NCBI GenBank assembly: GCA_020831765.1
Contig: JAFIFY010000060.1
Coordinates: forward strand, 1-38,674
DNA: 38,674 nt
Direction of reading: 5' to 3'
Source: Phycisphaeraceae bacterium
Lineage (GTDB): Bacteria; Planctomycetota; Phycisphaerae; Phycisphaerales; Phycisphaeraceae
Shown: positions 1 to 38,674 of the stretch, in pieces
How the letters are laid out: every line of letters starts with the position of its first letter
Numbering within the stretch: the stretch's first letter is position 1
Program-made: the position numbers and the translations under genes
Notes under the pieces: model-generated
The model's input: the letters and a program-made list of their open reading frames with translations, nothing else
The model's database searches: none
Told to the model about the DNA's origin: nothing

Positions 1-255
1 CTAATCGTGGTTCGTCTGTCTTTGCGTGGCGTCGCTCACAACGACCTTGGGCGACACAATATCCTACTTGCAGATGATGGGCGCGTGTTCGTAATCGACT
101 TCGATCGCGCCACGCAATGCTCACCAGTTGCCGCGCTATACCGCAACTTCTTTCGGCGCTTGGGCTCGCGGGGTCCGATTGCTAACATACGCAGTTTATT
201 TCAATATGTGTTTCGGACACGCAGAGCGAGGCCCAAGGCAACCTCAGAGAAATAA
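1..255 (+). CDS. Lipopolysaccharide/sugar kinase-like protein, 3' end only
   Basis: The frame is open from the left edge of the window, so this is the C-terminal part of a larger protein; the GTG at 7 is unlikely to be the real start. The fragment carries the catalytic loop of a protein-kinase-like fold, HNDLGRHNIL, followed by a metal-binding segment VIDFDR. This pairing is typical of Kdo/heptose kinases (WaaP/KdkA/InaA type), which phosphorylate sugars of lipid A-core glycolipids at the inner membrane. The tail after the active site is short and basic. It sits at the edge of a polysaccharide locus, which fits such a role. The substrate cannot be told from the fragment, and a relative in the APH or RIO kinase group is possible. 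Base composition is more AT-rich than in genes further right. Confidence 0.6.
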   Translation, partial: LIVVRLSLRGVAHNDLGRHNILLADDGRVFVIDFDRATQCSPVAALYRNFFRRLGSRGPIANIRSLFQYVFRTRRARPKATSEK

Positions 256-419
256 GCACACTGAGAGGTCGCCACGGATGATGGGCGCGCCGGAAGGATA
301 ACGTTCGTGCAGAAGCTTATTGTATGTGCGTTAGCCTGCTGTCGGTATATTGATATGTAATAACGAAACTAAGGACATCGAAGCATCTACGCAGATATAT
401 CTATCGTGAGTAATGCGGG
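256..419. other. AT-rich gap between kinase fragment and flippase remnant
   Basis: No convincing coding frame on either strand. The stretch is clearly AT-richer than the rest of the window, especially about 310-410. I see no tRNA, no strong inverted repeat and no terminator with a T-run. It separates two convergent coding remnants, so it may be an old recombination scar in the polysaccharide locus. Confidence 0.4.
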
Positions 420-840
420 CTAATTCGTTGACCTGACCCTGCGCAACAGAACCTTTATGGGTTGGCTCAGCCGCTGCTTCTCCTCTCTGGTGAGGGAAAA
501 ACACAGAGCGACGATCAGACCGACTCCCCAGAACGTCAGGCAGAAGGCGATCGCATAATTCAAGGTCGGCTCAAAATAGTGTGGCCACCAGAAGCCCCAG
601 TAGCAACGCGGGCACGATCGACACGGCGACCGGCAAAACCGTCTTGCTGATCCAATCCCGGTACCGGAGCTTGAGCAGTCGGCATGCCACGGCCACCTCG
701 ACCAGGGTGCTCAACAGGGCGAAGACCGCGAACAGAACGGCCATCGCATTGGCTGACGAACATCCCGCTTCGCCATTTCGCGCCGTCAAGCTGGGCGCCA
801 TCATGAGCTTTCGGAACTTGAACAACTGGTTGTAGGGCCA
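420..840 (-). pseudogene. C-terminal remnant of a Wzx-type polysaccharide flippase, frameshifted
   Basis: On the minus strand one frame reads from a stop at 841-843 to a stop at 571-573 and encodes two hydrophobic helices (around AMAVLFAVFALL and VAVSIVPALLLGLLVA). About 20 bases before that stop, a shift of one base opens a second frame that continues to a stop at 420-422. The second frame reads through YFEPTLNYAIAFCLTFW and a last membrane helix, then ends in the basic tail LTREEKQRLSQPI...LLRRVRSTN. Joined, the frames give about 140 residues that look like the last helices of an oligosaccharide flippase (MviN/Wzx/polysaccharide_synt families, normally over 400 aa). The N-terminal two-thirds are absent. 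It is therefore truncated and frameshifted. A sequencing error could explain the shift but not the missing start. Confidence 0.6.
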
Positions 841-855
841 TCAACAAGATATAAT
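827..855 (+). promoter_or_regulatory. Candidate promoter of the FkbM methyltransferase gene
   Basis: A perfect TATAAT lies at 850-855, about 90 bases before the GTG start at 946. The -35 position at 17-bp spacing (TGGTTG, 827-832) is poor, so the call rests on the -10 box alone. Confidence 0.35.
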
Positions 856-945
856 GCCGTCGAGTGGGCTTCTGAGGTCCTGTAATAGGGCTCACTGGGT
901 ACCTAGCACGCCATCGGGGAGAGACACTAGCTGAAAGGACATTTT

Positions 946-1779
946 GTGGCATACCATGCTCTTTTGTACTCGATCCAGGAAAGTTTGCGGAAGGTTGTTC
1001 GACGAGATACTTGGCTCTGGAGACTTTTAAAGGGGTCCAAGGATCGAGCCCTGGGATTTCGGGACCGCATGCACGAGCGATCTTGGAAGCGGGCTGCGGA
1101 ATCGTTCGAGAGTATACTTGAGCAAAGAGGTCGCGCGGGGCCGGCGTTTTTCTTTGTCCAAATCGGCGCGAACGATGGGGTCAGAAATGATCCGCTCCGC
1201 TACTGGATTCTGAAATATGGATGGAGCGGCATATTCGTCGAGCCTCTGAAACCGCTTTTTGACAGACTCCGCAAGAACTACGCGTCGCCAACCGTGTCTG
1301 CGGGTCATTTGTTTTTTGAGAACTCGGCGATTGCTGATGAGAATGGATCCCGCGAAATATTCAAGCTGGCCGATAAGCACATGCGGACTGAGGGACAGCA
1401 TGGCCTGGCATCTTTTTACACCGACCGGGCGCTATCAACATTCGCATCTCGAGACATGCTTGATTCGGAGATCGTGAACTGCATGACTCTGGACTCGTTG
1501 TTTGAGAAGTACAACGTAAGCAAAATTGATTTGCTTCAGATTGACACAGAGGGTTACGATTTTGAGATAATCAAGCTCATCGATTTCAATCGTTTCTGCC
1601 CACGCATTATTCATTTCGAACACAGGCATCTGAGCAGCCGGGAATATAAGGCTTGCTTATCGCTTCTCAGAGGATGGGGCTATAAGGTGATCGAAAAGCA
1701 ATACGACACCGCTGCGGTTCAGCCTGATAATGATGCGGGGACAAAGCAACATCGGCCGCGAGAGCACACTTGCGCCTGA
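946..1779 (+). CDS. FkbM-family SAM-dependent methyltransferase
   Basis: This 277-aa protein has the FkbM layout. The SAM-binding motif I is VQIGANDG at residues 71-78, followed by IFVEPLKPLFDRL. A post-motif DLLQIDTEGYDFEII has its acidic DTEG at 200-203. These enzymes O-methylate sugars or other small substrates, and in surface-polysaccharide loci they usually decorate glycan chains or their ends in the cytoplasm. The GTG start is chosen because GAAAGGA lies 8-14 bases upstream. The first 65 residues are basic and may help bind membranes or partners. Codon use is noticeably less GC-rich than in genes after 3 kb, like the other genes at this edge, which suggests recent acquisition. The methylated sugar is unknown. 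Confidence 0.85.
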   Translation: MAYHALLYSIQESLRKVVRRDTWLWRLLKGSKDRALGFRDRMHERSWKRAAESFESILEQRGRAGPAFFFVQIGANDGVRNDPLRYWILKYGWSGIFVEPLKPLFDRLRKNYASPTVSAGHLFFENSAIADENGSREIFKLADKHMRTEGQHGLASFYTDRALSTFASRDMLDSEIVNCMTLDSLFEKYNVSKIDLLQIDTEGYDFEIIKLIDFNRFCPRIIHFEHRHLSSREYKACLSLLRGWGYKVIEKQYDTAAVQPDNDAGTKQHRPREHTCA

Positions 1780-1859
1780 TCCAAGTCCTGGTACGCCCGA
1801 CTCCACGCCCGATCGTCACGGGACTGTGCGTTGCTGGCGCCGGTCTGTCGGCAATGGCA

Positions 1860-2966
1860 TCAAGACTCGTGCTTTTCCCTGAGGGGTGGCGCTTCGGCGA
1901 GGGTTCGGGCGGGAAACTCAGTCTGGCTGACCACTCCCCTTGCCTGCAGCCGCGCAAGCAACGCCGCATCCGTAATCGCTATGTTGTCACGGAAGAATGC
2001 GTCGATGACCTCATCGGGCAGATCACGGGCGATCTTTGACAATTCGTAACGCACGGTGAAGGCACGTTGGGACTCAATAAGTTCTGACTGTCGATCACGG
2101 AACTTCCTCTTGAAATCCGTGGGCCGGCACAGGTCATAGTGCAGAACGTTGCCCTTGTAGACTGTTTGAGGAGCTTGGCCGTTATGGGCCCGCCAACGAT
2201 GGATGTTGAACTTAAAGCTGGCCGCTCGACTTGCACGGACAATCGATTTATGTCCAAGGTAGCCCAAATAGTAGCTGCGGGGAATAGCCATTTGCGTAAT
2301 CGGATGCCTCATCGGTCGGATCACCGATCGGCCAAATCGCAGCCGATAAAGCCAATGTTCGAACCGACTGCGGGCGGAAAAGCTTCGCGTGAGTTTGTAG
2401 AACAGCGAGCGCAGGATTCGGACTCCGCCATCCGTAAAAATGAACCGCTTGAAGTAGCTGTTGCAGTCGGTAAATGGCGATGACACGTTCAACGAAGTCG
2501 GCACCACTTCCAGATTTCTCAAAAATACTTGATCGACGTAGTCGTCGACACCGGCCAACAATTCCGTGAATCGCTCATGTCGCATGGGCGATTCATCAGA
2601 GACGTAAATCAATTCGTCGGGGTCGATGCCGACCAGCCATTCGATGCCAAGCTCGTGCGCGCGCTTGGCCGCATACGCGGTGTTAATGCGCTTGCGGACA
2701 TCGTGGTTGATATCCCATCGTGGCAGACTCTCTTCGAACCATGTCGGGGTCCGTTCGCCGAACAGCCCACTGATCTCCTCTGGCCTGATCGAATCCCGGC
2801 ATTCAACGTCCGGCAGATTCATCATCATCTGGGGCGCATCGTCGGTTGTTCGGTCCCAGAAGATGAAGAATCGACGACAGCCGAGGGCTCGATGGTAGCG
2901 AACGGCGTCCGGGAGGAGTTCGGCCTCGTTCCTAACACTGTAGATGATGGCGAAGCTTGATGACAT
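1860..2966 (-). CDS. GT92/Glyco_tranf_2_4-like glycosyltransferase
   Basis: A 368-aa cytoplasmic protein with a GT-A type N-terminus. It opens with AIIYSVRNEAELLPD (the NE at 13-14 is typical of family 2-like enzymes), continues with YHRALG and FIFWDRTTDD, and carries a metal-binding acidic motif DPDE at 115-118 after EWLVGI. This pattern matches the Glyco_tranf_2_4/GT92 group of glycosyltransferases found in bacterial polysaccharide loci. The second half is basic and rich in Arg and aromatic residues, with no membrane helix, so the enzyme probably works on a lipid-linked glycan at the inner face of the membrane. It points toward the FkbM gene, and the two end about 80 bases apart. Donor and acceptor are not predictable. 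Confidence 0.75.
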   Translation of the reverse strand: MSSSFAIIYSVRNEAELLPDAVRYHRALGCRRFFIFWDRTTDDAPQMMMNLPDVECRDSIRPEEISGLFGERTPTWFEESLPRWDINHDVRKRINTAYAAKRAHELGIEWLVGIDPDELIYVSDESPMRHERFTELLAGVDDYVDQVFLRNLEVVPTSLNVSSPFTDCNSYFKRFIFTDGGVRILRSLFYKLTRSFSARSRFEHWLYRLRFGRSVIRPMRHPITQMAIPRSYYLGYLGHKSIVRASRAASFKFNIHRWRAHNGQAPQTVYKGNVLHYDLCRPTDFKRKFRDRQSELIESQRAFTVRYELSKIARDLPDEVIDAFFRDNIAITDAALLARLQARGVVSQTEFPARTLAEAPPLREKHES

Positions 2967-3254
2967 TGCTTAAGGGCCCGAGAAGAACGTTGAAGGCGCA
3001 AGGGGCCTTCCGGTTGCAGGGACGTTGCGGGCGTGGCAGTATCGCAATTGCCTGAACAAGCAGAACGGGCAAGTCATGGTTTAGCAGCCACAATAACCGG
3101 GTTCAATGACTTCGAACGACCCCGTCCAGTTCAATTTGAAGTATGTCCCACGCCCCGCCGCTTGTCAAGAATCAGGCGATTGGTTTGGGCTGGCCACGAG
3201 GGTCCAGACATGCTTGATCGGACGGCTTCACGCAGTCGATCCACCAAGTCGCCA

Positions 3255-4601
3255 TCACGAGGTTCCGGGCACGGGCATGCCGATCTGCTGGGCATGTCCG
3301 GAACGGGCCCACCATGCACGTCGTAGAAGCTCGAAGGCTTGAAATTGTGGCAACGTTGTCGCGTAAATCCGCGCGATGAAGATGATGCTCGCCGGCAGGA
3401 GGGAGGAAGCGGAACCCAGGTAACTGCCCTGCTTGTGGAAGACCAGAAACGAGAAGACAAACACGGCGAAAAGGGCCGTGGCCAGACTTCGCGCCTCAAT
3501 TGAATTCCGGGACATCCGAATGAGCCGGACCCCATGGACGACCGTATAGCCGACCACGCACATCCAGATGATCAATCCCACAATGCCCTTCTCGGCGAGA
3601 ATTTCCGGAGTCAATATGTGGCAGTAAATGCCCACGATTTGATAGCTCATGCTGGCGGCTTCACCGAGGCCAAGCAGCCAGTAAACCGGCCCGGCCTCGG
3701 CCCAGAAGGAAAATAACTGCGCGACCAATCTTCCACGATTCTGGGTCGGGTCATCAAGAATGGCCATGAATCGGTCAATATTGGCCATTCCGGCAAACAG
3801 ATACAGAAACACACTCAGGAAAACGAGCCCGCCGATGGATACCGCCGCGAACTGCTTGATGTTCCTGATCGGACGGGCGATCGGCATGAACGCCAGAACG
3901 ATCACCAGGGAGAAGATCAACTGGCCTCGGGATTCACTCTGAATACTCAGCCACGAGGCAAGCGCAATGGCCGTCCAGCGGTAGATCGTCCACCACAAGG
4001 TGCTTTTCTGTGGAACCATCAACAGGGCGGCAATCAGCACATATCCCGCATAGGTGGAAAGCGCCAGCGGGTTGGTGGTCATGTCTCCATAGGCGTGCTC
4101 GATGACCAGCCCCCGACCGGCGAAGCCACCGTAGAGCAGGATCAAGCCAATCAGGGGAACGCTGATCAGGATCAGGCAAACCATGCCTTGGCGAAATTCA
4201 CGAAGATCGGATACCAGCAGCGGCGCAACGAGAAAACCGAAGAGGATGAGGAACTGCGCCCTATTGATGAGGTCGAGGCCAGCCGGAAGATCGTAGTGCC
4301 AGATGAGTGTCGCCGCGCTCCAGAACATCAGAAGATACCACGCAATGCCGCCGGCCGACAGGGGCATCAGGATGCGCTGGCCGCGCATGAGCCGTGCCAT
4401 GATCGAAACGACAACAGGAATCGCCAGGACCGCGTAGGGCAGGTACCGATCGACGAGAAACGGGCCACCCATGACGCGGCCGAACTGCACCATGACAAAC
4501 ATGCTCGCGGCGATGCCCAGGGCCGCGCCGGGATAGCGGAGCACCGCAAAGGTGCCGATCACGCAGACGGCGGCGAAAAGTGCAACAGCGATCCAAGCCA
4601 T
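3255..4601 (-). CDS. O-antigen polymerase/ligase-like membrane protein (Wzy/WaaL type)
   Basis: A 448-aa protein that is almost entirely membrane segments, about ten to twelve, spread over the full length. The central region has QSESRGQLIFSLVIVLAF, which resembles the S-R-(G/T)-x motif before a late helix in the Wzy_C (O-antigen ligase) family. A large periplasmic stretch around residues 270-330 (DDPTQNRGRLVAQLFSFW, then WLLGLGEA and YCHILTPEILAEKGIVGL) matches the usual position of the conserved H-N/T-x-x-L-x-x-x-x-x-x-G segment. Such proteins polymerise repeat units or transfer the finished chain at the periplasmic face. No Shine-Dalgarno precedes the ATG, but TAAACT lies 9 bases before it. 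Polymerase and ligase roles cannot be separated from sequence alone. Confidence 0.8.
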   Translation of the reverse strand: MAWIAVALFAAVCVIGTFAVLRYPGAALGIAASMFVMVQFGRVMGGPFLVDRYLPYAVLAIPVVVSIMARLMRGQRILMPLSAGGIAWYLLMFWSAATLIWHYDLPAGLDLINRAQFLILFGFLVAPLLVSDLREFRQGMVCLILISVPLIGLILLYGGFAGRGLVIEHAYGDMTTNPLALSTYAGYVLIAALLMVPQKSTLWWTIYRWTAIALASWLSIQSESRGQLIFSLVIVLAFMPIARPIRNIKQFAAVSIGGLVFLSVFLYLFAGMANIDRFMAILDDPTQNRGRLVAQLFSFWAEAGPVYWLLGLGEAASMSYQIVGIYCHILTPEILAEKGIVGLIIWMCVVGYTVVHGVRLIRMSRNSIEARSLATALFAVFVFSFLVFHKQGSYLGSASSLLPASIIFIARIYATTLPQFQAFELLRRAWWARSGHAQQIGMPVPGTS

Positions 4602-5097
4602 GGAATCTTCAGTTTAGCCGAACCGAGCCGTTTCGGACAGAGTCGGCGGCATCAGCCGCCTGGTGGAATTGTTACCCGGGTCCGACCAGCGAGTACGCGG
4701 TATCCGCCCCGGTGGTTCGATCGGACGCCGCGCCAGCGAACCCGATTCACCCCATACGCAATATCGTCTTGATCGCTTGGCGGCTGAACTCAAACAGGCG
4801 GTGGAGCCGTCTCGGTGGGTGGAACACTCTATGGCGCAGCACTGCAAGTCCAATCGTGACGCAAAGCATAAACCTAATTCTGGGAGCAGGATATTTTGAA
4901 CTCTTGCCGGGACGCAACGGGCTTTCGCCAGACCGCCGAACCCATACAGGATTCTCATGCGCTGTCCGCCGTGATGTAAACTCGAGGTCAAGCGGCCATG
5001 GTACAATCACTGGGTCCTGACCGGCCCATGGCTCTTGCGTGTTGGAGCCGACTCGAATCCGCCGTCCGCCGATCTTCGGACAGCTTACCATCATCCA
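4602..5097. other. Divergent intergenic region between Wzy-like and GT4 genes
   Basis: About 500 bases without a convincing gene. Overlapping open frames exist on both strands, but their translations are rich in Arg, Pro and Ser and show no recognisable motif. It should hold both divergent promoters. On the minus strand TTGGAC (4853-4848) and TAGAGT (4831-4826) are 16 bases apart, and TAAACT lies at 4616-4611. On the plus strand an extended -10 box is at 4999-5007. No strong hairpin was seen. Confidence 0.4.
4999..5007 (+). promoter_or_regulatory. Extended -10 element upstream of GT4 gene
   Basis: TGGTACAAT gives TACAAT with the TGn extension directly in front. It lies about 90 bases before the chosen ATG at 5098. 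No good -35 box at the usual spacing, as is common for extended -10 promoters. Confidence 0.35.
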
Positions 5098-6276
5098 ATG
5101 ACCTCCAAATTGATTCGTGTCACGATCCAGCAACCCGGGCTTGCGCAGTACCGCAGACCGGTCTACGCCGTGCTCGCCAAGCGGCAAGGTATTGTCCCAC
5201 TTGTCCTCTACGACCATAAGCGTCGCGGTGGGCCGCCGCTGGTGGAGCCCGAAGGATTTCAGGCCGCGCCGGTCACGGCACAGCGTGTTCGAACACCCCT
5301 TGGCCCTCTCCTCTGGCATTCAGCGCATTTCAGGGCCGTGAACCGGAAGGAGGCGGATGTAGCGATCCTGTCCTGGTCCACGCGTTATCTGAGTCTGTTC
5401 CCGGCGCTGATCAAGGCCCGGCTGGCCGGTGTTCCGGTCATTCTCTGGGGTCATGGCTTTTCCAAGTCGGAGCGGTCGATCAAGCGATGGCTTCGCAATC
5501 TTCCGACCCGGCTGGCCGCGGCCACGCTTTTTTACAACCATACCGCCGCGCAACGCTTCATCGATGAGACTGGTCGGCGGGAATCGACGTTCGTCGCCCT
5601 CAATGCCCTGGACCAGGCCCCGATTCAAGAGGCGCGGCGACACTGGCTGGATCGGCCCGAGGAACTGGCGGCGTTCCGAGAACGTGAAAACCTGACCGCC
5701 GGGCGAACGATCCTCTTCGTCTCGCGATTGGACGCTCCGAACCATCTGGACTGGCTTCTGGATGCAACGGCGATCCTGGCGGCCGACATGCCCGAATTGC
5801 GAGTAGTCATCATCGGCAATGGCGAGCCGGAGAAGGGGCGGCTTCAGTCGATGGTGCGGGAGCGGGAGCTGGAGCGTCATGTCCGATTCCTGGGAGCGAT
5901 TTATCGCGAGCCCGAGCTTGCGCCGTGGTTTCTCTGCTCGGATGTCTTTTGTTATCCAGCCAATATCGGGCTCTCGATCCTGCACGCGTTCGGCTATGGT
6001 CTACCGGTGGTGACCAGTGACCGGACGGAAAGCCAGAACCCGGAGATCGAAGCATTGCGGCCGGGTGAGAACGGCATGACCTATGTCGATGGCGATGTGC
6101 GGGACTTGGCGCGAACGTTGCGGGCGCTGCTGGGTGATGCAACGTTGCGTAAGCGGCTTGGCGAGGAGGCCCTTGCGACCGCGCTGGACCGCTTCACCCT
6201 TGAGAACATGGTGGATGGGTTCGAGCGGGCCATCCGCTATTGCGTGCGGAATTCCGGGAAGTCCAACGCCTTATAG
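5098..6276 (+). CDS. Glycosyltransferase family 4 protein
   Basis: The protein is 392 aa from the ATG at 5098; a TTG at 5035 would add 21 residues that look like non-coding sequence. It has the GT-B architecture of GT4. The N-terminal Rossmann half contains LRxRRPV-like QYRRPVYAVLAKR and VILWGHGFSKSE. The C-terminal donor-binding half contains ILFVSRLDAPNHLDWLLDA, VVIIGNGEPEKGRL and a late loop GLSILHAFGYGLPVV. In most GT4 enzymes that last loop carries an EX7E pair; here the second Glu is His, as in a known subset of the family. It likely adds a sugar to a lipid-linked intermediate in the cytoplasm. It is divergent from the Wzy-like gene and has no downstream partner on its strand until flagellin. 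Confidence 0.85.
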   Translation: MTSKLIRVTIQQPGLAQYRRPVYAVLAKRQGIVPLVLYDHKRRGGPPLVEPEGFQAAPVTAQRVRTPLGPLLWHSAHFRAVNRKEADVAILSWSTRYLSLFPALIKARLAGVPVILWGHGFSKSERSIKRWLRNLPTRLAAATLFYNHTAAQRFIDETGRRESTFVALNALDQAPIQEARRHWLDRPEELAAFRERENLTAGRTILFVSRLDAPNHLDWLLDATAILAADMPELRVVIIGNGEPEKGRLQSMVRERELERHVRFLGAIYREPELAPWFLCSDVFCYPANIGLSILHAFGYGLPVVTSDRTESQNPEIEALRPGENGMTYVDGDVRDLARTLRALLGDATLRKRLGEEALATALDRFTLENMVDGFERAIRYCVRNSGKSNAL

Positions 6277-6640
6277 ATTGACCCGTTCGCATTCAGGTCC
6301 GGGCGCCTGATCGCCGGGCGGACCGGGATTCCGGAGCCGGAGCACATCCCCCTTGGGTCCGGTTGGTCCGTCCTTTCTAATTTTTCTTACTGGAAAGCGT
6401 GTAGCGAAGTTAAGGCCCCTGCCTTGTCTGCCGATAGTGCCGGGTGTGACGATTCCACCGTTCCCGATCGGTGGAGCGGCCTCCGGTGTTCCGGGGGCGG
6501 AAATGTGCGTGGACAGGGACCGATCACCCGGTGTGGGTTCGGCCCGAAGCCGGCACATGGCCATCGGGTGTCCACCGGGTCACTGAGGACCCAAGCCCCA
6601 ACGTGGGGTCGGACAAGGGAAAGCATCAGGGAGGATTTCG
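6277..6640. other. Leader and promoter region of flagellin gene
   Basis: No gene seen. Just after the GT4 stop, 6297-6325 can fold as GGTCCG/CGGACC with an inner GGCG/CGCC step, perhaps a weak terminator without a T-run. A sigma-28-like promoter lies at 6411-6437, leaving a leader of about 195 bases. A short stem CCCCA/TGGGG with a 3-base loop lies around 6596-6608, shortly before the Shine-Dalgarno GGGAGG at 6629-6634. Confidence 0.45.
6411..6437 (+). promoter_or_regulatory. Sigma-28 (FliA)-like promoter of flagellin
   Basis: GCCGATAG at 6430-6437 matches seven of eight bases of the sigma-28 -10 box (GCCGATAA). Exactly 11 bases upstream is TAAGGCCC at 6411-6418, which keeps the TAA and the G of the TAAAGTTT -35 box. 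Sigma-28 control of flagellin is general in flagellated bacteria. The match is seen in the sequence; use by FliA is inferred. Confidence 0.5.
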
Positions 6641-8152
6641 ATGAGTCGAATCAACACCAACGTCGGTTCCATGCTGGCACAGCGGATTCTGCGTAATCAG
6701 AATTTCGATCTGAGCAAGACAATGGAGCGTCTGAGCACGGGTCTGGCCATCAATCGTGGCGCGGACAACCCCGCCGGACTCATCGCCAGCGAGAAGCTCC
6801 GGGCCGAGAAAGCCGCGATCACCTCCGCCATCGGCAATGCCGAGCGTGCCGATCAGGTGGTCAACATCGCCGAGGGCGGTCTGCAGGAGATCAACGCGAT
6901 GTTGATCGAGTTGCAGGGGCTGGTGACCGAGACGGCCAACACCGCCGGCCTCAGTCGCGAGGAACGGGAAGCCAACCAGCTTCAGATCGATTCGATCCTC
7001 CAGACCATCGACCGAGTCGCCTCGACCACGAATTTCCAGGGCACCCGGTTGCTCAACGGCAGCTTTGATTTCACCACCAGCGGGGTCTCCTCGAGCGTGC
7101 GTGATTTCAAGATTCACAGCGCCAAGCTGTTGCATGATGAGTCCCGGCCGGTGCAGGTGCTGGTGACGGCTTCGGCTCAGCATGGAGCGCTCTTCCTTTC
7201 GGCCGGGGCCGGTGCGTTGAATCTGTCTTCGCCCGGCGCGGTGTTCAGTTTCGACCTCGGCGGCAAGGAAGGCTCGCGGGTTTTCAGCTTCGCCTCGGGC
7301 ACAGCGCTTTCCTCGATCGCCACGAACGTCAACTCCTTCCGTTCGGTGACCGGGGTTTCGGCGTTCGCCAGTGGCAATTACCTGGGCTTCCGCTCGGCGG
7401 AACTGGGCTCGGACCATTTCGTCTCGTTCCGGATGATCGAGCAGGGCGGCCAGGCGGGTGGCGTGTTCCACGCTTCGGCCAGCGACACGGCCATGGTCAA
7501 CGCTTCCAGCGTCCGGACGCTCTCGTCACTTGCCGGAGGAACCGAGACGATTCGGGACATGGGCCAAGATGTTCGCGCGATCATCAACGGCATGACGGCG
7601 ACCGGCCGCGGGGCCACGGCTTCAGTCAATACCGATTTCCTGGACTTGCGCTTGACCCTGACCGACGCCGGCGCACAGTCTTTGTCATCAATCGATGCGA
7701 TGACCATCACCGGTGGCGGGGCGGTTTTCAACCTCGGTCCCAAGGTGAACATCCTCAATCAGGTCAGCATCGGGGTGGGCAATATCGCGATCCGGCACCT
7801 GGGCGGGCACGATGTGGGCGGATTCCTGAACGATCTGGGTGCGGGCTACAAAGCCAACGTGGTGGATGGCGACCTCGAGGCGGCTCAGCGGATCGTCGAA
7901 CGCTCGATCGACCTGGTTTCCAACCTGCGGGGCCGCCTGGGAGCGTTCCAGAAAAACACCGTCGGCGCGACCATCCGTTCGCTGGGTGTGTCGCTGGAGA
8001 ACACTTCGGCGGCCGAAAGCAGCATTCGGGACACCGACTTCGCCGCGGAGACCGCCAAGCTGACCCGCGGGCAGATTCTGGTGCAGGCGGCCACCAGCAT
8101 GCTGGGCATCTCCAATAACAGCCCGCAGAGTGTGTTGCAGTTGCTCGGATAG
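6641..8152 (+). CDS. fliC: Flagellin
   Basis: A 503-aa flagellin, the main subunit of the flagellar filament, exported by the flagellar type III system and polymerised outside the cell. The conserved D0/D1 N-terminal region spans about residues 1-150: MSRINTNVGSMLAQR, then ERLSTGLAINRGADNPAGL, later TNFQGTRLLNG. The conserved C-terminal region is in the last 90 residues and includes SIRDTDFAAETAKLTRGQIL and ends SPQSVLQLLG. The central 260 residues are Ser/Ala/Gly-rich and hypervariable, as expected for surface-exposed D2/D3 domains. The start ATG has GGGAGG 6 bases upstream. Expression is probably sigma-28 dependent, and a perfect hairpin ends the transcript. No fliD, fliS, fliW or csrA neighbour is present, so the filament gene stands apart from other flagellar genes here. 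Confidence 0.95.
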   Translation: MSRINTNVGSMLAQRILRNQNFDLSKTMERLSTGLAINRGADNPAGLIASEKLRAEKAAITSAIGNAERADQVVNIAEGGLQEINAMLIELQGLVTETANTAGLSREEREANQLQIDSILQTIDRVASTTNFQGTRLLNGSFDFTTSGVSSSVRDFKIHSAKLLHDESRPVQVLVTASAQHGALFLSAGAGALNLSSPGAVFSFDLGGKEGSRVFSFASGTALSSIATNVNSFRSVTGVSAFASGNYLGFRSAELGSDHFVSFRMIEQGGQAGGVFHASASDTAMVNASSVRTLSSLAGGTETIRDMGQDVRAIINGMTATGRGATASVNTDFLDLRLTLTDAGAQSLSSIDAMTITGGGAVFNLGPKVNILNQVSIGVGNIAIRHLGGHDVGGFLNDLGAGYKANVVDGDLEAAQRIVERSIDLVSNLRGRLGAFQKNTVGATIRSLGVSLENTSAAESSIRDTDFAAETAKLTRGQILVQAATSMLGISNNSPQSVLQLLG

Positions 8153-8190
8153 GCGGTGCGAGATCGACAAAGGGCAGGCGGAGGAGAAAC

Positions 8191-8234
8191 AGCCGGCTCC
8201 CGGGCATCATCAAGGTGATGCCCGGGAGCCGGCT
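8191..8234 (+). terminator. Terminator hairpin after flagellin
   Basis: A perfect inverted repeat of 19 bp (8191-8209 with 8216-8234) with a 6-base loop, very GC-rich, 39 bases after the flagellin stop codon. The sequence after it (GTCGTTATC) has only a weak T-run, so it may act as a 3' stability element as well as a terminator. Confidence 0.75.
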
Positions 8235-8321
8235 GTCGTTATCGGACGGTCAGGAATCCGATATCGATTAATTCAAGTTTTTGGGACATTAATTCATCCA
8301 CTTCGGGCGTTGAGGCCGATA

Positions 8322-8350
8322 TTGGCGGAACCGATTTGATCTGGTATCGT
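8322..8350 (+). promoter_or_regulatory. Candidate sigma-70 promoter of amidase gene
   Basis: TTGGCG (8322-8327) and TATCGT (8345-8350) are 17 bases apart, with TGG directly before the -10 box as an extended element. Predicted transcripts would begin near 8357, 60 bases before the chosen start. Confidence 0.4.
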
Positions 8351-8418
8351 GCCGGAATCCGCGATTTGGACGTTGAGGCGTGGTAATGAACGCTCGGTTC
8401 AGGAGACTCAAGGGCGGA

Positions 8419-9135
8419 ATGTCAATCTCTCGCAGGACAGTGATGGTGGCGGGCATGGGTCTGGCTTTGGCCGGTTGTGTCCGCAGCAGCGTTGCGCCGC
8501 CGGTGAATCAGCAGTCCCGGCACCGCCCGTGGCTCGATCGTGATCAGCAGACCGCAGACCGATCGACCGCCTCGCCCCAGCCCTCGCCCCCCGCGGGCGT
8601 GTCGACGCATGCCCAGCCGGTCCCCGGGGCGATCGCCCGGCAGCACTGGACCCGGGTCGCCGGGCCCGTCTCCCGCGACATTCATGCAATGAACGGAGTG
8701 AATCGCATCACGGTTCACCACGAGGGGCACACCCAGGTCGAGTTCGCCGACGTTTCATCCACTCAGCAGCGTCTGGAAGCCATCCGAAGAACCCATACCG
8801 CGCAGCGAGGCTGGGCGGACATTGGCTATCACTTCATCATCGACCGCGCCGGCCGCGTCTGGTGTGGCCGCGATGTCCGCTATCAGGGCGCTCACGCCCG
8901 TGAGCAGAACGAGCACAATATCGGGGTGATGGTGCTGGGCAATTTCGGGGTTCAGGCCCCGACCCGTGCGCAGGTGGCCAGCCTCGAGCAGGTGGTGCGA
9001 ACGTTGATGTCGTTCTACCGCGTCCCGGTGAACCGCATCTACACCCATCGCGAGCTTCCCCAGCAGCGGACGGCCTGCCCGGGCGACCAGCTTCAGGCCC
9101 ACGTCGGCTGGCTCCGCCGCGCCCGCCTGGCGTGA
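8419..9135 (+). CDS. Tat-exported lipoprotein N-acetylmuramoyl-L-alanine amidase (Amidase_2/PGRP)
   Basis: From ATG 8419 the product is 238 aa. It opens with a twin-arginine signal, SRRTVMVAG, a short hydrophobic stretch and a perfect lipobox LAGC, so it is predicted to leave folded by the Tat route and be lipid-anchored. An ATG at 8386 is an alternative start that adds 11 residues and keeps the signal. A Pro/Ser/Gln-rich linker of about 50 residues follows. The Amidase_2 domain shows its zinc ligands and active site in ITVHHEGH, the GYHFIIDRAGRVWCGRD core, YTHRELP and ACPGD. These enzymes cut the bond between MurNAc and L-Ala in peptidoglycan. It lies just after flagellin in the same direction but has its own promoter. 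A role in wall recycling or opening is likely; a link to flagellar passage is only suggestion. Confidence 0.85.
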   Translation: MSISRRTVMVAGMGLALAGCVRSSVAPPVNQQSRHRPWLDRDQQTADRSTASPQPSPPAGVSTHAQPVPGAIARQHWTRVAGPVSRDIHAMNGVNRITVHHEGHTQVEFADVSSTQQRLEAIRRTHTAQRGWADIGYHFIIDRAGRVWCGRDVRYQGAHAREQNEHNIGVMVLGNFGVQAPTRAQVASLEQVVRTLMSFYRVPVNRIYTHRELPQQRTACPGDQLQAHVGWLRRARLA

Positions 9136-9254
9136 ACCACCGGCAGCGCCTGATCCACCTGGATATGGCTCGGCTCACGGGCGAATTCGGCCTCGCTCGA
9201 TATTTCTCGCCCATGTTGGTGCGGAATAGCTCGTCCAGCGACGGGTTCTCGTTG

Positions 9255-9260
9255 TAGACT
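9255..9260 (+). promoter_or_regulatory. TANNNT box 8 nt before M20 peptidase start
   Basis: TAGACT ends 8 bases before the ATG at 9269, and no Shine-Dalgarno is visible between. If it is a -10 box the transcript would begin at or next to the start codon (leaderless). Confidence 0.35.
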
Positions 9261-9268
9261 TCTGAGCC

Positions 9269-10492
9269 ATGAGCGTATCCTGCCCCAGCATCGACACTTT
9301 GCGGCCATCGGATGTGGTTGAAGTGCTCCAGACGATGGTTCGGACGCCCACGGTGAATCGTCCGGGCAACGTTAATGATGGGCATTGGCCGGAGGAAGAA
9401 CTCAGTGGATTGATGCAGGCGCTGGCCGAGTCGTGGGGCTTGCGCACACTCCGGCTGGCGGTGCCGGGTCGAGGTGAAAACCTCCTGATCACGATCGAGG
9501 CCGGATCGGGGCTGCCGTGGATTCTCTTTGATAGTCACCTGGACACGGTCAGCGAAGCGGGGATGGTGGTTTCGCCGTTCGGAGGAGAGATCAAGGATGG
9601 GCGGATGTTCGGTCGGGGCACCAGTGACACCAAAGGAACCGGCGCGGCCATGATGTGCGCCATGGGCCTGATGGCGAAGGAGAATCCGCCCGAAGACAGG
9701 AATGTGGGGCTGCTGCTGAGCGTCGATGAAGAGTTGGGCATGCGCGGCATCGGGCGGTTTGTGACCCACGATCTGGAAACGCTTGGCGGTCCGGTGGTCG
9801 GTGTCATTGTGGGGGAGCCGACCGCGCTGTACCCCCTGGTGGCCCACCACGGGTCGGTTCGGTATGAACTGGTCACTCAAGGTGTTGCGGCGCACTCCTC
9901 GATGCCGGATCTGGGAAAAAGCGCCATCAGCCTGATGTGTCGCTTCGTCACCGCGATCGAGGCCGAATATCGCCCCATGATGGAACGCCCCCACCCGCTG
10001 GCCGGCCCCCCGGCGTGCAGCGTCAATCAGATCCGTGGCGGGGATCAGCCCAACATCATCCCGGTGCAGTGCCGGGCTTCGGTCGATCGCCGCCTGACCT
10101 GCCACGCGGACCCGGAGCAGGCGGAATCGGAACTTCGGCAGGTTCTATCGGACGTGGCCAACCGGGTCGCCGGTGTTTCCGGCATGGCCGAGCAGTGGCG
10201 GCTCGAGCGGGTGAGCAGTTACCCGGGCCTCGATGATCGGACCGGCGAGACGTGGCAGCGGGCGGTACTCGGGGTTCTGGAAACGCTCGGCCACGAGGCT
10301 CGCCGGCTGGGAGCGCCGTTCTGCACCCATGCCGGGGCTTTCAGTCAGGCCGGCGTGCCGGCTGTGGTCCTCGGACCTGGTGATCCGTGGGCCGCTCACC
10401 GCGAGGATGAATCGATCCCTCTGGATCAGTTGGCACCGGCGGTCGAGGTCTACCGCCGCCTGGCCGGGATTCGGATTGACCCGCTGATCTGA
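9269..10492 (+). CDS. M20 family metallopeptidase (ArgE/DapE/CPG2-like)
   Basis: A 407-aa cytoplasmic protein with all co-catalytic metal-site motifs of peptidase family M20. These are DSHLDTV (His90, Asp92), GRGTSDTKG (bridging Asp120), SVDEELGMRG (catalytic Glu154 and metal Glu155), VGEPT, and a late AHREDE (His377). The lid/dimerisation domain is between, starting near HHGSVRYELVTQGVAAHSS. Family members remove acyl groups or amino acids from N-acyl amino acids and dipeptides: acetylornithine deacetylase, succinyl-diaminopimelate desuccinylase, carboxypeptidase G2. Sequence alone does not decide among them, and no arginine or lysine biosynthesis gene is adjacent. There is no signal peptide. 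The start lacks a ribosome-binding site but has a TANNNT box in front. Confidence 0.85.
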   Translation: MSVSCPSIDTLRPSDVVEVLQTMVRTPTVNRPGNVNDGHWPEEELSGLMQALAESWGLRTLRLAVPGRGENLLITIEAGSGLPWILFDSHLDTVSEAGMVVSPFGGEIKDGRMFGRGTSDTKGTGAAMMCAMGLMAKENPPEDRNVGLLLSVDEELGMRGIGRFVTHDLETLGGPVVGVIVGEPTALYPLVAHHGSVRYELVTQGVAAHSSMPDLGKSAISLMCRFVTAIEAEYRPMMERPHPLAGPPACSVNQIRGGDQPNIIPVQCRASVDRRLTCHADPEQAESELRQVLSDVANRVAGVSGMAEQWRLERVSSYPGLDDRTGETWQRAVLGVLETLGHEARRLGAPFCTHAGAFSQAGVPAVVLGPGDPWAAHREDESIPLDQLAPAVEVYRRLAGIRIDPLI

Positions 10493-10556
10493 CCGATAGT
10501 AAAGGGGCCGATTGCCGAACCGGGGCGGCACCGGGGGGTGGTCCCCGTGGCCTGGG

Positions 10557-10584
10557 TTGGCCGGTCGCGATTGGCTGCTATGAT
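10557..10584 (+). promoter_or_regulatory. Candidate promoter of clpX
   Basis: TTGGCC (10557-10562) and TATGAT (10579-10584) are separated by 16 bases, with TGC directly in front of the -10 box (extended -10). It gives a leader of about 135 bases before the ATG at 10728. Confidence 0.45.
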
Positions 10585-10727
10585 GATTGATCCGCCTGTG
10601 CCCAGCCTCTGAGTGCTCACGGCGGAACTGAACCGATGGGAAGGTATCTGGAAGAGTTTTCCCGCCGGATCGATTCGAGGGCAGAGCGGACGAGATAACC
10701 AGCGTTCTTTGTTACGGATACGGATTC

Positions 10728-12044
10728 ATGAGCAACGGCCGGACAGGCAAAGGCGGCGGTCGCGGGACCGAAGGTGGTGACGGCGGGTTCAAGGGACGTC
10801 GGGTGACCACCTGTTCGTTCTGTGGCAAGACGTCGCGGGAAGTCGGCCCGATGGTGGAAGGCCCCAACGATGTCTATATCTGCGCCAATTGCACGGACCT
10901 GTGCCAGAACATCTTCAAGCAGGAGCGCCGCCGCGTCGAGACCGGCAGGCCGCTGTTTGGTTCCATCCCATCGCCCCGGCAGATCAAGGAGTTCACCGAT
11001 CAGTATGTGATCGGACAGGATCAGGCCAAGCGAACACTCGCCGTCGCGGTCCACCAGCATTACAAGCGACTTTCGGCCAATGAGAACAAGGACCAGACGC
11101 CGGTCGAGCTGGACAAGAGCAATGTGCTCCTGCTGGGCCCGACGGGCTCGGGCAAGACGCTGTTGGCTCGCACGCTGGCGCGAATGCTCAATGTTCCCTT
11201 CGCGATCGGTGATGCCACGACGCTGACCGAGGCCGGCTACGTCGGTGAAGATGTTGAGAACCTGATGCTCAAGCTGCTTCAGGCCGCGGATTTCGACCTT
11301 GAAGCGGCACAGCGCGGCATCATCTACATCGATGAAATCGACAAGATCGGCAAGACCAGCCAGAACGTCTCGATCACGCGTGACGTCTCCGGCGAGGGCG
11401 TGCAGCAGGCGCTGCTGAAGATGCTCGAAGGCACGATCGCCAACGTGCCGCCACAGGGCGGACGCAAGCATCCCGAACAGCAGTACATTCAGATCGACAC
11501 CACCCACATTCTCTTCATCTGCGCCGGCACCTTCGTCGGCATCGAGGACACCATTCGCAAGCGGCTCGGCCGCAAGGCGATCGGTTTTGCCAGCGAACGA
11601 TCCGAGGACGACCGCACAAGTGATGATTCCTATGTGCTCTCACAGGTCGTCGCCCAGGATCTGATCAACTACGGCATGATCCCCGAGTTGATCGGCCGCC
11701 TGCCGGTGCTCACTTCGCTGAACATGCTCAGCGAAGAAGCGATGATCCAGATACTGACCGAACCCAAGAATGCCCTGGTGCGGCAATACCAGCATTTCTT
11801 CTCGATGGAGGATTGCGAGCTGGAGTTCACGCCTTCGGCCCTGTCGCTGATCGCCAAGCGGGCCATCTCGCGCGACACCGGTGCCCGGGCGCTGCGCGGC
11901 GTGATGGAGGACATCATGATCGACCTGATGTTCGATCTGCCCGATGTCCGCAAGGCCGGCGATAAGTTCGTCATCGATGCCAAGGCGATCGAGCAGCGAA
12001 AGCCCCTGGCCGAGGTTCAGACCCGGGCCAAGGAATCGGCCTGA
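10728..12044 (+). CDS. clpX: ATP-dependent Clp protease ATP-binding subunit ClpX
   Basis: A 438-aa AAA+ unfoldase that recognises tagged proteins, unfolds them and feeds them into the ClpP chamber. The N-terminal zinc-binding dimer domain has Cys29, Cys32, Cys52 and Cys55 (CSFC and CANC). It is preceded by an unusual Gly-rich, disordered stretch of about 25 residues. Walker A is GPTGSGKT at 137-144 and Walker B is IIYIDEID at 198-205. The hallmark ClpX segment [15 protein letters not shown] and the ClpP-docking IGF (in RKAIGFASE) are both present. The C-terminal small domain includes [15 protein letters not shown]. Length and motifs are normal. The usual clpP and tig neighbours are absent. 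It is convergent with nuoH, with only 27 bases between the stop codons. Confidence 0.97.
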
Positions 12045-12071
12045 TCGGCGACGGCCGTGTACGAAACATCT

Positions 12072-13319
12072 TCAGGAAGTGGTCAGTGGGCTGAAGCGCG
12101 ATCCTTCCAGCGGAATCTTGCGATTGACCGGCGGGCCCTTGGGTACCTTCGGGCCAATGACCACCAGGCCGATGAACGTCAGCACGTTCACGCCCAGCAT
12201 CCACCAGTGAATCGCCGGCACCTTGAGCGCGACCAGAACCGCCGCGGCCAGCAGCAGGATCAGGCTGACTGGGATCAGGCATCGCCAGGCGAGCTGCATG
12301 AGTTGATCGAAACGGAATCGTGGGATGGTCCACCGGATGACCATCACCAGGGCCACAATCAGGAACATCTTGAACGCGAACACACCCACATTGAGCAGAA
12401 CCAGCGGCAGACCGCCGGCCGCCGCCTGGCCGACGTAGAACGGGATGCTCCAGCCACCGAGGAACAGAAGCGTGAAGAACGCCGCGCCCGTGACGATGTG
12501 GGCGTATTCGGCCAGGAAATACAGGGCGAACTTCATCGAGGAATATTCGGTGTGGAACCCGCCGACCAGTTCCTGTTCACACTCGGCCAGATCGAACGGC
12601 GTCCGATTGGCCTCGGCGAGCTGGCTGGTGAAGAAGATGACGGCCAGGAGCGGCATCCAGACGATGTTCCAACCCAGGATGCCCTGCGCCTGGTTCAGCA
12701 CGATCAGATCAGTCCGCGCGGTGCCGAACATCAGGATGATGATCAGAATCGAGACGCCCAGCGGAATCTCATAGCTGAGCATCTGGGCCGTGGCCCGGAG
12801 CCCGCCGAGAAACGAATATTTGTTGTTCGAGGCATAGCCGCCGATCACCACGCCGTAGACCGCCAGGGAGCCGACGGCCAGAAAGTAAAGAATGCCGATA
12901 TTGATCGGGGCCACCGTCACCACGGCCATGCCCGGCTGGGCGATTTCCGTACCGAACACGGTCAGCCCCGGAAAGTCCCAGTATCCGCCCCAGGGAATCA
13001 CGGCCCAGGCGATCAATGCCGGGACGACCGCCAGCATCGGCGCGATGATGAACAGCACCTTATCGACGTTCGGTGGGGTGTAATCTTCCTTGAGAAAGAG
13101 CTTCAGGCCATCGGCCAGTGGCTGCCCGAGTCCCCAGAAGTGAAACTTGGGGAGGAATGGCTGGCCAAAGTCGAATCCCGTCCGATTCGGCCCGATTCGA
13201 TTTTGCACCCACGACGCGATCTTCCGCTCCAGCATGACCGAATAGGCCACCGCACCCAGGATCACGTGCAGGGCGATGGTCACAACCAGCATACTGACAA
13301 AGACTTGAGCGCTGAACAT
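12072..13319 (-). CDS. nuoH: NADH-quinone oxidoreductase subunit H (complex I, NuoH)
   Basis: A 415-aa integral membrane protein with about eight to nine helices. It has the NuoH landmarks: ERKIASWVQNRIGPNRTG near the N-terminus (quinone-site loop), QPLADGLKLFLKED, then FDLAECEQELVGGFHTEYSS and MKFALYFLAEY. NuoH connects the hydrophilic arm of complex I to the membrane arm and forms much of the quinone chamber. The acidic quinone-loop motif, usually EAESELVAG, reads ECEQELVGG, which keeps the key Glu residues. A GGAG Shine-Dalgarno lies about 11 bases before the ATG. The gene normally sits between nuoG and nuoI, but here its neighbours are clpX and a signal peptidase gene, so it stands alone. 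The C-terminal tail beyond the last helix is basic. Confidence 0.95.
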   Translation of the reverse strand: MFSAQVFVSMLVVTIALHVILGAVAYSVMLERKIASWVQNRIGPNRTGFDFGQPFLPKFHFWGLGQPLADGLKLFLKEDYTPPNVDKVLFIIAPMLAVVPALIAWAVIPWGGYWDFPGLTVFGTEIAQPGMAVVTVAPINIGILYFLAVGSLAVYGVVIGGYASNNKYSFLGGLRATAQMLSYEIPLGVSILIIILMFGTARTDLIVLNQAQGILGWNIVWMPLLAVIFFTSQLAEANRTPFDLAECEQELVGGFHTEYSSMKFALYFLAEYAHIVTGAAFFTLLFLGGWSIPFYVGQAAAGGLPLVLLNVGVFAFKMFLIVALVMVIRWTIPRFRFDQLMQLAWRCLIPVSLILLLAAAVLVALKVPAIHWWMLGVNVLTFIGLVVIGPKVPKGPPVNRKIPLEGSRFSPLTTS

Positions 13320-13502
13320 CGAAACGGGTTCTCCACGAGGACCAAATGGGCCGGCGGTCAGGTTCTTCCGGCGGCGTAGTTTGTATCCCGCTCCAAGCCC
13401 CTAGGCAAGCAGGAGCCGCCCGACGTGCGACCGGACGCAGGGACCAGGGATTCATCGGCCGGCCACCGAGGCAAAGCAGTCTCGATGCCCCAGGCCAACC
13501 GC

Positions 13503-13508
13503 TACACT
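13503..13508 (+). promoter_or_regulatory. TANNNT box 7 nt before lepB start
   Basis: TACACT ends 7 bases before the ATG at 13516. No Shine-Dalgarno is visible in the 20 bases upstream. This is the spacing expected for a leaderless transcript. Confidence 0.4.
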
Positions 13509-13515
13509 ACCGATC

Positions 13516-15291
13516 ATGGCATCCAAGAACAAAAACGCCAGGACTCACTCCGACCCCGGTTCATCCATCCGGGAGACGCTTGAGTCGATCATCATCGCTT
13601 TTGTCCTGGCCTTCGCGTTCCGGGCGTTCGTGGTCGAGGCGTTCGTGATCCCGACCGGCTCCATGGCCCCAACACTTCTGGGTCAACATGTACGGATTCC
13701 GTGCCATGAGTGTGGTTATCACTACGCCGTTGACCCCCACCTGGGACAGATGGATCATGGCACGGTCGTTACCCGGGCACCCAACATGCCCGACGATCTT
13801 CGATTCGCCGGCTGTCCGATGTGTTTTGCGGTCAATCCCATTCCGCAGCAGCGGATTCGCGATGGGGACCGAATCCTCGTTCAGAAGGCAGTTTACTGGT
13901 TGGGCAACCCGAAGCGCTGGGATGTGGCTGTGTTCAAGAATCCACGTGTGCCACACCAGAACTTCATCAAGCGGCTGATCGGCCTGCCCTTCGAGGATGT
14001 GGTCATCGTCGAGGGCAATGTGTACGTCCGCCCGCTGGATCAGCAAGGTGATCCGGCGGGGTCGTGGCGGATCGCGAGGAAGTCCGACCCGGCGGAGAAC
14101 CCGCGTTGGGAGCGTGTGCAGCGGGCGGTCTGGCAGCCGATCTTTCACACACGATATACGCCGATCAACGCCAACACGCCCGGCCGCTGGAATTCTCCGT
14201 GGCGCGTTGAAGCCGGTCACTGGCTCACCGGCGTCGATGCCGGTGCCGGCAGTCAGGTTCTGCCCGACCAGCCGCGCGGCCGATTCCAGACCCGGACCGA
14301 AGACGATGAACCCGCAAGGTTGGCCTTCGATTGGGAGATCGCCGATCGACGGGGGACCGAGCAGGTCAATCAGCGTGCCCTGGGCGTGCTTTATCCCTAC
14401 AACCAGCTCAAGACCCTGCCGAGTCTGTCCGGGTTCGGCGCTGTCCGTCAACCGCGCATGCGTCACCCCATCGAGGAAGTCCGCCTGGCATCGCGTGTCC
14501 GAATGGCCGCGCATGATTCCGCCAGGCCCGCCCGACTGGTGCTTGGTTCGCAAGTGCGGATCGATGATCAGCCCGACGCGGTTCCCGTGAATGTCGCGGC
14601 GGTGGTTCATAGCGATGGCGAGTGCTATCTGGCTCGCGAGGTTGATGGTGAACTGCGACCACTTGACGGGACGGTGCGGATCGGTGCCTGGCCGAGCAGC
14701 CGCACACGCGAGGTCGAGCTCTGGATCGTCGATCAGGAACTGCTTCTTTGGGTGGATGGCCGATGTGTCCAGCGGTTCGCCTTCGATCTTGATTTCCAAT
14801 CGACGATAGAGGTCCGCCCCGCGCTACCTGAGCATTTTCGGCCTCGCATCATGTTGGAGTTTTCCGGTGGCGAGTTGAGCCTGGAGAATATTCAACTGGA
14901 CCGTGACCTGTATTACGGCTCAAGTCGCGCGCAGCCGTCGGGCATGCAGGACCCTCCCACGCCGGGCGTTGGTTCCATCGTCAAGACGCCCGGCGGAACC
15001 CGCGGCTCGCCGATCAGTCTCGGACGGGATTTGTATTTCGCCGTCGGAGATAACAGCCCGATGAGCGAGGACAGCCGCTTCTGGGGCCAGCCCGATGAAT
15101 GGGTCAGCCGGTTGGTTCTCGATGATGCCCAGGGCGATCGACTGATCGAGCTCAATCGCGGCAGCGGAGTGGTTCCGCGTGAGTTGATCATGGGCCGGGC
15201 ATTTTTTGTCTATTTCCCGGCCGGCCATCGAATCAATGAGGGCGGCCCGGGCTTCATTCCGAACTTCGGGCGGATGCGCTTCATCGATTGA
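13516..15291 (+). CDS. lepB: Signal peptidase I with zinc-ribbon-like and jelly-roll-like insertions
   Basis: A 591-aa type I signal peptidase, which cleaves signal peptides at the outer face of the inner membrane; the family is usually 180-320 aa. One N-terminal helix (residues 24-44) leads into the catalytic PTGSMAPTL with Ser49. The general base is Lys152 in NFIKRLIGLP. The late box E is GDNSPMSEDSR from residue 511. Two insertions are striking. Between Ser49 and Lys152 lie two CxxC knuckles (Cys63/Cys66 and Cys100/Cys103), which look like a zinc ribbon. Between residues about 175 and 500 lies a beta-rich region including EVELWIVDQELLLWVDGR, reminiscent of a LamG/DUF1080 jelly roll. Box D reads GLPFED instead of GLPGD. 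Catalytic residues are intact, so it should be active. The last 80 residues return to the core fold. Confidence 0.9.
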   Translation: MASKNKNARTHSDPGSSIRETLESIIIAFVLAFAFRAFVVEAFVIPTGSMAPTLLGQHVRIPCHECGYHYAVDPHLGQMDHGTVVTRAPNMPDDLRFAGCPMCFAVNPIPQQRIRDGDRILVQKAVYWLGNPKRWDVAVFKNPRVPHQNFIKRLIGLPFEDVVIVEGNVYVRPLDQQGDPAGSWRIARKSDPAENPRWERVQRAVWQPIFHTRYTPINANTPGRWNSPWRVEAGHWLTGVDAGAGSQVLPDQPRGRFQTRTEDDEPARLAFDWEIADRRGTEQVNQRALGVLYPYNQLKTLPSLSGFGAVRQPRMRHPIEEVRLASRVRMAAHDSARPARLVLGSQVRIDDQPDAVPVNVAAVVHSDGECYLAREVDGELRPLDGTVRIGAWPSSRTREVELWIVDQELLLWVDGRCVQRFAFDLDFQSTIEVRPALPEHFRPRIMLEFSGGELSLENIQLDRDLYYGSSRAQPSGMQDPPTPGVGSIVKTPGGTRGSPISLGRDLYFAVGDNSPMSEDSRFWGQPDEWVSRLVLDDAQGDRLIELNRGSGVVPRELIMGRAFFVYFPAGHRINEGGPGFIPNFGRMRFID

Positions 15292-15313
15292 AGCCGGACT
15301 CGCCGCGCAAAGT

Positions 15314-17392
15314 TCAGTTCCGCTTCAAAATCATCGCCTGAAGGGGCTGGAGTTGGATGTCGTTGCCAACCTGGGCCTTGGCTCGATCCCTGGCCAGCAG
15401 ATCGATAAACGACGCATCATCGTCGCGCAGCGCAACCCTGGCCGGCGTGAGATTGAGATTCACGATGCAGTAACCGGCGGGAGTCTGCCCGGCATCACCG
15501 CCGCGCGGCACGACCACGATCTTTTTATCGCCCGAAGCCAGAGGGGCGATTCCCGCATCCCCGCAGAGGTCGGCCACCACCGCCAGATAATCCTCGGGTG
15601 GAATGCGGCTTCCCAGCGTGATCACCCTGCCCTTGCCCACCGCATGATCGATCGCAGCGCATTGATCGTGGCCGTAGCCGGCCGCGCGGCCGTCGCGAGC
15701 CGGCTGGCGATACCAGGCGATCGGCCGACCCGTTGTCGGCTTCCAGGCATGGCAGTAGGTGCTCACACGACTGATCCGGCCATTCTCCCATTCCATGCCT
15801 GAGCGATCTTCGGTCCACATCGGGCTGAAAGGAAACTCCAGACCAGCGCCGATCAGCTCTTCCAGCCCACCGAAGGACTGATCCAGATGGCAGGTGAACT
15901 CTTCGGTGCGATAGCCTGTCAGCGGCCCGAGCAGAAGTCGCCCTCCCGCCCGGACCCACGCGTGCAGTCTTTGCCGCAGGGAATCGGAAAGCATCGGCAG
16001 CATCGGCAGCAACAGCACGCGGTATGGCGAGAGATCCGCCTCGGGGCAGATGATGTCTCGCCACCAGTGCCCCATCGCCAGTGGCCCGTGATAATCGTCC
16101 CGGAAGCGATCGCCGTAGTTCATGTCCTGGCCGATCGGATCGATCGACCACGCCCAGGCGTTCTCGTTGCTCATCAAGATGGCCAGGTGAGCGGGTTGCG
16201 GTCGATTTGTCGTCAGCCATTGCTCGTGCCGCTTGAAATCGGCGGCCAATTGCTTCCACGTCTCATGGTTGGGCATCCACTGGCCTGTTGCCGAGACGTG
16301 GACGCCGTGCTGCATCTCCTGTCCGGCCCAGTGCTGGCGCCATTGCCAGAAGAGCATCATCGAGCCGCCCAGCGCGATGGTGAGCCAGCTCATCGCCTTC
16401 AGGCCGTCCGAGGCCTGGTGGATGTTCCAGATCTGGCCGCCGCCCGACCAGTTGGGCGCGGTTTCCAGCAGCCAGAAGAGCTTGCCCGGTTTCTCGGCCC
16501 GCATGCGGTCGTAGGGCAGCAGGTTCCATGCATAATGCTCGGCATCGCGGTACAGGCTGTGTCCGACCCGGTCCAGCACGCGATTGTGCTGATACCAGTG
16601 CATGGCCAACGAGTGGACCATGTTGGTGGTGATCGGCCGGTTGATGGGCGCATGCTCGCGGATCGCACGGCATTGATGGTCGATGTACTGGGTCCATTGA
16701 TCGCTCTGAAAGCGGGCGATGGCGATGATCAGTGAAGGGTGATGGCGCTCGGGAATCTCCCGGCCGCCGACCGAGGCCAGGGGCATGGGAATCTGGGCGA
16801 AGTGGTCATAGGCCTGGCTCCAGAACTCCAATCCCCAGGCCGCATTGAGCTTCTCGGGCGTGCCGTAGCGGCGCTTCATCCAGTCGATGAACGCCTCGCG
16901 TGCCGCGGGTGAATAGTCGTGCCCGCTCATTTCGTTATCGATCTGCCATGCGATCACGGCGGGATGTCCGCCCAGTTGGCGGGCCATCTGCCCGACGATC
17001 CGCCCGCAGTGTTCGCGATAAACCGGGCTGATGTGTGATCCGTGCTTTCGCTGGCCGTGACCGGCCGGTGTTCCATCGTGGTGAACCTTGAGTACCTCGG
17101 GATAGGTGCTGGTCAGCCATGCCGGTGGCGCGGCGGTGGGGGTTCCGAGGATCACTCCGATCCCAGCCTTGTGGAGTTGGTCGAGTAGTTCCACCGCCCA
17201 CTGGAAATCGAACCGGCCCTCCGAGGGCTCGAATCGATGCCATGCGAACTCGAACAGGCGAACGACATTGAAGCCCAGCTCATTCATGCGGGCGATGTCC
17301 TTGGGCCACTCCGAGCGCGGCCACATTTCCGGATACCAGCTTGCGCCGATCCACAGGTTCCGGTCCAGTTCATCGATCAGGGGCTCAGACAT
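15314..17392 (-). CDS. Glycoside hydrolase family 42 beta-galactosidase
   Basis: A 692-aa enzyme with the full GH42 layout. The TIM barrel starts with WIGASWYPEMWPRSEW, followed by LGFNVVRLFEFAWHRFEP and GTPTAAPPAWL. The acid/base is Glu154 in WQIDNEMSG and the nucleophile is Glu310 in FWLLETAPNW. A trimerisation domain (LLLPMLPMLSDSLRQRL) and a small C-terminal beta domain follow. Family members hydrolyse terminal beta-galactosides, often from galactan or galacto-oligosaccharides rather than lactose. There is no signal peptide, so it acts on sugars already imported. The ATG has GGAG 5-8 bases upstream. It is 27 bases downstream of an MFS transporter gene on the same strand, which suggests one uptake-and-hydrolysis unit. 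The gene converges with lepB at 22 bases. Confidence 0.92.
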   Translation of the reverse strand: MSEPLIDELDRNLWIGASWYPEMWPRSEWPKDIARMNELGFNVVRLFEFAWHRFEPSEGRFDFQWAVELLDQLHKAGIGVILGTPTAAPPAWLTSTYPEVLKVHHDGTPAGHGQRKHGSHISPVYREHCGRIVGQMARQLGGHPAVIAWQIDNEMSGHDYSPAAREAFIDWMKRRYGTPEKLNAAWGLEFWSQAYDHFAQIPMPLASVGGREIPERHHPSLIIAIARFQSDQWTQYIDHQCRAIREHAPINRPITTNMVHSLAMHWYQHNRVLDRVGHSLYRDAEHYAWNLLPYDRMRAEKPGKLFWLLETAPNWSGGGQIWNIHQASDGLKAMSWLTIALGGSMMLFWQWRQHWAGQEMQHGVHVSATGQWMPNHETWKQLAADFKRHEQWLTTNRPQPAHLAILMSNENAWAWSIDPIGQDMNYGDRFRDDYHGPLAMGHWWRDIICPEADLSPYRVLLLPMLPMLSDSLRQRLHAWVRAGGRLLLGPLTGYRTEEFTCHLDQSFGGLEELIGAGLEFPFSPMWTEDRSGMEWENGRISRVSTYCHAWKPTTGRPIAWYRQPARDGRAAGYGHDQCAAIDHAVGKGRVITLGSRIPPEDYLAVVADLCGDAGIAPLASGDKKIVVVPRGGDAGQTPAGYCIVNLNLTPARVALRDDDASFIDLLARDRAKAQVGNDIQLQPLQAMILKRN

Positions 17393-17419
17393 GATGACTC
17401 CAGGGGCTTGGGGTTGGGA

Positions 17420-18820
17420 TCAATCTTCGGGTCGCTTGCTTCCGGCGAGCTGTCGAGCCATGCGATGGAAGCCGATGTTGGCGATCACCGCCAGGACGAA
17501 GGTAAGGATGAAGATATAGGAGCCGATGCCATCGAACGGCCCAAACAGCGCGGCGAACTGACGGCCGAACCAGCCATCGGGATCGACACCGGCCACAAGA
17601 AACATACCAATGAACGGGAACATGATCCCGCGCACTCCGGTCAGCGTGACATGGATGCCCATATAAAGCGAAACCAGGCGCCGGTCGGCGAAGTCGTTAT
17701 GGCCGAGGTTCCAGGCCAGCATTCCTCCGCCGCGCACGAATCCCTGCACCATTCGGGCCGCGGCGATGATCCAGAGCGAGCCAAGCATGGTGCCGACGAA
17801 GTTCATCGCCTGGTCACCCGCCCAGAACCAGCTCTGCTTGGCGCGGAACTCGGTGACATGCACCCGGTCCAGGAGCTTGGCCCAGCGGGGCAGAATGGCG
17901 ATGGCGATCAGCAACGGCAGGGTCGTCGTCAGCAGGATGCTGATCATGTACTCCTGCGCGATGCCCTGTGCGCGGGTGATCTGCGAGATCATGAATATCA
18001 GGACGATCTCGCCCATCATGTTCGAACCGCCGGCGATGAACTGGAGCACCATGTAATTGCGAAAGTGCCGGTCGCGGCGAAGCACCGAGAGAAATGTCGG
18101 GGTGGTGTCGGCCGGGTCGTATTCGTAGATTGGTGAGGGCAGGCCGCGCGGCTGGGGCTTGACATTCGCCTGACGCTCGTAGGCCAGCAGTTCGGCCTCA
18201 TGGCGGAGGCGAACCTTGGAGAGCGATCGCGTACCCAGCAAGGCGATCAGGGCGCAGACCGGATAGACGATCCGGAACGCATCCTCGTTCATGTCCAGGA
18301 ACGCGAAGGCGATCAGCGGCGCAAAGCCCATGATCACGGAGTTGAGAATGGTCAATTTGCCGGTCACCGAAGCGCGCACCAGCCTGGGATAGTTGTTGCG
18401 CCAGATCACGCTGCGCAGGGTCACGGTGCCGGCCAGCATGCAACGCATGAGCAGAATGCTGATGGTCAGGAGAATGGGGCCGATGCCCGTGGTCGGCAGC
18501 ATCGCAATGGCGGCGATCAGGATCAGCACGCCGATCTGAAGCCCGACGATGAACGGCACTTTCCGCCGGCCGCGGGCCAGACGTGCCCAGAAAAAGCTGG
18601 TGAGATTGGCGAAGATCGGCGCCGCGGTGATCGTGGCAAAGAGCAGCGGATCGACGCGGAACGCCTTCTCAGCCAGGATGCCGACCACGCCGGATTCGAG
18701 CATGCCCACCGCCACCGGAAAGGTCATCGAGGTGATCAGTTCGCGGCTGTAGCTATGGCGGGTGATCCACGGTTGGTTCACTGGCCGAAAGGAATCGATG
18801 ATCCGGCTGACAAGGAACAC
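17420..18820 (-). CDS. MFS-type transporter linked to beta-galactosidase
   Basis: A 466-aa membrane protein with about ten to twelve predicted helices in two halves separated by a charged central loop (RLRHEAELLAYERQANVK and EYDPADTTPTFL). The first half contains FFWARLARGRRKVPFI, which is the loop 2-3 type motif of the major facilitator superfamily. It probably imports a galactoside or oligosaccharide cleaved by the GH42 enzyme encoded immediately downstream. The GTG at 18820 is the longest start; no strong ribosome-binding site decides it, and a start some 30 residues later (MTFPVAVG) would remove a basic pre-helix segment. It lies 121 bases after glyS on the same strand. Substrate is inferred from context only. 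Confidence 0.75.
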   Translation of the reverse strand: MFLVSRIIDSFRPVNQPWITRHSYSRELITSMTFPVAVGMLESGVVGILAEKAFRVDPLLFATITAAPIFANLTSFFWARLARGRRKVPFIVGLQIGVLILIAAIAMLPTTGIGPILLTISILLMRCMLAGTVTLRSVIWRNNYPRLVRASVTGKLTILNSVIMGFAPLIAFAFLDMNEDAFRIVYPVCALIALLGTRSLSKVRLRHEAELLAYERQANVKPQPRGLPSPIYEYDPADTTPTFLSVLRRDRHFRNYMVLQFIAGGSNMMGEIVLIFMISQITRAQGIAQEYMISILLTTTLPLLIAIAILPRWAKLLDRVHVTEFRAKQSWFWAGDQAMNFVGTMLGSLWIIAAARMVQGFVRGGGMLAWNLGHNDFADRRLVSLYMGIHVTLTGVRGIMFPFIGMFLVAGVDPDGWFGRQFAALFGPFDGIGSYIFILTFVLAVIANIGFHRMARQLAGSKRPED

Positions 18821-18941
18821 GGCGATACTCGGTAGGAAGACCGCCGGCGGGGCGTGCCGCGCGGTATGTCAGGGAAAGCGCATGCCTCAACCTTCGCGTC
18901 GGGAGCGCGATCCAACGCGAACCCACCCGACAGCGTGCAGT

Positions 18942-20477
18942 TTACCCGCCGATCTTCTCGCCGAGAAACGCCTCAACCTTGTCCAGCGCGATGCGCTCCT
19001 GGGCCAGCGTGTCCCGATCGCGAACCGTGACCGTCTGATCGCTCAGCGTCTGGCCATCGATGGTGAAGCAGTAAGGCGTTCCCGCCTCGTCCATGCGCGC
19101 GTAACGCTTACCGATGTTCTGTTTGATGTCGATCTGGACCGCAAAACGGCGACGCAGATCGCGATAAAGCTTCTCGGCGACTTCAGGCATCCCATCCTTG
19201 GCCACGAGCGGAAGGATCGCGGCCTTGATCGGCGCCATGCGGGGCGAGAACTTCATATATACGCCGCTCGGACGATCGGCATCGGGTGTATAGGCCTCGC
19301 ACAGAAGCGCCAGAACGCCGCGATCGGCGCCTGCGGAAGGTTCGATCACATGCGGAAAATAATGGGCGTTGTGCTCCTGGTCGAAGTAGCGCATCTTGTC
19401 GCCCCTGCCGCAGTGCTGGGCATGTTGGCGCAGGTCGAAATTGGTGCGATGAGCCACACCCTCGAGCTCACCAAAGCCCGGCGCGGTGAAGGGAAAGCGG
19501 TATTCGATATCGCTGGTTCCGGCACCGTCCTTGGCGTAATGCGCCAGTTCATCGCGGTCGTGCTCACGCAGGATCAGGTTGTCGCCGGCCAGGCCCACCT
19601 TCCGCCACCACGCATAGCGATGATCGCGCCACCATGCGTACCACCGGCGGGTCTGGGCGATCTCCTCACCGACCACATCGGGATCCGGGATGAAAAACTC
19701 GATCTCCATCTGCTCGAACTCGCGCGACCGGAAGGTGAAATTGCGCGGCGTCACCTCGTTACGGAAGCTCTTGCCCATCTGGGCGATGCCGAAGGGTGTC
19801 TTCACCCGCGATGTATCCACCACGTTCCAGAACTGCGTGAAGATGCCCTGTGCCGTCTCGGGGCGAAGATAAGCCTGGCTCTCTTCATCGCGCACCGCGC
19901 CCAGGTGAGTGGTGAACATCAGGTTGAACTGCCGGGGCTCGGTCAGCGAACCGGGCTCATCGGCATCCGGACCGATCATCCTCGCAAGATCGGTCGGTGC
20001 CAGTTCCGTGAAATCACGGACCGCGCACTGATCAGCGGCAAGGCCGAGTTTCTTGAGTTTCTTGGATATGCCGACTTCCTGGCCTTCGACAAAAACCAGA
20101 AGCGGCTTGTCCGCCACAGGTGGGACGTACACCTTCAGATGATCGGCGCGGTACCGAGCCTGGGTCTTGCGGCAATCCACCATCGGATCGTTGAAACCGC
20201 CGACATGGCCGGAGGCGACCCAGACCTTGGGGTTCATAATGATCGTGGTATCCACCGGCACCATCTGAAGCGGCTTGCCGTCAGGGCCATCCGGCGGGCA
20301 GAGGATCGTATCGGTCCACCACGCATCCTTGAGGTTCTTCTTGAGCGCCGCCCCCAGCGGCCCGTAATCCCAGAAGCCATTGACACCGCCGTAGATTTCC
20401 GATGACTGCCAGATAAATCCGCGTCGCCGGCACAGGGCCGTGATGTCATCCATGCTCTTGGTCAGTTTTGTGTTCAT
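18942..20477 (-). CDS. glyS: Glycyl-tRNA synthetase (class II, alpha2 type)
   Basis: A 511-aa single-chain glycyl-tRNA synthetase, which charges tRNA-Gly with glycine. It opens with the typical ALCRRRGFIWQSSEIYGG and FWDYGPLGAALKKNLKDAWW. Class II motif 2 is seen in FGIAQMGKSFRNEVTPRNFTFRSREFEQMEIEFF, and motif 3 near GVYMKFSPRMAPIK. The C-terminal anticodon-binding domain includes CFTIDGQTLSDQTVTVRDRD. This is the homodimeric (GlyQS) form rather than the alpha-beta tetramer. GGAGA precedes the ATG, and a small stem CAGCC/GGCTG abuts it in the leader. A second stem GGGCGG/CCGCCC lies further upstream (about 20534-20556), so translation could be tuned by leader structure. A TATGAT at 20581-20576 could be its -10 box. 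Confidence 0.95.
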   Translation of the reverse strand: MNTKLTKSMDDITALCRRRGFIWQSSEIYGGVNGFWDYGPLGAALKKNLKDAWWTDTILCPPDGPDGKPLQMVPVDTTIIMNPKVWVASGHVGGFNDPMVDCRKTQARYRADHLKVYVPPVADKPLLVFVEGQEVGISKKLKKLGLAADQCAVRDFTELAPTDLARMIGPDADEPGSLTEPRQFNLMFTTHLGAVRDEESQAYLRPETAQGIFTQFWNVVDTSRVKTPFGIAQMGKSFRNEVTPRNFTFRSREFEQMEIEFFIPDPDVVGEEIAQTRRWYAWWRDHRYAWWRKVGLAGDNLILREHDRDELAHYAKDGAGTSDIEYRFPFTAPGFGELEGVAHRTNFDLRQHAQHCGRGDKMRYFDQEHNAHYFPHVIEPSAGADRGVLALLCEAYTPDADRPSGVYMKFSPRMAPIKAAILPLVAKDGMPEVAEKLYRDLRRRFAVQIDIKQNIGKRYARMDEAGTPYCFTIDGQTLSDQTVTVRDRDTLAQERIALDKVEAFLGEKIGG

Positions 20478-20756
20478 CGTGGGAAGTTCTCCAGCCTCTT
20501 TTGGCTGCGTCCGGGGGCCTGCTTCACGACTGGGCGGCGTGAATCCAACCGCCCCCTCCAGCGCGAAAGCCCCGCATCATAACCGATCAGTCCCGTTGAG
20601 CCCGACGCGCCAAATGCCGTCCGAGATGTGCCCGTCCGGCTGCCAATGGGTACCAAAACAGGCCCCGAATCGAATGACGGCTCTACGCAATACCCCGGTC
20701 ACCCCCATCAATATTCCCCGTAAACCCCGATACGATAAGCTATGAGCAATCGCCAT

Positions 20757-20830
20757 GCGCCCGTAGCTCAGTTGGATAGAGCAGCGGACTTCTAATCCGC
20801 AGGTCGGAGGTTCGAATCCTCCCGGGCGTG
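20757..20830 (+). tRNA. tRNA-Arg (anticodon TCT)
   Basis: A complete cloverleaf can be drawn. The acceptor stem is GCGCCCG with CGGGCGT (a G-U first pair), discriminator G at 20830. The D-arm begins GCTC. The anticodon stem is GCGGA/TCCGC around the loop CTTCTAA, giving TCT, which reads AGA (Arg). The T-arm is GGAGG-TTCGAAT-CCTCC. The 3' CCA is not encoded. The acceptor start resembles the E. coli tRNA-Arg(TCT). Confidence 0.95.
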
Positions 20831-20870
20831 TTGTTTCTGTTTCGCTCGACCCACAGAACGGAGACCGCGC

Positions 20871-23582
20871 ATGTGCCCTGTTAAGTCAATCTTCCCTGCC
20901 TGGATTTGCCTTTTTGCCTGCATCTTGACCATGGGGTGTTCCGCCGTATATCCCGCATCCGATTCAGTTGCTGCGCGCCTGGTTCAGAACGATGAGATGA
21001 TCCGGGTGGACCTGGCCAACGGTGTTTCGCTGCGGTTTGCCGTGCATGATGGATGGCTGCTGGGCCTTCAGTCGGCGACTTTCGATGGGTCGGAGCTGAC
21101 CAGTGACCGGACCGTGCAGCGGCCGCTGGTCGCGCAGGAGTACATCCGGCCGGGCATCTGGCCGTTCATGAAGCTGGTCTCAGCCAGCGTGGTCGATGGC
21201 GCGGCGCGACTGGAGGTCGAGCTTTTCGGCGGCGACAAGCGCGAGCTGTTCATGGAGGAGTTCATCTTCGCTCCGGACGACGCGGCGGCGATGGGCGAGA
21301 AGATCACGCCCGAACTGGCCGCCCAGCGCGACCGGGCCACGGCGGCGCGCGATGTCCTCGACCCGCTGGTCGCGGACGATGACTCCCTTAACCGCATCCG
21401 CATCCAGCTCGAGCGCGAGCGTGCCCAGACCGACGATATCGATCCCGAGATGACCTGGGATGTCATCAACAACCGCACCCGTATCGAGCGATTCGAGCGG
21501 CAACTGGCCGCGGCCAAGCGTCGGCTCTACCCCGACGCGGTGCGGACCGACGAGCACCGCGCTGCGCTGGCGGCGATTGAAGAGTTCGAGGCGGCCCGGC
21601 GGCAGCGCGCCGAAGAGGTCGCCAGCATCCACCGCGACTTCTATGCCTTCGCCCACCTGCGGCTGCCCTCGGAGACCAGCCGGATCGACATCCTCACCAA
21701 GCGCCTCGCGGCACATGGCGACCGCCTGGAGCGGGGCGGGCGGCTGGTGTGGACGATCCGGCCTCAGACGCGGCGGATCGCCGGCTGGGATTGGCACGGC
21801 TGGGCCAGCAGCTACGGGGTAACGCTCGATGGCGGGCACAAAGTCAACAACATCCGGCAAGTCGGGACGTGGGAGCTCGGTGGCCAGGCGGCCGGGTTGA
21901 CGGTGGTCAACCTCCGCTACCGCGGGCTGGGGGAAATCGAGCAGACGCTCGAAGCCGCACCCGACGGCGAGGGCGTCGGCAGCGCGTGGAGCACGACGGA
22001 GATTATTCCCGGCGCTGCGGGAGGCGCGCCGGCGGTGTCGCCCATCATCCCGCCGACGGCCAACCGCAGCCTTGAAGACCGCGGGTATGCCCTGACCCAC
22101 AGGGTGGGGGCGTGGATCTCGAAGCTCGGGCGCGGCTCGGGCGTGGGATTCGTCGACTTCCAGCACCGCGACGGGTTGACATTCATCAGCTCGTTCGACC
22201 GACAGGGTGCCCATCGGGCGGTGACGGAGATTTTTCCGGGCGACCGCGAACTGTCCCAAACTGATGAGCAGTGGTTCGCCAACACCGATCAATTCTCGAC
22301 CGAGCCGCAGCTTTATCTGGTGCTCAAGCAGCCGGCCGGTCAGCACGAGATGACCACGCGCTGGCAGGAGGTGGATCAGTACTTCCGCGACGTGGTCTCG
22401 GAGAATCTGGGCTTTGTTCAGGTCGAGCCCCTTCCGGGCGTTGGCTGGCTCGTGGAGGCCGGTCGGGCCGGGTTTTATGCCGGGCTGGCCGGCAACCGCT
22501 TCCGAGAGTGGTACGACAGTGGCATGCGGATGCACGTGACTCACACGCCCGGCTGGTACACCGAGCAGCACCGCGATGGGCCGCACCGGCCGCAGACGCC
22601 CGGCGGCAATTCGAACCGCATTTTCGACTGGGTCATCACCGATGATGTCAAGGAGCACTGGCGGCAACTCCAGCAGTTCAGCGTCGCTCACGATGTCCCG
22701 TATTTCATCTATCTTGGCGGGATGGTCCGGCCGGATGGTCCCTTCGCCCACGCGGTCGGCACCGAGCCGGAGAAGTGGTCCATCAACATACCCGGTTCCG
22801 GCTACTCCCATGGCTACCCGCCGCTGGTCGGGCACAACCTTTATGTGCCCGAGATGCGCGAGTTGCTCACGCAGCGCCTGACCGACATTCAGGAGAACCT
22901 CGGCTTCCAGGGCCTGTGGTCCGACAGCTTCCAGAACATGTACATGAGCCAACTGAACTGGGGTGACGATTCCGGTGCGCCGATGCAGGCCAAATGGTGG
23001 CCGCTGCTTGCTGAGTGGAGCCGTCGGGACATTCATTTCATGAGTGAAAGCCACGCTTTTCCGGGCCTGAGCTGCTCCATCGAGGTGTCCGGCTGGGAAT
23101 CGGCTTATCACTATTTCCAGTATGTGTGGAAGTGGCATCGCGGAGCTTCCCAGCGTAACTACACCCCGCAACAGCACAACGAGATGACCTACCGCTTCAT
23201 GGCCAATAAATCATGGCTGGCCCCGGACAACGCCACCGTGCGGGTGGTCCCCGAGTTCACACGCCTCAGCGCCGAATACATGGCCGCGCTGCCCGCCATG
23301 CGCCGAAGCTGGGTACTGCCTGACGGGCGCGGCGTGCTGTGGTTGCCTTTTGACTCCGACTCCGAGGGCGTGCTCTTCAGCTACCGGGATCAGCCGGCGC
23401 CGGACGGTGTCTCGGCCTCGTACATCCTTGATGCCGGCCAGACAGCCATCCAGCGTTACCGCACCTATCGCGTCGTCGGCTCGGATCTGCCCCGAGCGTT
23501 CGGCATGCTTCGCCCGGAGGCCGCTGATCCCCGTCAGAAACAAACGTATCGCCCGGTCGAGTTCCGGTATCCCGAGCCGTAA
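20871..23582 (+). CDS. Large lipoprotein resembling a TIM-barrel glycoside hydrolase
   Basis: A 903-aa exported protein; its hydrophobic leader ends LTMGC, a plausible lipoprotein cleavage site. I do not recognise the family with certainty. Residues about 45-130 are beta-rich. A strongly charged helical stretch follows at about 140-260 (e.g. [17 protein letters not shown] and [16 protein letters not shown]), likely a coiled-coil hairpin inserted in the N-terminal beta domain. The second half looks like a sugar-hydrolase barrel: [32 protein letters not shown], then [15 protein letters not shown] with an Asp where GH31/GH36/clan-D enzymes place the nucleophile, and [14 protein letters not shown] with a candidate acid Glu. 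A C-terminal beta domain closes the chain. It probably acts on a polysaccharide in the periplasm or at the outer surface. It starts 41 bases after the tRNA with GGAG upstream. Confidence 0.7.
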
Positions 23583-23640
23583 CGTCGGCATTGGACGATA
23601 GTGTGAGAACGAATGTTTGTCCGCTTGGCCCCGCGCGGGC

Positions 23641-26199
23641 TCATCCGCCGGCGTCGTCCTGCAGCACCCGGTGGGGGCGTGCCCGTAAGGCCGGCAGGCT
23701 TGCGGATAATCCGGCAAGCACCATCAGGGCAACGGTCAGCAGCAGGGCAGTGGCGAAGATGTGCGGCGACCAGACCGGCTCGAGCTCCATGCCGTAGGTC
23801 ATGATCGCCCAGGCCATCACGGCCGCGCCGGCGGCTCCGACGGCAAAGGCCACCACCGCAAGCAGTGCGTATTCCAGCGAAAAGACCATCACCACTCCCA
23901 GCCTGGTCATGCCCAGGGTTTTGAGCAGCGCCACCTCCCGGCGTCGCCGCACCATGGTCGCCGATACCGCCGCGCCCAGAATCGCCAGGCCCGCCAGCAC
24001 CACGAAGCCGCCCAGCAGCCGCAAACCCTGCGCAAGCTGCTCCAGCACGCGGCCGACCTGGTCCAGCACCGCGCGTGTCTGAAACAGCAGCACGCCGGGG
24101 TACTGCGCTGCGACCGCATCCTGCACGCGTTGCTCGACGCCCGAAGGCAGGTGGGCGGTGGCCAGATACTGGTATCGCACCCCTTCCATCGCCGCATCAT
24201 TGACCAGCATCATGAAGTTCAGCTCGAAGCTTCGCCAATCCACCTCACGAAGGCTGGAAACCACCAGCCGCACCGGCCTGCCTTCCAACTCCACTTCGAT
24301 CTCATCGCCGACGGTCACCTCGATATCGCGGGCGAAACCTTCCTCGATGCTGATCTGTGGACGGCCCGAATCATCCCACCACTGACCGGCGACCAATCGA
24401 TTGCTCGCCGGGAGTTCTTCGGTATGACTCAGCCGCTGATTGCGCGTCAGCGCCCATTGCCGGCCGCGGCTGCCGGGGTCCCGGGCATAAAGCTCCTGGG
24501 CGCTCACACCCTTGATCGAGATCAGGCGGCCGAGGATCACCGGGGCGGCCTGGGTTCGCGTCGCGCCTTCGCGTTGAAGCATCCGATCCAGTGACGGCCA
24601 GGTATCGGCTGAGATATTGAACATCCAGACCGATGGTGCCTGTCTGGGCAGGGCATCATCGAGTTGCTGCCCAAGCCCCCGCTCGACCAGGGTCAACCCC
24701 AGCACCACCAATACACCCAGCCCGATCGAAACCATCGCCGAGTAGGTCTGAGCCCCGGGTCGGGCGACATTGGCCATTGAATATCGCAGGCCGAAGCCCG
24801 CTCCACTCCCGGCCACCCGGCTCATCAGCCGCGCCAGCAGCCAGGACATGACTCCAAAGACAACAAGCACGGTTGCCAGACCAGCGGCGAAAATACCGCC
24901 CAGCAGCCAAGATCCGCCCTGCCATGTCGCCGCGAACACCAGTCCGCCTCCCATCACCAGCCAGCAGGTGATATTCAAAGCCAGCGGGATGCGGAGTGGT
25001 TCGGCCTCCCGACGAAGCACGGTGGCCGGCGGAATGCGTAGAAGCGCCAGCAACGGCGGAAGGCTGAACGCCAGAGCCACCATCAGCCCCATGCCCACGG
25101 CTTCGGCCGCCGCCATGGGTTGCCAGGGGTCAAGCCACCTTGATGGGATCACCGATCCGAGCACCCGTGGCGCGATCCGCAACGCTCCGTAACCCAGGGC
25201 CACACCGATGGCCGCCGACATCATGGCGATGACCAGCAATTGTCCGGCGTAGATGCCCACGATCTCGGCCGATCGCATGCCCAGGCACTTGAGCACCGCG
25301 ATGGCGCCCATTCGGCTTGCGATCCAGGCCCGCACCGCCTGTGCGACACCCACGCCGCCGACGACCAGTGAGAGCATCGCCACCAGACCGAGAAAGGTGG
25401 TGAACTGGTTCAGGTTCTCTCGAAACAGCGGCTGGCCGTCGAGATAGCTTTCGACTTGAACGGTGGCAAGCGGCTTGAGCGACGCTTGCAGATCCCTGGT
25501 TGCCCGGCGGAGCTGCGATGAACTCCAATCCGGCGGCATCAGCAAAAGCGTTTGATGCTGGGCTTCATAGAACATCGAGGGCTCGAACCGGGTACGGTCG
25601 ATGCCTTCAGGTGAAATGAACACGCGCGGCCCGGGCGCGAAGACCTCAACCGGCAGGCGGACTTCCTGGACCGCGACGCTGGCGATCCGAAAGCTCGCGC
25701 CGCCCAGGAGGACCGAATCACCCGGACTGACGTTCAGCCGCTGGAGCAACTCCGGGCTTACCACGATGCTCTGGCGATCGAGGAGGCCATGGAGATCGCC
25801 GCCGGCTTCGATCCCGAAAACTGCAATCTGTCCGGCCAGGGGATAGCGGCCGTCGATGATGTTCAGCGTCACGACCGAACTTCGGCCGGGAATGATGCCC
25901 ACGGTGCGACGCGAAACCAGTGAGGGTGTTCGGATCAATCGCGTCACCGCCACGGGGCCGATGCGCTCGATCTCTTCCCGGGCGGCGTCGGGCAGGGAAG
26001 TGCGGCTGATCACGGCGATATCGGCGGCCAGGGCATCGCGCGCTTCGGCTCTCACCGCCTGGTCCATCGAACGCGCCAGCGCATTGACCACGAAGACCGC
26101 CGCCACACCCACCGCCAGGCACAAGCCGAAAAGGCTTACCCGCCAGAATGTGCCCCGCAGTTCACGCCATATGGCTCGGCCCAGCAGCCCGACGCTCAT
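23641..26199 (-). CDS. ABC transporter permease with two FtsX domains (YbbP-like)
   Basis: An 852-aa membrane protein of the type VII ABC (MacB/LolE/YbbP) superfamily. An N-terminal helix (about 18-38) leads to a periplasmic domain of roughly 210 residues. A first FtsX core of several helices follows (MLSLVVGGVGVAQAVRAWIASRMGAIAVLKCLG). A middle segment, a second periplasmic domain (DVAWRSFELNFMML-like region near 650) and a final FtsX unit (VSATMVRRRREVALLKTLGMTR) complete it. The duplicated layout is that of E. coli YbbP. Such permeases usually do mechanical work, moving lipids or lipoproteins or releasing bound molecules at the outer leaflet, rather than pumping through a channel. It overlaps the upstream ATPase gene by 4 bases, so the two are translationally coupled. 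The cargo is unknown. Confidence 0.85.
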   Translation of the reverse strand: MSVGLLGRAIWRELRGTFWRVSLFGLCLAVGVAAVFVVNALARSMDQAVRAEARDALAADIAVISRTSLPDAAREEIERIGPVAVTRLIRTPSLVSRRTVGIIPGRSSVVTLNIIDGRYPLAGQIAVFGIEAGGDLHGLLDRQSIVVSPELLQRLNVSPGDSVLLGGASFRIASVAVQEVRLPVEVFAPGPRVFISPEGIDRTRFEPSMFYEAQHQTLLLMPPDWSSSQLRRATRDLQASLKPLATVQVESYLDGQPLFRENLNQFTTFLGLVAMLSLVVGGVGVAQAVRAWIASRMGAIAVLKCLGMRSAEIVGIYAGQLLVIAMMSAAIGVALGYGALRIAPRVLGSVIPSRWLDPWQPMAAAEAVGMGLMVALAFSLPPLLALLRIPPATVLRREAEPLRIPLALNITCWLVMGGGLVFAATWQGGSWLLGGIFAAGLATVLVVFGVMSWLLARLMSRVAGSGAGFGLRYSMANVARPGAQTYSAMVSIGLGVLVVLGLTLVERGLGQQLDDALPRQAPSVWMFNISADTWPSLDRMLQREGATRTQAAPVILGRLISIKGVSAQELYARDPGSRGRQWALTRNQRLSHTEELPASNRLVAGQWWDDSGRPQISIEEGFARDIEVTVGDEIEVELEGRPVRLVVSSLREVDWRSFELNFMMLVNDAAMEGVRYQYLATAHLPSGVEQRVQDAVAAQYPGVLLFQTRAVLDQVGRVLEQLAQGLRLLGGFVVLAGLAILGAAVSATMVRRRREVALLKTLGMTRLGVVMVFSLEYALLAVVAFAVGAAGAAVMAWAIMTYGMELEPVWSPHIFATALLLTVALMVLAGLSASLPALRARPHRVLQDDAGG

Positions 26200-27035
26200 C
26201 GGGACACCTCGACGGCATCAGGCTCGTCCGCGGGTTCGACCCTGGCGCGGTTCGACGCCTCGTGCTCCGCGGACTTTCCGTCTTGCGGCCGACTGGACCC
26301 CTCGGCGTTTTCCGTGCGAACCACACGACCGGCTTCAAGGTGGATACGCATCTGAGCCAAGTCCGCCACTTTCGGGTCGTGCGTGACCAGCACCATGGTG
26401 GTTTTGTGCGCATCACGCAGTTCCAGGAGCAGGTCGAGGATGGTTCGGCCGGTTGAGGCATCTAGGTTTCCGGTCGGCTCGTCGGCCAGTAGGATCGGCG
26501 GCTCCGGCCCGAAGGCCCGGGCCATGGCCACGCGCTGTTGCTCGCCACCGGATAGTTGTGAGGGGTAGTGGTTGATCCGTTCGGCGAGTCCGACCCGCTC
26601 CAGGATTTCCGTTGCGCCGCTGCGGGCCTTCTTCCGCCCCAGCATTTCCAGGGGCAGCATCACGTTCTCGAGCGCGGTGAGGTTTCCGAGCAACTGGAAT
26701 GACTGAAAGACGAAGCCGATTCTCCGGCGGCGCAGCCGCGCAAGCTCATCTTCGCCAAGCCTCTGAATCTCCCGGCCTTCGACGCGGACCTGACCTTCGC
26801 TGGGGCGATCCAGACCCGCCATCAGAGCCAGCATGGTGCTCTTGCCCGAGCCCGACGGACCGAGCACGGCGACGAACTTTCCGGCGGTGATTTGAAGGTT
26901 GATGCGATCCAGGACCACCAGTTGCCCTGCCCGGGCGTTCTGTCCCTGGCGCAAGGACCGACCGCCCGTTGCCGCGAATCTGCGAGTGACATCGAGCATT
27001 TCCAGCGCTGGAGTGCCCTGCGTTGGATTGCCCAT
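26196..27035 (-). CDS. ABC transporter ATP-binding protein (LolD/YbbA-like)
   Basis: A 279-aa nucleotide-binding subunit. Walker A is GPSGSGKST at 59-67, the Q-loop is FVFQSFQLLGNLTALENV, the signature is LSGGEQQRVAMARAF, and Walker B with D-loop is ILLADEPTGNLD. The switch His is in VLVTHDPKVADLA. The spacing and the NLTALENVMLP motif are typical of the LolD/MacB/YbbA group that pairs with FtsX-type permeases. Two features are unusual. There is a Gly/Arg/Gln-rich insert before strand 2 (about residues 23-38), and an acidic, probably disordered tail of about 40 residues after the ATPase core. AAAGGA lies about 10 bases before the ATG. It is the first gene of a two-gene operon. Confidence 0.92.
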   Translation of the reverse strand: MGNPTQGTPALEMLDVTRRFAATGGRSLRQGQNARAGQLVVLDRINLQITAGKFVAVLGPSGSGKSTMLALMAGLDRPSEGQVRVEGREIQRLGEDELARLRRRRIGFVFQSFQLLGNLTALENVMLPLEMLGRKKARSGATEILERVGLAERINHYPSQLSGGEQQRVAMARAFGPEPPILLADEPTGNLDASTGRTILDLLLELRDAHKTTMVLVTHDPKVADLAQMRIHLEAGRVVRTENAEGSSRPQDGKSAEHEASNRARVEPADEPDAVEVSR

Positions 27036-27104
27036 GGTTGCCAGTCCTTTCGGGGGTTGAGCGCCGTGGCCGCCGTGAATTCATCTTGAGGCGGGAACCG
27101 GTCG

Positions 27105-27110
27105 ATTATA
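27105..27110 (-). promoter_or_regulatory. -10 box of the ABC transporter operon
   Basis: A perfect TATAAT on the minus strand, 70 bases before the ATG at 27035. A C-rich run takes the spacer and no good -35 hexamer is seen at 16-18 bases, so an activator may be needed. Confidence 0.4.
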
Positions 27111-27197
27111 GGGGGGGTAGGGGTGTTGACCGGGCTTGGTCATGCCGATCGTAAGGCCGCGAGCGACACCCGGCAGTTCCGAGTTTTCCACAATCGT

Positions 27198-27226
27198 TTG
27201 CCTGAGGCTGAAACGGCGTCTATACT
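27198..27226 (+). promoter_or_regulatory. Sigma-70-like promoter upstream of orphan 136-aa gene
   Basis: TTGCCT (27198-27203) and TATACT (27221-27226) at the ideal 17-base spacing, the best vegetative-type promoter pair seen in this window. It points toward the 39-codon frame and the 136-aa gene. Confidence 0.55.
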
Positions 27227-27287
27227 TATGGTGGATTAGACGGATTGCTCATTTGCTGGACGCAATCTTCGGGCCGGGCCGAAGTTT

Positions 27288-27407
27288 ATGACTGACCCGC
27301 AGCCACGGACGGCTACCTTCGCAGCTTGCCAGTATTGCAAGGGGCTCCTTCGGCTGTTGCCTGAATCGAAGTGTCTGTTATCAGGCTGGTCCGGCACGCA
27401 GATTTGA
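27288..27407 (+). CDS. Possible 39-aa CxxC mini-protein or leader peptide
   Basis: An ATG-started frame that begins about 55 bases after the predicted transcription start. The product has Cys-x-x-Cys in ACQYCKGLLRLL and a third Cys further on. No clear ribosome-binding site precedes it, and the length is within reach of chance, so the call is weak. It could be a regulatory leader peptide for the gene at 27543, a small zinc protein, or nothing. Confidence 0.2.
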   Translation: MTDPQPRTATFAACQYCKGLLRLLPESKCLLSGWSGTQI

Positions 27408-27542
27408 ATTCAGTTACTTCCGGGGAACGGCTTGTGCATACAGCCGTTGCAGTTGGGAAAGTCTCGCGCTTGCACTGTATGCGCGGTTTCCGCGGAAATT
27501 AACCCACGGTGAGGAATGGAACCACCGACAGGATAAGGTATT

Positions 27543-27953
27543 ATGACAACGCACTTGAGTTCGACCAGTCAGGGATGGCTGGGGTCCATTGAAAAGAAGC
27601 CTACGGGTCGCGATCTGCTGACAGCGCTCCCCGAGGCGATGACCGATCCATTCACCAGCCCGGCGCGCCGGCTGGAAGAAGTGGTCGAGAGCTTCCGCTT
27701 CAGCCGCGATCCACTCAGCCTCTTGGAGTGGGCGACCACGCAGACCGGCTTGGCTGACCCACTGGGCGAATTTACTCGGCACGAATTGGAGCAGACCTTT
27801 CCCTTTTATTGCCACAGGCGCGACGCCTGCCTCCGGGAACTGGTCACGACCCTCAAGCGGTCTGGGGAGCTTGCCGTCGTGCAGCGTCTGGCAAGCGAGA
27901 CGCGTTACCCCAGCGCCCGCAAGACCCTGCTGGAAGCGATTCGAACCTGCTGA
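27543..27953 (+). CDS. Hypothetical protein, 136 aa
   Basis: Not recognised. The protein is soluble, with no signal peptide or membrane segment, and appears mostly helical after residue 35. It contains DPFTSPARRLEEVVESFRF, an amphipathic FTRHELEQTFPFY and two Cys in CHRRDAC. The start is well supported: AGGATAAGG lies a few bases before the ATG. Codon use matches the surrounding genome, which supports a real gene. It stands alone, behind a strong promoter and a leader of about 310 bases, which is unusual for a small housekeeping protein. The charged helical character would fit an adaptor or a regulator, but that is only an impression. Confidence 0.65.
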   Translation: MTTHLSSTSQGWLGSIEKKPTGRDLLTALPEAMTDPFTSPARRLEEVVESFRFSRDPLSLLEWATTQTGLADPLGEFTRHELEQTFPFYCHRRDACLRELVTTLKRSGELAVVQRLASETRYPSARKTLLEAIRTC

Positions 27954-28135
27954 TCCGGATCGGGCGGCCGGCAAGGGCGTAGTGGTGTGGCCCATTCAGG
28001 GCTGGCGGACCAGGCTTCGCCCCAAAACCGTAAAACGGAAATAAACTTTGCCGAGGTAAATCTTTGCGTGCTTCGCGACGCATTGAGGCTGTCGTCTTGC
28101 TGTGGTGACCGGCCCCGTACTTTTCACGTTCCTTG

Positions 28136-28324
28136 TCAAAAACGCTTGACTTGGCCGAGTTTTCGTCGAGAATGATGGTGTAAGAGCAGTTGACCCTTTT
28201 TCAGAAAGGAGGTGTCCGCAGGGGTAAGGCCCTGAGAAAACCGAACTCTAACCGAGACTGGCCGTCGGGTGTCGAAAAGTTGATCTGCCATCATTCCATA
28301 GATCAAATACATTGCTTCAGACAT
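28136..28324 (-). CDS. Possible small protein, about 62 aa
   Basis: Starting at the internal ATG (about 28324, minus strand) the frame encodes MSEAMYLIYGMMADQLFD and then a basic tail ending KLGQVKRF. AGAAAGG lies about 6 bases before this ATG, which is a good ribosome-binding site, and codons are less GC-biased than in neighbours. Against it: no family is recognised, and a plus-strand promoter candidate lies inside it. Confidence 0.25.
   Translation of the reverse strand: MSEAMYLIYGMMADQLFDTRRPVSVRVRFSQGLTPADTSFLKKGQLLLHHHSRRKLGQVKRF
28146..28173 (+). promoter_or_regulatory. Candidate promoter upstream of upp
   Basis: TTGACT (28146-28151) and GAGAAT (28168-28173), 16 bases apart. The -35 is five of six; the -10 is moderate. 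It would give upp a leader of about 300 bases. Confidence 0.35.
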
Positions 28325-28481
28325 CGTCGGCCTTTCTCTTGCGCTCATTTTTCGGTCTGGGGCCGAGTCATCCTGGATTCGCCGGATTTCCTGCGGGGTA
28401 CCCGCCGTTTTCGGTTAGCCTGATGCTCGCCTTCACCGCCGCCTGCCCTTTCGGTTCGGGTTGCGCAGGAGTGAAACGGTT

Positions 28482-29117
28482 ATGAGCCATCGTCATGTCC
28501 ATCGGATCGAGCATCCCCTTGTCCAGCATCTTCTCGATGAGGCCCGCGACCGGCGGACTCCCACGCCGCGTTTTCGGCAGATCGTCCGTATCCTCGGTTC
28601 CCTGCTGGCCTACGAAGCGACGCGCGACCTGGCCATGGTTGGGCACGCGATCGAAACGCCGCTTGAAGGGATGCGTGCCACCCGACTATCCGGCCCGATC
28701 ACGGCGGTGCCTGTTCTTCGAGCCGGCCTGGGTCTTGCCGAGGGCATGCAGGACCTGATTCCCGATCTTCGCGTCGGACACCTGGGCATGTTTCGCGATG
28801 AGGATCGTCTGGAGCCGGTCAGCTACTACCGCAAGTTGCCTGCGGATATCGCCGCTGGCCCGGTGCTGGTCGTGGACCCGATGCTTGCCACCGGGGGCAG
28901 CGCTGTGGCGGCGCTGACGCTGCTGCTGGAGCGCGGCTGCCGCGATCTGAGATTCGTCTGCATGGTCGCCGCGCCCGAAGGTATTGAGCGTTTGGCCGGT
29001 GTTTGCGGCGAAGTTCCGATTTACACCGCGGCGGTAGATCGACAACTCAACGAGCGAGGCTATATCCTTCCCGGCCTGGGTGATGCCGGTGATCGGCTCT
29101 ATGGCACACTGGCCTGA
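28482..29117 (+). CDS. upp: Uracil phosphoribosyltransferase
   Basis: A 211-aa protein from the ATG at 28482, which has AGGAG about 9 bases upstream; a start at 28461 would add seven residues without a site. It converts uracil and PRPP to UMP in pyrimidine salvage. The family marks are clear: HPLVQHLLDEARDRRTPTPRF at the N-terminus, VPVLRAGLGLAEGM, YYRKLP, the PRPP loop VVDPMLATGGSA, and the C-terminal uracil-binding segment ending YILPGLGDAGDRLYGT. Length is standard (about 208). There is no linked uracil permease or pyr gene. It is followed, 101 bases on, by the radical-SAM gene with its own promoter-like box. Confidence 0.95.
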   Translation: MSHRHVHRIEHPLVQHLLDEARDRRTPTPRFRQIVRILGSLLAYEATRDLAMVGHAIETPLEGMRATRLSGPITAVPVLRAGLGLAEGMQDLIPDLRVGHLGMFRDEDRLEPVSYYRKLPADIAAGPVLVVDPMLATGGSAVAALTLLLERGCRDLRFVCMVAAPEGIERLAGVCGEVPIYTAAVDRQLNERGYILPGLGDAGDRLYGTLA

Positions 29118-29204
29118 CCGCGGGCCTTTTTGATCGCGCCGGTTGAAGGATAGGCGGTGGCGATCAGAGGACGTCTGAATCGGTTGAGATTTCACGGGCA
29201 CCGC

Positions 29205-29210
29205 TACAAT
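29205..29210 (+). promoter_or_regulatory. TANNNT box 8 nt before radical-SAM gene start
   Basis: TACAAT ends 8 bases before the ATG at 29219, with TTGAGA 15 bases further upstream. No Shine-Dalgarno lies between, so the transcript may be leaderless. Confidence 0.4.
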
Positions 29211-29218
29211 GATTCGCC

Positions 29219-30718
29219 ATGGTTAATCCGCTCCCGGTCATTCAGCCCAGCAACGTCACGATCATGATCAAACCGGTGGGCGCTCTGTGCAATCTCGATT
29301 GCACCTACTGCTACTACCTTCCGACCAAGACGGTGTTCGATGGGCACGAGCATCGGATGAAGCTACAGACCCTCGAGAGCGTCTTCGCCTCGATTCTGCC
29401 GCGCTTCGGCGATCAGGTCACCATCGCCTGGCAGGGGGGCGAGCCCACGCTGGCCGGGCTCAAGTTCTTCGAGCGTGCCATCGAGTTTCAGGAGAAGTAT
29501 CGGAAACCCGGGCAGACCATCAGCCATGCGCTTCAGACCAATGGCACCCTGTTGGATGATGATTGGTGCCGGTTTCTCAAGCGTCACGAGTTTCTGGTGG
29601 GGCTTTCGGTGGATGGTCCGGCCAAGTTTCACGACCACTATCGCCTGACCAACTCCGGCCGGGGATCGATTGACCAGGTGCTTCGCGGGCTGGGTGTCAT
29701 GCAGCGACACGCAGTGGACTACAACATCCTCTGCGTGCTCAACGATGTCAACGTCAAGCATCCGGATGAGATTCTCAAGTATCTGTTGCGGCTGGGGTCG
29801 CGTTGGGTGCAGTTCATTCCCGCCATCGAGTGGGAGCCGGACCCGGAACAGCCCGGCCGCAATCGTCTTGCGCCGTACTCGCCCCGGCCTGAGGACTATG
29901 GGCGCTTTCTCTGCCGGGTGTTTGATGCCTGGTTCGAGAAGCACCGCATGCGTCTGAGTGTGCGGATTTTCGATGCGGTTCTCAATCGGCTGGTGTTGGG
30001 CATCATGCCATTCTGTATTCTGGATGGCTCCTGCCACAACCAGTTGACGGTGGAGCATGATGGATCGGTGTTCGGCTGTGACCACTTTGTCGAGAAGCGG
30101 TGGCAACTGGGGTTGATCGGCGATCGCGATTTCAGCAATTCGATCGATCCGGAAAGCGGCCACGAGTCGGTGGGCCTGACGATCCACGGCCAGGGCTACT
30201 TGAAGAACAGCGAACTTCCCGGTCGCGACATTCAACGGCCCGATGATCTGGAGCGGTATGAGGGCAACGCGCGGAGCGAGGGATCGACCGCCAGCTCGTC
30301 CGACGAGGACTGGTATGACCGGGTCGAGACCCCCCGGCTTGCGACGTTCGCCTCGCGGAAGCAGAAGCTGCCCGAAGGCTGCCAGAGCTGTCAGTGGAAG
30401 CCGTATTGCTATGGGGGCTGCCCCAAGCACCGCGAGCATGGGGGCGACATCCCTGAGCCCACGATTCTCTGTGAAGCGTATAAGATGTTTTACAGTCACG
30501 CGATGCCACGTTTGCAGTGGCTTGCCGGGTACCTGCGGCGGGGTGTGCAGCCACCACCGGCGGTTCCGGCGACGAATGTGGGGCATTCTGAGAAGGTTGG
30601 CTCGCCAAAACGGGTTTCATCGGGTAAAATTGGCCGAAATGATCCCTGCCCCTGTGGTTCCGGGCTGAAATACAAACACTGCCACGGGAAACGTCAGGCC
30701 CCCACCCCAACCCTCTAG
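29219..30718 (+). CDS. Anaerobic sulfatase-maturase-like radical SAM/SPASM enzyme with SEC-C tail
   Basis: A 499-aa protein. The radical-SAM cluster motif is Cys24-x3-Cys28-x2-Cys31 ([10 protein letters not shown]). It is followed by [30 protein letters not shown] and VGLSVDGP, all typical of anSME enzymes. These convert an active-site Cys or Ser of sulfatases to formylglycine before export. The SPASM domain supplies extra cluster ligands in [25 protein letters not shown] and in [15 protein letters not shown]. The last 30 residues form a SEC-C zinc motif ([20 protein letters not shown]), seen in SecA and other proteins that contact ribosome or chaperone. No sulfatase gene lies in the window. 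A small gene follows 22 bases on and is probably co-transcribed. Confidence 0.88.
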
Positions 30719-30740
30719 CAAGCATAGGGACGATATCGTC

Positions 30741-31232
30741 ATGACCACCGCACACGCCGCCCTTCAGGAACCGCCGGCCTGGGCCAACCGCTGGCATGAG
30801 CCGGAGGTTTCGGTCCTGATCAGCATGCTCAAGAGCCATCAGCAGCGGAACAGTGAAATGTTCATGGGTTTCCTGGATGAGAACCCGAAGCTTCATCGCC
30901 GCGTGGTGTGGTACGCTGGCGGCTGGAACTGGACCATCCATTTCCGCTACGACGACGGTGCCGGCGTGACCATGGACAACTTCGCGTTCGTGGTTCCCAA
31001 TCCAGAGCAGCCCATTTTCTGCGTGCCGCTGACCGGCGCGATGGTCGAGGCCATCCCGCTTCGCCGCCTCTCGAAGTTCATCCGTGATGGCATCCGCTCG
31101 GCCAAGTGCGCGGTCGATCTGCACTGGGCCATGTGGACACCCGGCCCGGAAAGCGAGGCCAACCAGCTCCTCGATCTGCTCAAACGCAAAATCCGCCTGC
31201 TGGACAAAAGCGCTCCGGCCGAAGCAGAGTGA
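30741..31232 (+). CDS. Hypothetical protein, 163 aa, paired with maturase gene
   Basis: Not recognised. It is soluble, without signal peptide or membrane helix, and rich in Trp and Phe: PPAWANRWHEPEVSVL, a central beta-rich section RRVVWYAGGWNWTIHFRYDD and DNFAFVVPNPEQPIFCVPL, then helical segments ending LLDLLKRKIRLLDKS. The pattern suggests a small mixed alpha/beta fold. The gene begins 22 bases after the radical-SAM gene on the same strand, so co-expression is likely and a role in the same process is possible. A GGGACGA-like purine stretch precedes the ATG. It may be a DUF known from planctomycetes, but I cannot name one. Confidence 0.6.
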   Translation: MTTAHAALQEPPAWANRWHEPEVSVLISMLKSHQQRNSEMFMGFLDENPKLHRRVVWYAGGWNWTIHFRYDDGAGVTMDNFAFVVPNPEQPIFCVPLTGAMVEAIPLRRLSKFIRDGIRSAKCAVDLHWAMWTPGPESEANQLLDLLKRKIRLLDKSAPAEAE

Positions 31233-31291
31233 TCAGGGCCTCGGTGGCGCTTGGCGAGCTGCGATCGCATCGCGCTGCCCTGGGGCGATGT

Positions 31292-33379
31292 TCAGGGGCG
31301 GCCCAATAGCCTTTCCAAGCTTCGCCTGGCATTCGGTCCGGCGGTATCGGTCGCTTGTTCCAGGGCGGGCCTGAGTACCTCAAGGTATTCCCGGGCGGCT
31401 TGTCCGGCGAGACTGCGCTGTTCGGCGTAGGGAGCATCCATCTGGCGGATCAATTCGCGTGCCAAGGTTGCCAGTTCATCGGCGGTGGGCATGGTGGGTT
31501 GAACATCGGCGGGGTCTTCAGGCTCCCAGGTGTAAACCTTGATGCTGTCCATTTGGACCCGGCTGCCGACGGTATGGAAACCGATCCGCCGGCCGAACAC
31601 ACCGCGATCCTCGGCATCGTTGATGATGCGTTTCGGGAATGGTTTGCCATCGATGGTGACGGTCAGTTCACGTTGGATGCGCTGGATGCGGATGTTGTGC
31701 CACTGATTGGGCGTGAAGGTTACGGGCGGTCCACGATCGGTTTCTCCGGCGACTTGCCATGCGCTTCGGGAGTTTCCCGCGATGCCGAAGTGAAACGCCG
31801 CGCCCGCCCGCCAGGCGCGGCCAGCATCTCCGCCATTGATGTACAGGCATATGCTGTTGGGCCCGAGTTTACCGTCGAATTTGTCCAGCACGTTGCGGAC
31901 ACGATATTCCACCGCGATCTCGCGAGGAAAATCCCGCGGCAACTTCGCAAATGTCTGGCCCTCGCTTTCCAGTTGCAGGGCATTATCCACGATCTTCATC
32001 GTGCCGCCCATGTTGCCCAGCACCCAATCGCCCGGGCCATCCGAGAAATCTTCGGCATAGCGCTCCACCCAGATGCCCGGGCCATCATAAGCAGCGCGTT
32101 GATCGAGCGCTTTGAGCGTCTGTTGGGCGCCGGGTGATATCTCCAGAAGCGCAGCCGCTGTCATGCTGGGCCGTGCCGAGTCCTGACTGAGCGGAACCAA
32201 TCGACCATCACTGACCAGCACAGGACGCGTGATGTAGGGGCGCGGCGATTGGCCCTCATCGCCGTTGGCGGGCTGGACCACCGCATAGACGCAGAACAGC
32301 CCCTCGCGGAGCTTATCGGTGGTGAGGGTCACACCCCTGCCCAGCACTCGGTCGCCATCGTAATAGGTGACCTGACCAGGCTGCGCATCGCCGGAATCCA
32401 CCGATAGCGTCACCCGGCCATCATCCTGGGAATCTACCCGAATCTCGCCGCGCGGCTGTCTGACCACATAAGCCCGCCAGACGTGCGCGCTGTAAGAGCC
32501 CGGCATCCAGTGAGCCTTGCGCGCATCGCCGGTGAAGTCACCCACCGGGACAATGTTGGGAACATCATTACCCCAGGTTGCGATATCGCCCAACCAGCCG
32601 GTTTCGGCAGGGGGCATGTCGCGAAGAGGTGTGGGGCCGGTGCGGGGGTCATGGTCCCCGGGCATGCGAAGGGCGATGATGTCTTTGAGAAAGGCCGCGT
32701 GCATGACCATGCTGGTGCCGTGACTGTGGCCGGCGCCCCACTGGATGGCGCAACCCCAGGGGAGATTCTGGTCGCGCGTGCGTGGCCAGGCCTCGTGGAA
32801 ATATCGAAGATCCCTGACGCCTTGGGGTCCCATCGGGAAGGGGTCTTCGGAGCCGATCACATTCATCACCGCGGTGCGGCGGGCGTTATCCAGGTTCTCC
32901 TCCCGGGCATTCATGCTCAGACCGCCAGACATCATCGCCAGCACGCGCTCGGGATGGTTGACGGTGATGGTGCCGGCCGGACCGACGCTGCGTGAGAACG
33001 CCTCGGGCACCCAGGGCACGTTAACCAGTTCGGGATGCCCGGACTCCTTGGCGAACTCGGCGATGAGTTCCTTGATGTTCTCCTTCAGCTCCGGAGGCCA
33101 GCGCAAGAGGGTGCCCAGCACCGCAAAGTCATTCGCTCTGGCGAAAGCCTGAAAATCCGCCCGGTCCGCGGCATGGGCGAAACCCAGGTCCAGGATCAGC
33201 CCGCGCACAACTTGGGTATCGGGCGGGATATAGAGTCGCGCCTTCTGGGAACCGCGTAAGTCCGGAAGGTATTTCTGTATCACCGGCTCCTGACCCCCTG
33301 CCGCCGACGAACACAAAAAGAGCGCTAACAAAGAGCAGATCGTCCATCGGGAGTCGCGGTTCCACTTGGCCATGGTCAT
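31292..33379 (-). CDS. Secreted esterase-fold protein fused to a jelly-roll (DUF1080-like) domain
   Basis: From ATG 33379 the product is 695 aa; a longer frame to 33463 adds residues that do not look coding. A signal peptide (WTICSLLALFLCSSAAGG) suggests export. The first 280 residues look like an alpha/beta-hydrolase of the feruloyl-esterase/PHB-depolymerase type: ARLYIPPD, GLILDLGFAHAADRADFQAF and NHPERVLAMMSGG. The nucleophile elbow is degenerate, EAFSRSVGP where active members have GxSxG. Residues about 480-640 form a LamG/DUF1080-type jelly roll (YAEDFSDGPGDWVLGN, NQWHNIRIQRI, VTIDGKPF). A short helical C-terminus ends in SLERLLGRP. It is likely a polymer-binding or -degrading protein of the cell envelope. 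It is divergent from ilvC. Confidence 0.65.
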   Translation of the reverse strand: MTMAKWNRDSRWTICSLLALFLCSSAAGGQEPVIQKYLPDLRGSQKARLYIPPDTQVVRGLILDLGFAHAADRADFQAFARANDFAVLGTLLRWPPELKENIKELIAEFAKESGHPELVNVPWVPEAFSRSVGPAGTITVNHPERVLAMMSGGLSMNAREENLDNARRTAVMNVIGSEDPFPMGPQGVRDLRYFHEAWPRTRDQNLPWGCAIQWGAGHSHGTSMVMHAAFLKDIIALRMPGDHDPRTGPTPLRDMPPAETGWLGDIATWGNDVPNIVPVGDFTGDARKAHWMPGSYSAHVWRAYVVRQPRGEIRVDSQDDGRVTLSVDSGDAQPGQVTYYDGDRVLGRGVTLTTDKLREGLFCVYAVVQPANGDEGQSPRPYITRPVLVSDGRLVPLSQDSARPSMTAAALLEISPGAQQTLKALDQRAAYDGPGIWVERYAEDFSDGPGDWVLGNMGGTMKIVDNALQLESEGQTFAKLPRDFPREIAVEYRVRNVLDKFDGKLGPNSICLYINGGDAGRAWRAGAAFHFGIAGNSRSAWQVAGETDRGPPVTFTPNQWHNIRIQRIQRELTVTIDGKPFPKRIINDAEDRGVFGRRIGFHTVGSRVQMDSIKVYTWEPEDPADVQPTMPTADELATLARELIRQMDAPYAEQRSLAGQAAREYLEVLRPALEQATDTAGPNARRSLERLLGRP

Positions 33380-33606
33380 TCTCACTTCAATTCTTCGGGG
33401 CTCAGACGGCTCAACTCCCGTGAAGAGCAAATCATTTCGCAAGCCGTGGCGATCTCCGGTCAATTTGCGGTCGAGTGCCTTTCGCTTCCCGGTCGGTCGT
33501 CGCCATGCTGCCCGGGAAATCGAAAGCGCCGCCCCAACCGTGGTTACCGGCTTCCGCCCGGAGTGGACGCCGCGCGCGGCGGCATTTCGACCCGGATTCC
33601 GCGGGC

Positions 33607-33635
33607 TTTACAGTTTTGGGGGGTTGGTCTACATT
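33607..33635 (+). promoter_or_regulatory. Sigma-70-like promoter of ilvC
   Basis: TTTACA (33607-33612) and TACATT (33630-33635) with exactly 17 bases between. It predicts a start near 33642 and a leader of about 26 bases that contains only the Shine-Dalgarno, so no leader-peptide attenuation is expected. Confidence 0.5.
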
Positions 33636-33667
33636 GTGTGGCTCGGATTTTATGAGGAGAACTGTTG

Positions 33668-34684
33668 ATGGCGATCGAGACGCTCTACGAGAAAGATGGT
33701 TCCATGGCCGCGCTGTCGGGCAAGACGGTGGCCGTGCTTGGTTACGGTAGCCAGGGACATGCTCATGCCCAGAATCTCCGTGATTCGGGAGTGCGGGTGA
33801 TCGTGGCCAACCGGCCCGAGTCAGCCAATGGCAAGCTCGCCTCGGAGCACGGATTCACGCCTCTGCCCACGGCGGATGCGGTTCTCCAGGCCGATGCCTT
33901 GATCATGACCCTGCCCGATGAGGTTCAGCCCGAGGTGTATGAGAAGAGCGTCAAGCCTAATCTTCGTAAGGGCATGACTTTAGGGTTCACCCACGGGTTC
34001 AATGTCCACTTCAAGACGATTGTGCCGCCCGAGGATGTGGATGTGATCATGGTGGCACCCAAAGGGCCGGGTCATACAGTGCGAAGCGAGTTCGAGCGCG
34101 GCGGGGGGGTTCCCTGTCTGCTGGCCATCCATCAGGATGCCTCGGGCAAGGCGTTCGATACCGCCATGGCGTGGGCGATCGGGGTCGGCGGCGGCAAGTC
34201 GGGCATTCTCAAGACCACGTTCAAGTATGAGTGCGAAACCGACCTGTTCGGCGAACAGAATGTGCTCTGCGGCAGCCTCTCGGAGCTGATCAAGAAGGGT
34301 TTCGAGGTTCTGACCGAAGCCGGTTACCCGCCGGAGTTGGCTTATTTTGAGGTCTGCCACGAACTGAAGCTGATCATCGATCTGATCGTGCGCGGCGGTC
34401 TTAACTACATGCGATATTCGATCAGCAACACCGCGGAATTCGGCGATTACCACACCGGCCCGCGGATCATCGATGACAGCGTCAAGGAGCGGATGCGCCA
34501 GGCCCTCAAGGAAATCCAGGATGGCACTTTCGCCCGTACGTTCCGCGAGGACTACGCCAACGGCTTCAAGTGGTTCAAGGCGCAGAAAGCCAAGGATCGA
34601 CAGCACCCGGTCGAGGTTGTCGGGCGCGAACTGCGCGACATGATGCCGTGGATCAAGCCGGTCGTCATTGAAGAAAACAAGTAA
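33668..34684 (+). CDS. ilvC: Ketol-acid reductoisomerase (class I)
   Basis: A 338-aa enzyme of branched-chain amino acid synthesis. It isomerises and reduces acetolactate and acetohydroxybutyrate with NADPH and magnesium. The Rossmann motif is AVLGYGSQGHAHAQNLRDSG. The cofactor-specificity loop reads ANRPESANGK. Active-site segments include MVAPKGPGHTVRSEFERGGG and the magnesium-binding CETDLFGEQNVLCG. The knotted C-terminal domain includes YFEVCHELKLIIDLIVRGG and YSISNTAEFGDY. The ATG at 33668 is chosen over TTG 33665; GAGGAG sits about 10 bases upstream. Length is standard for the short class. No ilvB, ilvN or leu gene is adjacent, so the pathway is scattered. Confidence 0.97.
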   Translation: MAIETLYEKDGSMAALSGKTVAVLGYGSQGHAHAQNLRDSGVRVIVANRPESANGKLASEHGFTPLPTADAVLQADALIMTLPDEVQPEVYEKSVKPNLRKGMTLGFTHGFNVHFKTIVPPEDVDVIMVAPKGPGHTVRSEFERGGGVPCLLAIHQDASGKAFDTAMAWAIGVGGGKSGILKTTFKYECETDLFGEQNVLCGSLSELIKKGFEVLTEAGYPPELAYFEVCHELKLIIDLIVRGGLNYMRYSISNTAEFGDYHTGPRIIDDSVKERMRQALKEIQDGTFARTFREDYANGFKWFKAQKAKDRQHPVEVVGRELRDMMPWIKPVVIEENK

Positions 34685-34832
34685 ACGTTCGCGCCGGCGG
34701 CGTTCGCCACGCGGCTCCCTCCTTTTCGCTGTGCTGTGAGAATCACGCTCATTGACGGTGTGGTAGGGACGCAGCAACCGCCCGCTCAGGTGTGGCCGCT
34801 TTTATGCACTGCCGGGACGCTTTGGTCTGGTT

Positions 34833-35306
34833 TCAATTGTTTGAGAGGGGTTCGCCGGCGGTGGGCTCGTGTTGCAGATAGCCGGGTGTGCGCGCTCCGT
34901 TTTCAATTCCGGGGCGCGCGGTCTCGGCATCGTCCAGCCTGCTGCCCAGTGTGATCACGCGCTCAAGCCGATTGCCTTGCCCGACCACGGCCGCGAGCGA
35001 GACATGGTCATCCACCTCGCGTTCATCGACCTGGGCATAGCTGACAATGATGATGTGATGGCCTTCCTCGACGAGCCGCGCCGCGGCACCGTTGACGCCG
35101 ATGATGCCGCTGCCCGGCGCACCCTTGAGCACATAGGTCTCGAATCGGTTGCCATTCTCGATGTCGTAAATCCAGACAGCCTCGTTCGGGCGCAGATCAA
35201 TGGCGCGCAGCAAGTCGGCATCGATGGTGATCGAACCGACGTAGTGCAGATCGCACTGCGTGACGGTCGCGCCGTGGATTTTGGCTCGCATCATTCGTCG
35301 CATCAT
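34833..35306 (-). CDS. panD: Aspartate 1-decarboxylase precursor
   Basis: A 157-aa pro-enzyme that makes beta-alanine from aspartate for pantothenate and coenzyme A. It must cleave itself to create the pyruvoyl group. The cleavage site is Gly24-Ser25 in DLHYVGSITIDADLL, exactly at the usual position. Other conserved parts are MRAKIHGATVTQ, NGAAARLVEEGHHIIIVSYAQ and the C-terminal end of the beta barrel. The family is about 115-130 aa, so this one has an extra tail of about 30 polar residues (from about residue 125). GGGAG lies about 10 bases before the first ATG. It converges with ilvC. No panM/panZ maturation factor is visible. Confidence 0.93.
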   Translation of the reverse strand: MMRRMMRAKIHGATVTQCDLHYVGSITIDADLLRAIDLRPNEAVWIYDIENGNRFETYVLKGAPGSGIIGVNGAAARLVEEGHHIIIVSYAQVDEREVDDHVSLAAVVGQGNRLERVITLGSRLDDAETARPGIENGARTPGYLQHEPTAGEPLSNN

Positions 35307-35604
35307 CGAAGCGAAACTCCCTGATCGAGATTCGGGTTTCGACCCAACTTCTTACGTCATCCCCCATCCCCCGGAATCTTGCCGTCGCGCCCGGAATAAA
35401 GTCCACTTCCAACACACCGACGCTTGCCCTGGCATTCGAACTCCCCGACCTCGGTAGGCCTGACTACCGATGCCCGGGAGGTAACCCGCGCGGCGTGGCC
35501 ACTGGCTCGGTCCGACCGTTACCCAATTTCTGAATCCGGTCCAAGACCGATCGCCGGGAAGCCCTTGCGCGAACAACAAATCGTCAAGGTGTTGGAGTCC
35601 CGTC

Positions 35605-35610
35605 ATTATA
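35605..35610 (-). promoter_or_regulatory. -10 box likely serving panD
   Basis: A perfect TATAAT on the minus strand, about 300 bases before the panD ATG. The -35 position is weak. If used, panD has a leader of about 290 bases that contains a 7-bp stem (TCGGTAG/CTACCGA) near 35450-35470. Confidence 0.35.
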
Positions 35611-35872
35611 GCCCGACGCGATCCAAAAATCGAGGATAACTTAGTCCGCTTTTTATCGTCGCATGCAATACACTGTCACCAAGCCATTTAGCTCTACATA
35701 CCCCCGTAGCGCAAGGGTTCATGCGGGGGATGCACTTCGATCTAAAGGGCCCAAGCGATCCGCAGCCCTGAGGGCGACAATCAACGCTGCCGCCAATTTT
35801 TCCACATGGCTTGCTGCCAGCGAAGCGATTTTAGCCATCCATGACTAATTATTAGGCACTTGCGACCATGAC

Positions 35873-35901
35873 TTGCTTTGTGATTGATCGTATGCTAGTA
35901 T
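35873..35901 (+). promoter_or_regulatory. Candidate promoter of glutamine synthetase gene
   Basis: TTGCTT (35873-35878) and TAGTAT (35896-35901), 17 bases apart, with TGC immediately before the -10 box (extended -10). It predicts a leader of about 170 bases. Confidence 0.4.
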
Positions 35902-35940
35902 GGTGCCATAGAAAAGGTGATGGTTGTATTCGGTACGACC

Positions 35941-36051
35941 ATGAAACAGGCAGTTACGGTCGGGATCCGAATCGAGCCGCCGCGCTCCGCACACCCCACC
36001 ATAGCATGCTTACCGGCTGGTGCCGGCAAGGACCGGTTCCCGGACTATTGA
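35941..36051 (+). CDS. Possible upstream ORF in the glnN leader
   Basis: A 36-codon frame from ATG 35941 (or 43 codons from ATG 35920) ending 27 bases before glnN. The translated peptide starts MKQAVTVGIRIEPPRSAH and has no family signature. There is no good Shine-Dalgarno, so translation is uncertain. Its place between promoter and glnN is the only reason to list it. Confidence 0.15.
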   Translation: MKQAVTVGIRIEPPRSAHPTIACLPAGAGKDRFPDY

Positions 36052-36078
36052 CCATAAGATTTCAGGAGATCGAAATTT

Positions 36079-38259
36079 ATGAGCGGAAGTCTCACACGTC
36101 AGCAAGCCAAAACCGCCATCGCGTCCCGTCCGCGGGTCGAGAGCACCTTCGACTTCAAGGCCGCGCCCACCAGCGGCGTTTGGGCCAAGAACGTTTTCAG
36201 TCTCACCAAAATGGCTGAGCGCTTGCCCAAGGCTGTGTTCAAGTCGCTGAAGCGCACCATCGAAACCGGCGGCACCCTGGACCCTGTCGTGGCCGATGCC
36301 GTGGCTGAAGCCATGAAAATCTGGGCCATCGAGCGTGGGGCGACGCATTACTCCCACGTGTTCTATCCGCTCACCGGCCTGACCGCCGAGAAGCACGACA
36401 GTTTCTTCGAGCCGGACGGTGCCGGTGGAACGCTGGCGCAGTTTGAAGGCAAGACGCTCATCCAGGGCGAGCCCGATGGTTCTTCCTTCCCCTCCGGCGG
36501 CATCCGCCAGACCTTCGAGGCGCGCGGCTACACCATCTGGGATGTGACCAGCCCAGCCTTCATCATGGAGAACCCAAACGGGGCCACGCTCTGTATCCCG
36601 ACCGCCTTCGTCTCCTGGACCGGTGAAGCTCTGGACAAGAAAACGCCGGTGCTCCGCTCCATGCAGGCGCTCAACGCCCAGGCGCAGCGGGTGCTTAAGT
36701 TCTTCGGCAACGATGGCCCCTTCGTCTCCTCCACGGCGGGAGCCGAACAGGAATACTTCCTGATCGACACCAACTTCTATTACGCCCGGCCGGACATCAT
36801 GGCTTCCGGGCGAACGCTCTTCGGCGCTCCGCCGCCGCGCGGACAGGAGTTTGATGATCATTACTTCGGTGCCATCCCCGAGCGGGTGCTCGCCTTCATG
36901 TTCGAGGGTGAACGCGAACTCTTCAAGCTGGGCATTCCCGCCAAGACCCGGCATAACGAAGTGGCACCGGGCCAATATGAGATCGCGCCGGTGTTCGAGT
37001 TCGCCAACGTCGCCACCGATCACCAGCAACTGATCCAGACCACGCTCAAGAAGGTCGCCCATAAGTACGGCATGGTGTGCCTGACGCACGAGAAGCCGTT
37101 CGCCGGCGTCAACGGATCGGGCAAGCACCTCAACTACGCGATGGGTTCGGCCAAGGCCGGCAACCTGTTCGACCCCGGCGATACCCCGGCCGAGAACGCG
37201 CAGTTCCTGGTGTTCTGCGCGGCCATGATCAAAGCCGTCTATAAGTGGTCGAAGCTGCTTCGCGCGGTGGTGGCTTCGGCTTCCAACGATCATCGGCTCG
37301 GGGCCAATGAAGCGCCCCCGGCCATCATCTCGATCTTCCTGGGCGATGAGCTGACCGAGGTGATGGAATCGATCGCCACCGGCAAGCCCGTCAAGGCCCG
37401 CAAGGCGCTGTTGAGCGTGGGCGTGGATGTGCTGCCCCCGATCCCCAAGCACTCGGGCGATCGCAACCGCACCAGCCCGATGGCCTTTACCGGTAATCGG
37501 TTCGAGTTCCGCGCCGTCGGATCGAGCCAATCGCTGGCCGGGCCGCTGGTGGCGCTGAACACGATCATAGCCGAACAGCTTGATGAAGCCGCGACGCTGC
37601 TGGAGAACAGCGATACCTCGACCGAGAAGAAGCTCGGGGCGGCGGTGGAGAAGTATGTCAAGTCGGTTTGGACCGAATGTTCGCAGGTGGTCTTCAATGG
37701 CGATGGTTATTCCGAGGCGTGGCACAAGGAAGCCGAACAGCGCGGCCTGCCCAATCTCAAGACCTCGGCCGATGCCCTGCCGAACCTGAAGGCGAAGGAA
37801 ACCATCGAGCTTTTCAAGAAGTACAAGGTGCTCTCGAAGCGCGAAGTGGAATCGCGGTATTCGGTTTACGCCGAGCAGTACATCAACTCGGTTAATGTCG
37901 AGTCGAAGCTGATCACGAAGTTGGTCCGCACCATGATCTTCCCCGCGGCGATCCGCTATCAGCACGAGCTGGCCGCGAGCCTGGCGAATCTCAAGGCCGT
38001 GGGCATCGAGCCGGATCACGATACGATCACCCACGTGACCGGCCTGATCAAGGAGCTTCAGAACCTGATCGCTGAGTTCGATCAGATCAAGGAAAAGGAA
38101 GAATCGATCGGCACGACCGAGAAGCACTGCGAATATGTCCGCGACCGCGTGCTGCCCAAGATGGCCGAAATCCGCGCAATCGTGGATGAACTGGAGCGGG
38201 TCGTCGCCGATGACCTCTGGCCCCTGCCCAGCTACCAGGAAATGCTCTTCATCAAGTAA
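36079..38259 (+). CDS. glnN: Glutamine synthetase type III
   Basis: A 726-aa enzyme of the large GSIII class, which makes glutamine from glutamate, ammonia and ATP. GSI is about 450-470 aa; GSIII is about 700-730. Typical GSIII segments are [19 protein letters not shown] at the N-terminus, [38 protein letters not shown], the metal-site [29 protein letters not shown] and [20 protein letters not shown]. The C-terminal 150 residues are helical and unique to this class ([20 protein letters not shown]). The ATG has AGGAG about 10 bases upstream. GSIII is frequent in Bacteroidetes, cyanobacteria and planctomycetes, which supports the taxonomic guess. It has its own promoter and no linked glnB, amtB or glt genes. 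A hairpin ends the unit. Confidence 0.96.
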
Positions 38260-38315
38260 ACGCAGCCGGCCGACGCCTCGGACAACCCGGCCCCGGCCAG
38301 ACATGCCCAATCAAA

Positions 38316-38359
38316 CCAATCAACAGGGCGCGAACCCGCTTCGCGCCCTGTTGCATTGG
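38316..38359 (+). terminator. Hairpin after glnN
   Basis: A perfect 13-bp stem (38322-38334 with 38340-38352) around a 5-base loop, extended by CCAAT/ATTGG at its base. It lies about 60 bases after the glnN stop. It lacks a T-run, as does the flagellin hairpin, which suggests terminators in this genome need not have one. Confidence 0.6.
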
Positions 38360-38435
38360 CACGCTACCTTGAGATTGGAGGACTCATTCCCCTCGGGCCG
38401 GGCAAGCCCGCGGCCGACCACCCCTGGTGTTCGCC

Positions 38436-38500
38436 GCTCGTGGTGGCCGGCCCCGCTACGACTCGCTCCGCTTGCCTGCGCTGCGCCAGCCACGACGAGC
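38436..38500. repeat. Imperfect inverted repeat, REP-like or element-border palindrome
   Basis: Arms 38436-38451 and 38485-38500 match at 14 of 16 positions when one is reverse-complemented, around a loop of 33 bases. The arms are GC-rich. A second, partly overlapping pairing (GGCCGACCACC with GGTGGCCGGCC, about 38412-38452) also exists. It lies between the glnN terminator and a direct-repeat pair. Confidence 0.5.
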
Positions 38501-38508
38501 AATCCCAG

Positions 38509-38559
38509 GGGGCACTTCTACTGAGTTGAACATGGGGACATTTCTACTTGAGCTGCAAC
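38509..38559. mobile_element. Direct repeats resembling the terminal sites of an insertion element
   Basis: Two adjacent units, 38509-38531 and 38534-38559, share the pattern GGGG(A)CA-TTCTACT-(T)GAG-TG-AAC. Repeated units of about 20-25 bases at an end are typical of transposase-binding sites, as in IS21-like elements. The sequence GGGGACATTTCTACT recalls IS ends, but I cannot name the family. The adjoining minus-strand gene ends inside the second unit. Confidence 0.35.
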
Positions 38560-38674
38560 TGCCCGGGCTTCAGGGTCAGGGCAAACGCATGTACCTCGGC
38601 GTGCGATGCGGCACGGGGTTTGCCGGGAGTCCGGGCATCATCGACGGGTGCCAGGACGCCCGCGCCGGGGGCTG
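38544..38674 (-). CDS. 3' end of an unidentified gene, possibly a transposase
   Basis: A minus-strand frame open from the right edge to a TAG at 38546-38544, 43 codons in the window. The translated end is rich in Ala, Pro and Arg and closes with ALTLKPGQLQLK. No domain can be recognised in so short a piece. Its stop lies within one of two direct repeats, which is the arrangement expected if it is the transposase of an insertion element whose end is here. It could equally be an unrelated gene. Confidence 0.35.
   Translation of the reverse strand, partial: APGAGVLAPVDDARTPGKPRAASHAEVHAFALTLKPGQLQLK

Follow-up and report, generated by a model that had tools for sequence, protein, structure and literature searches.

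A putative glycoside hydrolase with GH13/GH31/GH36-type affinity and an inserted charged helical arm, matched by no Pfam or NCBIfam family

The window, that is, the whole stretch of 38,674 nucleotides of DNA analysed here, carries on its forward strand a gene for a protein of 903 amino acids, which an earlier note made from the letters alone had described as a lipoprotein with a glycosidase-like barrel. Its features, observed or predicted, are as follows.

20871..23582, + strand: gene for a putative glycoside hydrolase of 903 aa, with an ATG start and the stop codon included
20871..20939, + strand: signal peptide, residues 1-23, with a loose lipobox T-M-G-C23 (assigned by eye; low-confidence model helix at 9-21)
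20976..21239, + strand: N-terminal beta domain, first part, residues 36-123 (model strands; ten-residue blocks at pLDDT 59-89)
21240..21626, + strand: inserted charged helical arm, residues 124-252 (40% charged; absent from 20 of 29 members; model helices)
21627..22340, + strand: N-terminal beta domain, second part, residues 253-490; the W-E-x-x-G at 334-338 is near-invariant (from alignments)
22434..23288, + strand: predicted (beta/alpha) barrel catalytic domain, residues about 522-806 (beta/alpha alternation; GH13/31/36 profile and fold matches)
22923..22925, + strand: codon of D685 in LWSDS, candidate nucleophile following strand 4 (kept in all 29 members aligned; on the GH13/31/36 Asp column)
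23046..23048, + strand: codon of E726 in FMSES, candidate acid/base where strand 5 ends (kept in all 29 members aligned; the alignment with 1amy ends at 726-204)
23292..23480, + strand: C-terminal beta domain, residues about 808-870 (strands 810-869; in the barrel-only model the pLDDT of blocks reaches 81)

The same genome holds a paralogue whose product is 75% identical to the window protein, and over the 901 codons compared the two genes differ at 173 first, 144 second and 445 third codon positions; therefore 20871-23582 is coding. Inspected by eye, the N-terminus of the window protein shows a hydrophobic stretch followed by the loose lipobox T-M-G-C23, the lipobox of the paralogue, L-V-A-C, is more canonical than this, and the N-termini of two relatives, at loci L003 and L006, resemble plain signal peptides. 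Lipid anchoring, as supposed in the earlier note, is plausible rather than proven. A tRNA-Arg (tct) gene at 20756-20831 (+) ends 39 bases ahead of the start codon. The paralogue in the same genome, at L018:9874-14669 (contig 64 of G000), is followed by an overlapping gene for 676 aa, for which neither Pfam nor NCBIfam gives a match at E<=0.01.

The surroundings of the gene in the window are not clearly those of a sugar cluster. One GH42 gene and one MFS gene are encoded on the other strand, and a class II tRNA synthetase gene separates them from it. Elsewhere in the window, 13516-15291 (+) encodes a signal peptidase-like protein of 591 aa in which three stretches match Peptidase_S26, and two ORFs, at 12057-13379 (+) and 31292-33463 (-), of 440 and 723 aa, have no Pfam match at E<=0.001.

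Where else are such genes found? Used as a single query, the window protein gave matches in nine of the 392 genomes of its phylum, its own genome counted, and a profile of 16 rows gave matches in 18 of the 392, among them its own and at least one, in G161, that was judged to be due to chance. The same profile found matches in five of 61 genomes of close relatives, again including its own, and with only a partial match in G033. No relative was found on viral contigs in two scans, nor on plasmids by tblastn. A search for related loci returned four, all of them in MAGs titled Verrucomicrobia, so that the planctomycete provenance supposed in the earlier note was not confirmed: all four named relatives bear this other title. 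For the comparisons below, 29 members were counted, some of them (L011, L013, L015 and L017 among others) truncated where their contig ends, after exclusion of the degenerate L079, of L084 with its in-frame TGA, of L080, whose match at E 7.7e-4 is to an AAA-like protein and was taken as chance, of L007/L029, which is partial at a contig end, and of duplicate loci of the same genes. The excluded L084:576-2744 (-) is by itself a member of the family interrupted by the in-frame TGA. The members are of two kinds. After trimming, those bearing the charged insert are 866-910 aa long and those without it 611-769 aa, with some truncated by contig ends. In a tree of the 29 barrels, the nine insert-bearing members and one insert-less paralogue at L004 make up one branch with a support of 100/100.

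The homology between these two kinds of members is firm. When profile A4, which is made of five insert-bearing members and the insert-less L004 paralogue, was aligned by hhalign with the 19 insert-less members, E was 5.5e-24 over 321 columns, and the Asp fell on the Asp and the Glu on the Glu. The earlier note had pointed to acidic residues in LWSDS and FMSES and had asked whether they are conserved in homologues. They are: D685 and E726 are the only window positions invariant throughout the barrel alignment of 29 members, and a full-length alignment agrees (29 of 29 for each). Apart from the L004 paralogue, at 40%, the insert-less members share just 14-20% identity with the window barrel, and therefore the invariance of the two acids is far from what chance would give. 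The spacing between the two is also well kept, being 41 in 25 of the 29 members, 42 in three and 36 in one.

To place these residues on a fold, we rely on two AlphaFold2 models, one of the full-length protein and one of the barrel only, whose input alignments had just five and six sequences, respectively. The quality of both is poor (mean pLDDT 49.9 and 51.7; pTM 0.36 and 0.50), the confidence of the full-length model is low beyond about residue 331, and they serve mainly to give the order of strands. In the full-length model, strands at 525, 554, 611, 681 and 723 follow each other with helices between them, and the barrel-only model adds two strands of three residues between the third and the fourth main strands. 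D685 comes directly after strand 681-684 in both low-confidence models, while E726 is the last residue of strand 723-726 in the full-length model and comes after strand 722-725 in the barrel-only one; thus, as far as models of pLDDT 49.9 and 51.7 tell, the two acids lie at the ends of the fourth and the fifth main barrel strands. The idea of a barrel with acidic motifs at strand ends holds to that extent, and, going by the strand positions of these low-confidence models, the two acids may point towards each other in a pocket.

It might be imagined that such a protein is a pseudoenzyme, which uses a glycosidase barrel for carbohydrate binding or as a structural part. The degenerate L079:3966-6083 (-) points in that direction, as its Asp is kept and its Glu, by eye, is absent; it may be an inactive form of the family. 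However, both acids are invariant in 29 very diverse members while nearly all other positions of the barrel vary, and for the family we hold a pseudoenzyme to be highly improbable.

As a single sequence, the window protein has no match in Pfam or NCBIfam at E<=10. Three matches to PDB sequences, the best of which is to TRIP12 at E 0.1, look like chance. Profiles of the insert-bearing clade, A2 of nine rows and A4 of six rows, matched no known glycosidase either. The insert-less profile gives a link: against PDB it matches a GH13 amylase, 4gkl, best (E 6.8e-9), followed by a GH31 enzyme, 8j53 (5.8e-7), and a GH36 enzyme, 3mi6 (1e-6). Profile A5, in which insert-bearing and insert-less members are combined, matches 8j53 at E 1.5e-8. 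The matches of the insert-less profile end at its position 186, an Asp, which stands opposite residue 416 of YicI, 478 of AgaSK and 328 of neopullulanase, residues that we take to be the catalytic nucleophiles of these enzymes.

Comparison of folds gives modest support. By VIA-align, the full-length model aligns with barley amylase 1amy over 157 residues (Z 9.3; rmsd 3.3 A), with 522..726 on 1..204 of the chain, and with 1ht6 at Z 8.9, with 521..727 on 1..206; residues 204 and 205 are the acid/base Glu of these two isozymes. Models that have no clear counterpart often reach a best Z of 7-8, so that even Z 9.3 is modest support and no more. For the barrel-only model, no fold match attains Z 8, the best being 6.3. 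In Foldseek this model gave 11 matches at E<=0.001, whose TM-scores, taken by query length, are 0.20-0.30; ten are to GH13/31/36-type barrel glycosidases and one is to 9f9v, a Planctomycetota protein of unstated function. Foldseek with the full-length model gave nothing at E<=0.001 (best 8.8e-3). Because the confidence of the models is low, we give the sequence profiles more weight than the fold matches. We recognise the GH13/31/36-type superfamily by homology of the barrel and by an Asp conserved where strand 4 ends, and both were found by way of the insert-less relatives. Kinship with this superfamily is therefore supported through these relatives, not from the clade of the window protein by itself. 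The earlier statement that the sequence falls into no recognised family stands, in that none of the families searched fits, and is narrowed by the profile matches to this superfamily.

Curated family models were compared with the window protein and 19 relatives in Pfam and with the window protein and nine relatives in NCBIfam. A clear match to an existing family, which the earlier note had named as one result that would speak against its claim, did not appear: curated cut-offs were reached neither by the window protein in Pfam or NCBIfam nor by any of the 19 relatives in Pfam. The NCBIfam scan of the nine relatives yielded two weak matches of coiled-coil type, both in one protein. Below the thresholds, the Pfam matches of the relatives are mostly to glycosidases (GHL6, GHL10, GHL15, GH36, GH101, GH31, GH66 and GH13), and also include DUF7460, FhuF and TAT_signal. 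The window protein has no match to any of these eight glycosidase models, and the best score among the 19 relatives lies below the gathering score in each: 27 bits (L012, E 5.7e-6) against 35 for GHL6 (PF14871), 17.9 against 27 for GHL15 (PF14885), 25.8 (L075) against 27.9 for GHL10 (PF02638), 15.6 against 27 for GH36 Melibiase (PF02065), 16.3 against 23.5 for GH31 (PF01055), 15.5 (E 0.012) against 25 for GH101 (PF12905), 17.3 (L081, E 0.002) against 23.7 for GH66 (PF13199), and 11.4 (L012, E 0.18) against 22 for GH13 (PF00128). Four insert-bearing relatives have, like the window protein, no Pfam match at all to GHL6, GHL15 or GHL10. With no curated cut-off reached and with these sub-threshold matches to glycosidases, the protein therefore probably works like those enzymes without being filed in their families.

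Another possibility is that CAZy already has a family for these proteins, one represented by no Pfam or NCBIfam model and by no solved structure, and that they merely look unclassified. The searches covered Pfam, NCBIfam and PDB, which leaves room for such a family; yet the top dozen PDB matches of the insert-less profile, which score 25-39 bits and cover parts of the barrel, are distributed among GH13, GH31 and GH36, as is expected of kinship at the level of a superfamily and not of membership in one family, although a CAZy family without a structure would still be compatible with it. We regard this as unlikely. A literature search, covering titles and the opening parts of abstracts, gave no description of this family, and this argues only weakly that there is none. 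As to the new glycosidase family proposed in the earlier note, the glycosidase-like barrel, the two acidic candidates and the lack of a Pfam or NCBIfam family all fit with it, and its distinctness is measured against Pfam, NCBIfam and PDB only. In sum, the window gene likely encodes an exported and possibly lipid-anchored glycoside hydrolase of the GH13/GH31/GH36-type superfamily, in a family absent from Pfam and NCBIfam.

How would such an enzyme work? In the architecture that we propose, a (beta/alpha)8 barrel stands between an N-terminal and a C-terminal beta domain. The nucleophile would be D685, where barrel strand 4 ends, and the acid/base would be E726, where strand 5 ends; this pair would bring about retaining, probably alpha-specific hydrolysis. 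The same superfamily also includes transferases, and several GH13 transferase chains are among the PDB profile matches, so that a carbohydrate-active enzyme acting by another route, for example a transglycosidase or an inverting enzyme, has to be considered. The invariant Asp after strand 4 and the Glu at strand 5 fit a retaining GH13-like hydrolase, but transferases share this arrangement; such another route seems to us rather improbable, and retaining hydrolysis is the reading that we carry forward.

The highly charged helical stretch that the earlier note saw interrupting the N-terminal beta domain is there: K, R, D and E make up 40% of residues 124-252 against 21% of the remainder of the protein, and the full-length model places helices at 147-167, 171-189, 195-223 and 227-249, flanked by beta strands, with a pLDDT of 75-90 in all ten-residue blocks of the insert except one at 58. 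The stretch is helical as described, though four helices are more than the single hairpin that was supposed. The columns of the insert hold 123-134 residues in nine of the 29 members, 17 in one paralogue and 0-1 in the other 19, and the arm is a true insertion of about 125 residues in the N-terminal beta domain. Its length is nearly constant while its sequence is not, F131 being the sole invariant residue within 124-252 in an alignment of the nine bearers, and therefore it looks like a structural arm. The profile of the insert-bearing clade weakly matches coils of keratin and myosin, at E 0.013 in the best case, and these matches reflect a generic coiled-coil character. A part for the insert in the catalytic site was considered and rejected, as 20 of the 29 members do without it, including the tandem paralogue in L004. 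Was the insert gained once? On the tree of 29 barrels its presence requires two changes, with weak support (87/57) for where the insert-less paralogue branches; a single gain is neither shown nor excluded by this tree. The four-helix arm of this clade might serve in docking or oligomerisation outside the active site. The insert-less member at L004:13463-15769 shares its cluster with an insert-bearing one, and is a natural control for the arm.

Neighbours could be read at eight insert-bearing loci, that is, the window, L003-L006, L018, L020 and L021. A DJ-1/PfpI protein of about 500 aa is found at four of them (L003:423-1970, L004:6470-7963, L006:659-2296 and L020:3849-5384), GDSL hydrolases at three (L003, L004 and, by similarity, L020), DUF5107 proteins at three (L003, L004 and L005) and GH28 at two (L005 and L020). 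In addition, L005 has a sulfatase and an AraC-type regulator nearby, and L004 a LacI-type regulator and the insert-less family member. Clustering of genes found none of these neighbour types at the window, L018 and L021, where the Pfam scan covered part of the genes. Some relatives thus sit in clusters for carbohydrate degradation. The DJ-1/PfpI neighbour has a relative on contig 131 of the genome of the window.

Verrucomicrobia-type degraders are expected to hold many unassigned enzymes that cut sugars, and, if the reading given here is true, one more enzyme family would be added to their repertoire. For tests it offers two named candidate residues, a paralogue in the same genome and natural variants without the insert, and the GH28, sulfatase and GDSL genes that cluster with some relatives may give a hint of the substrate.

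Among named families, GHL6, which like GHL10 and GHL15 is a hypothetical glycosyl hydrolase family of Pfam and is the best Pfam match of L012, comes close by sequence, with hhalign to eight GHL6 loci giving E 6.3e-9 over 92 columns that reach the Asp region; this comparison is rough, as the reading frames of two of the eight loci (L097 and L098) look wrong, their strand differing from that of the match. The similarity (92-101 columns) stops at strand 4 and leaves the Glu outside. In GH101/GH129 and GH66, an Asp of strand 4 acts together with a Glu of strand 5, as is proposed here, and GH101 and GH66 are among the sub-threshold matches of the relatives; however, these matches stay below the curated cut-offs, and GH66 dextranases reach only Z 5.6-5.9 on the barrel model. 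A search of 99 genomes for GH66 members for comparison gave four weak places only. GH36 and GH31 appear to resemble the window family in their order of domains, with which an alignment of the full-length model with GH36 8x1b is consistent that spans 45..736 with 326 residues, though at an rmsd of 10.4 A, and D685 is opposite their Asp column, which holds their nucleophile. Their second acid is an Asp after strand 6, whereas that of the window family is a Glu at strand 5. GH13 (clan GH-H) shares the partial superposition of the barrel, the profile match to 4gkl, the Asp after strand 4 and the Glu at strand 5. The Asp-Glu pair of GH13 is spaced by 25-30, in contrast to mostly 41 in the window family, which further differs in its N-terminal beta domain with an insert; a third catalytic Asp like that of GH13 was not identified in it. 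The most far-reaching reading compatible with these results, with a probability of roughly one in two, is an unnamed family of putative glycoside hydrolases, spread over several bacterial families of one phylum, which would combine a GH36-like order of domains with a GH13-like Asp/Glu pair, and in which one clade would have gained a helical arm of nearly constant length, perhaps used for docking the enzyme in a surface complex.
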